A DNA stretch of 64,000 nt. It comes from a bacterium. Lineage in GTDB: Bacteria > AUK180. Shown here one piece after another: positions 1-64,000 of the stretch (the stretch's first letter is position 1; each line of letters opens with the position of its first letter). The position numbers and the translations under genes were made by a program. The stretch is from the NCBI GenBank assembly GCA_023144005.1, contig JAGLGN010000005.1, forward strand, positions 90,749 through 154,748. Reading direction: 5' to 3'. The notes beneath the pieces are model-generated. The model was given only the letters and a program-made list of their open reading frames with translations, was not told the origin of the DNA and did not search any database.

Positions 1-2
1 AT

Positions 3-800
3 ATAAGCGAAGATGATATTCTGCGGGTTCACCTGCCTAAGTTCAACGGATTGGCCGCATTGACCGCTATTATGATAAAGAAATCCTCAATGATCCCTGT
101 ATTTCATTCCTTTGCTCTATTTACACATAACACTTTTATCAAAGAGATATGTGAGAAGAGTAAAAGCGTTGAGACCATTTCAAAGTACAATGTGAAGAAG
201 CTCACAATGTTCACAAAAAGGAAGATCGCCCTGAGACGCTGCGGGATCGATACGGAAAAAATAGTACCCGTAAAAACGATAAAAAGAGATTATCTTATAT
301 TTGTCGGAAGAATGCACCCCACGAAAGGGATCGTACGGCTATTTCGTATGCTCTCAGACACGGCGATACCCATCAAATTGGTGGGCGGTGGAAATATCAG
401 AAAATATAAAAAGCTAGCGGAGAAATTAAATGTCTCCGCTGAATTTACAGGAATATTGCCCCATGAGGATGTACTCAAATTAATTAAGGGGTCCGCCGGA
501 TTGATCCTGCCCGCGCAAATTGCTCCCGACGGCGACAGGGACGGGATACCGATAGTGTTGATGGAAGCGATGGCAATGGGAATCCCCGTTATTGCAACCG
601 CTCTTTCGGGGATCCCCGAATTGGTGGAAAAGGGTGTTTCCGGATTCCTTTTTAATACTGTTGAAGAAGGAAGGAAGGTATGCCTGAATGTTTTTAACAA
701 CGGTGTGCCGAACAGCATCATATCCAATGCGAGAGAAAGGGTCTTGAGTGATTTTCACGCTATGGCTAATTTGAAGAAGAAGGAGAGGGATCTGCTGTGA
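3..800 (+). CDS. Glycosyltransferase family 4 (5' end outside window)
   Basis: The frame is open to the left window edge, so the TTG at 51 in the ORF track is not the real start and the N-terminal domain is missing. The visible part is the C-terminal GT-B Rossmann half of a GT4 glycosyltransferase. It shows a nucleotide-sugar loop start (LIFVGRMHPTKGI), a GGG turn and the retaining-enzyme EX7E region around GIPIVLMEAMAMGIPVIAT followed by GIPELV. It should transfer a sugar from a nucleotide donor during synthesis of a surface polysaccharide or LPS. Its TGA overlaps the GTG of the next glycosyltransferase by 4 nt, so the two are translationally coupled. Family is clear; donor and acceptor cannot be read. 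Confidence 0.88.
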   Translation: MSEDDILRVHLPKFNGLAALTAIMIKKSSMIPVFHSFALFTHNTFIKEICEKSKSVETISKYNVKKLTMFTKRKIALRRCGIDTEKIVPVKTIKRDYLIFVGRMHPTKGIVRLFRMLSDTAIPIKLVGGGNIRKYKKLAEKLNVSAEFTGILPHEDVLKLIKGSAGLILPAQIAPDGDRDGIPIVLMEAMAMGIPVIATALSGIPELVEKGVSGFLFNTVEEGRKVCLNVFNNGVPNSIISNARERVLSDFHAMANLKKKERDLL

Positions 801-1819
801 AAGTACTTTTTATTATTGACTCATTATCCATCGGCGGCGCGGAAAGAGTCGTTATCAATCTCGCTCAACATTTCAGAAAGAAAGGCGACGAGCCCATTAT
901 AATCACATTAAGGCCAGAGAATCACTTCTCCCGGGAATTGGGTGATATTCGTGTTTATTGCTTGAATAAAAAACACAGGATCGATATTGCCTTCTTTTTT
1001 CAACTCAAGAAACTCATAAAGGAACTCGCGCCTGATATCATCAACGCTCACCTCTTTACCTCCGCATTGTGGACCAGAGCGGCCATCACAGGGATGAAAA
1101 ATGCGCCGCCGGTCTTCGTTACATATCATAATGTCCTGTGGAATGAAAAATGGTACACGCCGATCCATAAAGCCGTAAATAAATTTCTTCATAGAAAAAC
1201 AAGGGAACATATATTCGTTTCCGAGGATGTCCGATCATTTTACCGGAAGGCCGAAGGGCTGGAAGGAAAAGTAATATATAATGGAATAGATACCGATAAA
1301 TACTCTTTCACCTCGGATGCGAAGTCCGGGAAAAAATTACTCTTTGTCGGAAGACTGATCGAGCGAAAAGGGGTGAGAGACCTCTTTGAGATATTCCATC
1401 AACTGCCGGAGGAATATTCACTCACCATATGCGGCGTAGGGCCCATGGAAGAATTCGTGCGGGACAATACCCGCGGCAGGATCGTTTTTTTCTCAACTCA
1501 AGAAACAGCAAGGCTTTATCATGAACATGATATGCTCCTTCTGCCGTCGTACTGGGAAGGATTTGCCCTGGTCGTGCTTGAGGCCATTTCTTCCGGGCTG
1601 CCGGTAACCGCATATCACGCTCCGGGGCTTATCGACCATCCCCTGAAAGAGTTCATCTCTTTTGTGGAAGTGGGAGACATTGATGGATTTGTTGAAAATA
1701 TCCTTCGTTTCGGGTACAATAAAGAACTTGCAGAGAGGGGAAGGGAATTGATATCACGGGATTTTTCGATCGATGCAATGGGAAAGAATTATCGGGAGTT
1801 GTTTATATATAGATGTTGA
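797..1819 (+). CDS. Glycosyltransferase family 4
   Basis: A complete 340-residue GT-B enzyme starting at a GTG inside the previous stop (GTGA overlap). The N-terminal domain opens with MKVLFIIDSLSIGGAERVV, the classic GT4 acceptor-side start with the GGAE loop. The C-terminal domain has VIYNGIDTDKY, LLFVGRLIERKGV, LPSYWEGFALVVLEAISSG (EX7E) and a GL turn. No signal peptide or membrane segment is visible, so it is probably a peripheral cytoplasmic enzyme of glycan assembly. It sits between another GT4 and a membrane GT2, which points to one polysaccharide or LPS-core cluster extending left of the window. Specific sugar unknown. Confidence 0.92.
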   Translation: MKVLFIIDSLSIGGAERVVINLAQHFRKKGDEPIIITLRPENHFSRELGDIRVYCLNKKHRIDIAFFFQLKKLIKELAPDIINAHLFTSALWTRAAITGMKNAPPVFVTYHNVLWNEKWYTPIHKAVNKFLHRKTREHIFVSEDVRSFYRKAEGLEGKVIYNGIDTDKYSFTSDAKSGKKLLFVGRLIERKGVRDLFEIFHQLPEEYSLTICGVGPMEEFVRDNTRGRIVFFSTQETARLYHEHDMLLLPSYWEGFALVVLEAISSGLPVTAYHAPGLIDHPLKEFISFVEVGDIDGFVENILRFGYNKELAERGRELISRDFSIDAMGKNYRELFIYRC

Positions 1820-2907
1820 CCATACTGTTTTTCGTCTTTCTTTTTCCTGTTTTTCACCATTTTGGGGGATTCCCGCTCTCTATGCTGATCCTGAACATAC
1901 TGAAGAGAGAAAAGAACTGGAAAAAGCTTAATTATGTTCCAAGTGTTTCTGTCATCGTGGTTACAAGAAATGGTGAGGCATCTATCGGTCTGAGAATAGA
2001 AAATATTTTAGCATCAGATTATCCTGAGGATAAAATAGAGCTGATCATCATGTCGGACAACTCCGAAGATAATACCGTTGAGATATTGAAAAAATACCCA
2101 AAGGTCAGAAGCTTCCAGTCAGACAAACGGGTCGGCAAAGCGGCATTACTGAACAAGGCCGTCAAGACAGCAACGGGAAAGATCCTGATATTCACGGATG
2201 ACAATACTGAGTTTGACAAAGAGAACATCAGAGAGCTGGTCAAACCTTTTTATTACCATGACATCAGCGCAGTATGCGGAAAACTTATTCTGAAGGGCAA
2301 TAATCACCTTGAGGCGCTCTATTGGAACATGGAATCATTTTACAAATCCGTTGAAGGCAAGTTCAACTGCGTTATCGGAGCCAACGGCGCGAATTATGCC
2401 GTCAGAAGAGAGATCTACGCCCCGCTTCCGGAAGACCGCCTCATCATGGATGATTTTATCAATACCATGAATATTCTTTCCCACGCCGGGAACATGGTAT
2501 ATAACAGGGCTGCTTTTGCTTTCGAAGAGCACGGTACTGGGCTGGCGAGGGAATTTGAACGAAAAGCCCGAATAGGGCGCGGAAATGCCAATGCATTGCC
2601 ATATATATGGAAGATGTTGCGGGGAAGTAAAAAGATACTATCGGCGTATTTCATGATCTCTCATAAGCTACTGCGCTGGTTTATGCCTCCAATTCTCATT
2701 ATTCTCTTTATTATCAGCGGACTGTTCTCCATGGAAGAGTTTGATCTGATCACACTCTTTTTCCTACTCCAGGCAACTGCTTATATATTTGGAGGTGTCG
2801 TTTACTTCATGAAGAAGCCTATATCTATTGTTTTCTGGAGCAGCTTCGCTTTGTTTTTTGGAATGGTCGTAAATCCGAAAACGAAAGTTCCCTATTGGGA
2901 TGTGTGA
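1813..2907 (+). CDS. Membrane glycosyltransferase family 2 (polysaccharide synthase-like)
   Basis: This 364-residue processive-type GT2 starts 7 nt inside the previous gene. There is one N-terminal membrane segment (about 1-25), a cytoplasmic GT-A domain and three hydrophobic segments near 285-350. Motifs are SVIVVTRNGEASIG, the DxD-like FTDDNTEF, GANGANYAVRR and the catalytic-base region RLIMDDF. The position of the QxxRW motif of cellulose/PNAG synthases holds RKARIGRGN instead, so it is a divergent member. It may extend or export the glycan begun by the two GT4 enzymes. Its TGA directly abuts the stop of the convergent gene. Confidence 0.88.
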   Translation: MLTILFFVFLFPVFHHFGGFPLSMLILNILKREKNWKKLNYVPSVSVIVVTRNGEASIGLRIENILASDYPEDKIELIIMSDNSEDNTVEILKKYPKVRSFQSDKRVGKAALLNKAVKTATGKILIFTDDNTEFDKENIRELVKPFYYHDISAVCGKLILKGNNHLEALYWNMESFYKSVEGKFNCVIGANGANYAVRREIYAPLPEDRLIMDDFINTMNILSHAGNMVYNRAAFAFEEHGTGLAREFERKARIGRGNANALPYIWKMLRGSKKILSAYFMISHKLLRWFMPPILIILFIISGLFSMEEFDLITLFFLLQATAYIFGGVVYFMKKPISIVFWSSFALFFGMVVNPKTKVPYWDV

Positions 2908-4215
2908 TCATTTCTCTGAAATAGTACTTTTGACCCCTTTTGCGCTGAGCTCTTCTTTAAGTTGAGTGGCTGGCTTCTTATCTTCAAAATTAAAGGTCAT
3001 TTTGTATCCGGCAGGTGTTTCAAGAATATTTCCGCCATGTTTTTCCATAAGAGGCTCGATAACTCCCAATTGATCATCATTCAGGACAGCGGTCTCAACC
3101 ACAAATTGCTTTTTTGTCATATCTCCGAGAATATCATCCTTATCGGTTGAGAAAAGATCGTCAAGATCAATATCTTCTTCATCGGTTTCTTTTCCTTTCT
3201 CTATTTCTTTTTCTTTTTTAGGAACCTTATCATCACCCGCCGCCGGTTTTTTGTAAATGAAGAAATAATATGAAGCAGCGGCGACAACGATAACGATGGA
3301 AATTATCAATATCGCGGCAAGAGGTGATCTTTTCTTCTTAATTTGATCGATTTCGTCATATTCCTCTTCTATCTCTTCCTCTAGCTCTTCTTCAAGATCA
3401 GCGTCTTCCAATACTTCTTTCTCATATTCTTCGGTGAGGGTAGGCGTAAGTTCTTGATTCGCCGTCGACAAGCCGTCCTCAATAGCGGAAGGAGGCGGCT
3501 CTATCTCTCCCGTCTCTTCCTGTGGAATGGGTTGTGGGGCGGGAGTGTTCTCCATATGTGCCATTTCATCTTCAAAACTCGAAGCTATCGTATCCTCTTC
3601 TTCCTTAGACTCTTCCGGAGGCTCAGGAGGTAGGTCGGATTCCACGGTTGCCTCATAGAGGTCTTCTTGGCCATCCTCAATGAGAACGCCCCACGAAGAG
3701 GTTACACCCTGGGCATCTCCATCAGGGGAGTCTTCCAGGATCGCTGTGGGTTCATTGCCGGTTTTTGCGACATCCACGGGGTCGGGGTCTTCCTCAGCAC
3801 CCGCGGGAGCCATCACTTCGGTCTGAGTATCTTCTTCAACATCAAATTCTGTCTCATAGGGCTTGGTCTCGCCCCCGGCTCCACCATCGCCTTCAGCCCC
3901 TTCAATAAGATCATACCATTTGGATTCCGTGGCGACCTTCCCGCCGATCTGAACGACGATGCGGATCTCACAGGGGAAATCACCGCCGATGGGAACCTCC
4001 AATGGAATAATAAATTCATTCTCTTTATTTGCCCCGATAAATAATTCGAAGTCCTGCGTTAGAAGGTTCTGCCCATCCTTCTCGCGGAAGATCAGGGAGA
4101 CGGTGGCGTCCTGGCCCTTTTTATCCTTGTTTTTCAGTGTAACACCCACCTTATCCACTTCCAGGACTTCCTGATTGGAATAAATGGGATTAACCTTCAG
4201 AACTTCTATCATCAT
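2908..4215 (-). CDS. Single-pass membrane protein with acidic linker
   Basis: No family recognised. About 110 N-terminal residues look like a beta-sandwich. A roughly 200-residue linker very rich in Glu, Asp and Pro follows, then KKKRSPL and one hydrophobic segment (AAILIISIVIVVAAASYYFF). After more charged sequence, about 70 residues (from KKQFVVETAVL) look like a small alpha/beta domain, loosely SPOR-like. The charge before the segment suggests a cytoplasmic N-terminus and a periplasmic C-terminal domain. ATG codons lie at 4215 and 4212; the second is better spaced from the GAGG ribosome site. It has its own promoter beginning in the ptsI stop codon. Length and linker suit a cell-envelope or division scaffold, but that is inference. 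Confidence 0.7.
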   Translation of the reverse strand: MMIEVLKVNPIYSNQEVLEVDKVGVTLKNKDKKGQDATVSLIFREKDGQNLLTQDFELFIGANKENEFIIPLEVPIGGDFPCEIRIVVQIGGKVATESKWYDLIEGAEGDGGAGGETKPYETEFDVEEDTQTEVMAPAGAEEDPDPVDVAKTGNEPTAILEDSPDGDAQGVTSSWGVLIEDGQEDLYEATVESDLPPEPPEESKEEEDTIASSFEDEMAHMENTPAPQPIPQEETGEIEPPPSAIEDGLSTANQELTPTLTEEYEKEVLEDADLEEELEEEIEEEYDEIDQIKKKRSPLAAILIISIVIVVAAASYYFFIYKKPAAGDDKVPKKEKEIEKGKETDEEDIDLDDLFSTDKDDILGDMTKKQFVVETAVLNDDQLGVIEPLMEKHGGNILETPAGYKMTFNFEDKKPATQLKEELSAKGVKSTISEK

Positions 4216-4228
4216 ACCTCTATTTTAC

Positions 4229-4257
4229 ATTTTATCAAATTTCAATACACTAATCAA
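4229..4257 (-). promoter_or_regulatory. Sigma-70 promoter of the acidic membrane protein gene
   Basis: On the minus strand TTGATT is followed by 17 nt and TAAAAT, then a short leader with GAGG before ATG. The -35 hexamer overlaps the TGA stop of ptsI, so the gene can be expressed apart from the PTS operon even though only 38 nt separate them. Confidence 0.6.
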
Positions 4258-6029
4258 AAAACAAAGTCTTTTATGGAAGAGAGTTCGTCCTTGAACGAAT
4301 TGACAATGTATTCCCTTACATCAAGGGAAGACTCTAATTCCAGGATCAATGGAAGATGGTCAGCTATATTCTTCAATTCCATCGATGAGATCAATTTTTT
4401 GATCACCGGGATCTTCCAGGGCACCATGGAGAATATCCGCATGCCCAGGATCAGAAGAACGATGAACTCGATTGGGTTCGATGCCATTTCCCCGCAGACA
4501 GAGACCTCGACATCTTTGTTTTCAACATTGTCTGCAAGAAGCTTCAGGATTTTCAAGACTGACGGTTCTAATCCGGAATACAAATAGCTTACCTTCTCAT
4601 TTCCCCTGTCCACCGCCAATGTGTACTGTATCAGGTCATTTGTCCCAACAGAGAAAAAATCAACATATTTGGCCATTTTATCCGCAAGAAGTACCGCGGA
4701 AGGGATCTCTATCATAATGCCGAATCTATATTTCTTCAGTTCGAGGCCTTCGTCAATTAATTCCTTTTCGAGATCTTTCAGAATTTCCTTGATCCTCTTT
4801 ATCTCATCAATATTTGTGATCATAGGGATCAGAATGGAAAGATTTCCACTGCAATTCGCCTTCAACGCTGCTTTCAATTGAATGCGAAGCAAGGATTCAT
4901 TAGCCAGCTGGAAACGTATAGCGCGCCATCCCAGAAATGGATTATCCTCCTTCCTCAATTCGATCTCATTTATCATTTTGTCGCCGCCGACATCAAATGT
5001 TCGAACGGTCACCGGTAAATTCTCATTTGCCGACAGTACCTTTCTATAGTAATTGAATTGCTTCTTTTCCGTTGGAAATGCAGCGGACGTATCTACTAAG
5101 AACTCGGTTCTGAAAAGTCCGATCCCCTCGGCATTGTATTTTTTCACAAGAGGAAGTTCTTCCACTATCTCTATATTGGCTTGTATCCCGATCTTGACCC
5201 CGTCCTTTGAGATCGGCTTACATTCATTTAATTTGTCAAGGAGTTTAAGGCGGTGTTGAAAAAGCTTGTACTCCTCCTCGTAGATCTTCCTGATCTTATT
5301 GGAGGGAGAGAATATGCAGTACCCGCGGAGGCCGTCTAATATAAGCAGATCACTGCTCTTTATCCGATTATGTGCATCCGTTACCATACTGACCGCGGGA
5401 ATATTCAATGATCTTGCGACGATCGCCGCATGTGATGTATATCCGCTTCGGGATATGACAAACCCGAGAACCTTCTCTTTATCAAGTCGGGCCAGATCGG
5501 TGAGTGTTAGAAATTCAGCCACTATGATAACCGGATCCAAAAGGCAAAATTCTTCGCCGGAACCCAGTTCGGCCAAGCCGTCTATTATTAGATGCGCGGC
5601 CTCATAGATATCATTTGCGCGCTCTGAAATATACAAATTGCGGATCTTTGAGAGTTTGATCTTCCAATTATTCGCGGTAACCTTGATGGAATATTCTGCA
5701 TTTACCTTTTTCAATTTTATATTATCCACTATTTCTCCGATAAAGAGCGGATCGGTAAGCAGAGCGGATTGTGCGTCAAATATCTGTAATGTTTCCATAT
5801 CTAGATTTTCATTGAGATTTTCTTTCATTTCCACGACCTTTTTCTTGGCATTATCCAGGGCGTGGTAGAATCTGTCGATCTCGTCTGATATTTCCTCATA
5901 ATTAAGCTTCCGGGCAAAGTTGTTTTCTTCCGATTTGACCAGTACATATGCTCTTCCCGTAGATATACCCGGAGATATTGCAAGGCCTTTTATTACTTGC
6001 TCTGTTTTCAAGTGCTCATCAATATTCAT
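4254..6029 (-). CDS. ptsI: PTS enzyme I (phosphoenolpyruvate-protein phosphotransferase)
   Basis: Cytoplasmic enzyme that autophosphorylates on histidine with PEP and passes the phosphate to HPr. The N-terminal part has KGLAISPGISTGRAYV and the phospho-histidine signature SGYTSHAAIVARS. The C-terminal PEP-binding barrel has GLFRTEFL, GIMIEIPSAVLLADKMA and VGTNDLIQYTLAVDRG. At 591 residues it is close to the usual 570-590. I chose the ATG at 6029 instead of the ORF-track start because AGAGGAG lies 4 nt upstream and the start then follows the HPr stop by 1 nt. It is the last gene of the hprK-PTS run. Confidence 0.97.
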   Translation of the reverse strand: MNIDEHLKTEQVIKGLAISPGISTGRAYVLVKSEENNFARKLNYEEISDEIDRFYHALDNAKKKVVEMKENLNENLDMETLQIFDAQSALLTDPLFIGEIVDNIKLKKVNAEYSIKVTANNWKIKLSKIRNLYISERANDIYEAAHLIIDGLAELGSGEEFCLLDPVIIVAEFLTLTDLARLDKEKVLGFVISRSGYTSHAAIVARSLNIPAVSMVTDAHNRIKSSDLLILDGLRGYCIFSPSNKIRKIYEEEYKLFQHRLKLLDKLNECKPISKDGVKIGIQANIEIVEELPLVKKYNAEGIGLFRTEFLVDTSAAFPTEKKQFNYYRKVLSANENLPVTVRTFDVGGDKMINEIELRKEDNPFLGWRAIRFQLANESLLRIQLKAALKANCSGNLSILIPMITNIDEIKRIKEILKDLEKELIDEGLELKKYRFGIMIEIPSAVLLADKMAKYVDFFSVGTNDLIQYTLAVDRGNEKVSYLYSGLEPSVLKILKLLADNVENKDVEVSVCGEMASNPIEFIVLLILGMRIFSMVPWKIPVIKKLISSMELKNIADHLPLILELESSLDVREYIVNSFKDELSSIKDFVF

Positions 6030-6030
6030 T

Positions 6031-6288
6031 CTACTCCTCTTTAGCAAAGAATTCTTCCAATTGTTCGAAAAATTTCTCCTCGTCGATCCCGGAAAGACGG
6101 ATCTTTACCCTGGCGCCGCTTTCGATTCCCAGGGACAGCAATCCCAGAATTGACTTCGCGTTGACCTCAATATCATCTTTTACCAGGAGGACCTCGCCTT
6201 TAAATACACTGGTCAATTTGACAAATTCGGTGGCTGGCCGAAGATGAAGACCGTGTTGATTCATTACAGTGAACATTCTTTCATTCAT
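6031..6288 (-). CDS. ptsH: HPr phosphocarrier protein
   Basis: An 85-residue HPr that shuttles phosphate from enzyme I to EIIA. The catalytic histidine lies in GLHLRPATEFV (usual GLHARPA, so one Ala is replaced by Leu). The regulatory serine lies in AKSILGLLSLGI, the site phosphorylated by HPr kinase. With hprK in the same run this implies serine control of sugar uptake as in Firmicutes and several Gram-negative lineages. Its ATG overlaps the EIID stop by 4 nt, and ptsI follows 1 nt after its stop. Confidence 0.96.
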   Translation of the reverse strand: MNERMFTVMNQHGLHLRPATEFVKLTSVFKGEVLLVKDDIEVNAKSILGLLSLGIESGARVKIRLSGIDEEKFFEQLEEFFAKEE

Positions 6289-7046
6289 ATTATTCCCCAG
6301 GTTACTAGCAATACCGCGACGGCCAGGTTAAACAGAAATACCGCCCATTCCCTTTTTATGTATTTGATCACAAGGTAATCCGTGATCATAAAAAATATAA
6401 AGATATAGAACCAGATAGATGTTTTGACATCGGTCATCTCAAATACCTTGGAAAGAACAAGTGAAAAGGACACAACAAAGAGCAAATATGACGAGTAATT
6501 AAGTGTTTTCTCGAAAAAATAGAACTTTTTTGTAAATTTGAACGCCAGTCGGCCATGGCGAAAAGTTCTTTTGAATCCGCCCATTCTATAATAAAAGTGT
6601 ACATAATTGAAGAATGCCAATGCGATGGCCAGAGCGACAAAGACCGTCCCTTCAAAACCCTCGACTAAGAGCGCTACAGATAGCGTGCAGAATGCAATAA
6701 GGAATGTTCGGAGATTGAACCAGAAAAAGGAATCCCCTATGGAAGCGAGAGGGGCCATCAGTGAATTTCTCATTGAAACGATCTTTGCTTCATCCTCATT
6801 GAGAAGAAGCATTTTTGAGTGAAGAGCCAATATATACGAACTCATATAGGGCTGAGTGTTGAAATAGCTCCATTCCTTTATCAATCTTTGTTTCATTTCT
6901 TCCTTGCCGTAGAGGAATCTATATACAGGTATAATCGCATAAAGGTAACCGTATAATTGCATGTATTTGTAGCTCCAGAGATTTTGGACGGAAAGCATTC
7001 TCCTCACAACCTTTCTCAATACACGGTTGAGCCCGATCTTACCCAT
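6285..7046 (-). CDS. Mannose-family PTS component EIID
   Basis: Inner-membrane subunit that forms the sugar channel with EIIC. The 253-residue protein has the family's long N-terminal amphipathic part with FNTQPYMSSYIL (usual FNTHPY) and SLMAPLASIGDSFFW, the hallmark EIID loop. Four or five hydrophobic segments follow, the last at the C-terminus. It overlaps EIIC by 8 nt and HPr by 4 nt. Sugar specificity of this family (mannose, glucose, fructose, sorbose, amino sugars) cannot be read from sequence. Confidence 0.93.
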   Translation of the reverse strand: MGKIGLNRVLRKVVRRMLSVQNLWSYKYMQLYGYLYAIIPVYRFLYGKEEMKQRLIKEWSYFNTQPYMSSYILALHSKMLLLNEDEAKIVSMRNSLMAPLASIGDSFFWFNLRTFLIAFCTLSVALLVEGFEGTVFVALAIALAFFNYVHFYYRMGGFKRTFRHGRLAFKFTKKFYFFEKTLNYSSYLLFVVSFSLVLSKVFEMTDVKTSIWFYIFIFFMITDYLVIKYIKREWAVFLFNLAVAVLLVTWGII

Positions 7047-7845
7047 TCCTCACTCCTTTGCCTTCTTTTATTAAAAACACAATAAATAAGAGGACTGTCA
7101 ATAGATTCCAAAGAGGACTTATCCCGGACAATAGTGTTAATATTATGAGAAGCAGAGCCGGATATATGGGTAGATCGTTCCTTCTCAATTTTCTGAAAAT
7201 ATTCAAAGCTATCTTCGCGACAAAGCCCACGATGAAGATAACAAATATCAGATTCAACTCACTTCCGGGTTCAATAAAAGATAGTATTTGTTTAGAAAAC
7301 AGCATCATCAGAAAAAAGTAGAAATAAAGCTGAATAAAATTTAGCGAGAAAAAGAGAATGAAGCCCCATTTGGCCACGGATTCAAAGGTCTTGAACTCCC
7401 CTGACAATATATACCTCTTACTATATTCAACAAGGTAAGAATTGAACTGCCGCAAGAGAATGTCAAAATATGCGCTTACGAACGATACCAGGATAGCAAG
7501 TAATAGAAGCAATACCAAAGAGGTTGCCCAGTTATTTCCATTTATTTCGAAACCCTGTTTTTTAAGAAAGAGAAGCGCAACGATAAGGAAGTTACCCGAA
7601 AGCACTTGATTAGGGACATAGCTGCTTCCGATCGGAAGGGAGAAAAGATAGAAAAGTTCTAAAACGACAGCGCCGGTAAGGAGGAAGTATCTGAATTCGG
7701 GCGGAAGATCAAAGAAAATGGTCAAGATCAGGACGGCAAGGGGAATAAAGATAATTGGACGGGACAGCATGAATTGCCCCCATATCAAATTCTCTATTGC
7801 CAACAGGCCGGAAATCAGGGAAAAGACTGTTAATGTGATTATCAT
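7039..7845 (-). CDS. Mannose-family PTS component EIIC
   Basis: A 268-residue very hydrophobic protein with about seven to eight membrane segments. Its start is the EIIC type (short N-terminus, then GLLAIENLIWGQFMLSRPI) and an internal loop reads SLPIGSSYVPNQV. Position between the GH57 gene and EIID supports the call, since EIIC and EIID are always adjacent partners. It overlaps GH57 by 4 nt and EIID by 8 nt. Sequence is divergent from textbook ManY, so the call leans partly on context. Confidence 0.85.
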   Translation of the reverse strand: MIITLTVFSLISGLLAIENLIWGQFMLSRPIIFIPLAVLILTIFFDLPPEFRYFLLTGAVVLELFYLFSLPIGSSYVPNQVLSGNFLIVALLFLKKQGFEINGNNWATSLVLLLLLAILVSFVSAYFDILLRQFNSYLVEYSKRYILSGEFKTFESVAKWGFILFFSLNFIQLYFYFFLMMLFSKQILSFIEPGSELNLIFVIFIVGFVAKIALNIFRKLRRNDLPIYPALLLIILTLLSGISPLWNLLTVLLFIVFLIKEGKGVRNG

Positions 7846-9752
7846 ATATTAATTTCGTACTCTCCCTCATTTATGAAAATATTCACAGAAATCCCCTGAA
7901 GGATCTCTTCCACACCGGATTCGGAATTAGAAACCGTGCGTATGGGGTAAGTGATCACCCGCCAATCTTCGGGAAATGTAAATTTCAGTGACATGTCAAA
8001 CGGCTTGTCAAAAAGAATGAGTTCATTGGTGAATAGGTCAGATGTGGCTCCGCAACAATACACTTCATTCGAAGGAAGAACTCTGATCTTCTCGTCTTCC
8101 GAAGATATCGCTACATTCCATTGCTGTACCAATTCCTTACTTTTATCGAGTATCTCATTATTTATTTTAAAGCCATCGGATGATACCTTTACTGTTTTTC
8201 TTAAAATATCCTCAAGGAAAAACACCAATTCCGAATCATCGATAATTGAACTTCCATATTTCTCCGAGCCGTAATTGCTTAATATCTTCTCATTTCGATA
8301 CATTTCAGCCGCGGTTATACCCGGCGTCACCGATAGATCCAAGAGAGAGAAGCGTGGATGGTCGTCATATAGCAATTCTACTTTTTTATCCTTGAGGTAA
8401 TACCCGTCATGTATCGTTTTCACGCCGGAGGTATCTGACATATCTATTCGTTTGTGATAATATTCCTCTTTTCTTGTCATCACAGAAAGAATATTTCTGT
8501 TCATCTTGGAGATATCCCATTCATAAATGGTTCCTCCTGATATTGAGAAATATGCGGCGGATCCGACTTTTTCACAGATGATGTCCTTTTCCCCCGGGTT
8601 CAGATGTGTTCGCTGATAAATAGTATCTCCAAACTCGGATTGCTTTATAAGGTGCTCAAAGATCGCATGCCGCAGATGAGGGATGTAAACTCCTCCGAAA
8701 ACGCCGTGCCAATATGAGCAATTACACTGAGCTCGAAACAGGTCCATCTTTTCTTCAGGCGGATACTCCTTAAACTTTCGGCTAATTTGCAGCATTCTTC
8801 TGAGCATGATATTGATCTCAGGGTACTTCACCGAGAAATTTGACCAGAAGCCGCCCTTGATGTAGACCTTCTGCTCTTCACCAACATGGTCTTTGAGCTC
8901 TCCTAATGCATCCTGGCCCGAAGGGGAAAGGACCCACTCCATCATTTCCGGATAGGAACAGGCGGGAATATTTATCCTTCCCATATTATCCGTATCATTG
9001 CTTTGCCCAAAATGGACGGTCTCCAGATCATCAGATTCACGCAAGGCCGTCAAGAAATTCCGGAGCCACCCCTTATCGTAGACGAGTTCATGCGTCCCGG
9101 GCCAAAGTCCGAACTTCTCACCATCATCCGCCATCGTAATGAGTTTCCCTGGGAAACGCTTCAGAAACTCCATGACTTCTTCTACCGGGTGAAACGGCAT
9201 CAGATACCGCAGGGTTTTTGAAATAGGGAATGACTCCACATTTGAATCCAGATGTTCCGCATAGAATTTTCCGGAAAGGTCCACCCTGTCAAGGCCTGCG
9301 TATTGGAAATGGTACTCATCCAAAGGGATTTGTTTTATTCCTGCAGCCGAAAGTATTTCAGGGAAATGTGGTTCCCAAACCCTTTCAGCAAGCCAGGCGG
9401 CGGATGATACCTTTCCGAAAGTATCTTCCAGTTTTTTACGGTAAAGTGTTATTTGATCGATCGCATCCTGCCTGGGTATATTTGAAATTATGGGTTCGTA
9501 GTAGGCACCGTTAATGATCTCGACATTTCCTGAATCAACCAGTGCGCGTATATCTGAAATATATGACGGCACATGCTTTTCCAGCCATTCGAGCAAGTAT
9601 CCGCTGAAGTGAAGTGAAAATTTGATTTCCGGAAAGCTGCCCAAGACCTCGACCAACGGACCATAGCTTTTCTCAAAAGCTTCTTTCAGCACAAAGCCGA
9701 AATTACCCACCGGCTGATGATTATGAAAGCAAAGGATCAGACGGGTCTTCAT
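7842..9752 (-). CDS. GH57 glycoside hydrolase, 4-alpha-glucanotransferase/alpha-amylase type
   Basis: A 636-residue GH57 enzyme with the layout of the archaeal/Thermotoga 4-alpha-glucanotransferases: barrel (about 1-300), then DUF1925- and DUF1926-like domains. Visible motifs are CFHNHQPVGNF, WLAERVWEP (nucleophile Glu by family knowledge) and MADDGEKFGLWPGTHE (acid/base Asp). There is no signal peptide, so it acts on cytoplasmic alpha-glucan, transferring or cleaving 1,4-linked chains. The ATG at 9752 overlaps the EIIB TGA as ATGA, a better start than the TTG in the ORF track. Its position inside a PTS operon, between EIIB and EIIC, is unusual and suggests coupling of sugar uptake to glycogen turnover. 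Confidence 0.93.
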   Translation of the reverse strand: MKTRLILCFHNHQPVGNFGFVLKEAFEKSYGPLVEVLGSFPEIKFSLHFSGYLLEWLEKHVPSYISDIRALVDSGNVEIINGAYYEPIISNIPRQDAIDQITLYRKKLEDTFGKVSSAAWLAERVWEPHFPEILSAAGIKQIPLDEYHFQYAGLDRVDLSGKFYAEHLDSNVESFPISKTLRYLMPFHPVEEVMEFLKRFPGKLITMADDGEKFGLWPGTHELVYDKGWLRNFLTALRESDDLETVHFGQSNDTDNMGRINIPACSYPEMMEWVLSPSGQDALGELKDHVGEEQKVYIKGGFWSNFSVKYPEINIMLRRMLQISRKFKEYPPEEKMDLFRAQCNCSYWHGVFGGVYIPHLRHAIFEHLIKQSEFGDTIYQRTHLNPGEKDIICEKVGSAAYFSISGGTIYEWDISKMNRNILSVMTRKEEYYHKRIDMSDTSGVKTIHDGYYLKDKKVELLYDDHPRFSLLDLSVTPGITAAEMYRNEKILSNYGSEKYGSSIIDDSELVFFLEDILRKTVKVSSDGFKINNEILDKSKELVQQWNVAISSEDEKIRVLPSNEVYCCGATSDLFTNELILFDKPFDMSLKFTFPEDWRVITYPIRTVSNSESGVEEILQGISVNIFINEGEYEINI

Positions 9753-10252
9753 GTGCAACTGCCTTTGACTTTTTCAATAAACTCCGTATCGATCATGATC
9801 TTCGCGGAATTACAGGTCAATTGAAGACACAATTTGATCCCCCTGTCTATCATCTTTTCAAATATCTGTATATCCGAAGTTGATAAGAAGAGATAAGGAA
9901 ATATCTCCCTTGAATCCTCGCTATAATGAAGGCCGCCGACATTGATCTTTGAAAAGCACATTCCACACCCGCTTAAGAGAGCGAAACAATCTTCAACCGA
10001 ACGGACAAGAAGCATCGAATCGTTCAGATCCAACGAGGGAAGTTTGCTTCTGAATTGTTCGTGAGAGAATATATTCAGATGTGTTCCCGGCGGAATAGAC
10101 ATATCCCACAATGATTTTGTAAGAAAATCATTATTTGAGCGATCATCCACAATGTACACATTCTTTTTATTAAGCGGCTGCAACCAACCGACATTAACCT
10201 GCCCGTGGATCAGTCTGTCGTCAATTCGCAGAGTAAAATTCTTTAATTCCAT
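9749..10252 (-). CDS. Mannose-family PTS component EIIB
   Basis: Cytoplasmic subunit that takes phosphate from EIIA on histidine and gives it to the sugar in the EIIC/EIID channel. The 167-residue protein starts LRIDDRLIHGQVNVGWLQ, the EIIB(Man) signature with the phosphorylated His. The body has alternating strands and helices of the family and normal length. It overlaps EIIA by 32 nt and the GH57 start by 4 nt. Confidence 0.95.
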   Translation of the reverse strand: MELKNFTLRIDDRLIHGQVNVGWLQPLNKKNVYIVDDRSNNDFLTKSLWDMSIPPGTHLNIFSHEQFRSKLPSLDLNDSMLLVRSVEDCFALLSGCGMCFSKINVGGLHYSEDSREIFPYLFLSTSDIQIFEKMIDRGIKLCLQLTCNSAKIMIDTEFIEKVKGSCT

Positions 10253-10619
10253 CTTTCCCCGCTATAATAAGATTTTTCACAAGCACCTCAAATCCATCAT
10301 CATTCAGCGATGCCGCAAGTATTTTTATGACCATAGGGACATTTACTCCAGAGACACAGGCACCTTTAATATCCTGCATAAGAAGTGTTCGAGCTGTATT
10401 ATCGGGCGTTCCGCCGGCGATATCCGTAAGAAAAAGACAGGTGTTGCCTTCTGCAATATCTTTTACAGATCGCAGATAATCTTTCGGATTCATACTCGGA
10501 CTAAGCTGCACCGCCTCCATTCGAACAGGCGGGTCTCCGGCAAGATAAAGAAAGAACTCCTTGAGTTTTTCACAAAGCTCACCGTGAGTTAAGATCAACA
10601 CAAGCACGTCTTTATTCAT
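10221..10619 (-). CDS. Mannose/fructose-family PTS component EIIA
   Basis: Soluble 132-residue EIIA that receives phosphate from HPr. The active histidine lies in LVLILTHGELCEKL near the N-terminus, and FLTDIAGGTPDNTAR is the conserved family loop. The ATG at 10619 is preferred over the ORF-track start because the preceding codons only extend into hprK; this start overlaps the hprK stop by 8 nt. The long overlap with EIIB (32 nt) suggests coupled translation. Confidence 0.93.
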   Translation of the reverse strand: MNKDVLVLILTHGELCEKLKEFFLYLAGDPPVRMEAVQLSPSMNPKDYLRSVKDIAEGNTCLFLTDIAGGTPDNTARTLLMQDIKGACVSGVNVPMVIKILAASLNDDGFEVLVKNLIIAGKDGIKEFYSAN

Positions 10620-11625
10620 TATCAGCAATAAAATAAAAAGAATCAATATAACTGAGATCCTTTTTCCCCTGTTTTTTCTTCATCGACAATTTTTCATTGA
10701 TGGTATTAATGGGATTCTCCCCCATAATGTTCGCAACATGAGATAGGCCTATCAGCTCTATTATATTCGCTAAATTCTTTGATGAGGTAACAGGGATCGT
10801 GTATTTCGGTATCTTTATTCCGAGAAGTCTCTCAAATTGTATATCCATTCTCAATCTGTCGAATTTCTGATAATCTATATCTTCTCCCTTAACGAATTCC
10901 ACAATTATTTCTACCCTCTTCTTATGTCGGATAGATTGAACGCCAAAGAGGGTTTTAACATCTATCAATCCTACTCCTCGAGCTTCAACATGATAGGAAA
11001 ACGGACTGTTCATCCCATAACCGATCAAGAATTCATATTGTTTGTGGATCACAACAAGGTCATCGGCGACTAGTCGATGGGAATCTGCTAAAAGCTCCAG
11101 AGCAACTTCACTTTTTCCGATGCCGCTTTCACCCTTGATAAGGATCCCAACACCGTAAATATCCATTAAAACACCATGGACATGCGCCTTTGCTGCAAAA
11201 ACGAAGTTGAGATACCTTTCAACCTTCTGAATGGTCTCCCTGCGGGAAGCAGCAGAATAGAGTAAGGTTATATGGTATTTTTTAAAGAGGTCGATCTCTC
11301 TTTTCGGGAGCCTTTTGCCGCAGATGATAATTGCGGGAATACGTAGGTCCTGCACCGATGCCAAGAACTTATCCTTTTCGGGAAATGACAAATTGGAATA
11401 GTAGGATCTCCTGTCATTTTCAATAATATACATCTGGCCTTTCTGCACATTCTTAAAATATTTCAGAAAAAGCAGGCCCAATTGACCGAATTCTGAAACC
11501 CGGATCTTTCTACTCAACCCGTGCGGAGTTTTTGCAAGATCTTCTAAAAGAAGAAAGCCCTGAAGGTCCTTTAAGAAGGTTTTTACTGTTATTCCTTCAT
11601 TTGTTCTTTTTGATGTAGAGGCCAT
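10612..11625 (-). CDS. hprK: HPr kinase/phosphorylase
   Basis: Bifunctional enzyme that phosphorylates and dephosphorylates the regulatory serine of HPr, setting PTS activity and carbon signalling. The N-terminal domain (about 1-140) is followed by a kinase domain with Walker A in KGESGIGKSEVALEL, RLVADDLVVIH and the HprK signature VEARGVGLIDVKTLFG. At 337 residues it is of typical length. It overlaps hpf by 29 nt upstream and EIIA by 8 nt downstream. The rpoN-hpf-hprK order resembles the rpoN-associated loci of proteobacteria, where hpf and PTS genes also follow rpoN. Confidence 0.96.
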   Translation of the reverse strand: MASTSKRTNEGITVKTFLKDLQGFLLLEDLAKTPHGLSRKIRVSEFGQLGLLFLKYFKNVQKGQMYIIENDRRSYYSNLSFPEKDKFLASVQDLRIPAIIICGKRLPKREIDLFKKYHITLLYSAASRRETIQKVERYLNFVFAAKAHVHGVLMDIYGVGILIKGESGIGKSEVALELLADSHRLVADDLVVIHKQYEFLIGYGMNSPFSYHVEARGVGLIDVKTLFGVQSIRHKKRVEIIVEFVKGEDIDYQKFDRLRMDIQFERLLGIKIPKYTIPVTSSKNLANIIELIGLSHVANIMGENPINTINEKLSMKKKQGKKDLSYIDSFYFIADNE

Positions 11626-12112
11626 AATTCCCGTCTTTTCTCTTGAATATCACATTAACCTCTCCCCTGTCTTCATTAAGGAAAGGATAGAAGTCAAGAT
11701 CCTCTTCTTCAAGGATCAGGATCGCTTCATCAGCGGTGAGGGGCTTAATGTTGATGTGAAAAAGAAAGATCTCCTTTGCGTCTTTGTCATTTTCCTCTAT
11801 GATCTGGCCTTTTACACTGGAAAAACCCTTTTTCCCTTTTACGATATTTTTGTGTTTCACGATCTTTCTCTCGAGTTTATCGATCAAAAGGTCGATCACT
11901 TCAAGCGGTTGGGCTCCCCGTTCTTTCAAGTGGAAGGTTTTTTTCCCTGAAAATAAAGTAAGCTCAATGGAGTATCCGTTCCCCTCATGAGTGATGTTTG
12001 CCTGAGAAGAGGAAGGGGGATCGATCACTTTATCGATCTTCTCCATCTTTTTTTCAAGATAGTTCTTGATGTGATTTGTTACATGAAAATTTCCAACGAT
12101 CTTTAGTTCCAT
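11597..12112 (-). CDS. hpf: Ribosome hibernation promoting factor, long form
   Basis: A 171-residue S30AE protein. The N-terminal domain (about 1-95, starting MELKIVGNFHVTNHIKNYLE) binds the small ribosomal subunit, and a linked C-terminal domain (about 115-171, with PLTADEAILILEEEDLDFYPF) is the dimerisation domain of long HPF. By family knowledge it pairs 70S ribosomes into inactive 100S particles in starvation. A strong AGGAGG site 5 nt upstream marks the start. It lies directly downstream of rpoN. Confidence 0.94.
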   Translation of the reverse strand: MELKIVGNFHVTNHIKNYLEKKMEKIDKVIDPPSSSQANITHEGNGYSIELTLFSGKKTFHLKERGAQPLEVIDLLIDKLERKIVKHKNIVKGKKGFSSVKGQIIEENDKDAKEIFLFHINIKPLTADEAILILEEEDLDFYPFLNEDRGEVNVIFKRKDGNYGLYIKKNK

Positions 12113-12121
12113 ACGAACCTC

Positions 12122-13546
12122 CTATGACATCCTTTTTCTAATAGAGGCGGTTGGGATGTTCAAAACGCCCCTATACTTGGCAACAGTTCTTCTTGCTACA
12201 GCAATATTATATTTTTTTGTTATCAAATCGGATATTACCTGATCGCTCAAGGGCTTATCGGCAGGTTCATTATCGATCAATTCCTTGATATATTCTTTTA
12301 CCACCTTTGATGAAACACTTTCTGAATCATCGTAAGTATCGAGCTTTGAAGAGAAGAAATATTTAAGCTGAAAGATCCCGTCGGAAGTCTGAATATATTT
12401 ATTTCTAGTTATTCTGCTTATTGTGGATTCATGCATTTCTACTTTCTCCGCAATCTCTTTCAATGTGAGGGGTTTCAGTCCCAGGATCCCTTGAATCAGA
12501 AATGCTTTCTGAACTTGAAAGATCGATTTTGTTATCAAATATATGCTTCTTCTGCGCTGATAAATACCCTTGATAAGGAACATCGCATTCTCGTATTTTG
12601 ACTTCATCCTTCTGATCTCTTTGTCAGTAAATAGTTTTTCATTATTAACTTCTTCGTAATAACCGGTATTTAATTTGTACTTAGAGATTCCCATGTCATT
12701 TAAAACGATGATCACTTCCTGTTTCTCATTTAAGAATACGATCGCGTCGGGAACGATCGAGGTATTCCCTGATTCCTTGTACTGACGGCCCGGGTATAAC
12801 TCCAGGGTCTTGATAAATTCTACCGCTTCCTTTATTTCCTCAAAGGAAATATCCTCTTCCTTTGCGATCTCCTCATACCTCAATTTCAGGAAATCACTCC
12901 AGTACTTCTCGATTATTCGGCATGCCAAAGACGACTGTCCCATCTGCTGCTGGATCTGGACTTGAAGCACTTCCTGTATGGAGTAAGCCCCGACACCGAT
13001 CGGGTCAAGCAGCATGAATCTTCTTCGGATCGCTTCTATCCGTTTCAGATCTATATGAGTAAATTCTTTTTTAATAGTCAGCTCTATATCAAAGGAGGAT
13101 AATTGAAGGAATCCGTCTTCGTCCAGATTGCCGGCCATATATGTCGCAAGCCATCGTTCGTCACTCTCTTCAAAAAGGATTTGTATCTGTTTCACTAAAT
13201 GCTCTTCAAGAGTTTCAGGATAGGTCAGGGTATTTTCTATTACATTATCCTCGTTACGTTCCGGCCTGCTCATCTCATCACCGAACATATTATCAACATA
13301 ATAGTCAATATCTACATCGGGAGCATCCTTATCCTTGCGTTCAACGGTCTCCTCTTTGTTCTGATACTGCTCTTCCGATTTGAGAAAAGGATTCGTGCTC
13401 CACTCTTCCTCTAATTTTTCCTTCAATTCCAATGTGGATAGTTCCATGAGCTTCATGGTCTGTATAAGTGCGGGTGTAAGCCTCAATTCCTGCCTTAACT
13501 TATTCTTTAATTGGAGATTCAGGCTTAAATTCTTATCTGCACTCAT
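12122..13546 (-). CDS. rpoN: RNA polymerase sigma-54 factor
   Basis: The activator-dependent sigma factor. The glutamine/leucine-rich N-terminal region has LRQELRLTPALIQTMKLMELS, which contacts polymerase and enhancer-binding proteins. A core-binding middle part (about 100-310) follows, then a helix-turn-helix with LTLKEIAEKVEMHESTISR. The RpoN box ARRTVAKYRGVLNIPTASIR at the C-terminus recognises the -24 element. At 474 residues it is full length. It overlaps lptB by 4 nt, the same lptB-rpoN-hpf order known from proteobacteria. No enhancer-binding activator gene is in the window. Confidence 0.97.
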   Translation of the reverse strand: MSADKNLSLNLQLKNKLRQELRLTPALIQTMKLMELSTLELKEKLEEEWSTNPFLKSEEQYQNKEETVERKDKDAPDVDIDYYVDNMFGDEMSRPERNEDNVIENTLTYPETLEEHLVKQIQILFEESDERWLATYMAGNLDEDGFLQLSSFDIELTIKKEFTHIDLKRIEAIRRRFMLLDPIGVGAYSIQEVLQVQIQQQMGQSSLACRIIEKYWSDFLKLRYEEIAKEEDISFEEIKEAVEFIKTLELYPGRQYKESGNTSIVPDAIVFLNEKQEVIIVLNDMGISKYKLNTGYYEEVNNEKLFTDKEIRRMKSKYENAMFLIKGIYQRRRSIYLITKSIFQVQKAFLIQGILGLKPLTLKEIAEKVEMHESTISRITRNKYIQTSDGIFQLKYFFSSKLDTYDDSESVSSKVVKEYIKELIDNEPADKPLSDQVISDLITKKYNIAVARRTVAKYRGVLNIPTASIRKRMS

Positions 13547-14295
13547 ATATCAAACGCGCTGCCCAGATAGGTACTTTTAACCGCTTCATTGTTTATCAGC
13601 TCATCGCAAGTTCCCCGGGTAAGTATCGCCCCATCGAACATTATATACGAATATTCTGTAATTTTCAATGTTTCCCTGACATTGTGATCTGTTATGAGTA
13701 TTCCAATATTTCTATCTTTAAGCTGTACTATTATCTCTTGCAAGTCCTCTATGGACTTCGGATCTACACCAGTAAAAGGTTCATCTAAAAGGATGAAGGC
13801 CGGATCTGAAGCGAGAGCACGGGCAATCTCAACCCTCCGGGTTTCGCCTCCGGAAAGCTGATACCCTTGATTATTGCGAACCTTGGTCAGGCCGAATTCC
13901 TCAAGTAGTCGGTCCGTCTCTTCGCTCATTTTCACCTTAGATGCCAACTTATATTGGAGAATGGAGAGAATATTTTCGGAAACAGTAAGGTTTCGGAAAA
14001 TGGATTTTTCTTGGGGAAGATATGTTATTCCAAGGCGGCCCCGTACATGCATCGGGAGATTTGAAATATCGCGGTCATCAATAAATATCCTGCCTGAGCG
14101 AGGGCGGATCATGCCGACTATCATATAAAAACTAGTGGTCTTGCCTGCACCGTTCGGGCCTAAGAGTCCTACTATACTCCCCCTTTTGACCTCGATCGAT
14201 ACGTCTTTGACAACTTCTCTCTTCTTATAGACCTTCTTCAGATGCTCTGCTTTCAGTATCAAAGAATCTCTATCTGAATAACTCACTGTTATCAA
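13543..14295 (-). CDS. lptB: LPS export ABC transporter ATPase LptB
   Basis: Cytoplasmic ATPase that powers LPS extraction from the inner membrane with LptFG and LptC. All ABC motifs are present: GPNGAGKTTSFYMIVG, the Q-loop LPQEKSIFRNLTVSENI, LSGGETRRVEIARAL, FILLDEPFTGVDP and the switch ITDHNVRETL. The LPQEKSIF and ETRRVE wording and the 250-residue length are specific to LptB within the ABC families. It overlaps the LptC-like gene by 26 nt. LptF/LptG and LptA are not in the window. Confidence 0.96.
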   Translation of the reverse strand: MITVSYSDRDSLILKAEHLKKVYKKREVVKDVSIEVKRGSIVGLLGPNGAGKTTSFYMIVGMIRPRSGRIFIDDRDISNLPMHVRGRLGITYLPQEKSIFRNLTVSENILSILQYKLASKVKMSEETDRLLEEFGLTKVRNNQGYQLSGGETRRVEIARALASDPAFILLDEPFTGVDPKSIEDLQEIIVQLKDRNIGILITDHNVRETLKITEYSYIMFDGAILTRGTCDELINNEAVKSTYLGSAFDI

Positions 14296-14794
14296 CCTCC
14301 AAAGACATCTTGTCTATCCTCTCTATATAAATGTTAATGAAATTATTTTCGCTTGTCAAATAATGACCCTCAATTGTCCTTCCCTCCTCGATAATAATGA
14401 ACTTAAAGTCCCCGGGTACAAGTATCTTATCCCCGGGAATATCGTAATACAGCCGGGAACACATGAGAAGATGATCCCCATCCTCATACTTCACATTACC
14501 CGATAGGATCATCGACACATCCATGGTGAGGGTTCCCGAATCTCCGGTAACACGACTCCGGCCGGAAGCCAACTGGAATTCCACATCACAATGCTTACCC
14601 GAGATATCATTGCCTGCTATCAGTATATCCTTGCCTTTGAAATGCCAAAGATATTCACCAGAACTGCTGGAGTGCAAGGATAATGTTTTGATCGAGTAAT
14701 CCCCCTGAAAGTCCCGAAATACCGACTTTCCGCCCTTGGCGCAACCGGGTAGGATGATCAATAACAGAAGAAATATTAAGTTAAATCTACTCAT
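14270..14794 (-). CDS. LptC-like lipoprotein of LPS export
   Basis: A 174-residue protein with a hydrophobic N-terminus ending in a lipobox (LIILPGC), then a beta-strand-rich domain. This includes the alternating pattern typical of the LptA/LptC jellyroll (KGKDILIAGNDISGKHCDV, GDSGTLTMDVSMILSGNVKYEDGD). Gene order kdsC-this-lptB is the classic kdsC-lptC-lptA-lptB arrangement with one gene missing. The call is therefore mostly by position and fold; it could cover the LptC or the LptA role. Overlaps: 8 nt with kdsC, 26 nt with lptB. Confidence 0.75.
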   Translation of the reverse strand: MSRFNLIFLLLLIILPGCAKGGKSVFRDFQGDYSIKTLSLHSSSSGEYLWHFKGKDILIAGNDISGKHCDVEFQLASGRSRVTGDSGTLTMDVSMILSGNVKYEDGDHLLMCSRLYYDIPGDKILVPGDFKFIIIEEGRTIEGHYLTSENNFINIYIERIDKMSLEVDNSELFR

Positions 14795-15257
14795 CCAAGA
14801 TAATATCTATCAGTTCTCTTACCGCCCCGGCGCCACCGGGCTTAGACATGACCATATGGGCCTTTTCCTTAACCTTGTAATGAGCATCCCTGGGGACAGT
14901 AAAATAGCCCACATAGGGCAGGACGGAAAGGTCGGGAATATCATCCCCGATAAATACAGAATTCTCCTTGGAAATATTCAACTCTGCCAATATTTTCTGA
15001 ACCGCGACGCTCTTATCTTCGCCGTCAACAAAGCTCACGGGACATCCTAATTCCTTTGCGCGCTTTTGCGTGGCGGGATCTCTTCGTCCGGTAATCCAGT
15101 AGATATGAATTCCCGCCTGAATGGCTTTGATGATACCGTATCCATCCTTTGTATTAAAACTCTTGGAGTAACTTCCGTCATTTGAAATAAGTAGATTGCC
15201 GTCGGTCAATACACCGTCAACATCGCAGAAAATTATCTCGATGGTCTTTGGGATCAT
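14787..15257 (-). CDS. kdsC: 3-deoxy-D-manno-octulosonate 8-phosphate phosphatase
   Basis: A small HAD phosphatase (156 residues, no cap domain) with the KdsC nucleophile motif [29 protein letters not shown] and [18 protein letters not shown]. It removes phosphate from KDO-8-phosphate to give KDO for the LPS inner core. The ATG overlaps the stop of the upstream ABC ATPase gene (ATGA). Placement next to the LPS export genes supports this call over other C0-type HAD enzymes. Confidence 0.93.
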
Positions 15258-16360
15258 ACAATGGTTTCCTCGGTATCGATGTCAAAGAAGTGTATCGATT
15301 CCATATCGACAACTACATCGATCTTGTCTCCTATTTTGACCCTGAGCTTGGGAGAAAATCTTCCGGTAAAGGTCGTATTCTCAACCTTGAAATATATATA
15401 TATTTCGGATCCCATCGGTTCGATGACATCGGCGGTCGATTTCAATGTAGTGAAGGGTTTTGCATCCGATACAAAGATCTTGTCCTCAACATGTTCGGGC
15501 CGAAACCCCAGGACAACATTCTTATCGACGTACTTTTCCATTGTCTTCTGATGTTCCTTGAAAACAACTAATTTCACCGATTTGCCGTAAACAAAGTAAA
15601 GATTGCTTCCCTCGGAAACTATCTTTCCTTCTAAGAAGTTCATCGAGGGAGAACCTATGAAACCCGCGACGAACTTATTCACGGGATGATTATACATGCG
15701 TATCGGTGAATCCACCTGCACGATATCGCCATCCTTCATAATTACGATACGATCACCCATCGTCATGGCTTCCATTTGGTCATGTGTAACATATATCATC
15801 GTTGTTTTGAGCCGATTATGGAGTTTCTGAAGCTCAGCACGCATCTGTACACGGAGTTTTGCGTCAAGATTGGAAAGGGGTTCGTCAAAAAGGAACACCG
15901 TGGGCTTTCTGACAATGGCGCGGCCTACTGCCACACGCTGACGCTGGCCTCCGGAAAGCATACTTGGCTTCCTATCCAAAAGATCTGTAATCCCCAGTAT
16001 CTCGGAAGCGTCCGCTACACGCTCTTCGATCGCCTTCTTCGGGTATTTTCTAAGTTTCAAACCGAATGACATATTATCATATACTGTCATATGAGGGTAC
16101 AATGCGTAGTTCTGAAATACCATGGCAATATCGCGGTCTTTTGGAGAAACATGGTTTATGACCTTGTCCCCAATGAAGATCTTGCCTTCCGTGATATCTT
16201 CAAGCCCCGCGATCATCCTGAGAGTGGTGGTCTTTCCGCAGCCGGACGGGCCAACTATAACAGTAAATTCCTTGTCCGGAATAGTAAGATTCACCTTCTT
16301 AACTGCAACAAAGCCATTATCGTATTGTTTAACAACATCTTTTAAGATAACTTCAGCCAT
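15254..16360 (-). CDS. Sugar ABC transporter ATP-binding protein (MsmK/UgpC/MalK type)
   Basis: A 368-residue CUT1-type ABC ATPase. Motifs are [66 protein letters not shown] and [16 protein letters not shown]-terminal TOBE/MalK regulatory domain (about 240-368) has [10 protein letters not shown]. It should energise uptake of oligosaccharides or glycerol-phosphate-type solutes. No permease or binding-protein gene is nearby; it sits between folC and kdsC, so it may be a shared ATPase serving several permeases, as MsmK does elsewhere. A good ribosome site (AAGGAG) precedes the ATG. Confidence 0.92.
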
Positions 16361-17622
16361 ATTTTCTCCTTCAAAAAATCGCCTAACAGGTATAAAGAAC
16401 CTGTGACCATCAGCATATCACCCTTTTTAAGATGAATACTTTGCACTATCGCTTCAGGTCTTATTATTATTGTATATTTTTTTGCATATTTTTCCAAATA
16501 TTTGACGTATGAATCTACACTTCTCGCGCGCACAGAATCAAATCCCGTAACGACAACATGATCAAAGAGCGGAAATAATATTTGAGATACGTGGTAAAGG
16601 GGTTTTTTCTTGACCATGCCGAAGAGAAGAACCCTCTCCCCTTTTACCGAGTTCAGTTTTTCCCTCAATGTTTCTTTAAGCCCCAGGGCACCGCTTTTAT
16701 TGTGGCAGCCGTCGATCACTACATAGGGAGCGCGGGAAAGAACGGAAAGCCGACCAAGCCAATTCACCTTTGATAATCCTTCTCTTAAAATACTCTCATC
16801 GGGAGCACCGAAAAGTAATGTGTCCGCCCGCAATGCCAAATGCAGATTGGCCAATTGATGACTGCCTCCCAATGAGAACGCCAGGCGTGAATACCTTTGG
16901 CCCTTCAAAGTTATTGACACCACTGATCCGCCAAGCTCCATGGTATCGGGCTCTATCTGTATTTTGTCTTCTATCGGGCAAATACCATGTCTCTTCTTTC
17001 CTTCCTCCATTATCACTTTCCTGATCCTCGGTGAAGGTTCTTCTGTCAGAAAAGGCCGGCCGCTCTTAATAATAGCGGCTTTCTCTTTAGCGATCTGCGT
17101 TTTACTCTTTCCCAGAAGGCGGCGGTGATCATAATCGATCATCGTGATCAGAGACAATTCCGGTATCACAATATTAGTAGCGTCCAGCCGACCGCCGAGC
17201 CCGACCTCCAGAATGGCCCAATCAACCTTCTGATCCCGGAAATATAAGAAGGCGGCCATTGCGGATATCTCAAAGAATGACGGATCTATCCCCGCCTTTT
17301 TTGAGCGGCGGACAATTGTTCTTAAATAACGCTTAAGGGGTTTGTCAGCGATCTCTGCTTTATTTATACGAAAGCGCTCATTATAATTCACAAGGTGAGG
17401 TGATGTGAACAATCCTGTTTTCAATCCCCTGGCGCACATCAGCGACTCCAATATGGCGCAGGTCGAACCTTTGCCGTTGGTTCCTGTAACATGTACGATC
17501 TTTAATTCTTTTTCAGGATTATCAAAAAGATCTGCAAGGGCGGTAATATTGTTAAGGTCGTATTTGATTTCATTTTGTTTTTTTTTGTAGATCGATTCCA
17601 AAAAGGCGGAATCAATTGCCAT
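16342..17622 (-). CDS. folC: Folylpolyglutamate synthase/dihydrofolate synthase
   Basis: A Mur-ligase-family enzyme that adds glutamate to folates (and in many bacteria to dihydropteroate). Residues 40-60 hold the ATP loop [19 protein letters not shown], then [32 protein letters not shown] (metal and substrate contacts) and a C-terminal domain with [16 protein letters not shown], where the family usually has DGAHN. At 426 residues it is normal length. It overlaps accD by 11 nt, as in many bacteria where accD-folC are paired, which supports the call. Confidence 0.95.
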
Positions 17623-18457
17623 CTACATATCCGAGTATCTTAAATAGTGTATCTTTGAAATCCTTTCTTTTGACGATCGCATCAACCATCCCGTGCTCCA
17701 TTAAGAATTCCGATTTCTGAAAACCCTCGGGGAGTTCCTGTTTTATCGTCTGCTGTATCACTCGCGCACCCGCGAAGCCTACCAATGCATTCGGTTCAGC
17801 GATATTAATATCACCGAGCATTGCAAATGATGCCGTCACGCCGCCGGTCGTAGGGTCAAGGAGAACGCTGATATACGGCAGACCCTCTTTTTCCAATTGA
17901 GCGAGCATCGCCGAAGTTTTTGCCATCTGCATCAGGGAATAGATCGACTCCTGCATCCGGGCGCCCCCGGAAGATGAAACTATGATAAGGGGCAATTTAT
18001 TTTCTATGGCATGTTCAATAAGGCGGGCTATCTTCTCGCCTTCTGCGGAGCCGAGCGAACCACCCATGAACTCAAAATTGAGAAATCCGATAGCGACAGA
18101 TAAACCGTTGATCATTGCGGAACCACAGATAAAAGCCGATTTCTGAGATGTCTTGCTGATGGCTTTCTGAATGCGTTTTTTATAGGGCAAAGAATCTTTG
18201 AAATCCAGGGGGTCAAGGCACGATATGTCAGGAAATATCTCCGAAAAGGAATTCTCGTCAGTGAAGAATCTTAACTTCTCAGCAAAATTCAACCGGAAGT
18301 GATAGCCGCAGCTGGTGCAAACATAATCCACTTCGATAAGATTCTTCTTCCAGATTATCTCACCGCATTGGGGGCACTTACTCCATACTTCTTTCTTAAT
18401 ATCTACCGGACTGTTCTTGGCTTTGTTCGGCTTACTTTTTCTTGAAAACCACCCCAT
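17612..18457 (-). CDS. accD: Acetyl-CoA carboxylase carboxyltransferase subunit beta
   Basis: The zinc-ribbon subunit of the carboxyltransferase that makes malonyl-CoA for fatty-acid synthesis. The four-cysteine ribbon CPQCGE...CTSCGYHF is near residue 33-55. The crotonase-like core follows with FEFMGGSLGSAEGEKI, VSSSGGARMQESIYSLMQM and DPTTGGVTASFAMLGD. It has 281 residues and a ribosome site AGAGGTGG before ATG. The partner accA is not in the window. Confidence 0.97.
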   Translation of the reverse strand: MGWFSRKSKPNKAKNSPVDIKKEVWSKCPQCGEIIWKKNLIEVDYVCTSCGYHFRLNFAEKLRFFTDENSFSEIFPDISCLDPLDFKDSLPYKKRIQKAISKTSQKSAFICGSAMINGLSVAIGFLNFEFMGGSLGSAEGEKIARLIEHAIENKLPLIIVSSSGGARMQESIYSLMQMAKTSAMLAQLEKEGLPYISVLLDPTTGGVTASFAMLGDINIAEPNALVGFAGARVIQQTIKQELPEGFQKSEFLMEHGMVDAIVKRKDFKDTLFKILGYVDGN

Positions 18458-18468
18458 GGTCCACCTCT

Positions 18469-19233
18469 TTAAATCTCAATTATCTCATCTTCATACAGCA
18501 GCTGCAAAGCAAGGTCAACATCTTTGGGAAAAAGATCCTGAACGATGTCATCAATGAACATCGGTTTGATGTGATATATATAGATCTCCGTCTCCTGATG
18601 CTTGAGTTTCTTTAGTTCCTCACGCAATAACGAGGGACAAAGATGTTTGGATACCTTAGCGATATTCAGCAAGCGGTCAGGGAAAGATACCTCAATTATC
18701 ATTGCGTCAAGACGATCAAGTTTATTTACATAGTCCCACATTTCCGGCGCTTCTATCATATCGCCCGTATAGAGGAAATTCTTTCCATCCTGCTTGATAT
18801 GAAATCCTGATGACGGCACGATATGATCCGTTGGCAACGGAGTGATCTCAACTCCATCAACATCGATCGTCTCATAATATTCGATAGTGGCGAAATCGAT
18901 CCGCGGTGTTCCGGAATCTGGCAATTTCGTAAAATCCACCCATACATCCGAATTGAAAAGATGGTCCCTAATGGCTTTGATGACAGGGGGTATCGCGTGC
19001 AAATGAATGGTCTTATCCGTCAATGAAAATATATTGTCAATGAAGAACGCTATTCCGGTTATGTGGTCAAGGTGCGCATGTGTGATAAATATATGATCAA
19101 TATTCAGCTGCTCTTCGAGATCCATTCTGTTCAAGGACCCCGCATCAAGAGCGATATTATCGTTCAATATGAAAGTTGTCAGATGATATCCGCTAAGCGC
19201 AGCGCCGTATGCACCCACTACCTTTATTTTCAT
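18469..19233 (-). CDS. Metallo-beta-lactamase-fold hydrolase, class II cyclic-nucleotide phosphodiesterase-like
   Basis: A 254-residue MBL-fold protein with the metal motif FITHAHLDHITG, a second His in LPTDHIVPSSGF, the bridging Asp in FLYTGDMIEAP and the late His in YIYHIKPMF. The N-terminus (MKIKVVGAYGAALSGYHLTTF) and the IALDAGSL strand fit the class II cAMP phosphodiesterase group more than RNase Z or lactonases. Substrate is not proven; cyclic nucleotides are a family-level guess. It is the first gene of the 15-kb minus-strand run and appears leaderless, since the -10 hexamer lies only 6 nt before the ATG. Confidence 0.8.
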   Translation of the reverse strand: MKIKVVGAYGAALSGYHLTTFILNDNIALDAGSLNRMDLEEQLNIDHIFITHAHLDHITGIAFFIDNIFSLTDKTIHLHAIPPVIKAIRDHLFNSDVWVDFTKLPDSGTPRIDFATIEYYETIDVDGVEITPLPTDHIVPSSGFHIKQDGKNFLYTGDMIEAPEMWDYVNKLDRLDAMIIEVSFPDRLLNIAKVSKHLCPSLLREELKKLKHQETEIYIYHIKPMFIDDIVQDLFPKDVDLALQLLYEDEIIEI

Positions 19234-19239
19234 AGTTTG

Positions 19240-19268
19240 ATTTTACTATAAAGAAGAGCAAAAATCAA
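19240..19268 (-). promoter_or_regulatory. Sigma-70 promoter heading the accD-rpoN-PTS run, likely leaderless
   Basis: TTGATT, 17 nt, TAAAAT, then 6 nt to the ATG of the MBL gene. Transcription starting about 7 nt after the -10 would begin at the start codon itself. No ribosome-binding site is present before the ATG, which agrees with a leaderless message. Confidence 0.6.
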
Positions 19269-19683
19269 GGTAAATCCGTGCGATGCATGATGCGAGAAAA
19301 CAGTGAGTGCTGAACAAGGAAAAGTAAAGAGAAAAGTGTAAATAATTTTCACGTGTGATTCTATACCCATTCTCCCGCCACCCTCCCTAATTCTCCAGGG
19401 ACGGAGGTTGTGAATTTTTCAACCCACTTATTTATCTAAATTGGATGTATCAAGTTAAAATATTCAACCTTCCGTCCCGTAGGCTGATAGCTCCGGTGTT
19501 CTATATTTGTTACGGGTAAATTAACGATAGATGCGAAATAATGGTTTTCCGGTTACGGATGTGAATAATGTGTGACGTTCATTTGAAAATATCAGATATC
19601 AATTTCTCTTATTCCACTCTCCACTTGTACCTTGTGCACTTGTCCCTGGGACACTGGGTCCATTGGTGCACTGCGAAGCAGCG
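19269..19683. other. Intergenic stretch between the MBL gene and dapF
   Basis: No ORF or RNA gene is supported here. It holds a long imperfect inverted repeat (19398-19414 against 19463-19478) followed by copy A of the dispersed intergenic element, which runs up to and into the dapF stop codon. Nothing else recognised. Confidence 0.6.
19398..19478. repeat. Imperfect inverted repeat, 5' of element copy A
   Basis: Left arm GGGACGGAGGTTGTGAA (19398-19414) pairs with right arm TTCAACCTTCCGTCCC (19463-19478) apart from two bulged bases, with a loop of about 48 nt. Element copy C has a hairpin with the same GGGAC/GTCCC ends in the same relative place. Confidence 0.65.
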
Positions 19684-19687
19684 TCAC
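19471..19687 (+). repeat. Dispersed intergenic element, copy A
   Basis: Head with TAGCTCCGGTGTTCTATATT, core CCGGTTACGGATGTGAATAA continuing for about 70 bp, and a tail of short recurring words (CTTGTACC, TTGTGCACTTGT, TGGGTCCA, CTGCGAAGC). The core is about 90% identical by eye to copy B at 54.8 kb. The last bases, GTCAC, contain the TGA stop of dapF on the other strand. Confidence 0.75.
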
Positions 19688-20493
19688 ACATCTCTTCCGA
19701 TTTCTGCAGAATATATTTCGCGGGCATCCCCGATAAGATAAATTTCGTTCACAATACCATTTGAGGTATCAATCTCTATTGTCAAGATAATTCCGCTTTT
19801 TGTTGTAACCTGGACCGGAGATTTCACCTCTTCATCTTGTATAGCGATAAGGGCACACGCTACCGCCCCTGTACCGCAAGCGAGAGTTTCATTTTCCACT
19901 CCCCTTTCATATGTTCTGATCTTAATCGAATTTTTTCCCGTTGCTTCATACCAGTCAACATTTGTTCCCTGCGGTGCGAATGTCTCATGATGTCGAAAGA
20001 AATTCCCGGCACTTATGATCTCTCCTTTGGGTAATCCCTTGATAACATAATGAGGTACTCCTGTGTTTATATACTCTCCGGAAACATTTACATTTTTATA
20101 CATTATCGTATACCCCTCCGACGCCGCCGCCGTGACAAGTTTCAATCGCACCTGGTCACCCTGAATAACTGAATAGTACTTTCCGGAAGCCGTGACAAAG
20201 GACATATCCTTTCCTGCAATGCCCTCACGGTAGGCAAACATTGACACACATCTCCCGCCATTACCGCACATATCCGCAGTACTCCCGTCCGCATTGAAGT
20301 AAAGCATTTCAAAATCCGCATCGGGCGACGGCTGAATAACGATCACCCCGTCCGCACCCGCAGATAGCGCGCGCGGACAAAGGACCCTAGCCAACCCTCC
20401 CCAATTCTCTTTATACTGCTTGGTATAATTATTTATCATTATAAAATCATTGCCCGCACCTGAATACTTAGTAAATTTCACTGCTTTTCCCAT
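19684..20493 (-). CDS. dapF: Diaminopimelate epimerase
   Basis: Converts LL- to meso-diaminopimelate for lysine and peptidoglycan. The 269-residue protein has FTKYSGAGNDFIMINN, the first catalytic Cys in TADMCGNGGRCVSMFA and the second in ETLACGTGAVACALIA. The ATG at 20493 is preferred to the ORF-track start: GGAG lies 8 nt upstream and the TAA of trmH precedes it by 2 nt. The stop codon is the TGA in the terminal GTGAC of repeat element copy A, so the C-terminus (EIGRDV) may have been set by element insertion. Last gene of the lysS-mrdA-rodA run. Confidence 0.96.
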   Translation of the reverse strand: MGKAVKFTKYSGAGNDFIMINNYTKQYKENWGGLARVLCPRALSAGADGVIVIQPSPDADFEMLYFNADGSTADMCGNGGRCVSMFAYREGIAGKDMSFVTASGKYYSVIQGDQVRLKLVTAAASEGYTIMYKNVNVSGEYINTGVPHYVIKGLPKGEIISAGNFFRHHETFAPQGTNVDWYEATGKNSIKIRTYERGVENETLACGTGAVACALIAIQDEEVKSPVQVTTKSGIILTIEIDTSNGIVNEIYLIGDAREIYSAEIGRDV

Positions 20494-20495
20494 TC

Positions 20496-21074
20496 TTATA
20501 ACTCCATCCACTTTTTCAATAGGGATTCTTTCACGCTCGCGCTCAATGGACACGCCTTTCGCCGGGAGCATATCTCCGTGAGCATCATCCCCACTGACAC
20601 TGAAACATTTAGCGATTGTGAGAATCCCATCGGATCTATGATCACATTTCCGGAAGCGGCAGCGATAATGTCTTTTTCCTTAAATCCCAGGCCTTCGCTG
20701 CCGAAGCCAAATATCAATTTCCCATCAACCGGGGTCGTTCTAAAGGAATGAGCGTCCTCGGACAACATAGTCAGATAGAGTTTATAGCCACTCTCTTTCA
20801 CCCAGTTCAAGTATTCTTCGGTCTGTTCATAGAATGAAATATCCATCCACTTTTCTACGCCTTTTGTGATCTGCTTATTGAAAGGAAAGTCTTCGCTCAA
20901 AAATTTTTCGGTGATAATGTCTATATATTGAATCCCCATAAAATCACAGCTTCTCAATATTGCGGAGATATTGTGTTCATTTCTAAGATTACAAAGCAGC
21001 ACGCGTATATCCGCCTTTCTATTCTCCAAGACCTTGAGCATCCGTTCTCGCCTTTCCTGTGTTCTCTCTTTCAT
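20496..21074 (-). CDS. SpoU-family tRNA/rRNA 2'-O-methyltransferase, TrmH-like
   Basis: A 192-residue SPOUT methyltransferase with the three family motifs: NEHNISAILRSCDFMG, KLIFGFGSEGLGF and IDPMGFSQSLNVSVSVGMML. The N-terminus (KERTQERRERMLKVLENR) matches the start of tRNA Gm18 methyltransferase TrmH better than the rRNA enzyme RlmB. Specificity remains inferred. ATG at 21074 overlaps the rodA TGA (ATGA), better than the TTG in the track. Confidence 0.88.
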   Translation of the reverse strand: MKERTQERRERMLKVLENRKADIRVLLCNLRNEHNISAILRSCDFMGIQYIDIITEKFLSEDFPFNKQITKGVEKWMDISFYEQTEEYLNWVKESGYKLYLTMLSEDAHSFRTTPVDGKLIFGFGSEGLGFKEKDIIAAASGNVIIDPMGFSQSLNVSVSVGMMLTEICSRRKACPLSASVKESLLKKWMEL

Positions 21075-22411
21075 TTCCAATATGCCCCAACACTTTTTAT
21101 AGTCGCTCCCTGGGAATGTATATTTAGATTAATACCTATCAGAATACACCCGCTTATAAAGAACGAACCTCCATACGAAACAAATGGCAATGGAATTCCT
21201 GTTACAGGCAGGATACCCATATTCATTCCCACGTTCATAAAAGCATGAAATAATAGAACAAGGAAAATGCTTAAGGAAAGGTAAAAGCCATAAACATCTG
21301 TTGCCCTCAATGCGGTTATACTGATAAAGAACAATATGATCCCTTGAAGAAGCAGAACAAAGAAGGATCCCCGGAATCCCCATTCCTCCGAGATCAGAGA
21401 AAAGATAAAATCCGTATGTCTTTCGGGAAGAAAATTTAATCTGTTCTGAGTTCCTTTGGTCAGCCCTTTTCCGGAGAATCCGCCTGAACCGATGGATATC
21501 TTGGATTGGATAACATTCCAGCCGCTACCGCGGATATCACTGTAGGGATCAATAAATGTGCGTATACGGTTTTTCTGATACGGCTTTATTACCGATACTA
21601 CCGCTCCGGATATATATATCCCCGAGAAGAACAATATAAACATTATCCACACCGTAAGAACGCTCAAGGTCGAGCCGGTTAAAAATCTCATCAGAAGAAA
21701 GAGGAACATTGTCAGGAGAATTGAAGCGAATACAAAAAGGAGAACAGTCCATAGTCCGCTTCCCAGAAAAATGTTACCCCATATCCCCGAGATAGATCCT
21801 TCCATAGCAATGCGCAGGAACATTCCTCCGGCAGAACTCAACAAAAAGAGGAGTAGTCCGCCGATCAACCGTTGACCGGTTCCTAAAAATATCATAAGCA
21901 CCAGCCAGATCCCGGGAAATACCATCGCAGTTCCAAGGTCCGGCTGAGAAAAGACGAGATAGAACGGGATCAATGTAACCATGCCCGTTTTCAGGATAAA
22001 TAAAGTAAGGTTAATAATGTATCCCTTCGACCTGTCCATAAAATAATTACGGAAGAGATTTGAAATATAAATGATAAATGCGATCTTCGCGAATTCCGAT
22101 GGCTGAACAGATAGAAAGCCGATCCTGATCCATCTGCCCTTTACAGTTGGAAATACATATGCTGTGCCAAGTAATAAGAGTATAGAGAATAAGTAAACGA
22201 AAACCGCCATCCGCCGATAAAGCGAGTAATCTATATGAGAGAAAATGGCAACCAATGTTATACCGATAAGTATAAATATTATTTGTTTCACCACCATTGG
22301 GTTCTCGAGAAAGGCAGAGTGCTCGGTACTAAAAGCGCTGTAAATAAAAAGAACTCCTACCGTTCCCAATACAAGGATCAGACAGATCATAAAAAGCCCT
22401 TCTCTTCTCAT
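21071..22411 (-). CDS. rodA: Rod-shape peptidoglycan polymerase RodA (SEDS family)
   Basis: Inner-membrane lipid II polymerase of the elongasome. About ten to twelve hydrophobic segments and the SEDS motifs GRWIRIGFLSVQPSEFAKI, FSQPDLGTAMVF, GFSGKGLTKGTQNRLNFLPE and HTDFIFSLISEEWGFRG are present. ATG at 22411 overlaps the mrdA TAA by 1 nt (TAATG), so the true product is 446 residues, not 494. It is longer than most RodA (about 370-400) because of an extra hydrophobic stretch between residues 200 and 280. It acts with the PBP2 encoded just upstream. Confidence 0.95.
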   Translation of the reverse strand: MRREGLFMICLILVLGTVGVLFIYSAFSTEHSAFLENPMVVKQIIFILIGITLVAIFSHIDYSLYRRMAVFVYLFSILLLLGTAYVFPTVKGRWIRIGFLSVQPSEFAKIAFIIYISNLFRNYFMDRSKGYIINLTLFILKTGMVTLIPFYLVFSQPDLGTAMVFPGIWLVLMIFLGTGQRLIGGLLLFLLSSAGGMFLRIAMEGSISGIWGNIFLGSGLWTVLLFVFASILLTMFLFLLMRFLTGSTLSVLTVWIMFILFFSGIYISGAVVSVIKPYQKNRIRTFIDPYSDIRGSGWNVIQSKISIGSGGFSGKGLTKGTQNRLNFLPERHTDFIFSLISEEWGFRGSFFVLLLQGIILFFISITALRATDVYGFYLSLSIFLVLLFHAFMNVGMNMGILPVTGIPLPFVSYGGSFFISGCILIGINLNIHSQGATIKSVGAYWK

Positions 22412-24255
22412 TAGTCGAAATACCCCATTTCCTTCATGCGCTCCCAGATCTTCTTTGTCAAAATAGCGGGCAGATATGCGCCTGAACCCTGATGTTCCAT
22501 AAATACTACCGCGGCATATCGGGGAGATCCGGCGGGTGCAAAGGATGCAAACCATGGATTATCCCTTTCTTTATAGGGGATCTCATTCTGATCCGGCGAC
22601 AATTCTTTAAAATATTCCGTGATGCGCTTTGACTGCATTGTTCCCGTTTTTCCTGATATCTTTACCTTCAAGGAGCGAGCGCGCCATCCTGTTCCACCCC
22701 AAGATGTTACCATCTCAAGTCCTTTATTTATCCGGGCAATCTGTTCTTGCCCTCCTTCAAAGGCCACGGTCGGAAAGAAAACCTCTTCGTTGCCGATACG
22801 CTTTAGTAAATGCGGGGTCAGCATTTTTCCGTAGCTCGCAAAAAACCCATATAATTGAAGTACCTTAACCGGAGAAAGTGAAACAAAGCCCTGTCCGATC
22901 GAAACATCCAAGGTTTCAGGCGGATACCAGCGGCCGTCAGCTATTTTATTGCGGAATTTAAATTCAAGATCGGGAATGACGGGTGTCTTCTCACCTAAAA
23001 GATCAATACCTGAAGGACGGGAAAGGTGTATCTTGTCTGCATATTCCTTGAACTTATTGATGCCCAGAAGATCTCCCAATTGATAGAAGTAGATATTACA
23101 TGAATCACGGATCGCTTCCTCCAGAGTCTCCCTCCCATGACCGCGTTTCTTCCAGCAATGCTTCTTGATATTGTAGAACCTCATTACCCCCCTGCACGGC
23201 TTAATACTTCTTTCTTCGGTGAGATCCTCCATCAAGGCGCAATATGCGGCAAACGGTTTAAAGGTAGATGCCGGATTAAAATTTTCGATTCCCTTATCCA
23301 GAAGGGGGTGCCGGACATCTGATCTGATCTTCTCCCACACCTCGGTCGCGATCCCCTGCAGAAAGATATTGGGATCAACGCTCGGGGAAGATATGTATGA
23401 GAGTAATTCGCCGGTATTGACATCCATTACCATCACCGAAGCCGAAATATCTTTTATTTCTTCATAGATGAACTGTTGAAGGAGTATATCCAGCGTTAAA
23501 ATAATATCTTTACCGTCCTTAGGCTCCTTTTCGCCGGCATGGAGTTTTTTATAAAGTGATTCCGAGCCCAGATTCCCCGAGGACAGGACCATTTTCTTCC
23601 CGTATGTATCCTTGAGCAAGATTCTCAGCCCATCAGTTCCCTTCAGAAGGCCTTCATACTTTTTTTCAAGGCCCGATTTGCCTATGTAATCGTTATCATC
23701 GTAATTCGCGTACTCTTTTGAGTTCAGATATTCCGGACTTATCAAGGAAACATATCCAACCGGATGATAAAAGATCTCCTTGTAATAGTAGTCCCGGAGA
23801 GGGATCTCCTCCACATAAATATACGGATACTTCTCCGAATTAATGGTCAGTTCTAAATACAACGGGTATCCCAGATACCTCTTCACAAGGTTGGAGCGAT
23901 TTGTCTTGTATTTCCGGGAATCCCACTTGATCCCAAGTGAGCCCAGTGAAGTGATCGCCTTTAATCTCTCTTTTTTGGAAAGTCCTGATGCGACATAAAG
24001 ATTGTAGCCCATTCGATTACCCGCAATAAGTTTCCCGTTCCTGTCCAGTATCTTGCCTCTGCGGGCTTTTACCTTTTCCCTATGGATCAGATTCTTTGTC
24101 GATAGAGCATAGTACTTATCTCTTTCTATTATCTGCAGGTAAAACAATTGGACGGAAAGGAGCAATACTCCGAAAGATGCGAGATACGGAATTATTTTAG
24201 CATGGGACCGCAGGGATTCCAGCCCGGGTTCCTGCTCTGACGGGAAATATGCCAT
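22411..24255 (-). CDS. mrdA: Penicillin-binding protein 2 (peptidoglycan transpeptidase)
   Basis: Class B PBP of the elongasome that cross-links strands made by RodA. One N-terminal membrane segment near residues 25-45, then the dimerisation/pedestal domain with RRGKILDRNGKLIAGN. The transpeptidase domain has the active-site serine in NPASTFKPFAAY, SCN in IRDSCNIYFYQLG and KTG in KISGKTGTMQS. At 614 residues it is full length. It overlaps rodA and the TPR gene by single bases. Confidence 0.96.
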   Translation of the reverse strand: MAYFPSEQEPGLESLRSHAKIIPYLASFGVLLLSVQLFYLQIIERDKYYALSTKNLIHREKVKARRGKILDRNGKLIAGNRMGYNLYVASGLSKKERLKAITSLGSLGIKWDSRKYKTNRSNLVKRYLGYPLYLELTINSEKYPYIYVEEIPLRDYYYKEIFYHPVGYVSLISPEYLNSKEYANYDDNDYIGKSGLEKKYEGLLKGTDGLRILLKDTYGKKMVLSSGNLGSESLYKKLHAGEKEPKDGKDIILTLDILLQQFIYEEIKDISASVMVMDVNTGELLSYISSPSVDPNIFLQGIATEVWEKIRSDVRHPLLDKGIENFNPASTFKPFAAYCALMEDLTEERSIKPCRGVMRFYNIKKHCWKKRGHGRETLEEAIRDSCNIYFYQLGDLLGINKFKEYADKIHLSRPSGIDLLGEKTPVIPDLEFKFRNKIADGRWYPPETLDVSIGQGFVSLSPVKVLQLYGFFASYGKMLTPHLLKRIGNEEVFFPTVAFEGGQEQIARINKGLEMVTSWGGTGWRARSLKVKISGKTGTMQSKRITEYFKELSPDQNEIPYKERDNPWFASFAPAGSPRYAAVVFMEHQGSGAYLPAILTKKIWERMKEMGYFD

Positions 24256-25337
24256 TACCCTTCAAGCTCATTCAGCTTTAACTTGGCTATAATATAATTG
24301 GGCTCTAATTCCAATACTTTATTGAGCGCCACAATCGCCCTTTCCTTCTGGTTCTGCTTTAAAAGGAATTCCGCAAATTTAAAATGGGAATACGGATCAT
24401 CAGAATTCTTAACAATGGCCATCTCATAATATTCCTGAGCATTTTCAATATCATCCAGAATAGTATAGACCTGAGCGATCTTATTTATAGAATAGATATC
24501 TTCGCTATTCAACTCATAGGCCTTAAGAAAATATTCCAATCCCTTCTCGTACTTCTTCTGTTCCAGCAGAACCAGGCCCATGTCGTAGAAGGTCATAAAA
24601 TCCATCGGAAATCTTTCGATCGCGCTATTGAACATCTCCTCCGCCTTATCATACATTTTTTTAAAGCGGTAAACCTCACCCAAGTTCACATATATCAGAT
24701 AATTCTCGGAATTTATCTCCTGAGCCTTCTCGAAGTAGGTAATGGCCTTGTCATAATCGCCTTTGAATTTATGCAGATAGCCGATATTGAAAATATAGGT
24801 TTCATTCTGATCGTCCAGTTCATGCAATTTCAGAAAGACATCAATACCCTTGTCTGCCATTTTCAGGTCAAAGTACACATAGCCCAAGCTTTCAAGGGTC
24901 TTCTTGTCATCCGGATATTTCTTTAATATTTCCTGAAATTCATCTATCGCACCCTTATAATTTCCTGATTTCGAGAATATCTGACCAAGATAATATAATG
25001 CGAATTTATTATTCTTCTCGATCAGTCTTACTTTTGAAAAAGCTTCCAACGCCTCGCTGATCATATTCCGTTTATAGAAAATGACTCCCGAATTAAAGTA
25101 CATATTCTTCAGCATTCCCCCGGCGATCTCGTCGGCCTTTTGGAAATACTTAGAGGCATCATCTTCTTTGCTCTCTTTCAGGCAGAGAAGCCCCATATAC
25201 TCATAAGCATCAGAAACATTGCTTTTTTTCTTCATCGCTCGTGATAAAAGCGTCCTCGCTTTTGGATACTCCTTCAGCTGTATATATCCAACAGCTTCAA
25301 CAACAAGATCCTCATATGTTTTTGAAAATAATATCAT
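24255..25337 (-). CDS. TPR-repeat protein
   Basis: A 360-residue protein made of about ten tandem tetratricopeptide repeats (for example MYFNSGVIFYKRNMISEALE, ALYYLGQIFSKSGNYKGAID, LIYVNLGEVYRFKKMYDKAE). No signal peptide or other domain is seen, so it is a cytoplasmic or peripheral scaffold. It starts 4 nt inside lysS and abuts mrdA, so it may assist the elongasome, but that is only context. Confidence 0.85.
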   Translation of the reverse strand: MILFSKTYEDLVVEAVGYIQLKEYPKARTLLSRAMKKKSNVSDAYEYMGLLCLKESKEDDASKYFQKADEIAGGMLKNMYFNSGVIFYKRNMISEALEAFSKVRLIEKNNKFALYYLGQIFSKSGNYKGAIDEFQEILKKYPDDKKTLESLGYVYFDLKMADKGIDVFLKLHELDDQNETYIFNIGYLHKFKGDYDKAITYFEKAQEINSENYLIYVNLGEVYRFKKMYDKAEEMFNSAIERFPMDFMTFYDMGLVLLEQKKYEKGLEYFLKAYELNSEDIYSINKIAQVYTILDDIENAQEYYEMAIVKNSDDPYSHFKFAEFLLKQNQKERAIVALNKVLELEPNYIIAKLKLNELEG

Positions 25338-26815
25338 TCCTTTTCCCTCCTCATTGTCGGAAACAAGATAACATCTCTCAATGTATTCTGATTAGTTAGT
25401 ATCATGACCAGACGATCTATGCCGATGCCAAGGCCGCCAGTCGGGGGCATGCCGTATTCAAGCGCTTCAATGAAATCCTCATCGAGCCGCTGTGCCTCGT
25501 CATCTCCCTTCTGCCTGAAATTCTCCTGCATCTCAAATCGGTTTTTTTGCTCAACAGGGTCATTAAGCTCTGAGTAAGCATTCGCTAATTCCATTCCCGC
25601 CATGAAAAGTTCGAAGCGCTCTACACAATCCTTTTTTGAACGATGATCCTTCGTCAATGGAGAGGACTCCTTGGGAAAATCAATAACAAATGTCGGCTCA
25701 AATATATTCGGTTCAACAAAGTGTTCAAAAAGCTTCTCGATCGCTTTTCCTCTTGAAACAGGCCTTTCTTTCCCTAGCTTACTTACCATATCTATCAATT
25801 GACTTCCTTCCATGGAGTCAATATCTATTGATGCGGCTTCATTGACCGCATCTATCATGCAAAGGCGCTTGAACGGAAATGTAAATGTAAATTCTTTTCC
25901 ATCTCTAATGATCTTATGGTCCTTGCCGAAGACACTTTCTGTAACATATTTGATCAGCCTTTCGGTAAAATCCATAACATCATTGTAATCCCAATATGCC
26001 GCATACGTCTCCAGCATAGTAAACTCAGGGTTATGATTGCGGTCCATTCCTTCGTTACGAAAATTACGATTCATGTCATAGACCTTATTAAAGCCGCCGA
26101 TAATCAATCTTTTTAAGAATAACTCAGGAGCGATACGCAAAAAGAGATCCATATCCAGCGTATTGTGATGGGTTACGAACGGCCTCGCGTCAGCGCCGCC
26201 GGGGATGGTCTGTAAAAGAGGGGTTTCGACTTCTATAAATTCTTCCTTCGCAAGGAAATTTCTGAGCTCAGAGATGATACGGGATCTCTTCACAAATACT
26301 TCCATGCTTTCCGGATTGGAAAGAAGATCCAGGTATCTCTTTCTATACCTGGTCTCAACATCCTTCAAGCCATGAAATTTCTCAGGAAGCGGGCGAAGGG
26401 ACTTTGATAGTATCGTCAGCTCTGAAACCAGTATGGATAATTCTCCGGTCCGTGTTTTGAATACCTTTCCGATCACACCGACATAATCTCCGATATCGGC
26501 TTTCTTATAGAGATAGTACTGATCCTCTCCCAGAATGTCCTGTCTCAGATATAATTGCATGCGGAAGCCCATATCCTGAATATGAGCGAACCCCGCCTTG
26601 CCCTGACGGCGCTTGGCAACCATTCTTCCTGCAAGGGAAGCGATATGCTCTGTTTCTTCTTCCGCCTTGATATGATCGTATTCTTTCCTCAAGGCCTCTA
26701 TATTATCCTTGCTCTCCCATTTATATGGATATGGGTTGATCCCCTTTTCTCTCAATTCGCTGATCTTATCCAGCCGGATCTTCATTAATCCTCTTTCTTG
26801 GGACTCTAAACTCAT
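25334..26815 (-). CDS. lysS: Lysyl-tRNA synthetase, class II
   Basis: Charges tRNA-Lys. The N-terminal OB-fold anticodon-binding domain (about 55-150, with GRMVAKRRQGKAGFAHIQD) is followed by the class II core: motif 1 RYRKRYLDLL and EVETPLLQTIPGGADARPF, motif 2 FRNEGMDRNHNPEFTMLE and motif 3 GLGIGIDRLVMILT. At 493 residues it is standard length. GGAGT 6 nt before the ATG and a good promoter head the run lysS-TPR-mrdA-rodA-trmH-dapF. Confidence 0.97.
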   Translation of the reverse strand: MSLESQERGLMKIRLDKISELREKGINPYPYKWESKDNIEALRKEYDHIKAEEETEHIASLAGRMVAKRRQGKAGFAHIQDMGFRMQLYLRQDILGEDQYYLYKKADIGDYVGVIGKVFKTRTGELSILVSELTILSKSLRPLPEKFHGLKDVETRYRKRYLDLLSNPESMEVFVKRSRIISELRNFLAKEEFIEVETPLLQTIPGGADARPFVTHHNTLDMDLFLRIAPELFLKRLIIGGFNKVYDMNRNFRNEGMDRNHNPEFTMLETYAAYWDYNDVMDFTERLIKYVTESVFGKDHKIIRDGKEFTFTFPFKRLCMIDAVNEAASIDIDSMEGSQLIDMVSKLGKERPVSRGKAIEKLFEHFVEPNIFEPTFVIDFPKESSPLTKDHRSKKDCVERFELFMAGMELANAYSELNDPVEQKNRFEMQENFRQKGDDEAQRLDEDFIEALEYGMPPTGGLGIGIDRLVMILTNQNTLRDVILFPTMRREKE

Positions 26816-26834
26816 TACTTACTCCTGCAATATG

Positions 26835-26863
26835 ATTTTACCCCAAAACACTGATAATTTCAA
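26835..26863 (-). promoter_or_regulatory. Sigma-70 promoter of lysS
   Basis: TTGAAA, 17 nt, TAAAAT on the minus strand, ending 19 nt before the lysS ATG with GGAGT in the leader. It lies back to back with the TetR promoter. Confidence 0.7.
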
Positions 26864-26943
26864 GGTTCGGCATATAAAGACAATTATTTTTTCACTCTTA
26901 AAAAATTAACTAACTCTCTGTGAAAAAAATACATCCTTATCAC

Positions 26944-26972
26944 TTGACATATATTAACATTGTTGATATAAT
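26944..26972 (+). promoter_or_regulatory. Perfect consensus promoter of the TetR redox operon
   Basis: TTGACA, exactly 17 nt, TATAAT: both hexamers match the sigma-70 consensus in full. Such a strong promoter usually needs a repressor, and two palindromes overlap it. Confidence 0.85.
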
Positions 26973-26984
26973 TAACAGCGTTAA
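26954..26984. promoter_or_regulatory. Paired palindromic operators for the TetR-family regulator
   Basis: TTAACATTGTTGA (26954-26966) is a near-perfect palindrome inside the spacer. TTAACAGCGTTAA (26972-26984) is a palindrome with 5-bp arms just after the -10. Their centres are 18 bp apart and both share TTAAC half-sites. Position over the promoter of a tetR gene is typical of autoregulation. Confidence 0.65.
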
Positions 26985-27009
26985 CCACATTAGAGCCATG
27001 GAGGACGAA

Positions 27010-27630
27010 ATGGGAATCAAGGAACGGAAAGAACGACAAAAAGAGCAATTGCGGAAAGAGATTATACAAGCTGCTATATCAATGCTCCTCAAGGATGGCT
27101 ACGAAAAACTTTCTATGAGAAGACTTGCCGAGAGAATAGAGTACTCTCCTACCACGATCTATCACTATTTTCGTGATAAAGCCGATCTCGTCTTCAATGT
27201 TATCGAGTTTGCCTTCTCAATATTTGTTGAAAGATTTGCGAAGATCAATCTGCTGGAAGACAAGGATCCCCGTGAAATGTTGAGGATCGGATTAAGAACT
27301 TATATAGAAACGGCACTGGAATATCCCAAGGTTTATAAGGTAATGCTCCTGATCGATTACAATATGAAGACCGAGGTGTGTCAAGGCCTGCAAAAAGGCA
27401 CAATGAGTGAAAAAGCATTCGCCTTTCTTCATAACTCTATTCGAGAATGCGTCAAAGAGAATGATTTCTCAGAGGAGGAGATCGCGATGAACAGCCAGAC
27501 TATCTGGGCGGCTATTCATGGATTGTCATCCCTTTTGATCACTCAGCCGTGTTTTCCCTGGGCTCCCAAAGACAAATTAATCGATCATACGATTGATACT
27601 CTTATGAAAGCTTTAGAAAAAAGGAGATAG
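27010..27630 (+). CDS. TetR-family transcriptional regulator
   Basis: A 206-residue repressor. The N-terminal helix-turn-helix spans about residues 18-60 (IIQAAISMLLKDGYEKLSMR, RLAERIEYSPTTIYHYFRDK), followed by an all-helical ligand domain. The start at 27010 is chosen because GGAGG precedes it by 5 nt; earlier in-frame ATGs lie in the leader or operator. It most likely represses its own operon through the palindromes in the promoter. Ligand unknown; the downstream flavoproteins suggest a redox-active compound or toxic small molecule. Confidence 0.9.
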   Translation: MGIKERKERQKEQLRKEIIQAAISMLLKDGYEKLSMRRLAERIEYSPTTIYHYFRDKADLVFNVIEFAFSIFVERFAKINLLEDKDPREMLRIGLRTYIETALEYPKVYKVMLLIDYNMKTEVCQGLQKGTMSEKAFAFLHNSIRECVKENDFSEEEIAMNSQTIWAAIHGLSSLLITQPCFPWAPKDKLIDHTIDTLMKALEKRR

Positions 27631-27634
27631 ATAG

Positions 27635-28087
27635 GTGAAAAAATTAGTACTGCTACCATTATTACTTATTGTTTTGTATCTGGGCTCAACCTTGCTTTTT
27701 GCAGAGTCGGAGAAAGCCGCAGGGACTATGACCGTTTCAATATCTAATTTGAAAAATACTCGCGGATTCATAATGCTGGCTCTTTGCAGCAATGAAGATC
27801 AGTATACCGAGGATTCCGTAAAGCCCTTTAGAACAATAAGACAGAAAATAAAAGGCAATGTTGAAATTATTATTTTAGAAGATATTCCTTTTGGAACATA
27901 TGCCATTAAGGTATTCCACGATGAAAATTCAAACAAGAAGCTTGACAGGAATTTTTTAAAGATCCCTAAAGAAGGGTACGGATTCTCTAACAATACCAAA
28001 GGAAAAGCGGGAGCTTTGAAGTTTGAAAAAGCGTGCTTCAGTTTTAATTCGGCCAGTGCCGATATAGAGATCAAATTAAAAAATTAA
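27635..28087 (+). CDS. Exported DUF2141 protein
   Basis: A 150-residue protein with a signal peptide (about 1-23, ending LLFAES) and one beta-sandwich domain of the DUF2141 type: TMTVSISNLKNTRGFIMLAL, PFGTYAIKVFHDENSNKKLD and KIPKEGYGFSNN are family hallmarks. Function of the family is unknown. GTG start with AAGGAG upstream, 4 nt after the tetR stop, so it is in the same operon. Confidence 0.87.
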   Translation: MKKLVLLPLLLIVLYLGSTLLFAESEKAAGTMTVSISNLKNTRGFIMLALCSNEDQYTEDSVKPFRTIRQKIKGNVEIIILEDIPFGTYAIKVFHDENSNKKLDRNFLKIPKEGYGFSNNTKGKAGALKFEKACFSFNSASADIEIKLKN

Positions 28088-28103
28088 ATCCATGGAGGAA
28101 ATA

Positions 28104-28898
28104 ATGAAAGGGATCATTTACTATTATTCAGGATCGGGGAACACCGAATTAGCGTGCCGGTATATTGCAGGAAAAGTAAAGAATGCAAGCTTTAAACTGT
28201 GCAATATTGCCGGAATTGACAGGCATGATCCGAATAAATACGATATTGTCGGATTTGCAACATGGGCGGACTTTATGGGAGCACCTCAACTCTTCCATTC
28301 CTTTGTAGGAGAAATAGAAAGCCAAGGTGAGAAACCGGCTTTTATATTCAATACATTTGGGGCGGTATCGGGAAATACGCTTAGAGATATGGAAAATGCG
28401 GTAAAGGCAAAAGGGTTTAATGTTATTCGCGGCCATTCTTTACACACCCCCGAAAACTACCCTCCATCAATAAAGAGGGGTATGGGGTTCGCTAAATCCC
28501 CGGGAAAGCGCGATATCAAGAAATTCGATGCGTTCATTGCCGGACTGGAAACCGACATCAAGGAACTGCGGGAAAACAGAACCGTGAAACAAACGAAGAT
28601 CAAATTGGGCCTCTCAAACTCTATCATGCCGAAATTACCCCGCACTCAAGCAAGGAAAGATATGGGTGAAAAGTTCGTTGATGGAACCCTATGTAACGAA
28701 TGCGGTATCTGCGTGAAAGTATGTCCGTACAATGCGGTAGAGCTTAGCCCGAAGCCGGTTTTTGATATGAGTGCGTGCTATGGTTGTTGGGCATGCTACA
28801 ATCATTGTCCGGAGCAGGCGATCTTTACGAAGAAGATCAGAGGGATAGGTCATTATCCCCGGCCTATTGAGCAATTAGCAACAAAACTGAAGCCATGA
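28104..28898 (+). CDS. EFR1-type flavodoxin-ferredoxin fusion protein
   Basis: A 264-residue electron carrier. A flavodoxin-like domain (about 1-160) has the FMN loop YYYSGSGNTELAC. A C-terminal bacterial ferredoxin domain has two 4Fe-4S motifs, CNECGICVKVCPYNAV and CYGCWACYNHCPEQAI. The EFR1 family is known from anaerobes; its partner is not established. ATG at 28104 follows GGAGG by 6 nt. Confidence 0.9.
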   Translation: MKGIIYYYSGSGNTELACRYIAGKVKNASFKLCNIAGIDRHDPNKYDIVGFATWADFMGAPQLFHSFVGEIESQGEKPAFIFNTFGAVSGNTLRDMENAVKAKGFNVIRGHSLHTPENYPPSIKRGMGFAKSPGKRDIKKFDAFIAGLETDIKELRENRTVKQTKIKLGLSNSIMPKLPRTQARKDMGEKFVDGTLCNECGICVKVCPYNAVELSPKPVFDMSACYGCWACYNHCPEQAIFTKKIRGIGHYPRPIEQLATKLKP

Positions 28899-28955
28899 AC
28901 CCTATTTCACTGAAGCTTCGCATAAAATATCGAAGATCCTAATATGGAGGAAACA

Positions 28956-30332
28956 ATGAAGATCGTTGTTTTGAACGGCAGCCCGAAAGGGAAATTGAGC
29001 GTAACACTACAATATATCCACTATATTGAAAAAGCATTTCCGCAACATGAATTCAGCATAATTGATGTATCTCAGAAAATGCGGATTATCGAAAAGGACA
29101 ATAAGGTTTTCCAGAAGATCATCGACGAGGTCGGAGCGGCCGACGGAATTATCTGGGCCTTCCCCCTGTATTACTGTCTGGTACATTCAAATTATAAGAA
29201 ATTTATCGAGCTCATTTTTGAAAGAGATGTTACGGACGCTTTCACTGGGAAATATACGGCGGCAATCAGCACTTCTATTCATTTCTATGACCATACCGCT
29301 CATAATTATATTAATGCTGTCTGTGATGATCTTAATATGAAGTATGTGGACTTCTTTTCTGCTGCAATGCAGGATCTCTTAAAATCTTCCGAGCAGAACA
29401 AGCTCAAGCTCTTTGCGGAGAATTTCTTTAAAGTGATCGAAAACAAGGAGCCGACCACTAAGAACTATATGCCGCTAATTCATAGTAACTTCAAGTATCA
29501 TCAGGGAGATCCGGCTTCTAAGGTAGAGCCTGGCGATAAAAAGGTGATTGTCATAACCGACGGGCTAGCTGAACAGAAGAATCTAAATGCGATGGTGGAT
29601 CGATTCAAACGATCTTTTTCAAAGGACATTGAAGTGGTCAATCTGAATGAACTCGACATCAAAGGCGGTTGTCTGGGATGTATCCATTGCGGGTTTGATA
29701 ACATCTGTGTTTATCAGGATAAGGATGAGTTCGTAGAATTTTTTACAACAAAAGTGCTCTCGGCTGATATTCTTATCTTTGCGGGAGCGATCAAGGACAG
29801 ATATCTGTCGTCAAAATGGAAGTTGTTCTTTGACCGCAGTTTTTTCAGAACCCATCAACCGGGGCTGGGAGGAATACAAGTCGGGTTCATCATATCCGGA
29901 CCATTAACACAGTTGCCGAATGTCAAGGAGATCTTTAAGTCTTATGTTGAGTGGCAGAGGGGAAATCTTGTTGATTTCATTACCGATGAATATGAGGAAT
30001 CCTCACACATAGATGAGCTCCTGCAAAATCTGGCCAAGCGCCTTGTTGATTTATCCGACAAGAAATATATTAAGCCCGTAACTTTTCGCGGTGTCGGGGG
30101 AATGAAGGTCTTCAGAGATGATATTTGGGGTAATCTTCGTTTTGTATTCCAATCCGATCACAAGTTCTACAAAAAGCATGGATTATACGACTTTCCACAG
30201 AAAAATAACAAAGTCAAGGCCTTTAATAGAATAATGATGGCCCTGACCACAATACCCTTTATACGGAAGGAATTTCCCAAGCGAATAAAAAATGAGATGA
30301 TCAAGCCGCTTCAGAAGATCCTTAAGGATTAG
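28956..30332 (+). CDS. Tandem NAD(P)H-dependent FMN reductase/flavodoxin-fold protein
   Basis: A 458-residue protein with two flavodoxin-like domains. The first (about 1-170) starts MKIVVLNGSPKGKLSVTLQY with WAFPLYYCLVHSNYKKF. The second (about 190-400) has KKVIVITDGLAEQKN and the cysteine cluster GGCLGCIHCGFDNICVY of iron-sulfur flavoprotein-like reductases. A basic C-terminal tail follows. The double arrangement is unusual, since these reductases are normally single-domain dimers. Start at 28956 after GGAGG, the same leader as the previous gene. Probably works with the EFR1 protein in electron transfer under TetR control. Confidence 0.82.
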   Translation: MKIVVLNGSPKGKLSVTLQYIHYIEKAFPQHEFSIIDVSQKMRIIEKDNKVFQKIIDEVGAADGIIWAFPLYYCLVHSNYKKFIELIFERDVTDAFTGKYTAAISTSIHFYDHTAHNYINAVCDDLNMKYVDFFSAAMQDLLKSSEQNKLKLFAENFFKVIENKEPTTKNYMPLIHSNFKYHQGDPASKVEPGDKKVIVITDGLAEQKNLNAMVDRFKRSFSKDIEVVNLNELDIKGGCLGCIHCGFDNICVYQDKDEFVEFFTTKVLSADILIFAGAIKDRYLSSKWKLFFDRSFFRTHQPGLGGIQVGFIISGPLTQLPNVKEIFKSYVEWQRGNLVDFITDEYEESSHIDELLQNLAKRLVDLSDKKYIKPVTFRGVGGMKVFRDDIWGNLRFVFQSDHKFYKKHGLYDFPQKNNKVKAFNRIMMALTTIPFIRKEFPKRIKNEMIKPLQKILKD

Positions 30333-30389
30333 ATAAATGAAGTGAGGAATATTTGAAAAACATTTTCTGAGATTGTAAAACCGATTATA

Positions 30390-30417
30390 ATTGCCGGATC
30401 ATAGCAACAACGGCAAT
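30390..30417. terminator. Possible bidirectional terminator between convergent genes
   Basis: ATTGCCG (30390-30396) pairs with CGGCAAT (30411-30417) around a 14-nt loop, with further A/T pairing outside. It lies in the 118-nt gap between the convergent flavoprotein and beta-helix genes. No long U-tract, so efficiency is doubtful. Confidence 0.4.
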
Positions 30418-30450
30418 AAATTATCAATGGCCGGTCGTACGCCTTCTACC

Positions 30451-33400
30451 CTACTTGATGACAGCGACCTTGAATATCTGTGTTTCACCCGCGTCATTCG
30501 TGATATAGCAAAAATACATGCCCGCGGCGACTTCTTCACCATCTTCATTTGTCAGGTCCCATTGCCATTCGGATTGCCCGTCCGCATCTGTTTCCAACAC
30601 TAATTCTCCGGCAACAGTATATATCCTAATGGTCACATCTTCTGTGAGCTGGCTGAAAATAATATATTCGCCGGAAAGTTCTTTATTCCAAGGATTCGGA
30701 TATATTACCGTATCTTCAAGTGAGTCAGCATAGTTCTTGATAATTGTAAGCCCCGATTCAAACGGAAGATTCGCTTCCGAAACAGTATCGGGAGAGATCA
30801 CCGTAAAATATGTCGTATCCCCGCATGAAATGCCTATCGTATGTCCATTTACGGCATCAGCAGCAATATCAAGACAGAGAAAATATGTCTTTGTGGTAGT
30901 ACCGATGATCTGATCCGCAATATTAATATCTGCTGTTCCACTTGTAAATGTTCCGGTTCCTATCAAAGTATCATCAACGATGGAAAAACTGTCATCGCCG
31001 TTATCAAGATATACCTTCGCTGCGGAAACATCATTGTCATCAGCAGTGCCTATCAGATCTGTCTTTATTACGGATAATACCGCGGTTTCAATTGCCGTTG
31101 ATAATGTGAGCTGTTCAAATACAAGATCCTGCACGCTCACCTTCGTCGTCGCGGTCGCAAGATCAAGAGGCAGAACGGTTATCGGATCAGGGCCGTCCGT
31201 GATGGTAACCGAGCCGGAAAGAAACGGCGGGAATACTGCCATCTGATCAGGGGACATAATAGTGAAATTAGAACTGTCAGACATGCTTATGGTGAATGTA
31301 TTTCCAATATCTACCGCGGAACCAAGGCCGAGCACGATAAAATACACAGAACTTGCTGTGGTAATATTCTGATCAATGATATCAATATCCACAAGTCCTG
31401 ATACAAAGGTCCCGTTGCCAAGTAATGTATCTTCCGCAGAAGAAAAAGTGGTATTGCCGTTATCCGCATAGATCATGACCGAACTTACATCCGAATCTGC
31501 ATTTGTCCCATCGCCTTCCACCTTAATATCTATCCAGATAGCATTGTCCGCGTCCGTTGACAATGTAATGTCCGCCATTAAAACCTCTGCGCCCTGCATT
31601 GCGGTTGTCGGTGCGTCATCATTTATTACGGATGTCAGATCATTTAAGATCGCTCTGTTAGCTCCAAATTCAGATGTATTCCCTGTCCCGTCGATCGCAA
31701 GCGAGGTCAATATTACATCCCCCGAGAGCGACTCGCCCGCCAGTGAAAAGTTTCCGCTCCCGTCGGTGTTCAGAGTTGTGTAATAGTGATATCCTTCACC
31801 ATATCCCGTGGGGTCAGCGTTTACACCGGCAGTAGAATTACTTACAATATAGAGTTCAACCTCAATACTTGCCGCAGCAGTTCCATTAATTGTATAGGTA
31901 TCGATCCCAGTCTGAACGATATCTGTTATTACAGGGAAATTCAAATTCTCATTCGGGCCGGCATCAACATCACCTATATCATTCAGTGTTACCCCATCAG
32001 CCGCAAGATCAATTCCTAACTGTGTATTTGAAAATATGGAATTCCCGGAAATACGGTTATTGTCAGTAGCACTATCCGCGACATGTACCCCGTCCCAGCC
32101 ATTGAAAGCAATGATATTAGCCATACCAGAAATTGTTCCTCCGACAGTATTTGAATGAGCTCCCCCATAGATATATACACCATTCTGAGAATTACCCAAA
32201 TCTCCGGTTCCGTCCGCATCGGTGCCGATGTAATTACCAAGTACCTGATTATCCGTTGAATTCGTACCGCTTATGTTAATGCCACTGCCGCTATTTCCGG
32301 AAAGTACATTTCCGGAGCCGCTTTCAACTCCACCGATAAAATTCGACTTGGAGCCCTCCAAGATATGTACACCGTAATTTGAATTGCCAAGATCGGCCGT
32401 GCCGTTTACATCCGTTCCGATATAATTGCCGATAACCTTATTATTATCCGTGCCGCTGCCATAGATATTAATTCCGCCGTTGTTCCCGGATATAATATTT
32501 CTCGCACCCGCAACAGCACCGCCAATGGTATTTGATGCTGGGCCATTATACAATTGTATTCCAGACCAGGTATTACCGAGGTCAACAGTACCAGTCACAT
32601 CGGTACCGACATAATTGCCGAGTATCTGATTGTTATCCGTACCGGCACCGGTAATATAGATTCCATATTGACCGTTACCCGAAATAATATTTCTTGCAGC
32701 CGCAACGGTTCCACCGATCGTATTTGATAGGGCACTACCTGCAATTTCGATACCGTGCTCTGAATTACCCCGGTCCGCTGTACCGTTACAATCCGTTCCT
32801 ATATAATTACCAATAATTGTGTTATTTGTCGTACTTCCAGTTAAGAAAATACCTGAGTCGTTATTACCGGAGATTACATTTCCTGACCCGGCAATTGTAC
32901 CCCCAATCGTATTTCCCTGGGCACTGTTAGTAATAATTACGCCATGAGAATTATTACCCAGGTCAGAAGTACCATTAACATCGGTGCCAATATAATTTCC
33001 GATTACGACATTATTATCCGAACCGGAGATTAAAATACCTCCAAAATTACCTGATATGATATTCCTTTCTCCAGCTGTGGTGCCGCCAATTATATTTGAC
33101 GCTGGTCCATTAGTTATAAAAATTCCCTGGTTGGTATTGCCGATAGCTCCAGTGCCATTTACATTAGTTCCTATATAATTACCAATAATTACATTATTAT
33201 CTGTGCCACTGTTAATAATATAAATACCACGATCGTCATTGCCTGATATTAAATTCATGGTACCAGCTATCGTTCCACCAATGGTATTTGATTGTGCGCC
33301 ATTACCGATTTGTATACCATATACTGAATTGCCTAAGTCACTGGTTCCATTCACATCCGTACCTATGTAATTGCCGAGGATGACATTGTTAATCGTTCCA

Positions 33401-34932
33401 CTGTCCCAGAGTACTACACCACTCGTGTTATTTCCTGAAATAATATTTCTAGCACCTGCAACTGTTCCACCAATTATATTTGATTGAGCACCACCCCAGA
33501 TGGCTATACCCTCATTTGTATTAGCTATATCAACAGTACCGGTTACATCGGTCCCGATATAATTACCAAGAACTATATTATTATCACTGTTGCTTATCAG
33601 AATACCAATGTTGTTATTACCTGATATGATATTTCCTGATCCTGCTATTGTCCCACCTATGGTATTCGATTGAGCATCACTAGTTAAATATACACCATCA
33701 TTTGAATTGCCTAGATCCACTGTCCCGGTCACATCTGTGCCGATGAAATTGCCAAGAACAACATTGTTATCAGTACCGGTGTTGGCGATTAAGATACCAT
33801 GGCTATTATTACCGGAGATAATATTTCTCGCCGCCGTATCTGTTCCACCGATCGTATTTAATTGAGCGCCGCCCGCAATATATACTCCGCAAGCGGTATT
33901 GCCCAGATCGACCAGGCCGGAGGCATCGGTTCCGATAAAATTACCGATCACTGTATTGTTCTCCACACCATTGCTGCCATTAATCACAACACCATACTGA
34001 TTACCACTCAATACATTGCCGCCGCCGGCAATTGTCGAGCCGACAGTATTGAAAGTTGACATATTCGTAATATACACTCCGCATTGTGTGTTTCCCAATG
34101 CGGAAGTTCCGCTGATATCGGTACCGAAATAATTGCCCTGGATCTGATTGCCGGTACTGGCATCCACAAAAATACCGTGTTCTCCGTTCCCGGAGATTAC
34201 GTTTCTTTCTGCAGCTGTTGTCCCCCCGATGATATTGTAATTCGAATAGGATATATTTATTCCTGAGTAATCTGCACCCAGTGCGGAAGTTCCATTGACA
34301 TCGGTACCTATCATATTCCCCAGAATATAATTCCCATCACACTGACGCAAAACGATATTTGCAATATAACTTCCAGAGATAAGATTACCCATCCCCGCGA
34401 TGCTACCTCCGATAGTGTTGCCTGAAGCATGGTCGGTAAGATATATACCGGCATACGAATTTCCCAGATCAACCGTTCCAGTAGTATCAGTGCCCATATA
34501 ATTATTTGTGATTATATTTCCGGTGGCACTCGCGCCGGTGATTATTATGCTTGAAGTTCTAAAACCCAATGCTCCCGTAAAATTATTGATAACCAGGCCG
34601 GAAACTACATTATTTGCAGAACTTATTATAAGACCAGAAACATCTGATATATTACTACCATCTATCTCAACATCATGATTCAAACCGCCGAATATTTTCG
34701 TGCCGCCTGTCGCGTCATTTAGCGTTGGCAATACACTGGCGGGTTGGATCGTTCCACTGATAGAAAATATGATCGTGTCCGCACCAGCATTGCTGTTGGC
34801 GTCAGTAATTGCCTGCCTCAATGATCCCGCACCCGTATCATTGACATTCACAACCGTAATAGTTGCAGCAAAAACAGTTGCGGAAAACAATAAAAGAGAA
34901 AGTATAAATGAGAATTTTACACGCTTATTCAT
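30451..34932 (-). CDS. Giant secreted beta-helix protein with C-terminal sorting domain
   Basis: A 1493-residue protein. Signal peptide about 1-25 (FSILSLLLFSATVFA context), then a CSLREA/right-handed beta-helix start (NDTGAGSLRQAITDANS). Next come 13 tandem repeats of about 60-66 residues, each reading IGTDxxGTxDLGN, GVxI, NTIGGTxAG, NIISGN, NNxVxGNY. After an Ig-like segment there are two similar domains of about 130 residues (from DDAPTTAMQGAEV and from TTKVSVQDLVFEQL). It ends in an 85-residue FlgD-like/type IX-like sorting domain (VIYPNPWNKE, WDLTNEDGEEVAAGMYFCYI). The ATG at 34932 follows GGAGG by 5 nt. Likely a cell-surface adhesin or glycan-binding protein; no catalytic residues recognised. 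Confidence 0.87.
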   Translation of the reverse strand: MNKRVKFSFILSLLLFSATVFAATITVVNVNDTGAGSLRQAITDANSNAGADTIIFSISGTIQPASVLPTLNDATGGTKIFGGLNHDVEIDGSNISDVSGLIISSANNVVSGLVINNFTGALGFRTSSIIITGASATGNIITNNYMGTDTTGTVDLGNSYAGIYLTDHASGNTIGGSIAGMGNLISGSYIANIVLRQCDGNYILGNMIGTDVNGTSALGADYSGINISYSNYNIIGGTTAAERNVISGNGEHGIFVDASTGNQIQGNYFGTDISGTSALGNTQCGVYITNMSTFNTVGSTIAGGGNVLSGNQYGVVINGSNGVENNTVIGNFIGTDASGLVDLGNTACGVYIAGGAQLNTIGGTDTAARNIISGNNSHGILIANTGTDNNVVLGNFIGTDVTGTVDLGNSNDGVYLTSDAQSNTIGGTIAGSGNIISGNNNIGILISNSDNNIVLGNYIGTDVTGTVDIANTNEGIAIWGGAQSNIIGGTVAGARNIISGNNTSGVVLWDSGTINNVILGNYIGTDVNGTSDLGNSVYGIQIGNGAQSNTIGGTIAGTMNLISGNDDRGIYIINSGTDNNVIIGNYIGTNVNGTGAIGNTNQGIFITNGPASNIIGGTTAGERNIISGNFGGILISGSDNNVVIGNYIGTDVNGTSDLGNNSHGVIITNSAQGNTIGGTIAGSGNVISGNNDSGIFLTGSTTNNTIIGNYIGTDCNGTADRGNSEHGIEIAGSALSNTIGGTVAAARNIISGNGQYGIYITGAGTDNNQILGNYVGTDVTGTVDLGNTWSGIQLYNGPASNTIGGAVAGARNIISGNNGGINIYGSGTDNNKVIGNYIGTDVNGTADLGNSNYGVHILEGSKSNFIGGVESGSGNVLSGNSGSGINISGTNSTDNQVLGNYIGTDADGTGDLGNSQNGVYIYGGAHSNTVGGTISGMANIIAFNGWDGVHVADSATDNNRISGNSIFSNTQLGIDLAADGVTLNDIGDVDAGPNENLNFPVITDIVQTGIDTYTINGTAAASIEVELYIVSNSTAGVNADPTGYGEGYHYYTTLNTDGSGNFSLAGESLSGDVILTSLAIDGTGNTSEFGANRAILNDLTSVINDDAPTTAMQGAEVLMADITLSTDADNAIWIDIKVEGDGTNADSDVSSVMIYADNGNTTFSSAEDTLLGNGTFVSGLVDIDIIDQNITTASSVYFIVLGLGSAVDIGNTFTISMSDSSNFTIMSPDQMAVFPPFLSGSVTITDGPDPITVLPLDLATATTKVSVQDLVFEQLTLSTAIETAVLSVIKTDLIGTADDNDVSAAKVYLDNGDDSFSIVDDTLIGTGTFTSGTADINIADQIIGTTTKTYFLCLDIAADAVNGHTIGISCGDTTYFTVISPDTVSEANLPFESGLTIIKNYADSLEDTVIYPNPWNKELSGEYIIFSQLTEDVTIRIYTVAGELVLETDADGQSEWQWDLTNEDGEEVAAGMYFCYITNDAGETQIFKVAVIK

Positions 34933-34949
34933 AAAAACCTCCGAACTAT

Positions 34950-34978
34950 TTTTTACCATAATATCGGGATTTTATCAA
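34950..34978 (-). promoter_or_regulatory. Possible promoter of the beta-helix protein gene
   Basis: TTGATA, 17 nt, TAAAAA on the minus strand, followed by a 17-nt stretch with GGAGG and the ATG. The -10 hexamer is weaker than at the other promoters in the window. Confidence 0.4.
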
Positions 34979-35026
34979 TAAATATGTGTAGACAGTAGCA
35001 GCAATGGATCGCAATCATATATTCAT

Positions 35027-35055
35027 TTGGAGAATTACCTTATTTATAATAAAAT
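35027..35055 (+). promoter_or_regulatory. Sigma-70 promoter of the plus-strand TPR gene
   Basis: TTGGAG, 17 nt, TAAAAT, about 64 nt before the TPR start codon. The -10 is good, the -35 partial. Confidence 0.45.
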
Positions 35056-35119
35056 ATGTATATGAACTCCGAAATGGTCATCACGGCACCTTTATGCGGA
35101 TCAAAGGATCAAGCCAGGG

Positions 35120-36367
35120 ATGGATAAAAGAATTGAAAGGCAGAATCTATTTTTCACCGCCATTGCCGGCCGTGCGCAGATATATCTTTTTTTAGGCAAA
35201 AACGATGAGGCCCTTGCCGATATTGCTCATGCCTTATCCAAGGATCTGCCGTATAGATCAATAATAAGAATAAAACTTCTTAAGGCGGAGATATTCTTGA
35301 GGGGGAAAAAAGATTTCCAAGCAGCTGAAAATATCACATCCGATATGATCAAAGAAGACCCGATAAAGCAAAATAATGAACTTTTTACCCAAGCGCTCAA
35401 TCTTATGGGCGGGATCAAAAGATATGCAGGAGAACTTGACCAGGCGCTGGTGTTCTATGAGCGGTCACTTGAATTGAACAAAAATGACGGCCTTCATTAC
35501 AATATCGGCATCGTTTCTTCCAATATTGCATCTATTTATCACATAAAAGGACAACGCGGAAAAGCGATAGTGTATCTGGAAAACGCGTTGGCGGCTTTCA
35601 TCAGATCCGGTGATCAATTTCACATTGAAGAAAAGAAGAAAGACCTGGGGCTCATGCAGTTGGAGATGGGTAATTATGATATTGCCGAGGATAGTTTTCT
35701 ACGCTATCTGAAAACGGCAAGAAAATTGGGATACAAGAAGGGGGAAGCCGAAGTGCACAATTTCCTCGGGTTTCTGTATAAAATGAAAGGAGATCCTGAA
35801 CGGGCGCTCAAATACAGGCAAGGGTACCTCCGCCTGGCAGAAGAGATGAGGGATGATTACCTCATCGCCTCGGCCAAAAACTCGGTCGCGATAATTTATC
35901 AGGAGAAGGAGCTTTATGAAAAGGCAGAAATCCTGCTGAAGGAGTCATTACAATTGGGTGAAAAACACAACCACGCGAATTTGGTAGTAGCTTCTATCCT
36001 GAATCTTATCACCTCTTATACGCAGATGAAGGACTTCAAGAATGCGCTTACTTATCTTCGTAAGGCCGTAAAGATCATTACACCACTGAATAATAACAAT
36101 TATTCATTCCATCTTTTCCAGAATTACGCGATATATCACAATGGTATAGAAAACCCTTCTAAGGCCGCGCATTATTACGGACTCGCAAAGGAGAAAGCGG
36201 AGCAAATGAACAATCACAAACTGGTGATCACTTCATGGGTAAATATGATCTCCTGTTTAGAAAAAATTCATGGAAATAGAGCTGACCTTGAACAGAAACA
36301 ATTGAATGCCTATGCCGGCAAATTTGATCTCATTGAATACTTGCGTAAGATACAAGAGAAGGATTAG
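35120..36367 (+). CDS. TPR-repeat protein
   Basis: A 415-residue all-helical protein with about nine TPR units of the longer kinesin-light-chain type (for example YNIGIVSSNIASIYHIKGQR, AEVHNFLGFLYKMKGDPERA, ASAKNSVAIIYQEKELYEKA). No signal peptide, kinase, HTH or cyclase domain is present, although such TPR arrays are often fused to them. The start has only a weak ribosome site (AGG), so the N-terminus is uncertain. It faces the other TPR gene tail to tail. Confidence 0.8.
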   Translation: MDKRIERQNLFFTAIAGRAQIYLFLGKNDEALADIAHALSKDLPYRSIIRIKLLKAEIFLRGKKDFQAAENITSDMIKEDPIKQNNELFTQALNLMGGIKRYAGELDQALVFYERSLELNKNDGLHYNIGIVSSNIASIYHIKGQRGKAIVYLENALAAFIRSGDQFHIEEKKKDLGLMQLEMGNYDIAEDSFLRYLKTARKLGYKKGEAEVHNFLGFLYKMKGDPERALKYRQGYLRLAEEMRDDYLIASAKNSVAIIYQEKELYEKAEILLKESLQLGEKHNHANLVVASILNLITSYTQMKDFKNALTYLRKAVKIITPLNNNNYSFHLFQNYAIYHNGIENPSKAAHYYGLAKEKAEQMNNHKLVITSWVNMISCLEKIHGNRADLEQKQLNAYAGKFDLIEYLRKIQEKD

Positions 36368-36482
36368 CGCGGCCCGCAATGCGGCTATAAGATAGTTGAA
36401 AAGTTCAAGATTACAGGGAGAGAAAAGAAAAATTGATATTTGAATTTCTTACCACCGTACTTCACACCTCACACTTCACACT

Positions 36483-36501
36483 CAGTCTGCGTGGCAGACT
36501 G
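36483..36501. terminator. Perfect hairpin between two convergent TPR genes
   Basis: CAGTCTGC and GCAGACTG form an 8-bp perfect stem with loop GTG. It lies in the 139-nt gap between two convergent TPR genes, 5 nt from the second gene's stop. There is no U-tract, so it may be a weak bidirectional terminator. The AT- and CA-rich sequence before it (TTCACACTTCACAC) resembles the tail words of the dispersed element. Confidence 0.5.
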
Positions 36502-36506
36502 TTGTG

Positions 36507-37931
36507 CTATCTGTCTGAATTTTGTAGTATTTTAATCTTCTTCAGCCAGAACTTATTATTAAGGTCATGGAATATTTTTCGGGATTTCTCCAGATATTTC
36601 CGGGCATCATCCGGGCGGGCACTTTGCTTTAATACTTCGGAGTAATAATAATATGCCATTGCTAACTCAAGCGGGAAATTAATCACCTTCAAAATTGTCA
36701 TGGATCTTTCAAGTGCTTTTATTGCCGAAAGCAGGGCGCCTTTGATCGAGCAGATCCGCCCTTTCAGTATATAGGCATTTGCGATCATATCATTAGCTTC
36801 CTCTTCAGTGTACGACCCGATCGCCTTATTCGCGAAAACCAGCGCTTCGTCAATGCTTTTGCCGGGCTTTTCCTTGCCGGTGATATTTTTCTCGTTGAAC
36901 TCTTCCACGGCAAGGTCGGCGGAGGCAATATAGGCCTTAACAAGATACTCTTTTGATCCCAGTTCATTTGCCAGAGCGAGCGTCTTTTTAAGATAGGCCC
37001 TTGCTTGGGTAAAGAGCTTGGTTTGCAGTGAGATCATAGTTAGATTTCCCATTGTAATTACCTGGCCGTATTTATCACCGAGCTCCTCCTTGATCTTGAG
37101 GGATTTATTGTAAAACTCAAAGGATTTCTTAATATTTCCGGAATTATAATATGTCCCAGCGATATTATTGTACGACAGGGCAATACCCTGGCGATCCGAT
37201 ACCTCTTTGTAAACTGCAAGCGAATCCAAATAATATCCCAATGCCTTCTCAAATTTTCCATATTGAAAGTAGATAGTACCTAAACCTGAAAGATTCGTTG
37301 CCTGTCCTTGTCTATCGTTGATCATTTTCTGAAGGGAAAGCGATTTTTTATAATATCCCAATGCCTTTTTTTGATCATTCAATCGCGAGTAAATATACCC
37401 TATGGCAAAAAGTACAGCGCCCTCGCTTCTTCTGTCCTGTATCTTTCTATATACTCCGAGAGAATCCTGAAAGATCTTCAATGCTTTCGTGTATTCACCG
37501 AGAATAAAATGTATATTGCCGATATTCTTCATAATATTGGCTTCTATTCCCTCATTGCCAGTGCCATTCAGCAGTTTTGCTGACTTATCAAAATAATGTA
37601 GACTTCGCTTATAATTGCCTTTATAATAGTAATATCTTCCTATATTATTGAAACTCGTACCTAGACCGTGTGGATCATTGTTCTTCCTGTATATGGTATT
37701 GGCGCGGTTGACATATTTAAGCATTGTTTCCCAGTCACTTGTTGAAGCATATACTTCAGATAAATGCATCAGGCACAAGGCCTTATTAATATCGTCCTTA
37801 TATTTTCTGAATATCTTTATGGCCGAGAGACCGTCCGCCTCTGCCTCGCTGTTCTTCCCTATCTGATTATAAACCCTGCATCTTTGTATATATGCACTTA
37901 TACCGCGTTTATGAATGCTCTCCTTGACCAT
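36507..37931 (-). CDS. TPR-repeat protein, probably leaderless
   Basis: A 474-residue protein with ten or more kinesin-light-chain-like TPR units (LGTSFNNIGRYYYYKGNYKR, ATNLSGLGTIYFQYGKFEKA, ALSYNNIAGTYYNSGNIKKS). No other domain or signal peptide is visible. The TATAAT of its promoter ends only 5 nt before the ATG and no ribosome site exists, so the message should be leaderless or the start is further in (next Met is residue 55, inside a repeat). Function unknown. Confidence 0.82.
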   Translation of the reverse strand: MVKESIHKRGISAYIQRCRVYNQIGKNSEAEADGLSAIKIFRKYKDDINKALCLMHLSEVYASTSDWETMLKYVNRANTIYRKNNDPHGLGTSFNNIGRYYYYKGNYKRSLHYFDKSAKLLNGTGNEGIEANIMKNIGNIHFILGEYTKALKIFQDSLGVYRKIQDRRSEGAVLFAIGYIYSRLNDQKKALGYYKKSLSLQKMINDRQGQATNLSGLGTIYFQYGKFEKALGYYLDSLAVYKEVSDRQGIALSYNNIAGTYYNSGNIKKSFEFYNKSLKIKEELGDKYGQVITMGNLTMISLQTKLFTQARAYLKKTLALANELGSKEYLVKAYIASADLAVEEFNEKNITGKEKPGKSIDEALVFANKAIGSYTEEEANDMIANAYILKGRICSIKGALLSAIKALERSMTILKVINFPLELAMAYYYYSEVLKQSARPDDARKYLEKSRKIFHDLNNKFWLKKIKILQNSDR

Positions 37932-37936
37932 GTATG

Positions 37937-37965
37937 ATTATACTGTTTTTGAAAATTACTTACAA
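37937..37965 (-). promoter_or_regulatory. Sigma-70 promoter of the minus-strand TPR gene
   Basis: TTGTAA, 17 nt, TATAAT, CATAC, ATG. The expected transcription start coincides with the start codon. Confidence 0.6.
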
Positions 37966-38059
37966 ATCCAAACAAAAACAAAGAACAAAGGTACCTGATC
38001 TTTATCATATATTTATTTCAGAAAATAGATACAGCCGAAACATGGTTATGCATTCTTTC

Positions 38060-38554
38060 TTAAAACCTGTAAATTACCTCTAATCCTAGTATTGGAACGA
38101 TAGGGACGATATCGTCACCTTCCTCTTCTATCATGTCTTCTATCACCGGATTAATAAATTTTGGACCGTATAGCGCGCCCAGATCAAGAGAAACCGCAAA
38201 TCTTTTTGAACAATTCCAAGTATAACCGAAATTGAAATGGATCGCTTTTATCTCTATGCAGCTGCGACCCTTATCCGCCTCACTTTCTTCATTAAAATAT
38301 ATACCTGTAAAGCTCAGGCCGCCCTGCAGATATGGCTGCCATTTCTTTCCGTCTTTGAAAGAATATCGGATATTCAGAGCAGTGCGCACGATCGGGCCGA
38401 CATTTGTGGGGAATCCTCCCGCTGTGAGGTTCGCCGAGAATGCCGAATTGAATTGTGTGGTCAGTACCAGAGACGGGATGGGTCCTCCGGCAAGATCAAT
38501 CTTGCCGCCAATGCCGAAATTTAGAAGACAAAAAGCTATTATCAAAGCATTCAT
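38060..38554 (-). CDS. Small outer-membrane beta-barrel-like protein
   Basis: A 164-residue protein with an N-terminal signal-like segment (MNALIIAFCLLNFGIGG). Alternating amphipathic strands follow (LVLTTQFNSAFSANLTAGGF, QPYLQGGLSFTGIYF, FNFGYTWNCSKRFAVSLDLG), ending in VIYRF, a terminal aromatic residue as in outer-membrane proteins. GGAGG precedes the ATG. Likely an eight-strand barrel of unknown role; no family named. Confidence 0.7.
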   Translation of the reverse strand: MNALIIAFCLLNFGIGGKIDLAGGPIPSLVLTTQFNSAFSANLTAGGFPTNVGPIVRTALNIRYSFKDGKKWQPYLQGGLSFTGIYFNEESEADKGRSCIEIKAIHFNFGYTWNCSKRFAVSLDLGALYGPKFINPVIEDMIEEEGDDIVPIVPILGLEVIYRF

Positions 38555-38611
38555 TGCACTTCCTCCGTTAGATTATAATTCGGGTTTATTCAGAAATCAA
38601 ATCGACTGAAA

Positions 38612-39181
38612 TTATTTCGATCTCAGATAAGCCGCCATTTGTTTAATGGCCATGCGGCGGTGGGATCCTTTTATCTGTTGATCTTCATCCATTTCACTCC
38701 TCGGCTTGCTGGAGTTTTCCGGGATAAATATGGAATCATACGGAAAGTACTCGTCTAATGTACTTGATGCGCTGAGGGCTATCGTTCCTGAAAAGGTTCC
38801 CGTGAACTGCGAATACCCTACCCCGTCAGCTGTAAATGTCAGAACTGTCTTGTAATGCGCTTTTCTTGATAATCCCTTAACTATCTTTAACATTCCGTCA
38901 ATTCCGACCATCTGATAAAGCACTTTTGTATAGGAGCCGGGAAAATCCTTAAGTCCTTCAAAGATAATCCCGGTATCATCCGTGATCAAAGGAGAATGCA
39001 GTGCCTTCCACGCTTGCTGCGCTTTAAATTTTGATGTTTCTTCAAGGGAAAGTAATTTGGGTTCCATCAGATCCATCTCGTAGAGCCTGGAGCTCAAAGA
39101 GGCTTCTTCCAGTAATATAGTGCTTATCTCGCGAAATTTACTTTTATTTCCCGTAACAACGGTTATTTCAGAACCTTTCAT
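38612..39181 (-). CDS. Non-canonical purine NTP pyrophosphatase (RdgB/HAM1 family)
   Basis: A 189-residue Ham1-like enzyme that cleaves XTP/ITP to monophosphates to keep them out of DNA. Motifs are VVTGNKSKFREI, LITDDTGIIFEGL with the metal-binding acid pair, GTFSGTI, FPYDSIFIPE and the C-terminal SHRRMAIKQM. The loop after DDTGI (LKDFPGSYTKVLYQMVG) is close to the family GxPGxYSxR motif but has SYTK, so it resembles archaeal/eukaryal ITPases more than E. coli RdgB. It overlaps rsmG by 14 nt. Confidence 0.9.
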   Translation of the reverse strand: MKGSEITVVTGNKSKFREISTILLEEASLSSRLYEMDLMEPKLLSLEETSKFKAQQAWKALHSPLITDDTGIIFEGLKDFPGSYTKVLYQMVGIDGMLKIVKGLSRKAHYKTVLTFTADGVGYSQFTGTFSGTIALSASSTLDEYFPYDSIFIPENSSKPRSEMDEDQQIKGSHRRMAIKQMAAYLRSK

Positions 39182-39701
39182 AGATAAGCAGCCTCATTTG
39201 CCCGACCTTTTTATCACTTTTCAAAATGAATGATTCATTTTTAATTATGGCCTCAACCCTTTCACCGCATTGCACATATAGAAGCCCACGGCTTTTGATG
39301 ATGCTGGAAAAATTCTCAAGGACTTTGTCGAGCGTTGCCATTCCCCTTGCAATACCTATGTCAACTTTTATTGGAGTATTCTCAACTCTTGTTTTATGGA
39401 CGGTTATGTTCGTGATCCGATTCTTTCTTACCCACTCCTTCAGGTAATCGGCTTTTTTCCTCACGGATTCTATAAGATGAAAATGACTGTCAGGCAAAGC
39501 AAGAGCGAGAGGGACGCCCGGGATCCCGGCGCCGGTACCGCCATCGGCGATCATCAACGGTCCATGTGATAAAAACGGTATCAGATCCAAAGACGGAATG
39601 ATCAAAATATCATTTATCCTTTCTCTGGTCTTTATTGATGTAACATTAAAAGGTGCCTGCAATATATGGTCAATAAAGGAATCTAATAATTTTTCTGGCA
39701 T
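39168..39701 (-). CDS. rsmG: 16S rRNA (guanine-527-N7)-methyltransferase
   Basis: A short RsmG (177 residues, usual about 205-240). It has the GidB signs FNVTSIKTRERI, the SAM motif IADGGTGAGIPGVPLALALP and HLIESVRKKADYLKEW. The N-terminal helices are trimmed. The start is odd: only 5 nt separate it from an intrinsic terminator hairpin and there is no ribosome site, so expression may depend on terminator read-through or a later internal start. Confidence 0.9.
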   Translation of the reverse strand: MPEKLLDSFIDHILQAPFNVTSIKTRERINDILIIPSLDLIPFLSHGPLMIADGGTGAGIPGVPLALALPDSHFHLIESVRKKADYLKEWVRKNRITNITVHKTRVENTPIKVDIGIARGMATLDKVLENFSSIIKSRGLLYVQCGERVEAIIKNESFILKSDKKVGQMRLLIYERF

Positions 39702-39706
39702 AAATA

Positions 39707-39733
39707 AAAAGGGGAGCCGAACGCTCCCCTTTT
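39707..39733 (-). terminator. Intrinsic terminator downstream of the PorV-like gene
   Basis: AAAAGGGGAGC and GCTCCCCTTTT form an 11-bp perfect stem with a 5-nt loop, followed on the minus strand by a T-rich run. It is a strong Rho-independent terminator 10 nt after the PorV-like stop and 5 nt before the rsmG ATG. The stem has A/T runs on both sides, so it may work in both directions. Confidence 0.88.
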
Positions 39734-39743
39734 ATCGGAAGGA

Positions 39744-40700
39744 TCAAAAGATCATCGCACCTGCTTCTATGGTAACCTTTCCTCCGAAATGTTCCGTCGT
39801 ATTATAGGCGGCGACAATATCCCAGAAAGTACGGCCAACTCTCACCTTCAATCCTAAGCCCGCGGAAAACGGTGAAAATACTGTATTAGTGGTATATCCT
39901 GTATAGAAATACACCATTGAATTGAAGATATATGTCAATGACAAAGAACCGTACATGTCCTGATCCTTATACTGAGCGGCATTGAATTCAAGGACAAATT
40001 TGTTTTTGCCGGCCTGGAACACATCCCAGAGGAGGCCGTATTTCATGACCAAAGGAAGGGTCAATGCATCACTATCTTCGAAATATTGAACATTACTACC
40101 GAAATTCTCGGCTGAAAATGCTATTCTGAGACCCTTCAGGTACTCTTCATTCTCATATGTAAATCCAATATTAAAAAACATTGAATCTATCATATATTCT
40201 TCCAAAGTTTCATAGACATAGCTTGCGGAAGCGCCGAAGGCAAAATTCTTGGTAAGCTGCTTGCCCCATCCAAGGGTTGCCGCCAATGCGTTTCCGGAAA
40301 AGGTTTCTCCGTCTTCGGAAGGATCTACCACATAGCCCCATGGTTTGGTGTACTCGAACTCACCGTAATCGAAGCTTCTGACAACAACGGACAATACTCC
40401 GAGATCATCGCTTATTCTTTTTGCAATGGCTGCATATTGATATCCGGTGTCCAGTATCCAATCAATGCTTCCTGCTCTTATATCGAAATTTCCAAGCTCA
40501 TCGAGTCTCGAAGGATTGATCAGTCCTGCCAATGCCGTATCTATCGAAGCAAGAGAGGTTCCGCCGGTCGCCATATGGGCGCCGCCAACCGGAAGTCTTA
40601 AAAAATCAAATGCCGTTGTTCCGGTTCGGAATGAAAAAGAGGTTCCCGCCCAGACGCTCATGGAAACCAGAACGATCAATGCTATTGTTAGTTTTTTCAT
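39744..40700 (-). CDS. PorV/PorQ-like outer-membrane beta-barrel protein
   Basis: A 318-residue protein with a signal peptide (about 1-18, ending SVWAG) and the PorV-family start (FRTGTTAFDFLRLPVGGAHMATGGTSLASIDT, with INPSRL). Amphipathic strands follow to a terminal phenylalanine (EAGAMIF). PorV-type proteins shuttle or retain type IX cargo at the outer membrane. Its place 9 nt after a gene for a protein with a type IX-like sorting tail supports that link. Confidence 0.83.
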   Translation of the reverse strand: MKKLTIALIVLVSMSVWAGTSFSFRTGTTAFDFLRLPVGGAHMATGGTSLASIDTALAGLINPSRLDELGNFDIRAGSIDWILDTGYQYAAIAKRISDDLGVLSVVVRSFDYGEFEYTKPWGYVVDPSEDGETFSGNALAATLGWGKQLTKNFAFGASASYVYETLEEYMIDSMFFNIGFTYENEEYLKGLRIAFSAENFGSNVQYFEDSDALTLPLVMKYGLLWDVFQAGKNKFVLEFNAAQYKDQDMYGSLSLTYIFNSMVYFYTGYTTNTVFSPFSAGLGLKVRVGRTFWDIVAAYNTTEHFGGKVTIEAGAMIF

Positions 40701-40709
40701 TTTTCCACC

Positions 40710-42692
40710 CTACCTAATTATCATGAATTTGCCGGTGATCTCATCACCGCCATCTCTGGGGAGCACTCTGAATATATATGCTCCGGGAGCCAAGAGCTGC
40801 CCCTTGTCATTATTAAGGTTCCACTCGACCTCAGCAACAGAACTGTAATGTTCGATGGTTCTTACAATAAGGCCGGAAAGCGTATAGACCTTTATGGTAC
40901 ATGAGCCGGGAAGGTGAATAAAATTCACTCTTCTGGAAGAATTTTCCCATGTGGTGTACTGCCCTTCAATATAGGGATTAGGCACAACTTCTACCTTAAG
41001 CTTATACTCTTCAGGTGTTTCTTCGATGTCCCATTTCGGAGTAGCAGGAGTAACATTTGCCAAAGCCGATGAATACGCAGGAGGAATCGGAGGAACTGCC
41101 GTACGGCTTCCAGTATCATACGCACAGACTGAATAATAATATGTAAAACCATTGAAAATCGAAGGATCGTTATCTGTATATTCACCGAAATATGTCGAGT
41201 CCCATGTGGCCTTCTCTAATTCCGAAGCAGGAACGACACCCCAGGTATTGTAAACATATGTTGAATCCAACTGCGCCACAAGAGCATAGTCTCCCAATTC
41301 AATATCTCCCATACCTGTCAGGTTTCGATAAACACGATAGCCGTCCCAGTCCCTTTCACCGGAACTCGGGTCAACGGAGGCCTCTGAACCCACAGAATAC
41401 TCAGGAGAAGGATCATCTATTTCCGTAAAGAATCCCTGTTCACCGGCGGGGAGGGGTTTCGGTATGTAATTTCTATTACGCGACCATTGAATGTAAACCT
41501 CTTTACTGCCGGCTTCCACTGAAAGAAACGGTGACTCCGGCGGAGGATTGGGTATAAGCCAGTCATTGTCCGGATCGCCGTCTTGTGTTGTTTCATATGT
41601 ATTGATCGCAACATCAACATTCGCCTTGAATTTAGTAAGGTCATAGCCCATCGGTGTAGCCCAGGCGATCTCCTTGGTAGCACCGGGAGCAAGATTGAAT
41701 GGCCCTAGTGCAAAAAGGATCCTGGCATCATATTCTTTTGTGTATGAGTAATCGATCTGCTCCGAGAGCATGATGTCCCATACCCAGGCATCTGAGAAAT
41801 TGGCGGTTTCATCATACCCGATCTGAAGATTACAGACCGCAACTTCAGTCGTATCAAATATTGTGATTCCAACAACACCGAAGGTAGCCTCATAACGGGG
41901 ATGGAATATATATGAGGTTCTTATCTCGGGTTCATAATATGAGACATTGTATGCGGCATTGGAATGGTTAACATCAGCATCCATGTAAAGGCCGAAATAA
42001 AATGGGTTCAAGGTCTCCACAGAATCATTGGTCAGCTCAAGAATATGAATGTTAAAATCATCCGCATTCGGATAATTCCATCTTAGCTGACGATGCACTC
42101 CGCTTACGCCAAGGGCTGATTTGCTCTCTGAATCATCGATGAACGACATATAATCAGATTGTGAATATGCTTCCATAAGGTCATCGTTTATCGAAGAAAA
42201 GTAAAAACCGTAAAAACTGGTCAGTCCGTTATAAGAACCGGGATAATAGACCAGTGAATCAATGGGAGATTGAATATCCGAGTCCCAGAGGAAATCCGAG
42301 ACAACTCCCTTTGAGCCCCACATGATATTGTGGTCATACACGACCTGCCCGACCTGCTGGTCGCCCAGATTCTTAGGGTACTGCCAACCTGCAAAAAGAG
42401 GTGCCCAGCCACCGAATGATGCCGGATTGGCCATTGTGCCGTACCACCAGGCATTTGAGCCGGCTGTTATCGCGTAATTACCGTAACAGTCATTGTACAT
42501 TGACGCGTTCAAGGATACCCAGATAGAATCATGAGCAATGACATAATAACAGAAGTAGAAAGGCCCCTTGTTTTCATCTTCCAATCTCGGATTGAAAGCA
42601 GGGTTCTGACCCTTCAACGATTTCGCAATTGGCATAATGCCAATTGTGAAGATAAGTAATAGAATGAAAAGGACGCTTAGCCTTTTATTCAT
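40710..42692 (-). CDS. Secreted protein with fibronectin-like region and C-terminal sorting domain
   Basis: A 660-residue exported protein: signal peptide about 1-24 (LFILLLIFTIGIMPIA), a large beta-rich N-terminal domain with many Trp/Tyr (about 30-380). A fibronectin-III-like region follows (AGSKEVYIQWSRN, WDGYRVYRNL, TYYYSVCAYD). It ends in a FlgD-like/type IX-like tail (VVPNPYIEGQ, LPGSCTIKVYTLSGLIVRTI, LAPGAYIFRVLP). No enzymatic motif found. Strong promoter and GGAGG site. Likely abundant surface protein exported together with the PorV-like partner downstream. Confidence 0.83.
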   Translation of the reverse strand: MNKRLSVLFILLLIFTIGIMPIAKSLKGQNPAFNPRLEDENKGPFYFCYYVIAHDSIWVSLNASMYNDCYGNYAITAGSNAWWYGTMANPASFGGWAPLFAGWQYPKNLGDQQVGQVVYDHNIMWGSKGVVSDFLWDSDIQSPIDSLVYYPGSYNGLTSFYGFYFSSINDDLMEAYSQSDYMSFIDDSESKSALGVSGVHRQLRWNYPNADDFNIHILELTNDSVETLNPFYFGLYMDADVNHSNAAYNVSYYEPEIRTSYIFHPRYEATFGVVGITIFDTTEVAVCNLQIGYDETANFSDAWVWDIMLSEQIDYSYTKEYDARILFALGPFNLAPGATKEIAWATPMGYDLTKFKANVDVAINTYETTQDGDPDNDWLIPNPPPESPFLSVEAGSKEVYIQWSRNRNYIPKPLPAGEQGFFTEIDDPSPEYSVGSEASVDPSSGERDWDGYRVYRNLTGMGDIELGDYALVAQLDSTYVYNTWGVVPASELEKATWDSTYFGEYTDNDPSIFNGFTYYYSVCAYDTGSRTAVPPIPPAYSSALANVTPATPKWDIEETPEEYKLKVEVVPNPYIEGQYTTWENSSRRVNFIHLPGSCTIKVYTLSGLIVRTIEHYSSVAEVEWNLNNDKGQLLAPGAYIFRVLPRDGGDEITGKFMIIR

Positions 42693-42717
42693 AACAGTCC
42701 TCCTAATAATTTTTAAT

Positions 42718-42746
42718 ATTATAGCAAAACTTTATATAGTAGTCAA
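42718..42746 (-). promoter_or_regulatory. Sigma-70 promoter of the secreted-protein/PorV operon
   Basis: TTGACT, 17 nt, TATAAT on the minus strand, then a short leader with AGGAGG before ATG. Confidence 0.75.
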
Positions 42747-42775
42747 GAATAATATAGTGTTCTGGCTCACAAATT

Positions 42776-43030
42776 CGATAACAATGGTTGAGAGGGGCAC
42801 AAGGGCACAAGTGACACGCTTCGCAGTGGACCCAGGTACAAGTGGCCCCAGTGGAACAGGGGGGAAGGGGCAAGGCACAAGTGTGTAAAGGAAAAGGAAA
42901 CACATCCGTAACCGGAAAATCGTTTAAGATAAGAATTTCTTTGTATTACTTTCCAATTATTCATTGTATTTACCCACTTCGTCCTTCGAACCTCGTACGC
43001 TGTACTGCTTTTATCGCCTCTATCGTCTAT
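42776..43030 (-). repeat. Dispersed intergenic element, copy D (reverse), filling the 42.7-43.0 kb gap
   Basis: Read on the minus strand it has GACGATAGAGGCGATAAAA (like copy A head), an extra stretch of about 70 bp, the core ATTTTCCGGTTACGGATGTG, then tail words CTTGTGCC, CCACTTGTACC, TGGGTCCACTGCGAAGC and GTGTCACTTGTGCC. No gene is seen in this 345-nt gap other than the promoter of the secreted protein. Confidence 0.7.
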
Positions 43031-43037
43031 TTACAAA

Positions 43038-44336
43038 TCAGATCACAGCTATTTTGGAGTTTAGCCGAAGAGCTGCAACTTGAATAACATCTTTTACATT
43101 TGATAAAAGAGGCGAGTAAGGAAGGTCAGCATCTATTAAAGAAGAAAGTGGAGTTTCCAATAAAGCGGCCAAGAGATAAATTCTTCGGAGAGCATCGCCA
43201 TGTCCCCAGAATTCACAACCTTTGATAATGCCCTTCCTCGAAGAGAACAATCTGACATTAACCTCACCCGCAATTGCGTCCAATGCGGAAGCTTTATGTG
43301 ATGTGTATTTTTCTGAAATGATCTCCTCCGAGCTCCGGGTTATTCCGGTTCTACCGATTTGAAATTCACCCAGTTTCAGCACTTGTGATCCGAAGACCTT
43401 AAGGCCTCGGGAGGCAAATCCCAATGCACTTTCACCCGCGATAACCCCTGCTCGGTTGGCATATGTTCCCATGGGCCGATATTCATTTAGACCTGTTTGC
43501 GTGTTGATATACGAAGCACAGTCGCCGGCGGCGAAGATATGCTCATCCGAGGTCTGCATTCTATAATTTACTTTGATCGCGCCATTTTTCACTTTTGCGA
43601 TATCAATAAAGTCGGTATTAGGGAGAACACCTGTACACACGAACAGTGCATCACACTCGACAACCCCTTTCGAAGTTCTTGCTTTTCCGTCTTGGGAAAC
43701 TCCATGGAAAAGAGTATTTTCATATATTTCGATATTTCTATCACTTAAATAGGCAAGCGTATCAGTTCTCAAATCATCAGAATATCCGGGAAGTATCCGC
43801 TCTCCTTCTAAAATTACGGCACCGACTCCGGCTTCCTGCAATTCAAGCGCGGTTTCAAGTCCCGCAAAGCCGCCGCCGATAACCAAAGCTTTTTTGATCC
43901 CGCCGTCATCGATCATCTTCTTCGCATTGAAGAATTGCTCGGGCACCGGAACAAATGAAGGAAGGGAATAAGAGGCCTCTGCATAGGAAGCCCCGGAGGC
44001 AATTATCAATCTGTCGTAATGGATCTTTTCTACATTGCCACCTTTTTTGAAAAGAACGATTTTCTGCGAACTGTTGATCTTTATCACCTCGGCAGCAATG
44101 ATCACTTCCGGACCACGGGTTGCGGTATATACCTCAGGCGTCAGATGAATGATATCTTGCATAGAGGCTATCTTGCCACTCAATATATAAGGGATCGAAC
44201 AATTGGAGTAGGAAATATAGTTCTTCCTTTCCAAAACGGTAACTTCGGTTTCGGGAGAAAGTCGTTTGATCTGTGCGCCGGCAGACAATCCGGCTGCGTC
44301 ACCGCCTATTATGACGATCTTCAACCGATCTCTCAT
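43038..44336 (-). CDS. CoA-disulfide reductase/NADH oxidase-like flavoprotein
   Basis: A 432-residue class III pyridine nucleotide-disulfide oxidoreductase. N-terminal FAD loop VIIGGDAAGLSAGAQIKR, single active cysteine in YISYSNCSIPYILSG, NAD loop ALVIGGGFAGLETALEL, second FAD motif EHIFAAGDCASY and a C-terminal dimerisation domain. With one active Cys it should reduce CoA disulfide, persulfide or O2 with NAD(P)H. No rhodanese domain is fused. Its ATG overlaps the xpt stop by 4 nt, an odd pairing of a redox enzyme with purine salvage. Confidence 0.9.
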   Translation of the reverse strand: MRDRLKIVIIGGDAAGLSAGAQIKRLSPETEVTVLERKNYISYSNCSIPYILSGKIASMQDIIHLTPEVYTATRGPEVIIAAEVIKINSSQKIVLFKKGGNVEKIHYDRLIIASGASYAEASYSLPSFVPVPEQFFNAKKMIDDGGIKKALVIGGGFAGLETALELQEAGVGAVILEGERILPGYSDDLRTDTLAYLSDRNIEIYENTLFHGVSQDGKARTSKGVVECDALFVCTGVLPNTDFIDIAKVKNGAIKVNYRMQTSDEHIFAAGDCASYINTQTGLNEYRPMGTYANRAGVIAGESALGFASRGLKVFGSQVLKLGEFQIGRTGITRSSEEIISEKYTSHKASALDAIAGEVNVRLFSSRKGIIKGCEFWGHGDALRRIYLLAALLETPLSSLIDADLPYSPLLSNVKDVIQVAALRLNSKIAVI

Positions 44337-44926
44337 ATAAATTCAATGAGCCCTGTTTCATCCATATTGGAAATTCTCACGCTGGAATAGAGATCCAAGT
44401 CCGGATATTTCTCACTTAATAGATCACGCCCCGGCAAGAAACTATTCTCAATGATAGCCCCCATTCCCACTACCTTGGCGCCAGAGGTCGCCATGATCTC
44501 CATTAACGCCAATGAAGTCGCGCCCGTTGCCAGGAAATCGTCAACGATATATACATTATCTGAAGGGCTTAAATATCTTGATGAAATGATTATCTCGACC
44601 TCGTTCATCTTTGTGGGAGAAACTATCTTTCTGGAATAAAGCGGCTCGATCAATGTAATGGGAATTTTTTTACGCGCAAAGACCATGGGAAGATCCATCT
44701 TGAGCGCCATGAGGGTTCCCACTACTATGCCCGATGTTTCAATGGTTACTATCTTATCTATTTTGTCAAACAGGGACACTTCTCTCAGATGATCAATAAT
44801 ATCATCCGCAACTCTGTCCATAAGGCCCACATCCACCTGATGATCCATAAAGGAATCCACTTTCAGAATTTCGCCCTTCTCTATCACCATACCTTCCTTC
44901 AATATCTTCTCTTTTAATTCCTTCAT
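44333..44926 (-). CDS. xpt: Xanthine phosphoribosyltransferase
   Basis: Purine salvage enzyme that joins xanthine to PRPP giving XMP. The 197-residue protein matches B. subtilis Xpt throughout: VDSFMDHQVDVGLMDRV, KIVTIETSGIVVGTLMALKM, PMVFARKK, the PRPP loop VYIVDDFLATGATS and IIENSFLPGRDLL. ATG at 44926 is better spaced from GGGAGG than the first ATG at 44929. No guanine-riboswitch consensus was found in the short leader. Confidence 0.93.
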   Translation of the reverse strand: MKELKEKILKEGMVIEKGEILKVDSFMDHQVDVGLMDRVADDIIDHLREVSLFDKIDKIVTIETSGIVVGTLMALKMDLPMVFARKKIPITLIEPLYSRKIVSPTKMNEVEIIISSRYLSPSDNVYIVDDFLATGATSLALMEIMATSGAKVVGMGAIIENSFLPGRDLLSEKYPDLDLYSSVRISNMDETGLIEFI

Positions 44927-44956
44927 CATGACCTCCCTAGTGTATGTTTCATGATT

Positions 44957-44985
44957 ATTTTACCCTTTACATCTCTTTTTTGCAA
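44957..44985 (-). promoter_or_regulatory. Sigma-70 promoter of xpt
   Basis: TTGCAA, 17 nt, TAAAAT on the minus strand, about 30 nt before the xpt ATG. The leader is too short for a purine riboswitch. Confidence 0.6.
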
Positions 44986-45161
44986 GACAGCGAACTTCGC
45001 CAGTTTACTCCAATATATAACAGATTATCGGATATGCGCCGGAAATCTCTTGATATATTGGGATAAACCCCTTTTTGTCATGTACCGAAAATTACTCCGG
45101 GGGTCGAGAATTCCTATATGCTTTTAGGTTCGCAGGCCATAAGTTTTTTTTAATAAATAAC
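44986..45161. other. Non-coding part of the xpt-nrdD divergent region
   Basis: The whole 314-nt region between xpt and nrdD holds the two promoters and NrdR-like boxes listed separately. In the remaining 176 nt no ORF, RNA fold or clear repeat was recognised; a run of eight T followed by AT-rich sequence lies just before the nrdD -35. Confidence 0.5.
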
Positions 45162-45190
45162 TTGACAAGAGCAAAATAAAACTATATATT
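45162..45190 (+). promoter_or_regulatory. Sigma-70 promoter of nrdDG
   Basis: TTGACA (perfect), 17 nt, TATATT, preceded by an AT-rich tract. The first NrdR-like box covers the -10. Confidence 0.75.
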
Positions 45191-45224
45191 GTTTTCACGG
45201 GATTCATTCAACTACATCTAGTGA
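45179..45224. promoter_or_regulatory. Tandem NrdR-like boxes at the nrdD promoter
   Basis: Two palindromic sites fit the known NrdR box pattern (CWAYATMTWG-type cores): AAACTATATATTGTTT (45179-45194) over the -10, and CAACTACATCTAGTGA (45209-45224). Their starts are 30 bp apart, about three helical turns, close to the 31-32 bp usual for NrdR. By established knowledge NrdR represses ribonucleotide reductase genes when dATP is abundant. The nrdR gene itself is not in the window. Confidence 0.8.
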
Positions 45225-45240
45225 TTTTTGGAGGTAAGTA

Positions 45241-47499
45241 GTGGAAGTTAAGTATGTTGAGAAACGAAATGGCACTTTTGAAAAGTTTGACCTTTTCAAG
45301 ATTGAAAACGCCGTCAGAAGGGCGTTTAAAGAGACAGGGCAGGAAGCAAGGATTGAAGTTTTTAAAGAACTTTCCTTGGATGTTGTAAAGAGAATAGCGA
45401 AATTATTTCCTTCGGTCGAGGATATTCAGGATCATGTTGAAGTCGTCCTCATGGAGAAAGGGTATCATAATACCGCCAAATCGTATATTATCTACAGAGA
45501 AAAACACTCTGAAATACGAAAAATGGGCGAAACCGTTAAAGAAACAGAGAAAGTTATTGATGATTACATAGATATTAAGGACTGGAGAATTAACGAGAAC
45601 TCTAATATGAGTTACTCTCTCCAGGGGTTGAACAATCACATCGCATCAACTATTTCAGCAAATTACTGGCTGAAGAAGATCTACCCGAGTTCAATAGGCA
45701 ATGGACATATCGCCGGGGACTTTCATGTTCATGACCTTGGCTCATTGTCCTCTTACTGTGTAGGATGGGATCTTGGCGAACTTCTGAAAAGAGGATTCGG
45801 CGGCGTTCCGGGAAAGATCCAATCAAAACCTCCGAAGCATTTCAGGACAGCATTGGGACAGATCGTGAATTTTATGTATACCATGCAGGGTGAAGCGGCA
45901 GGTGCCCAGGCCTTTGCCAATTTCGACACACTCCTGGCTCCCTATATCAGATATGACAACCTCTCATACAGAGGGGTCAAGCAATCCATGCAGGAATTTG
46001 TTTTTAATCTGAACGTTCCCACCAGAACCGGATTTCAGACCCCCTTCTCCAATCTGACAATGGACCTTACCGTTCCCAATTCGATGAAAGAACGAAGGGT
46101 ATCTGTCGCCGGAAATGAAATGGAAGAGTCTTACGGGGACTTCCAGGAAGAAATGGATCAGATCAATAACGCATTCGCCGAAGTCATGATCGAGGGGGAT
46201 TCGGCCCATCGTATTTTCACTTTCCCTATTCCTACTTACAATATCACTAAGGACTTTGACTGGGATAATGCAAATCTGGAAAAAGTCTGGGAAATGACCG
46301 CCCGCTACGGGATCCCCTATTTTGCCAATTTCGTCAATTCTGATATGGACCCCGATGATGCTCGATCGATGTGCTGCAGATTACGGCTTGATAACAGAGA
46401 AATACGAAATCACAATAAAAACACCGCGAAGCTCGGAATTAATCTTGGCACCGAGAAACCCGCCGAGAGCGAGGACCACACTCAAAGAAGAGGCGGACTT
46501 TTCGCAGCCAACCCACTCACCGGCTCAATTGGCGTTGTAACGATAAATCTTCCCCGCATCGGTTATCTATCCCAGAGCGAAGAGGAATTCCGCGAGCGCC
46601 TTTATGAGAAAATGGATATCGCGAAAGAGAGCCTCGAGATCAAAAGAAAGATCATAGAAAAACTTACGGGTAATAATCTTTACCCATATACCAGATATTG
46701 GCTGAAATCGATAAAGGAAGAGAAAGGCGAATACTGGGCCAATCATTTCTCCACGATCGGACTTGTCGGAATGAATGAGGCGGCACAGAATTTCATGAAA
46801 CAACCCTATAATTCTCCCGAAGGAAAGCATTTCGCTAAAAGAGTGCTTGATATGATGTTAAAAAAATTGGAAGAATTCAAAAGGGAAACCGGAAATCTAT
46901 ACAATCTGGAAGCCTCTCCCGCAGAGAGCGCGGGTTACCGGCTCGCCAAAAAAGATAAGGAATTCTTTGACGAAGTCGCTGCGTCGGGTGATGATGCGAC
47001 CCCTTATTACACCAACTCAGTACATCTGCCTGTCTGGGAGACCAATGATATCTTTGAAGCGCTTTCACATCAGGATGAGCTGCAATCCACATTTACCGGA
47101 GGAACGGTGATCCACCTTTTCGTGGGTGAAGAAATAAAAGATACGGCTCCATTAAAAAATCTCGTCAGGACCATCACCAATAATTATCATCTGCCCTATT
47201 TTTCGATCACACCGACATTTTCCATATGCCCTATTCACGGATATCAGTCCGGTGAACATTGGACATGTCCACTGGAACACACGGAAGAAGAAATGGATCA
47301 TTACGGAAAAATAAACAAGCAGGGTGTGGGCGTTATGCCCATGGAAGTATATTCCAGAATAGTCGGCTACTACCGTCCGGTCATGGATTGGAACAAAGGG
47401 AAAAAGATGGAATTTGCGCAAAGAACAATGTATAAGTTCGACAAAGCGGCCAAGAGTGATCTAAGTGTTCAGGGGAATCCAAAAGTTAACCTTAATTGA
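45241..47499 (+). CDS. nrdD: Anaerobic (class III) ribonucleoside-triphosphate reductase
   Basis: Oxygen-sensitive glycyl-radical enzyme that makes dNTPs. The N-terminal ATP-cone (about 1-90, YVEKRNGTFEKFDLFKIENA) gives allosteric control. The barrel has NLTMDLTVP and the cysteine motif RSMCCRLRLDNRE; the C-terminal radical loop is YSRIVGYYRPVMDWNKGK. GTG start with GGAGG upstream. The zinc site is atypical: the usual second CPxC pair before the radical loop reads CPLEH, and about 16 extra residues (to GVGVMPMEVYSR) are inserted. At 752 residues it is slightly longer than common NrdD. Confidence 0.96.
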   Translation: MEVKYVEKRNGTFEKFDLFKIENAVRRAFKETGQEARIEVFKELSLDVVKRIAKLFPSVEDIQDHVEVVLMEKGYHNTAKSYIIYREKHSEIRKMGETVKETEKVIDDYIDIKDWRINENSNMSYSLQGLNNHIASTISANYWLKKIYPSSIGNGHIAGDFHVHDLGSLSSYCVGWDLGELLKRGFGGVPGKIQSKPPKHFRTALGQIVNFMYTMQGEAAGAQAFANFDTLLAPYIRYDNLSYRGVKQSMQEFVFNLNVPTRTGFQTPFSNLTMDLTVPNSMKERRVSVAGNEMEESYGDFQEEMDQINNAFAEVMIEGDSAHRIFTFPIPTYNITKDFDWDNANLEKVWEMTARYGIPYFANFVNSDMDPDDARSMCCRLRLDNREIRNHNKNTAKLGINLGTEKPAESEDHTQRRGGLFAANPLTGSIGVVTINLPRIGYLSQSEEEFRERLYEKMDIAKESLEIKRKIIEKLTGNNLYPYTRYWLKSIKEEKGEYWANHFSTIGLVGMNEAAQNFMKQPYNSPEGKHFAKRVLDMMLKKLEEFKRETGNLYNLEASPAESAGYRLAKKDKEFFDEVAASGDDATPYYTNSVHLPVWETNDIFEALSHQDELQSTFTGGTVIHLFVGEEIKDTAPLKNLVRTITNNYHLPYFSITPTFSICPIHGYQSGEHWTCPLEHTEEEMDHYGKINKQGVGVMPMEVYSRIVGYYRPVMDWNKGKKMEFAQRTMYKFDKAAKSDLSVQGNPKVNLN

Positions 47500-48055
47500 T
47501 TTCCCGAAAGAGGTAGCTGCGACGCTATTCACCGGAGAATGTAACTTCAGATGTCCCTGGTGTCACAATCGGGACCTTGCATATCTCAACACAGAAAGTT
47601 TTCCTATTATTCCGGATGATGAAATGCTCGATATTATCAGCGAAAGAAGGAGTTTTATCGGAGGAGTGTGCATCACAGGGGGAGAACCACTCATGTGGGG
47701 GCAGCGGCTCAAGGATTTTATCAAAAAGATCAAAGCACTCGGACTGAAAGTCAAAATAGATACCAACGGAAGCTTTCCCAAGCTCCTTGAGGAAATGATC
47801 AAGGAAGATCTGATAGATTTCGTTGCGATGGATATCAAGAATATTCCGGAAAAATATGCGCAAACGGTGGGATTGGCATCCGTCACCATAGAAGATATCA
47901 ACGAGAGCATTCGCTTGATAAAAGAACTGCCGGACCATCAATTCAGGACCACAATGGTCCCGGGGCTTGTCGACGAGGCTGACCTGCCTGCCATGGAATC
48001 ATGGGTAGACGAGAAAATAATCAGGCAAGAATACAGAGAGATTGAGCAAAAATAA
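47465..48055 (+). CDS. nrdG: Anaerobic ribonucleotide reductase activating protein (radical SAM)
   Basis: A 196-residue radical-SAM activase that installs the glycyl radical on NrdD. The iron-sulfur motif is CNFRCPWCHN, preceded by GIQKLTLIDFPKEVAATLF and followed by GVCITGGEPLMWG and KIDTNGSFPKLL. The GTG start overlaps nrdD by 35 nt, the usual nrdDG coupling. The wording fits the TIGR02495-type activases. Confidence 0.93.
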   Translation: MFRGIQKLTLIDFPKEVAATLFTGECNFRCPWCHNRDLAYLNTESFPIIPDDEMLDIISERRSFIGGVCITGGEPLMWGQRLKDFIKKIKALGLKVKIDTNGSFPKLLEEMIKEDLIDFVAMDIKNIPEKYAQTVGLASVTIEDINESIRLIKELPDHQFRTTMVPGLVDEADLPAMESWVDEKIIRQEYREIEQK

Positions 48056-48058
48056 ATT

Positions 48059-48118
48059 GACAATTGTACCTTGTCCACTTGCACCTTGTGCCTTGTGCAC
48101 TGCGAAGCGTGTCACTCC
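48059..48118 (+). repeat. Dispersed intergenic element, copy E (tail only)
   Basis: Only the word-like tail is present (TTGTACCTTGTCCACTTGCACC, CTTGTGCC, GTGCACTGCGAAGCGTGTCAC in pieces). It fills the 56-nt gap between the convergent nrdG and LURP genes, and its final GTCAC contains the TGA stop of the LURP gene. Confidence 0.7.
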
Positions 48119-48705
48119 TGTCTGCGCTCGATCGAAGCCAGCAGAATTCCCGCCGCGATCAAAAGTCTCGGATCAATCGGAGAAGCCCCTTCTGTAATAT
48201 CCATGGTATATTTCAATACGAAAGGATTAAAATGCTGCTTGATCTCCGTGATCTCCCTGGAATCCGGCAACACCACGATGAATTTCTGGGGGATCAGGTT
48301 AATTAGCCGGCTCATAATTGCGCTCATCGCGTTTTTTTCTGTTAATTTCCCGATTTCCTGTCCTTCATTGGAAAGAAATATCCATTCATCTTTGACTATG
48401 GCTTTAATACCTCTTCTTCTGATCGCGCCGACAGGCTCACCCGTAGTGGCATCAGTTACATTATATGTAGCCACAATATCAAGTATCTGAGGGGTTTTAA
48501 TGGTCAGAAGCTCATCTGTTTGGCTTTCATCCGAGTAGATCCGAATATCCTCTTTCAACTTGAATGCCTTTTGTTTTGCAAAAAACATTAGATTCATGTC
48601 CTGATCATAAATATGAAAAGCACCACCGAAGATCTTGAATACTTTTCTTCGGAACAAATACTGCTTTTTTTGAAACGAGGGATGCAAATTTCTTTCTGCT
48701 GTCAT
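48112..48705 (-). CDS. LURP-one-related/Tubby-like domain protein
   Basis: A 197-residue single-domain protein with the LOR/scramblase-like pattern: YLFRRKVFKIFGGAFHIYD, MNLMFFAKQKAFKLKEDIRI, LLTIKTPQILDIVATYNVTD, GAIRRRGIKAIVKDEWIFL. The fold is a 12-strand barrel around a helix. Bacterial members lack a proven role; membrane or nucleic-acid binding has been proposed. GGAG before ATG. Its stop codon lies in repeat element copy E. Confidence 0.78.
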   Translation of the reverse strand: MTAERNLHPSFQKKQYLFRRKVFKIFGGAFHIYDQDMNLMFFAKQKAFKLKEDIRIYSDESQTDELLTIKTPQILDIVATYNVTDATTGEPVGAIRRRGIKAIVKDEWIFLSNEGQEIGKLTEKNAMSAIMSRLINLIPQKFIVVLPDSREITEIKQHFNPFVLKYTMDITEGASPIDPRLLIAAGILLASIERRQE

Positions 48706-48817
48706 CTTTTACTCCTTTCACATATTATATCAATTTAACAATATATTTAAATAGAGGCGCCTGCCGTCTCTTACCGTAGCCTTCTTTAGTAATATGTAAG
48801 ATGTAAAGACCCGGTAC

Positions 48818-49504
48818 CTATACCAGCAATTCCGAAAGGGATGCTATTTCGTAATCTGCTCTGATCCCGGTACTGTTTTTCAGTTGCTTGCGATTGAGCC
48901 AAATACTTCTGATACCTGAATTACCGGCTCCCGCAATATCATCGTGTAAAGAGTCGCCTATATGTAGCAATTGCTGTTCTGTACACATAGCTTTTTTCAG
49001 GGTGATCTGGAATAACTTCCGGTCTGGTTTTTCGACTCCATAATCTTGCGAGAAGACGGTAAACTGGAACATCCCGTCTAAACCGCAAGGCTCCGGATAG
49101 CTATTGCCGTTCGAAAGTAGTCCGATAGTATATTTTTCTCGTAATGCTTCAAGCGATGGAAGGACATCATCAAAGAGTTCTATATCCTCAAAACGGTGTT
49201 TCAAATATACTTCATTAAGGCGGGACGCCAGAGCGTCATTCGGTCGTCCTATATCTTCAAGTGTTTGTCGAAAAGCCGCAATGCGGATCCGCTCAAGATT
49301 CGTCACTCTGCCTTTCAATTCGGCAGCTACCCTATTTCTGATTTTTATCATCAACTCGATGTCAAGCATCGCAGCAGCATGGGGATCAATTTGTTTTAAT
49401 TCTTTTAACACATGATGAAGTGAGTGCCTCATCACTTTATTAAAATCCCAGAGGGTTCCATCTCCGTCAAACGAAATAGCCTTTATTCCAATCATCTTAT
49501 TCAT
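48818..49504 (-). CDS. HAD-superfamily phosphatase, subfamily IA
   Basis: A 228-residue HAD hydrolase: nucleophile motif AISFDGDGTLWDF, helical cap about 20-90, GLLSNGNSYPE, lysine in DYGVEKPDRKLFQ and acid motif LLHIGDSLHDDIAGAGNSG. Second Asp of DxD is present (DGDGT). Substrate is open; phosphoglycolate-like or nucleotide phosphatases are the nearest groups. It has its own promoter and lies just outside the accessory island. Confidence 0.88.
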   Translation of the reverse strand: MNKMIGIKAISFDGDGTLWDFNKVMRHSLHHVLKELKQIDPHAAAMLDIELMIKIRNRVAAELKGRVTNLERIRIAAFRQTLEDIGRPNDALASRLNEVYLKHRFEDIELFDDVLPSLEALREKYTIGLLSNGNSYPEPCGLDGMFQFTVFSQDYGVEKPDRKLFQITLKKAMCTEQQLLHIGDSLHDDIAGAGNSGIRSIWLNRKQLKNSTGIRADYEIASLSELLV

Positions 49505-49530
49505 ATATCATTGAATCTCCCCACACAATG

Positions 49531-49559
49531 AGTATAACTGATTTACTCTGGATTTTCAA
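49531..49559 (-). promoter_or_regulatory. Sigma-70 promoter of the HAD phosphatase gene
   Basis: TTGAAA, 17 nt, TATACT on the minus strand, 26 nt before the ATG. Confidence 0.6.
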
Positions 49560-49592
49560 AATATCTCCTGATTATAAACACTTCCACCAATT

Positions 49593-49658
49593 TTGCAACA
49601 AATGCAACGACCGTCCCCCGAATTATTGCAACAAATGCAACGACCGTCCCCCGAATTA
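49593..49658 (-). repeat. Tandem 33-bp repeat (two identical units), left edge of accessory island
   Basis: Two exact head-to-tail copies, 49593-49625 and 49626-49658; on the minus strand each holds GGGGGACGGTCGTTGCATTT then GTTGCAA. Degenerate relatives lie at 50197-50233 (same orientation) and 54558-54595 (opposite orientation). Confidence 0.88.
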
Positions 49659-49659
49659 G

Positions 49660-50067
49660 TTATTTTGTCTTAAATTCCTTTAACTTCAAACGAATCTGAA
49701 AATATTCTTTAATTAATAACAAAAAGATATAGAAGCTTAACCAAAGACTAATGTGAGTAAGTAGAAATACTGCATTCTCAAATATAGGGATCAAAGATAT
49801 TATTAACAGCAAGATTAAAATGACTCCGGAAATAATCAATCCCGTAAACTCCCTTTTAATGAAAATGAAGAGATGAAAATACAGATACGATAGCATCAGG
49901 GTTATAAAAACCGACAGAAAAGGAGAATGGCTGATCACGGGGCTATCTGTTGTAAAAATAATAAAAATTCCGTGTAAAAACAGATATATAAATGCTACAA
50001 CCCCCAACCATATTATCAAGAATGTTATTTTTAAATTCTTTTCACTCTTTACGATTTTTTCAATCAT
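49660..50067 (-). CDS. Small four-helix membrane protein
   Basis: A 135-residue protein with four hydrophobic segments (from IIWLGVVAFIYLFLHGIFII to IFLLLIKEYF) and short charged ends. No family recognised. AAAGGAG precedes the ATG. It is the last gene of the accessory island and its stop lies 2 nt from the tandem 33-bp repeat. Could be an effector or accessory membrane partner of the island, but nothing in the sequence proves it. Confidence 0.65.
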   Translation of the reverse strand: MIEKIVKSEKNLKITFLIIWLGVVAFIYLFLHGIFIIFTTDSPVISHSPFLSVFITLMLSYLYFHLFIFIKREFTGLIISGVILILLLIISLIPIFENAVFLLTHISLWLSFYIFLLLIKEYFQIRLKLKEFKTK

Positions 50068-50196
50068 TTGAATACTCCTTTAAAAGCAATCTCTGCATGC
50101 GCTAGAATCAAAACAATATGGAATTCTTTCCCTCTCATTAGTTGTTCAGGCTCCATTTTGTCAATTCCAGCTCTCCCGAATATCAGCACCTACACC

Positions 50197-50233
50197 TATT
50201 TTGCAACTTTCGCAACTACCGTCTCCGAAATTC
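50197..50233 (-). repeat. Degenerate relative of the 33-bp repeat
   Basis: TTTTGCAACTTTCGCAACTA and CCGTCTCCGAAATT match the 33-bp unit with several changes. The sequence before it (CACCTACACCTA) also resembles that before the first unit (CACTTCCACCAA), so the shared block is longer than 33 bp. It lies in the 223-nt gap between two island genes, where no gene is seen. Confidence 0.6.
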
Positions 50234-50290
50234 CCGTCCCCGAAATTCTCTTGTTAACAAATCTCATTTCAATAGATTCCACAGATTGCT

Positions 50291-50677
50291 TCAATAGTTT
50301 TCGTCTACTTCAATACTCAAATCATCCAATGCTTTCAGAACCCCTGTAAGGTTCGTTCTTTTTGCTTGAGAAAAGAAGTCTTCCAGGAGTATTTCCCCTT
50401 GAAACACCTTCGCGTTGACTATACCATTCTCAACCCTTTTCTGGATTTCATCTACTGATTCTCCATAAAGATTTTTGTCTACCGCAGCTATATCCAAAAA
50501 TACCTTGTCTCCTGTTTTTGGTCGCTCACCGCATTGAATCGAAAAACCAATTGGGAAATAATTACTAGGGATATTTATCATCTCTGCAATATTGTGTATA
50601 AAGGGACCAAAAAAACCATCAATTGCGATCCTCCCATGAAAATCACCGTACTGAACATGTGCGTCTCGAAAATCCAT
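50291..50677 (-). CDS. Uncharacterised 128-residue protein of the accessory island
   Basis: No family recognised. Soluble alpha/beta composition with FGPFIHNIAEMINIPSNYF, GFSIQCGERPKTGDKVFLDI and a long helix with ESVDEIQKRVENG. No catalytic motif, signal peptide or membrane segment. AGGAGG 4-5 nt before the ATG and a 9-nt gap after the ATPase gene indicate co-transcription, so it may be a partner or regulator of the ATPase-TOPRIM protein. Confidence 0.65.
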   Translation of the reverse strand: MDFRDAHVQYGDFHGRIAIDGFFGPFIHNIAEMINIPSNYFPIGFSIQCGERPKTGDKVFLDIAAVDKNLYGESVDEIQKRVENGIVNAKVFQGEILLEDFFSQAKRTNLTGVLKALDDLSIEVDENY

Positions 50678-50686
50678 AATTACCTC

Positions 50687-52402
50687 CTATGAATTATTGA
50701 AAATATCACTTATCTTTTCCATTAAGCCTATAGAGAACCGATTTTTTAGTAACTTATTTACTCTTACAGAATCGGTCAAAATCCAATCACACAACATCAT
50801 TTTGTTCAATTGTTGAATTTCCTTTGTTGCACCATACTCATCTGTCTCTTTTTTCAATGAATAAAAATCGTCCTTTGGAAAATCCGTGGGGACAGTAAGT
50901 AAGTTCTCTATCCCTCTTTTATAAAGGGTGTTTTCTATATTTCGAGGGATTCCCATCACATATAGATTTTCAGTTAGTTCCATGTCATTTTCATTCACAT
51001 CACAATCATATAACAAGATTACTTTTCGATTAACAAAAGAGGAATTAGCCAAAAGGAATTGCCTCACCTTATTAAGTGCACTTGCACCTGTAAATACGGC
51101 TCCTCCAGATTTATTCATTCTCCCTACCCATTTTATCTCGATATCCAGATTCAAATCTCTATATAAAGCTAATGCTTTCTTAAGATATTTCTCATCCGTT
51201 TCACCCTCAACAAAGACAATTGGTTTGTCATTACTCGATATAATGTCTACAGAAAAAGCGATTTCAGTACCTCTTTGAAAGTCCCAGGAAATAAATTCTG
51301 GAAATTCGGGGATATATACCTTACCCCCATCACTTTTTTTAAGAATAATCACTTTTTCTCGATTTTCAGTACTTCTTCCGTGAATAATAAATGGGGAGTG
51401 AGTTGCAATAAACATTTGTGATTGCTGTTTTCCCTCACTATCAGATAATAATGTTTTATAGAAATCAAGGATTTTCAACTGCCAATTAGGATGCATGCTA
51501 ATTTCAGGCTCATCAATTAGCGCAAAAGCTCCTTCATACCTTTTTAAATCTCGCAAAAAGAAACCTCCTCTATATACTATTTGTTTCTCTCCAGAACTTA
51601 GTGCATCAATACTCATTTCTCTGCCGTATTCTCTAAAATATATCTGCTTCTCATTTGGTAGGTTCATTATTCCAAGATATTCTTTTTCTTCAAACATGAC
51701 GTCAAAGGCTTTTGTAAACCTTTGCATTCGCAAGCCCTTTAACAAGTTATTATATTCCTCTTTTTGAATATTACCTTCTCTCGCATCACAATATTTCCTG
51801 ATGTCTTCATTGTCCAGAGTTTGAATATCTAACAACAGTTGCTTAATTTCTGTAGCTAAATTACTATTTGATTTAATGCTACTCAAACCTAAGGATTGAT
51901 CAATATCCATTGAAGATGAATTTTCAATTCGCGTAGAAGTAAAATTAACTTCAGTTGAAGCATATATTGATTTAAAGATTTTTTTTGCGTTTTGTTCCAT
52001 AAGATATTCAGCGATAAACGATTTCTTTTTACCATTGCAAAGGTAATGCACGGATATTTGATACTTCTCTTTTGAATAATCAAACCAAATTTCGATTTCA
52101 TTATTATCGATTTTCTTATCAAGCACTTTATTTGAAGTCACATTGGTCCTTAAAACAGCAATCTCTTCATCGGTCAATTCTAGAGTGAAGAATCTTTTCT
52201 CATTTTCAACATCCCTCGGTATATTTTTTGCGTAATAGAGATGTGAAAATTCATTGATCATTTCTAATAATAATGTCTTGCCGACTCCATTTTCTCCGGC
52301 AAAAATAATTGTATCAAATACTTTGTTATCATCGTCAAACAGTTTTAATTCTATATCTCCAAATAATTTATTATTTAAGAGAGCAATTTTTTTTATTTTC
52401 AT
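50687..52402 (-). CDS. OLD-like AAA ATPase with C-terminal TOPRIM nuclease domain
   Basis: A 571-residue protein of the ABC-type AAA_15/AAA_21 class. Walker A AGENGVGKTLLLEMINEF near residue 40, helical insertion about 100-240, signature LSSGEKQIV, Walker B FALIDEPEISMHPNW and H-loop IATHSPFIIHGR. The C-terminal part (about 385-571) has the TOPRIM glutamate motif VFVEGETDEKYLKK and the acid pair LLYDCDVNENDM, then GIPRNIENTLYKRGIENLL. Such fusions (OLD, GajA, AriA/B-like) act in phage defence; which type this is cannot be settled. The ATG at 52402 follows AGGAG by 7 nt. AT-rich compared with the flanking genes. Confidence 0.87.
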   Translation of the reverse strand: MKIKKIALLNNKLFGDIELKLFDDDNKVFDTIIFAGENGVGKTLLLEMINEFSHLYYAKNIPRDVENEKRFFTLELTDEEIAVLRTNVTSNKVLDKKIDNNEIEIWFDYSKEKYQISVHYLCNGKKKSFIAEYLMEQNAKKIFKSIYASTEVNFTSTRIENSSSMDIDQSLGLSSIKSNSNLATEIKQLLLDIQTLDNEDIRKYCDAREGNIQKEEYNNLLKGLRMQRFTKAFDVMFEEKEYLGIMNLPNEKQIYFREYGREMSIDALSSGEKQIVYRGGFFLRDLKRYEGAFALIDEPEISMHPNWQLKILDFYKTLLSDSEGKQQSQMFIATHSPFIIHGRSTENREKVIILKKSDGGKVYIPEFPEFISWDFQRGTEIAFSVDIISSNDKPIVFVEGETDEKYLKKALALYRDLNLDIEIKWVGRMNKSGGAVFTGASALNKVRQFLLANSSFVNRKVILLYDCDVNENDMELTENLYVMGIPRNIENTLYKRGIENLLTVPTDFPKDDFYSLKKETDEYGATKEIQQLNKMMLCDWILTDSVRVNKLLKNRFSIGLMEKISDIFNNS

Positions 52403-52440
52403 ATTCGTTCTCCTCAAGCTCTAATATATTTGATCCCTTC

Positions 52441-52485
52441 TTCACATAATTGTCCATTGTCAACTGGGCATTGTTCATTTCTTCA
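52441..52485. repeat. Weak word-like repeat between PIN and ATPase genes
   Basis: ATTGTCCATTGTCAACTGGG and nearby words resemble the tail vocabulary of the dispersed element (compare copy E). It lies in the 156-nt gap between the two defence-like genes. Too short and degenerate to be certain. Confidence 0.3.
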
Positions 52486-52558
52486 AGACCCCTCCATAAT
52501 ACAGATCACTTCTTCGGTTAAATTTAAAAATTGGGAAATATGTAAAATAGGAAATGAG

Positions 52559-53995
52559 TTATTCATCTTTTCCAATAATCTCGCTTACTCTTTCAAAGGT
52601 ACTCTTGCGATTGTATTTAATCTTAATCGCCCTATAATCTCTTATTGGTTTAAATAAATTTTTCCCCGTAATAATACATGAAATTTTCTCTATTTCTGAT
52701 TCTTCTAAGTCAGTAGGAAGATGAAGTAAGAAGGTAAATTCTTTCTCTTCATGTTGATGTCTGAATTCTTCACATTGAATTATTTTATCACTATGAGCTT
52801 CGTAAGGCCATGATTCTTTATAATAAAACGCGTTTCTATCTCTCTTTGGGGGTGCCAAAGAACTTAAATCAGGATAAGAAGAGGCTGAAAGATGATTACG
52901 TGCAATTTTAATGACCTCGGGTATTATTGCTTTTTCTTGTGATATCCATGCTCCTCTCGGAGCTTCCGTGGGTTTTGGTAAGGGTGATATTCTTGTAAAA
53001 TTCTGAAAATTATCTATCACTTCCTTTGAAGCAAATTGAATATTCCCAAGTAGTTTGAATTCTATCTCAAGATTTTCCACTGGGCTATTTCCATTATTCT
53101 TTAATTTATACATCATCCATAAATATCTTGATGATTGTGAAAATTCCCAATTAATATTCGAAAGCCATTTCTCTATATTCTCTATCCATCTAGGATATTC
53201 CTTCTCTATATATTCATCTATTTCTTTTAAAGTTGGTGGCTCGTAGGTTAATTTAAATGTCTCCTCGATTTTTTGCTCTTTCATTGCTTGGTCTTTCAAA
53301 TCTGAAAAGTCGTAAATTGGATATCTTTCTTTCAATTTTTCGATAATTTTTCCCTTTTCCTCTGGTGTGAGCTCTTCATAAATATCTACTTTAAATATTT
53401 CACAATCACCTAAGATTTCGGAACTTAATTCAACTTTCGGTAGAGGCATTCTTAGTTTTCTATTTTCGTCTTCCAAGTGCAAAATCCTCTTACTTAGATC
53501 ATCGTTTTCGGGAGGCAACAGCCAAGAATTAGGAATAGGGACATAATGAAGGTCGCAACTTGCGGCAGTCACCATTGGAATTGTATCATGTGTCAATAGA
53601 ATTATTTCATCTTCTTTATGTTTTTCTTGATACAATAGCGCCTCAGCAATTATTCTATCATCCGTTTTGCTCATATTAAGAATGCTATTTTGAATTGTTA
53701 ATTGATCTGAATGATACAGTGGACTAAATAGAAATATTGTCTTAATTTCATCTTTTGTAAAAGATAATTCCTTTTTCTCGTTAGTAATAATCTGTCTAAA
53801 AAAAGAATTTGCGGCACGAGCTCTCTTTGCTCTTCTATTATTCCCACTATTTTTTAACCTATCGATTTCCCCCTGAACAGGCCTAGAAATAAGAATTAAT
53901 ATTTCACTTGCATCTACAGCAATATCCTTCCATGGAATTTCCTTGTAGTCCCTGCATTGCAAAAAGAAGTTTGTGTCAATGAAAAATACTTTCAA
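52559..53995 (-). CDS. PIN-domain ribonuclease with long C-terminal region
   Basis: A 478-residue protein. The N-terminal PIN domain (about 1-165) shows the acidic set: VFFIDTNFFL, RPVQGEIDRLK, SKTDDRIIAEALL and LLTHDTIPMVTAASC. By family knowledge this is a metal-dependent RNase centre. A short coiled segment (LSKRILHLEDENRKLR) leads to about 280 residues not recognised. TTG at 53995 is preferred: GGAGGG lies 6 nt upstream and the TTG overlaps the previous TGA by 4 nt. Single long PIN proteins next to ATPases occur in defence loci; no antitoxin-like partner is obvious. Confidence 0.8.
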   Translation of the reverse strand: MKVFFIDTNFFLQCRDYKEIPWKDIAVDASEILILISRPVQGEIDRLKNSGNNRRAKRARAANSFFRQIITNEKKELSFTKDEIKTIFLFSPLYHSDQLTIQNSILNMSKTDDRIIAEALLYQEKHKEDEIILLTHDTIPMVTAASCDLHYVPIPNSWLLPPENDDLSKRILHLEDENRKLRMPLPKVELSSEILGDCEIFKVDIYEELTPEEKGKIIEKLKERYPIYDFSDLKDQAMKEQKIEETFKLTYEPPTLKEIDEYIEKEYPRWIENIEKWLSNINWEFSQSSRYLWMMYKLKNNGNSPVENLEIEFKLLGNIQFASKEVIDNFQNFTRISPLPKPTEAPRGAWISQEKAIIPEVIKIARNHLSASSYPDLSSLAPPKRDRNAFYYKESWPYEAHSDKIIQCEEFRHQHEEKEFTFLLHLPTDLEESEIEKISCIITGKNLFKPIRDYRAIKIKYNRKSTFERVSEIIGKDE

Positions 53996-54426
53996 ATATT
54001 TCCCTCCACAATCCGAATTTCTTCTTCTGTCAATTTTGTTCTGTTCCCCCATAAGTCTTTTCGCATTGCTTTTGTAGTGCTTATAAAGGTACTCTCACTT
54101 GGAGATTCAATGAAGTTCTTCAACGATATTATCACATCATCAGAAGAATAAAGAAGTTCGTGATAGTAGTATTCTTTTACGGTATTAAAGTAGTATTCCG
54201 AATTTGTCTGATCAGAGGCTTGATGTATCGAAAAGTATTCTTTCTTCTTAATATCAAGAGAGCAAGCCATGAAAATCAGCAGGTTCTTATAATGTTCGGA
54301 TTTGATTTCATTAAGCCTTTGTGCCAATATCGTTTTCTTTTCCAGTTGGTTCCTAATAATTACAGAAGTAATTCCTCCCAAGCCCAAAGAAGTAACAATT
54401 GTAATCAATATTTGAAAAGTATTCAT
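53992..54426 (-). CDS. Small membrane-anchored protein of a defence-associated type
   Basis: A 144-residue protein with one N-terminal membrane segment (FQILITIVTSLGLGGITSVI), a helical coiled region with EKKTILAQRLNEIKSEHYKN, and a C-terminal tail with TTKAMRKDLWGNRTKLTEEE. I recall this tail (AMRKDLWG plus TKL) as recurrent in uncharacterised small membrane proteins beside restriction-modification and other defence genes, but no function is known. ATG overlaps the TGA of the 29-codon ORF. Confidence 0.72.
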   Translation of the reverse strand: MNTFQILITIVTSLGLGGITSVIIRNQLEKKTILAQRLNEIKSEHYKNLLIFMACSLDIKKKEYFSIHQASDQTNSEYYFNTVKEYYYHELLYSSDDVIISLKNFIESPSESTFISTTKAMRKDLWGNRTKLTEEEIRIVEGNI

Positions 54427-54512
54427 TTATCTAAGCTCCCCTCCATAATCCTAATTTCATCGTCCGGAAATCCATACAATTCATAAACGAGTTTATCGAT
54501 CTTCTTATCCAT
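54423..54512 (-). CDS. 29-codon ORF resembling the C-terminal tail of Eco57I-like restriction-methylases
   Basis: ATG (54512) to TGA (54423), too short for the ORF track. The peptide MDKKIDKLVYELYGFPDDEI... ends MEGSLDK. The IDKLVYELYG-[D/E]-EI-x-IxE pattern is typical of the extreme C-terminus of Eco57I/TaqI-like adenine methyltransferase-restriction proteins. It has a purine-rich ribosome site (GGGAG) and its TGA overlaps the ATG of the next gene. It is either a relic left after loss of a restriction gene or a short coupling peptide; the first is more likely. Confidence 0.55.
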   Translation of the reverse strand: MDKKIDKLVYELYGFPDDEIRIMEGSLDK

Positions 54513-54557
54513 TTTTCACTCCCTCTCCCTCCCCATTTCCTGCTCTGTTGGAGATTC

Positions 54558-54595
54558 TAATATGGGGACGGTGGTTGATATTGTTGACATAATTT
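54558..54595 (+). repeat. Inverted relative of the 33-bp repeat, right edge of accessory island
   Basis: TAATATGGGGACGGTGGTTG continuing into ATATTGTTGACATAATT aligns with the reverse complement of the 49.6-kb unit (GGGGGACGGTCGTTGCATTT...). Orientation is opposite to the left-edge copies. Confidence 0.6.
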
Positions 54596-54744
54596 CAGGA
54601 GTTATATTTATATTTCTCATTCTCTCCCACTTAATCTGATAGAAAAGAGAATTGAAATGTTTCATTGCGCGCCTCCACTCCAAGTATTTGTTTGTACTTG
54701 TATAAGTTTACATCTTTTCAGAGGTTTTATCAAGTGAGTGAAGC

Positions 54745-55090
54745 TTGTCCCATATCTTATTTCGCTCCAGCGTTCTATTTTATTAACAAACGATTTGAAT
54801 GGGACAAACGAAATACCAACCGGTTACGGATGTGAATAATGTGTGACGTTTCATTTGAAAAAATCAGCTATCAGTTTCTCTTACTCCCCTCCACCCTAAC
54901 CTCCAACCTCTATCCTCTAACCTCTGCGAAGCATAACCTTTCAACTTTTGAACAATCTTCTCTGCTTCGCACTTCGTACTTCTGCTTCGCTTGTGCCTTG
55001 TCCCTTCCCCGCTATTCCACTGGGTCCACTTGTACCTGGGTCCACTGCGCTGCGTGTTGCTTGTGCTCTGCAAAGCATTCACCCAAGCGC
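54745..55090 (+). repeat. Dispersed intergenic element, copy B
   Basis: Head TTGTCCCATATC...TCGCTCCAGCGTTCTATTTT, core CCGGTTACGGATGTGAATAA continuing about 70 bp almost as in copy A, then the longest tail of the family. The tail mixes CCTCCAACCTCTATCC, CTCTGCGAAGCATAACC, CTTCGCACTTCGTACTTCTG, CTTGTGCCTTGTCCC and TGGGTCCACTTGTACC-type words. Confidence 0.75.
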
Positions 55091-55126
55091 ATCGCGCTTG
55101 ATATATCCTCTCTTTTCATTTATAAT
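55084..55126 (+). promoter_or_regulatory. Cupin-ftsEX operon promoter with overlapping palindrome
   Basis: TTGATA (55098-55103), 17 nt, TATAAT (55121-55126). The perfect palindrome CAAGCGC-ATC-GCGCTTG (55084-55100) runs into the -35 and could be an operator or the end hairpin of element copy B. Confidence 0.7.
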
Positions 55127-55174
55127 AGTAATTGTAGGAAAGGAACGCTCCTATTTGAATAATTGGAGGAAGAA

Positions 55175-55519
55175 ATGGTCATAAGAAAACACTTTGCTGA
55201 AGTTGAATTAGAAAAAGTTGACATGGAGGGCGCGACAGGCACTTCGATCAGATGGCTGATAGCGAAGAAGGACGGTGCGGAGAACTTCGCGATGAGGATG
55301 TTCGAGCTGGAGAAGGACGCCCATACCCCTGAGCATGTGCATGAATGGGAGCATGAGGTATTCGTTCTGGAGGGCAGCGGCGTTCTGGCAACAGAGGACG
55401 GCGATTTTTCTCTGAATCCGAATGATTTCGCTTTCGTTCCCGATATGCGTCTACATCAATTTAGAAATACTGGAGATGGGGTATTTAAATTCCTCTGCGT
55501 GGTGCCGATAAAAGAATGA
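55175..55519 (+). CDS. Cupin-domain protein
   Basis: A 114-residue single cupin barrel. Metal-binding motif 1 reads HTPEHVHEWEHEVFVLEGSG (two His, a Glu-containing segment) and motif 2 LNPNDFAFVPDMRLHQFRN. No enzyme type can be named; such small cupins often bind or isomerise small metabolites. ATG at 55175 follows GGAGG by 6 nt, better than the TTG in the track. Its TGA overlaps the ftsE ATG by 4 nt, so it heads the cell-wall operon. Confidence 0.87.
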   Translation: MVIRKHFAEVELEKVDMEGATGTSIRWLIAKKDGAENFAMRMFELEKDAHTPEHVHEWEHEVFVLEGSGVLATEDGDFSLNPNDFAFVPDMRLHQFRNTGDGVFKFLCVVPIKE

Positions 55520-56178
55520 TCGAACTCAAAAATGTTTCTGTCGTTTTCGAAAGAGATATTTTCGCATTAAAAAATGTGAATGCCTCCGTGAACAGCGGAG
55601 ATTTTCTCTTTCTGCTTGGTCCTTCAGGTGCAGGAAAGACAACGCTATTAAGACTTCTGTACAAAGATATCACCCCCACTTCAGGGAAGATCATTTTTGG
55701 CGGGACCGATCTGGAGAAGCTTCCGATAAGAAAACTCCCCTTTTTCAGGAGAAAGATCGGTATCGTCTTTCAGGATTTCAAGCTTCTTTATGACAGGACA
55801 GTTTTTGAAAATATCGAATTTGCCATGTTCGCGCTCGGGCATCGGCCAAGTTACATCCGGCGAAGGGTGAAAGAGGTTCTAAGACTTCTTAAGCTTAACG
55901 GCAAAGAGCACTTATTCCCTCATCATCTTTCAGGCGGCGAGCAGCAGAGAGTTGCCATTGCCAGGGCGATTTCAAATTCGCCTCTGGTACTTATCGCGGA
56001 CGAGCCCACCGGCAATCTTGACGATGCGATAAGCATTGATATCATTAAGGAGTTCAGGGAATTGAATCTATTGGGGATGACCGTGATCGTCGCGACACAT
56101 GATGAGCGGCTGGCCGAGCTGGTCTCCAATCACAGAAGTCTCTTTTTGAAAGATGGCGAGGTACTCGGCAGTGATTAA
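55516..56178 (+). CDS. ftsE: Cell-division ATP-binding protein FtsE
   Basis: Cytoplasmic ATPase that with FtsX activates periplasmic murein hydrolases at the septum. A 220-residue ABC protein of MacB/LolD size: GPSGAGKTTLLRLLYKD, GIVFQDFKLLYDRTVFEN (the FtsE-type Q-loop), LSGGEQQRVAIARAI, LIADEPTGNLDD and ATHDERL. Adjacent ftsX confirms the assignment. Confidence 0.96.
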   Translation: MIELKNVSVVFERDIFALKNVNASVNSGDFLFLLGPSGAGKTTLLRLLYKDITPTSGKIIFGGTDLEKLPIRKLPFFRRKIGIVFQDFKLLYDRTVFENIEFAMFALGHRPSYIRRRVKEVLRLLKLNGKEHLFPHHLSGGEQQRVAIARAISNSPLVLIADEPTGNLDDAISIDIIKEFRELNLLGMTVIVATHDERLAELVSNHRSLFLKDGEVLGSD

Positions 56179-57031
56179 AAACCTGGCATATTTCATTAGA
56201 GAAGGCACAAAGAATATCATCAGGAATTCTTCCGTTACTGTCATTTCAGTCACTCTGATCTCAATATCACTTTTTATCATCGGAGTAATGTTCTCCATCT
56301 TCAACACCGTCGAGCTCCTCATTGATAATCTGAGCTCTTCACCATCGCTGATATTCTATATCAAGGAGACGGCAACTATCACTGAAAGAGAAGACCTCAT
56401 GACACGGCTTGAAGAGGAGCAAGCGGTCAAACGTGTGGAATTCCTGAACAAAGACGATGTCTTTTCAAAGATCAAGGACGATGAAAATATCGAGGACCTG
56501 ATTGAGATCTACGGCAAGGATATCCTTCCGGAAGCAATATGGGCATTTACAAAGGGATCGGTCAAGCCGGACGATCTGGCTGCCATATACGGGAGATTCA
56601 AAGATCATCAGGCGGTTGAAAGCTCGACCCTTCAGAAGCAATTGAGCGATCTGGTAATGTATTTGAAAAACTTCGGGAGCGCGATCTTTATTCTATTTTC
56701 ACTCTTGGTGGTACTCATCGTCGGGAATGCGATCCGGCTATCGGTTTTTACCAAGGATCAGGAGATCTATTTAAAAAGATTGATCGGCGCGACTGAAACC
56801 TTTGTCCGCTTTCCCTTTATGGTGGAGGGTATCTTAAAAGGCCTGATCGGCGGAGTGGTGGCGGATCTTTTCTTTCTCCCATTATACCTTTTTAAAAACT
56901 CTATCTTTCCGCCTGAAATATTTTCGCGTTTTACCCTGATCTCCCCTATTCAAGCGATCTATATGATTATAATTGGAGGCGTTTTCGGATGGCTGGGTTC
57001 GCTCATTTCCGCAAAGATTTATTTAAAGTGA
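56153..57031 (+). CDS. ftsX: Cell-division membrane protein FtsX
   Basis: Inner-membrane partner of FtsE. The 292-residue protein has the FtsX layout: a first membrane helix near 20-45, a periplasmic domain (about 55-165) that recruits an activator, then three membrane helices near 175, 225 and 270. Motifs YFIREGTKNIIRNSSVTVIS and EIYLKRLIGATETFVRFPFM are family-typical. A GTG at 56171 preceded by GCGAGG would shorten the overlap with ftsE from 26 to 8 nt and is an equally good start. Confidence 0.93.
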   Translation: MARYSAVIKNLAYFIREGTKNIIRNSSVTVISVTLISISLFIIGVMFSIFNTVELLIDNLSSSPSLIFYIKETATITEREDLMTRLEEEQAVKRVEFLNKDDVFSKIKDDENIEDLIEIYGKDILPEAIWAFTKGSVKPDDLAAIYGRFKDHQAVESSTLQKQLSDLVMYLKNFGSAIFILFSLLVVLIVGNAIRLSVFTKDQEIYLKRLIGATETFVRFPFMVEGILKGLIGGVVADLFFLPLYLFKNSIFPPEIFSRFTLISPIQAIYMIIIGGVFGWLGSLISAKIYLK

Positions 57032-58185
57032 TCGTATATCCCTTGTTGGGGTTGATGATCTTTTCCGCGGGCTCAATGGATAATTATAAAAAAGAACTGA
57101 AGGATGTGGAAAAAGAGATCAAGAAGAATGAAGAGCTCATCAAAAATGCGTCCCGTAAGGAAAATGTAACCCTTTCAGATATCGAACACATCGATCATGA
57201 ATTAGAAAAATCAAAGAAGGAAATGAACCGATATTTACGAGAAGTGCGTAAATTGAATTCCGAAATAGGGAAAATGGGCCAACAGATCCGGCAATTGGAA
57301 AAGGATTTTCTCCTGATCAAGGGGAAGGTAAGGGCGGCGCTCGGCAAGTGGTATGCGCTGGGAACAATGCAGAAGTCCTACTCTGCCTTCTTTGCGTATG
57401 ATTTTGACAAGAATGTCTTGAAATATGAGGTTTTACGGCGACTGAACGAAAAGAACCGCAAATATGTCCGTCAATTGCTTAAGACCAAAGAAGAATTAGT
57501 ACAGAAGAACGATGAGTACAGCATACGCTCAAATCAGATACAGAAGGTCAGGAAGCTGGTGGAATTGAAGTCCAGTAATATCGAGAATGAAAAGGATCTG
57601 AAGAACACATATCTGGGAAAATTAAAAAAGGAAAAGAACCGCTATCGTGATTATCTTGTGGGACTGGAAGAGAAAAAGAACAAGATCAATAGGCAGATAA
57701 AGGATATGATCCGCAAGGAAATGGAAAAAAGGAGAAATGCGGAGGCAAAGACGGTCGCAAAGAAAGACCTCGGAAAGATAAGCAGTATCATCGCGGCCTA
57801 TAAGATCAAATTGAATCTTAATATTTCCGGCAAGATCGTGTCCAGGTTCGGTAAATCCGTCAATAAGGAATTCGGCATATCGATCAATAATGACGGTATT
57901 GAGCTTGAAAAAGTAGAAAATGAGCTCTTCTCCCCCATATCGGGGAAGATTATTTTTTCAGATTGGCTTAAGGGGAAGGGAAATGTTATAATCATTTCAG
58001 TGGATGAGCGTTTTGCCGCGGTCTTCGCGAATTTGAGCGAAGTCTATGTGTCAAAAGGCCAGGAGATAAAAAAGAGCGACCTCCTGGGAAAGGTCATGGC
58101 TGATCACGGAGGAAAGAACGTCCTCTACTTCAGCACATGGATCGACGGCAATCCCTTCGATCCGGAATTGTTAATAATGAGGTAA
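56989..58185 (+). CDS. EnvC-like murein hydrolase activator (degenerate M23 domain)
   Basis: A 398-residue periplasmic protein: signal-like N-terminus (FKVIVYPLLGLMIFSAGS), long coiled coil about 25-265 and a C-terminal LytM/M23-like domain (FSPISGKIIFSDWLKGKGNV, KGQEIKKSDLLGKV, LYFSTWIDGNPFDP). The zinc ligands are lost: the HxH site reads FANLS and the first His/Asp pair is absent. In E. coli EnvC the same loss marks an amidase activator, not an enzyme. Its gene follows ftsX directly, matching the FtsEX-EnvC system. GGAGG precedes the ATG; a GTG at 57028 overlapping the ftsX stop is an alternative start. Confidence 0.92.
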   Translation: MAGFAHFRKDLFKVIVYPLLGLMIFSAGSMDNYKKELKDVEKEIKKNEELIKNASRKENVTLSDIEHIDHELEKSKKEMNRYLREVRKLNSEIGKMGQQIRQLEKDFLLIKGKVRAALGKWYALGTMQKSYSAFFAYDFDKNVLKYEVLRRLNEKNRKYVRQLLKTKEELVQKNDEYSIRSNQIQKVRKLVELKSSNIENEKDLKNTYLGKLKKEKNRYRDYLVGLEEKKNKINRQIKDMIRKEMEKRRNAEAKTVAKKDLGKISSIIAAYKIKLNLNISGKIVSRFGKSVNKEFGISINNDGIELEKVENELFSPISGKIIFSDWLKGKGNVIIISVDERFAAVFANLSEVYVSKGQEIKKSDLLGKVMADHGGKNVLYFSTWIDGNPFDPELLIMR

Positions 58186-58187
58186 TA

Positions 58188-59633
58188 ATGAATATAAAAA
58201 GAGTGTTCATCGCAATAATGCTTATGCTGCTGCTCTGTGCTACAATTACTGCGGCGGAATCAAAAAAGGACATCAAGGATGCTCAAAAGCTCTTTGAGGA
58301 ATCCCTGCTGACGATCAAGAAATACTATATCAACGATGTGGAAATGTCAAAGTTATTCCACTATGCGATCGAGGGCATGCTGAATAATCTTGATCCGCAC
58401 TCCAACTTCCTTGAGAAGAAAGTGCACGAAGACCTGCTGCGGAACTCCAAGGGAACATACGGCGGCGTAGGAATGGTCGTCACCATCAAGAACAATGTGC
58501 TGACATGTGTTTCTCCGATCGAGGATTCGCCTTCGTATAAACTCGGTATAAAAGCGGGTGACCAGATCATAAAGATAGACGGAGTGGATACGGCGAAATT
58601 GAAACTGCAGGAGGCCGTGGATATGCTGCGGGGCAAACCGGGTACGCCCGTCAAGATAACCATGTACCGGACATCCAATCGGGAAATAAAGGAATACAAT
58701 GTTATACGGGATAATATCAAGCTCAAAAGCGTGAAATGGGATCATTATGATTCTGTGGGATATATACGGCTTTCCGACTTCAAGGAAACATCAGAGAATG
58801 AGATCACAAAGGCCATTAAAGAGCTTGAAAAGAAGAATGTCAAAGGGTATATTCTGGATCTGAGAAACAATCCCGGAGGGCTGCTGGACGCGGCTATTGA
58901 TGTTTCCGACCTGTTTCTCCCAAAGGGCACTAAGATAGTTTCGGTCAAGGGCAGAGGCGGAGAATTACTTGAAACGGCATACGCCAAGAAAAAACCTCTG
59001 TTCGCTAACAAACCCATTGTGGTTCTTATTAACGCGGGATCCGCTTCAGCATCCGAGATCGTCGCGGGAGCATTAAGAGACACCGGCAGGGGTATTGTTG
59101 TCGGAGAAAGAAGTTTTGGAAAAGGCTCCGTTCAAAGGGTATTTCCATTGAGTGACGGCTCTGCGGTAAAACTCACGATAGCGAAATATTATACACCTTC
59201 TGAAGAATCTATACACGGCAAAGGCATTAAGCCGGATATATCCGTTGAGCAGAAATATTACACGGACGAAGTGCTTCGCACAATATCAGATATTGAAGAA
59301 GGGAAATATATCGCCGATTATCTGAAGGACATGGCGGCGAGGATCAAATCAATGGAGAGAACCGACGATTCCTTTGAAACTATCAAGGAGGGCTATGAAA
59401 AGCCCGAATTGAATACATACGCGGTGAACCCACTCAATGTGCGCATATTGGAAAACCGATTAAAAAGTAATGGTTTGAAAGCGGATAGAGAGCTTATCCG
59501 CCTTATGATATTCAAAGGACTCAGTGAATTGGAAATGAACGGTGATGAGGATCATATCATGGATCCGATAATGGACGAACAATTAAAACATGCATTGAAT
59601 GCAATTAAAGCGATTACATGGGAAAAGAAGTAA
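58188..59633 (+). CDS. ctpA: C-terminal processing protease, S41 family
   Basis: A 481-residue periplasmic protease. Signal peptide about 1-24, PDZ domain about 85-170 (GGVGMVVTIKNNVLTCVSPI), then the S41 core with the catalytic Ser in INAGSASASEIVAGALRD and the Lys in ERSFGKGSVQRVF. The start at 58188 (GAGGT upstream, 2 nt after the envC stop) replaces the ORF-track start. CtpA proteases often degrade murein endopeptidases, so its place after envC suits wall remodelling. Confidence 0.95.
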   Translation: MNIKRVFIAIMLMLLLCATITAAESKKDIKDAQKLFEESLLTIKKYYINDVEMSKLFHYAIEGMLNNLDPHSNFLEKKVHEDLLRNSKGTYGGVGMVVTIKNNVLTCVSPIEDSPSYKLGIKAGDQIIKIDGVDTAKLKLQEAVDMLRGKPGTPVKITMYRTSNREIKEYNVIRDNIKLKSVKWDHYDSVGYIRLSDFKETSENEITKAIKELEKKNVKGYILDLRNNPGGLLDAAIDVSDLFLPKGTKIVSVKGRGGELLETAYAKKKPLFANKPIVVLINAGSASASEIVAGALRDTGRGIVVGERSFGKGSVQRVFPLSDGSAVKLTIAKYYTPSEESIHGKGIKPDISVEQKYYTDEVLRTISDIEEGKYIADYLKDMAARIKSMERTDDSFETIKEGYEKPELNTYAVNPLNVRILENRLKSNGLKADRELIRLMIFKGLSELEMNGDEDHIMDPIMDEQLKHALNAIKAITWEKK

Positions 59634-61012
59634 AAAAGAAGAAAAAAAAGAAAACTCCTGTCAAAGGAAAGAAGAAAAAGCCCGCGGCAGGAAAAAGGAA
59701 GAAAACCCAGAAGGGAAAGGAAGTCCGATTCTCTTTAAAGAAATTTCTTCTCTGGACGGCCTTTTCTCTCATCCTGGCGATCGTTTTCATCCTCATTCCT
59801 GAAAAAACCGATCGGGCGCTGCTGGATGACCGTATAACATTGGATCAAAAAGCTGCGGAGCCTAAAACCGAAATAAAGGTGAAACCGGTCGAGAAGAAGG
59901 AACCTGCTCCGGATGATAATTTTGACTACTTCAAAAGATCTTTGATGATAAATGGAAATCTGAGAAAGTATTTTCACACAAAGAAGATATCAAGGACGAT
60001 GGTTGACGAGATATTCGAAGAAAAGACAAAGGGTAAAAGGAGATTCCTATACACCACTTTTAATATTCAATTGACCGATAATTTTGATCTCAACAGAACT
60101 TCCAAAGAAATAATAAAAACGATCAAGGATAATGGCGGCAGAATAAAAGATACATACACCTACCACATAGGAAAGAGGGAGATCATAACCTTTTATGTAT
60201 CGGCCTTTGATCAGATCACACATTTTTTTTCCATAGAGAAAGGTCTGGCAGAGGCGTTGCACGATGGCAAGTCGCCTGTGATCGCGATCCTGATCGACGA
60301 TTGCGGATACCTTCCGCCAAAATATTTTTCACTCCTGGAGGGATATGAGAATATTGACCTTGCCATACTTCCGCACACACCATACGCCTCGCAGATGATC
60401 GCTTTTGCCCAGAAAAATAATAATGAAGTGATGCTGCATCTGCCGATGGAACCGAAGAACTCTTCTCAAGCAACGGACAAGGGTATGATATTTGCCGATT
60501 TCAAAGAAGATAAGATCAGAAAGCTCTTTCAGGAAAACCTGAATTTTGTTCCCGTCGCCGTGGGATTCAACAATCACAAAGGATCAAAGGTCACATCGGA
60601 CAAACGGGTGCTGGAGGTGCTCATGGAGGTGGCGAAGAAGAAAGACCTCTTTTTTGTTGATTCCAGAACGACCTCGACAAGTGTAGGATATGAATCCGCG
60701 GTAAAGGCGGGGATACCTTCGATCAAAAGAGATGTGTTTTTAGATAATTCTTCATCAGAAGCATATATTATCGGACAATTTCACAATCTCTTCAAGATCG
60801 CGTATATCAAGGGCTACTCCGTAGGGATCTGTCATATGAGAAAGTCAACTCTGGAAACCTTCAGCAAGGTCTTTGACGAGATAAGAGCATTGAATATCCG
60901 AGTTGTCCCCGTTTCCTATATTATTGAGAACAAAGAGAAATTAAGAAACAACGGCAAAAAGGAAATACCTGAAAATCTAAAGAAGATGCTGGCGAATATC
61001 GAGGAGGATTGA
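59618..61012 (+). CDS. Divergent polysaccharide deacetylase family protein
   Basis: A 464-residue protein: very Lys-rich cytoplasmic start (about 1-38), one membrane helix (FLLWTAFSLILAIVFILI), a linker, and a periplasmic domain of the divergent polysaccharide deacetylase (YibQ) type with PVIAILIDDCGYLP, EVMLHLPMEP, GFNNHKGSKVT and FFVDSRTT. Family members follow envC and ctpA in many Gram-negatives; an exact substrate is unknown. The gene starts in ctpA (16-nt overlap), and its first codons contain long A runs. Confidence 0.92.
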   Translation: MGKEVKKKKKKKTPVKGKKKKPAAGKRKKTQKGKEVRFSLKKFLLWTAFSLILAIVFILIPEKTDRALLDDRITLDQKAAEPKTEIKVKPVEKKEPAPDDNFDYFKRSLMINGNLRKYFHTKKISRTMVDEIFEEKTKGKRRFLYTTFNIQLTDNFDLNRTSKEIIKTIKDNGGRIKDTYTYHIGKREIITFYVSAFDQITHFFSIEKGLAEALHDGKSPVIAILIDDCGYLPPKYFSLLEGYENIDLAILPHTPYASQMIAFAQKNNNEVMLHLPMEPKNSSQATDKGMIFADFKEDKIRKLFQENLNFVPVAVGFNNHKGSKVTSDKRVLEVLMEVAKKKDLFFVDSRTTSTSVGYESAVKAGIPSIKRDVFLDNSSSEAYIIGQFHNLFKIAYIKGYSVGICHMRKSTLETFSKVFDEIRALNIRVVPVSYIIENKEKLRNNGKKEIPENLKKMLANIEED

Positions 61013-62016
61013 TGCTTGTTCTGGGCATTGAATCATCCTGCGATGAGACCGCATTATCCATCGTCCGGGACGGAGTTGAGATATTGGCGGATTCCAGGGA
61101 ATTCCAGGACGAGATACACGCGCCGTTCGGAGGTGTCGTACCTGAATTCGCGGCGAGACATCATGCGGAAAAGATCTTTATTCTTTTCAAAAGAACGCTT
61201 GAAAAAGCAAATATCGAAGCGGATAAAATAGACGCGATCGGGGTCACAAATGGCCCTGGGCTTGTGGGGTCGCTACTTGTGGGATTCATGTTCGCGCGGG
61301 GATTATCGATCGGATTATCCAAACCATTGATACCAGTCAATCATATTCTCGCTCATCTTTATATGCCTTCGATGATCTTTCCCAAGGAGATACTCTACCC
61401 CCATTATGCAATTCTGATATCAGGCGGACACACATTTCTTATCCGGGCGGACTCAATCCTTGATTATGAGATACTTGCAAAGACCCGTGATGATGCCATC
61501 GGGGAGGCTTTTGACAAGATCGCCTTCTCTATGGGATTGGGATACCCGGGCGGAAAGGCCATCGACAAGAGAGCTTTTAGCGGTGATTGCGACCGGATCG
61601 CATTCCCTATCACCAGATTTAAAGAAGATACCCTGGACTTCTCATTCAGCGGATTGAAGACAGCCACTTTGGAGATGATCCGGTCAAAAAAATATGACGG
61701 ACAGGAGAAGGATTTCCTGGCTTCCTTTCAGAAGGCAGCATTCGACATCGTACTTAACTCCGTAAATAAACTGAACAAGGAAAAGCCCTTGGGCCAGATC
61801 GTTTTTGGAGGCGGAGTGGCGGCGAATTCCTTTTTACGCGATTATGCTCATTCCAAGATAAAGGACAAGGGTGTAAAATTATTCTTTCCCCCATTGGAAT
61901 ACTGTACCGACAACGGAGCGATGGTAGCCGGACTGGCTTATCATCTTTGGAGATCCGGAAAAGAATTCAAGGATCAGGATGTTTTCTCAAGATCAGATTT
62001 TAGAAAAACTTACTGA
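61012..62016 (+). CDS. tsaD: tRNA threonylcarbamoyladenosine biosynthesis protein TsaD
   Basis: Transfers the threonylcarbamoyl group to A37 of ANN-decoding tRNAs with TsaB and TsaE. The 334-residue ASKHA protein has VLGIESSCDETALSIV, PEFAARHHAEK and NHILAHLY (metal histidines), AILISGGHTFL, GLGYPGGKAIDK, FGGGVAANSFLR and YCTDNGAMVAG. The ATG at 61012 (TGATG overlap with the previous stop, GAGGAGG 4 nt upstream) is preferred to the TTG in the track. Confidence 0.97.
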   Translation: MLVLGIESSCDETALSIVRDGVEILADSREFQDEIHAPFGGVVPEFAARHHAEKIFILFKRTLEKANIEADKIDAIGVTNGPGLVGSLLVGFMFARGLSIGLSKPLIPVNHILAHLYMPSMIFPKEILYPHYAILISGGHTFLIRADSILDYEILAKTRDDAIGEAFDKIAFSMGLGYPGGKAIDKRAFSGDCDRIAFPITRFKEDTLDFSFSGLKTATLEMIRSKKYDGQEKDFLASFQKAAFDIVLNSVNKLNKEKPLGQIVFGGGVAANSFLRDYAHSKIKDKGVKLFFPPLEYCTDNGAMVAGLAYHLWRSGKEFKDQDVFSRSDFRKTY

Positions 62017-62908
62017 GCCGATAATAGCGCCACTGTCGGGATACACTTCTCTACCATTCAGAGAACTTCTGAGACAAAACGGCTTCACCGGCCTGTACTT
62101 CCCGGAAATGATCAATCCCTTCGAGATAGCGCGGGGTAAATTCGACAAGACCTTTTCATTCAAAGAAGATCAGCCATATGGTATCCAATTATTCGGCGGA
62201 TTTCAAAAGGGCATCTTTCAAGAGGCAATACACATACTCCTGAAAAAGGCCGACCCCGTTCTACTCGACCTTAATATGGGGTGTCCCGTAAAAAAGATCC
62301 TGAAAACCGGGGGCGGGGTCAAGCTCTTAGAGAGGAAGGATGACGCGAAAGCAATATTGGAAGATATACGCAAGGTGTGGAAAGGTCCGTTGAGCATCAA
62401 AACGAGGATCGGGTTCACTCTGAACGATATTGAGGAAACTGTATCATTTTTAAAAGAGCTCCAGGTATTTGACCTCACTTTTATCACGGTGCATTTCCGT
62501 ACGGTGGCGGAAGGATTCTCACCGCCGCCGCATTGGGAACTCTATAAGCAATTCAAAGATCAGCTGGATGTCCCGCTGATTCTGAACGGTGGTATTTATT
62601 CCGTTGCTCATATCCGTGAGATCAAGGAAAAAATTTCCCCGGACGGCATCATGCTGGCACGGGGTATATTGATGAACCCTCTTCTTTTCAAGGAGAAGAC
62701 GCCCTCATTGAATGAAAAGATCGATATGGCGAAATTCTTTATCAAGAAATATTCAGAAATTTATGGAGAAAGGCGACTCCATGAGATCCGTAAATTCATG
62801 GTATTTCTTTTCAAGGGGGAGATTTATTCAAAAGCGCTCAAGGAGAAACTTTTCTCCTCGACCAATCTCGAAGAATACCTGGAAAGCTTTACCTTTTACC
62901 GGATGTAA
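61979..62908 (+). CDS. dus: tRNA-dihydrouridine synthase
   Basis: A 309-residue FMN-dependent TIM barrel that reduces uridines in tRNA D-loops. Start APLSGYTSLPFREL, catalytic cysteine in LDLNMGCPVKKILKTGGG, HFRT where most members have HGRT, and LNGGIYS plus GIMLARGILMNPLLF. It overlaps tsaD by 38 nt. The particular Dus subtype is not decided. Confidence 0.92.
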   Translation: MFSQDQILEKLTEPIIAPLSGYTSLPFRELLRQNGFTGLYFPEMINPFEIARGKFDKTFSFKEDQPYGIQLFGGFQKGIFQEAIHILLKKADPVLLDLNMGCPVKKILKTGGGVKLLERKDDAKAILEDIRKVWKGPLSIKTRIGFTLNDIEETVSFLKELQVFDLTFITVHFRTVAEGFSPPPHWELYKQFKDQLDVPLILNGGIYSVAHIREIKEKISPDGIMLARGILMNPLLFKEKTPSLNEKIDMAKFFIKKYSEIYGERRLHEIRKFMVFLFKGEIYSKALKEKLFSSTNLEEYLESFTFYRM

Positions 62909-62940
62909 CCTTTTTGCGCGCAAATGCGTTGTAATAGTAT

Positions 62941-63462
62941 ATGGAAGAACAGGAAGCAGTAGCCCTTATTAAAAAAGGCAATATGATGGGATTCGATCAT
63001 ATATACAAGGAGTATTCCGGAAGGATATACGGCTATTTGATACGAATGGTGGGAAAGCCCTCAGAAGCTGAGGACCTTACATCAGAGGTTTTCTTCAGAT
63101 TTTATAAAGGGATCGGGAAATACAAAGACAGGGGAATGCTCAGTTCGTTCATTTACAGGATAGCCCATAATGCGGCGATGGACCACTTCAGAAAATCAAA
63201 AGGGATCATTTTGTCATACGATGATAATATTCAAAGCAACAAGGGAAAAAAAGAAGAAAGTCCGTATTCGGAAGAAGAAAAAATGATGCTGAAGGCGGGA
63301 ATGTCACGGCTGTCGGCAAAGGACAGAGAGTTATTGATCATGTTCTATATATCCGGATTGTCGATCAAAGAGATAGCCGGATCATTAGGGAAAAGCGTGA
63401 CTGCGGTAAAGGTCTCTTTGAAAAGAGCGAGAGACAGATTAAAGATGGAGGTACCGGTATGA
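62941..63462 (+). CDS. ECF-type sigma-70 factor
   Basis: A 173-residue sigma factor with region 2 (FDHIYKEYSGRIYGYLIRMV, SEAEDLTSEVFFRFYKG, IYRIAHNAAMDHFRK) and region 4 (LSAKDRELLIMFYISGLSIK, EIAGSLGKSVTAVKVSLKRA). No region 1 or 3, as in group 4 sigma factors. There is no clear ribosome site. Its stop overlaps the next gene (ATGA), the usual sigma/anti-sigma arrangement. Confidence 0.92.
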   Translation: MEEQEAVALIKKGNMMGFDHIYKEYSGRIYGYLIRMVGKPSEAEDLTSEVFFRFYKGIGKYKDRGMLSSFIYRIAHNAAMDHFRKSKGIILSYDDNIQSNKGKKEESPYSEEEKMMLKAGMSRLSAKDRELLIMFYISGLSIKEIAGSLGKSVTAVKVSLKRARDRLKMEVPV

Positions 63463-63788
63463 AAAGAGAAGATATTATCTTCACTAATGAAAGAGAAAGA
63501 AGGGTTTATCTAATGAGCATTGAGAAGATATTGAATTTCAAGGACAGCAAAGTTAAAAGATCCTCTATGATCACATCCATAGCCAGCGCCGTGGCATTTC
63601 TATCTCTTGTATTCACGCTGTTCTTCGCTACCGGTGTTATACCGGGGCGGCATGTAGAGGACAGTACACAGAATAATTATGTGGAATACGATGTTGAATT
63701 TTCTGAACGATACGCGGAATTTTTCTCGCTCACGGAAAGTAGTGATACATCCGATGTTTACGGAGAGCTTTTTTCAAACGGATCCTGA
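63459..63788 (+). CDS. Putative membrane anti-sigma partner
   Basis: A 109-residue protein with about 40 cytoplasmic residues, one membrane segment (ITSIASAVAFLSLVFTLFFA) and an acidic periplasmic tail. No zinc anti-sigma HxxxCxxC motif is present, so the role is inferred from its 4-nt overlap with the ECF sigma gene and its topology. No known family recognised. Confidence 0.6.
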   Translation: MKREDIIFTNERERRVYLMSIEKILNFKDSKVKRSSMITSIASAVAFLSLVFTLFFATGVIPGRHVEDSTQNNYVEYDVEFSERYAEFFSLTESSDTSDVYGELFSNGS

Positions 63789-63797
63789 GGCATTAAG

Positions 63798-63967
63798 AAG
63801 TGTGAAGTCTGAAGAGTAAAGTGAAGAGAATAAAACAATATCCACACCCGTAAGCGAAAAATCAATATTTCGTCTATTTTATTAAAATCAATAGCTAAAA
63901 TATATAGAACGCCGGAGCGTAGTAGGATATGGGACATGTCGTACGCCGCAGGCGTTCGTCTGTCCCG
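63798..63967 (-). repeat. Dispersed intergenic element, copy C (reverse), with hairpin
   Basis: Read on the minus strand: a hairpin with GGGACA...TGTCCC ends (plus 63931-63966, about 14 paired bases, loop GCA), TGTCCCATATCCTACTACGC, CTCCGGCGTTCTATATATTT, then the core variant TTTTTCGCTTACGGGTGTGG and a short tail TCTTCAGACTTCACACTTCT. It starts 10 nt after the anti-sigma gene. The last 30 nt of the window hold a TTGACA that may begin the next promoter. Confidence 0.7.
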
Positions 63968-64000
63968 ATGTAAAAGTTCCAAGCAAAGAGTTGACAGGAA

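Follow-up and report, generated by a model that had tools for sequence, protein, structure and literature searches.

The window, i.e., the complete stretch of 64 kb that was analyzed, contains on its minus strand an ORF of 29 codons (54423-54512), which starts with an ATG at position 54512 and encodes the peptide MDKKIDKLVYELYGFPDDEIRIMEGSLDK, followed by a stop codon. An AGGGAG ribosome site (54519-54524, minus strand) is located 6 nt ahead of the ATG. It is part of a leader (54513-54734, minus strand) that also contains a weak promoter-like site (54705-54733, minus strand) and has an unremarkable predicted RNA folding (z 0.44). Farther upstream, genes for a cupin and an FtsE-like ABC ATPase (55163-56178, plus strand) form a conserved flank, which anchors the locus in the window and in G001, a genome of the same genus. 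At the other end, the stop codon of the ORF overlaps the ATG of a gene for a 144-aa protein (53992-54426, minus strand) as ATGA; this coupling to the next gene had been pointed out in an earlier sequence-only reading and is directly visible. The likely Shine-Dalgarno sequence of the 144-aa gene is GGAGGGGAG (54436-54444, minus strand), which lies within the tail codons of the ORF (ME-G-S), 9 nt before the next ATG.

The tail of the ORF and its copies in the operon

A resemblance of the ORF to the end of Eco57I-type restriction-methylases had been noticed in the sequence-only reading, and searches with the peptide indeed revealed similarity to the tails of these enzymes. The 29-aa peptide matched the end of an intact type IIG enzyme encoded on another contig of its own genome (59% identity over 27 aa, E 1.8e-6) as well as the last 27 residues of the enzyme of G001 (67% over 27 aa, E 1.7e-10). 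It contains the consensus C-terminal tail of type IIG (Eco57I-type) enzymes, IDxLVYxLYGLTxEEIxIVEG. With 61.5 bits it is the top match of a tail profile within the window, compared to best scores of 5.2-12.1 bits in 20 shuffled 64-kb sequences; the profile has 14 rows, one of which is the window peptide itself, and the pairwise enzyme matches are independent of it. The peptide matched no family in Pfam or NCBIfam, and the profile matched no solved structure.

The three best profile matches of the whole window are found on the same strand and in the same operon. A second, partial tail copy (LTEEEIRIVEGNI, 53992-54033, minus strand, 20.0 bits) is fused to the end of the 144-aa gene. It is followed by a PIN-domain gene (52559-53995, minus strand) with a probable TTG start, which overlaps as TTGA and is preceded by GGAGGG in the second tail. 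Beyond the PIN gene, a short ORF probably represents a third, partial copy (NLTEEVICIMEGS-stop, 52483-52521, minus strand); its score of 11.7 bits is within the range of the shuffled sequences, and it is mainly the position that speaks for it. Next comes a gene for an AAA ATPase (50687-52417, minus strand), which resembles the defense ATPases PtuA/AriA. In DNA, the repeat formed by the tail copies of the window is weaker than the repeats of related loci (22 of 26 bases). The tail of the ORF is one of up to three copies in the operon.

For the 144-aa protein, which has a possible N-terminal membrane helix by inspection, no family was found in Pfam, NCBIfam or PADLOC, and no close homolog in 145 genomes. 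The sole relative retrieved in a contig search is encoded in a Parcubacteria MAG (L036) and is 40% identical; it has the AMRKDLWGNRTKL motif in common with the 144-aa protein, lacks the tail extension, and is not located beside an enzyme gene. The suggestion that genes with the AMRKDLWG end often reside next to such restriction enzymes thus found no support. By inspection, the L036 relative (3024-4408) adjoins a tyrosine-recombinase-like gene.

The intact enzyme gene of G001 and the origin of the ORF

At the orthologous locus of G001 (contig 40), the genes for the FtsE-like protein and the cupin are followed by a divergent, intact gene for a protein of 1010 aa. It encodes a type IIG restriction-methylase (PADLOC REase_MTase_IIG, 3e-205), which aligns partly with the solved adenine methyltransferases 8cxz and 8c45. 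The full-length chain with methylase and nuclease parts is absent from the window, where the ORF has only 29 codons. Window positions 55094-56440 match the G001 locus with 89%. Leader and enzyme start match with 86% over about 244 bp (54492-54734 of the window and 1854-2097 of L037), and this match ends just past ATGGATAAGAAGA in the first codons of the enzyme. After this common start, G001 runs into the enzyme body, whereas the window runs on with TCGATAAACTCG, which is tail-like (TTGACAAACTGG). Both ends of the ORF are therefore homologous to the intact gene of G001, the second one with the 67% protein identity of the tail.

With the exception of an interspersed repeat of about 85 bp, the leader is unique. 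A leader query of 254 bp matched at nearly full length (full 242-bp match) at the orthologous locus only, in both genomes searched, and the remaining, shorter matches comprised little beyond the repeat. The repeat (ATGTCAACAATRTCAACCACCGTCCCCAT..., window positions 54512-54601) is situated directly ahead of the enzyme start and has about 40 matches in G001 and a few in the genome of the window. Four further segments of the window (49561-49664, 50118-50233, 36459-36502, and 63797-63823) have matches at several sites around the G001 locus (L061) and are possibly other interspersed repeats of the genus. An ORF of 49 aa within the leader (54516-54665, 76% to G001) was considered as a gene and rejected, with a dN/dS of about 0.6-0.8 and a second half that consists of the interspersed repeat.

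Because both ends match the enzyme gene of G001, and because the leader matches at nearly full length only there, sequence comparison identifies the ORF as the enzyme's own start (MDKK) in frame with a tail of the enzyme's own type, with about 2.95 kb absent. Type IIG/Eco57I-type restriction-methylases are thus the source of the tail, and the ORF of the window retains start and tail alone. The junction TGGATAAGAAGA (54500-54511, minus strand) is identical at the enzyme start of G001 and is matched at 10 of 12 positions by TGGACAGGAAGA at the start of the G001 tail, a 12-bp near-repeat seen in a relative, which may have been present in the true parent allele as well. Because TGGAYARGAAGA is present at both ends, an in-frame deletion of about 2.95 kb via microhomology would be the simplest explanation. 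Such a deletion between the start-codon repeat ATGGATAAGAAGA and the similar TGGAYARGAAGA at the tail start would result in an in-frame fusion and would spare the promoter region, the ribosome site with the start codon, and the tail together with its stop codon. Translation would begin at the former start codon of the enzyme, continue for 29 codons, and resume at the ATG of the 144-aa gene, which overlaps the stop codon, and the Shine-Dalgarno sequence within the tail codons would facilitate this reinitiation. Most likely, the remnant would act as a leader cistron. Altogether, we are rather confident that the ORF was left over from a type IIG gene of about 1,010 codons by a deletion of about 2.95 kb between short repeats, and that it most likely serves as a leader cistron.

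The intact gene of G001, which has the same 5' leader ahead of it and ends in a matching tail, supports the earlier proposal that a restriction gene was lost by deletion and that its 3' tail stayed behind as a leader cistron. The accompanying remark that the rest of the enzyme is missing, yet a start codon and a ribosome site remain, is right in that both are present and has to be modified in that both are the enzyme's own, hence the deletion would be an internal one. The polarity of the event is deduced from the fact that the enzyme is a full-length, normal member of its family, because G001 is the only relative with an intact locus; G002, G004, G005, and G006 contain the cupin gene without an adjoining enzyme gene.

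The gene order in G001, i.e., enzyme, a gene for a 480-aa protein, and a stand-alone tail, opens up a variant of the deletion. The tail of the ORF might have been a stand-alone tail once located behind an accessory gene, and recombination with the enzyme start would have removed both the enzyme and the accessory gene. The DNA of the window tail is 80% identical to the stand-alone tail and 76% identical to the enzyme tail of G001, but this corresponds to a difference of a few bases; in addition, the window has GGGGAG past the IVEG codons, like the enzyme tail, and the microhomology at the start codon agrees with the enzyme tail in 10 of 12 bases. We regard this variant as rather unlikely, albeit one to be taken seriously. 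Since the genome is a draft of 38 contigs, an assembly artefact might have joined the two ends of an intact enzyme gene. However, the junction is located inside a contig with a conserved flank, and the genes after the junction differ from those of G001, and it would be very surprising if the fusion had arisen in this way. The shortness of the ORF might even suggest a chance ORF unrelated to restriction enzymes, but with a profile score about 50 bits above the best shuffled sequence and with a 5' end that is homologous to the enzyme gene, a fortuitous origin has virtually no probability.

Stand-alone tails in other genomes

The remnant itself is nothing unusual; of more interest are the recurring tails, which represent a variant of known recombination scars. 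In a wide search of 386 genomes, mostly one genome per genus across the domain, tails were found in 97 genomes, and many of them sit in short frames, also in single-contig genomes. A second wide search covered nearly the same genomes and is thus not independent, and two small searches of phyla added a few; 60 further loci were read. Short tails at contig edges (L040, L041, L044, L045, and others) might be cut enzymes and were left out as evidence for stand-alone tails. In the 386-genome search, 10 of 68 intact enzyme frames (>800 aa), or about 15% by hand count, are accompanied by a stand-alone tail at a distance of up to about 4 kb. All 15 near pairs of an intact enzyme and a stand-alone tail from all searches are on the same strand, with the tail downstream. 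Stand-alone type IIG tails, as recognized by the profile, are a recurrent pattern in many unrelated bacteria.

Most tail pairs of the same locus have a DNA identity of 82-97% over about 40-170 bp, and a few have one of 77-79%; examples are 58 of 60 bases in L067 and 127 of 145 bases in L038. A repeat of the 3' end (score at least 27) in the next 4 kb was found for 9 of 15 tail genes versus none of 222 other genes (at least 250 aa) of the same loci, whereby 9 of 15 is not a frequency, the loci having been picked for stand-alone tails, and the 10 of 68 given above is the fairer estimate. In related loci, genes are flanked by direct tail repeats, as is expected for insertion with long target duplication. 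The boundaries of the repeats vary among loci, which speaks against the fixed core of a site-specific integration.

Various genes are found between and behind the tail copies. In L049 (1551-4123), an EcoRV endonuclease and a D12 methylase are encoded between two copies of the tail region, which are identical at 133 of 140 bases. Genes at tail copies encode an HTH-IrrE peptidase and a DUF4411 protein (L043), Fic (L067, L073), RhuM (L042, L080, L081), PIN and ASCH proteins (L079), a HEPN protein (L038), SEFIR/TIR (L061), AAA ATPases (L046, L048), a KAP NTPase (L074), a DUF3800 protein (L118), and a UvrD helicase (L097). SIR2 is encoded at a tail copy in L047 and also behind an intact enzyme in L121. 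Some of the adjacent genes are not recognizable as defense genes, e.g., that for a TPR protein (L066) and several without a family. An enrichment of defense genes beside the tails is our impression, judged without a matched background set. The G001 gene located between the enzyme gene and the stand-alone tail (L061, 5106-6545) encodes a protein of 480 aa, which matched no family in Pfam, NCBIfam or PADLOC and is a candidate defense protein.

The peptide of the stand-alone tails could be a functional small protein, for example a subunit or a regulator that works without the enzyme body, and it is true that the reading frame of stand-alone tails is preserved in many lineages, as is their IVEG end. 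However, their upstream boundaries are variable, several copies lack a start codon, are truncated, or contain an interrupting stop codon, and one copy is fused to another gene, namely the 144-aa gene. The conservation is explained by recent duplication, as most pairs have a DNA identity of 82-97%, together with the embedded ribosome site, and a function of the peptide appears improbable.

The 3' end of the enzyme gene as a possible joint

The gene behind a tail often begins within a few bases of the tail stop. Where the next gene starts within 20 nt, GAG is used for the E of IVEG in 17 of 22 tails, whereas local codon use predicts 9.1 (z 3.6, an optimistic value, given that related tails lack independence and that the tails were split in this way after a weaker pooled result); in other tails it is used in 19 of 34, compared to 17.2 expected. 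The test pools enzyme tails, stand-alone tails, and some tails at contig edges. The preference for GAG would fit the view that the last codons of the tail are the ribosome site of the following gene.

The patterns described above suggest insertion or displacement anchored in the 3' end of the enzyme gene. The data fit either additive tail-anchored insertion, illegitimate on one side, or displacement of an older enzyme that leaves its tail behind. A general role, which we consider an evenly balanced question, would be that the type IIG 3' end is a recurring joint for defense-gene arrays across phyla. It would provide coding homology for recombination, its last codons (IVEG, GTGGAGGGG) would be the Shine-Dalgarno sequence of the next gene, and each event would add a coupled defense gene and a copy of the tail.

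Insertion of restriction-modification genes with a long, variable target duplication is known (Nobusato 2000; Furuta 2010; as cited in PMC3031569). Similarly, the genes described here are bounded by direct repeats of variable length, from tens of bp to about 170 bp, and the EcoRV restriction-modification pair of L049 is located between two copies. In contrast, the repeat is always the type IIG 3' end here, it is found in genomes that are unrelated to each other, and it provides the next gene with a ribosome site. The arrays of orphan immunity genes of Vibrio type VI secretion systems (T6SS) have been explained by a sequential displacement of effectors via homology-facilitated illegitimate recombination anchored on one side, which leaves 3' ends behind (PMC5361080). 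The tail loci are likewise gene arrays with leftover 3' ends, but unlike the T6SS arrays of effector and immunity genes they consist of restriction-enzyme tails together with defense or toxin-antitoxin genes. In the literature searched, the coverage of which was partial, we did not come across type IIG 3' ends described as a joint of this kind.

In the absence of a visible mobile element, it is often unclear how defense islands acquire their genes. Stand-alone type IIG tails would mark sites of gene gain and loss, and any genome can be searched for them. The tails also point to possible unrecognized defense genes, e.g., those for the 144-aa and 480-aa proteins, and short tail ORFs should be checked before they are annotated as genes or as truncated enzymes. 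In L079 (4439-4589), the tail of an enzyme of 1274 aa appears to be frameshifted, and its end continues in another frame as a tail of 45 aa.
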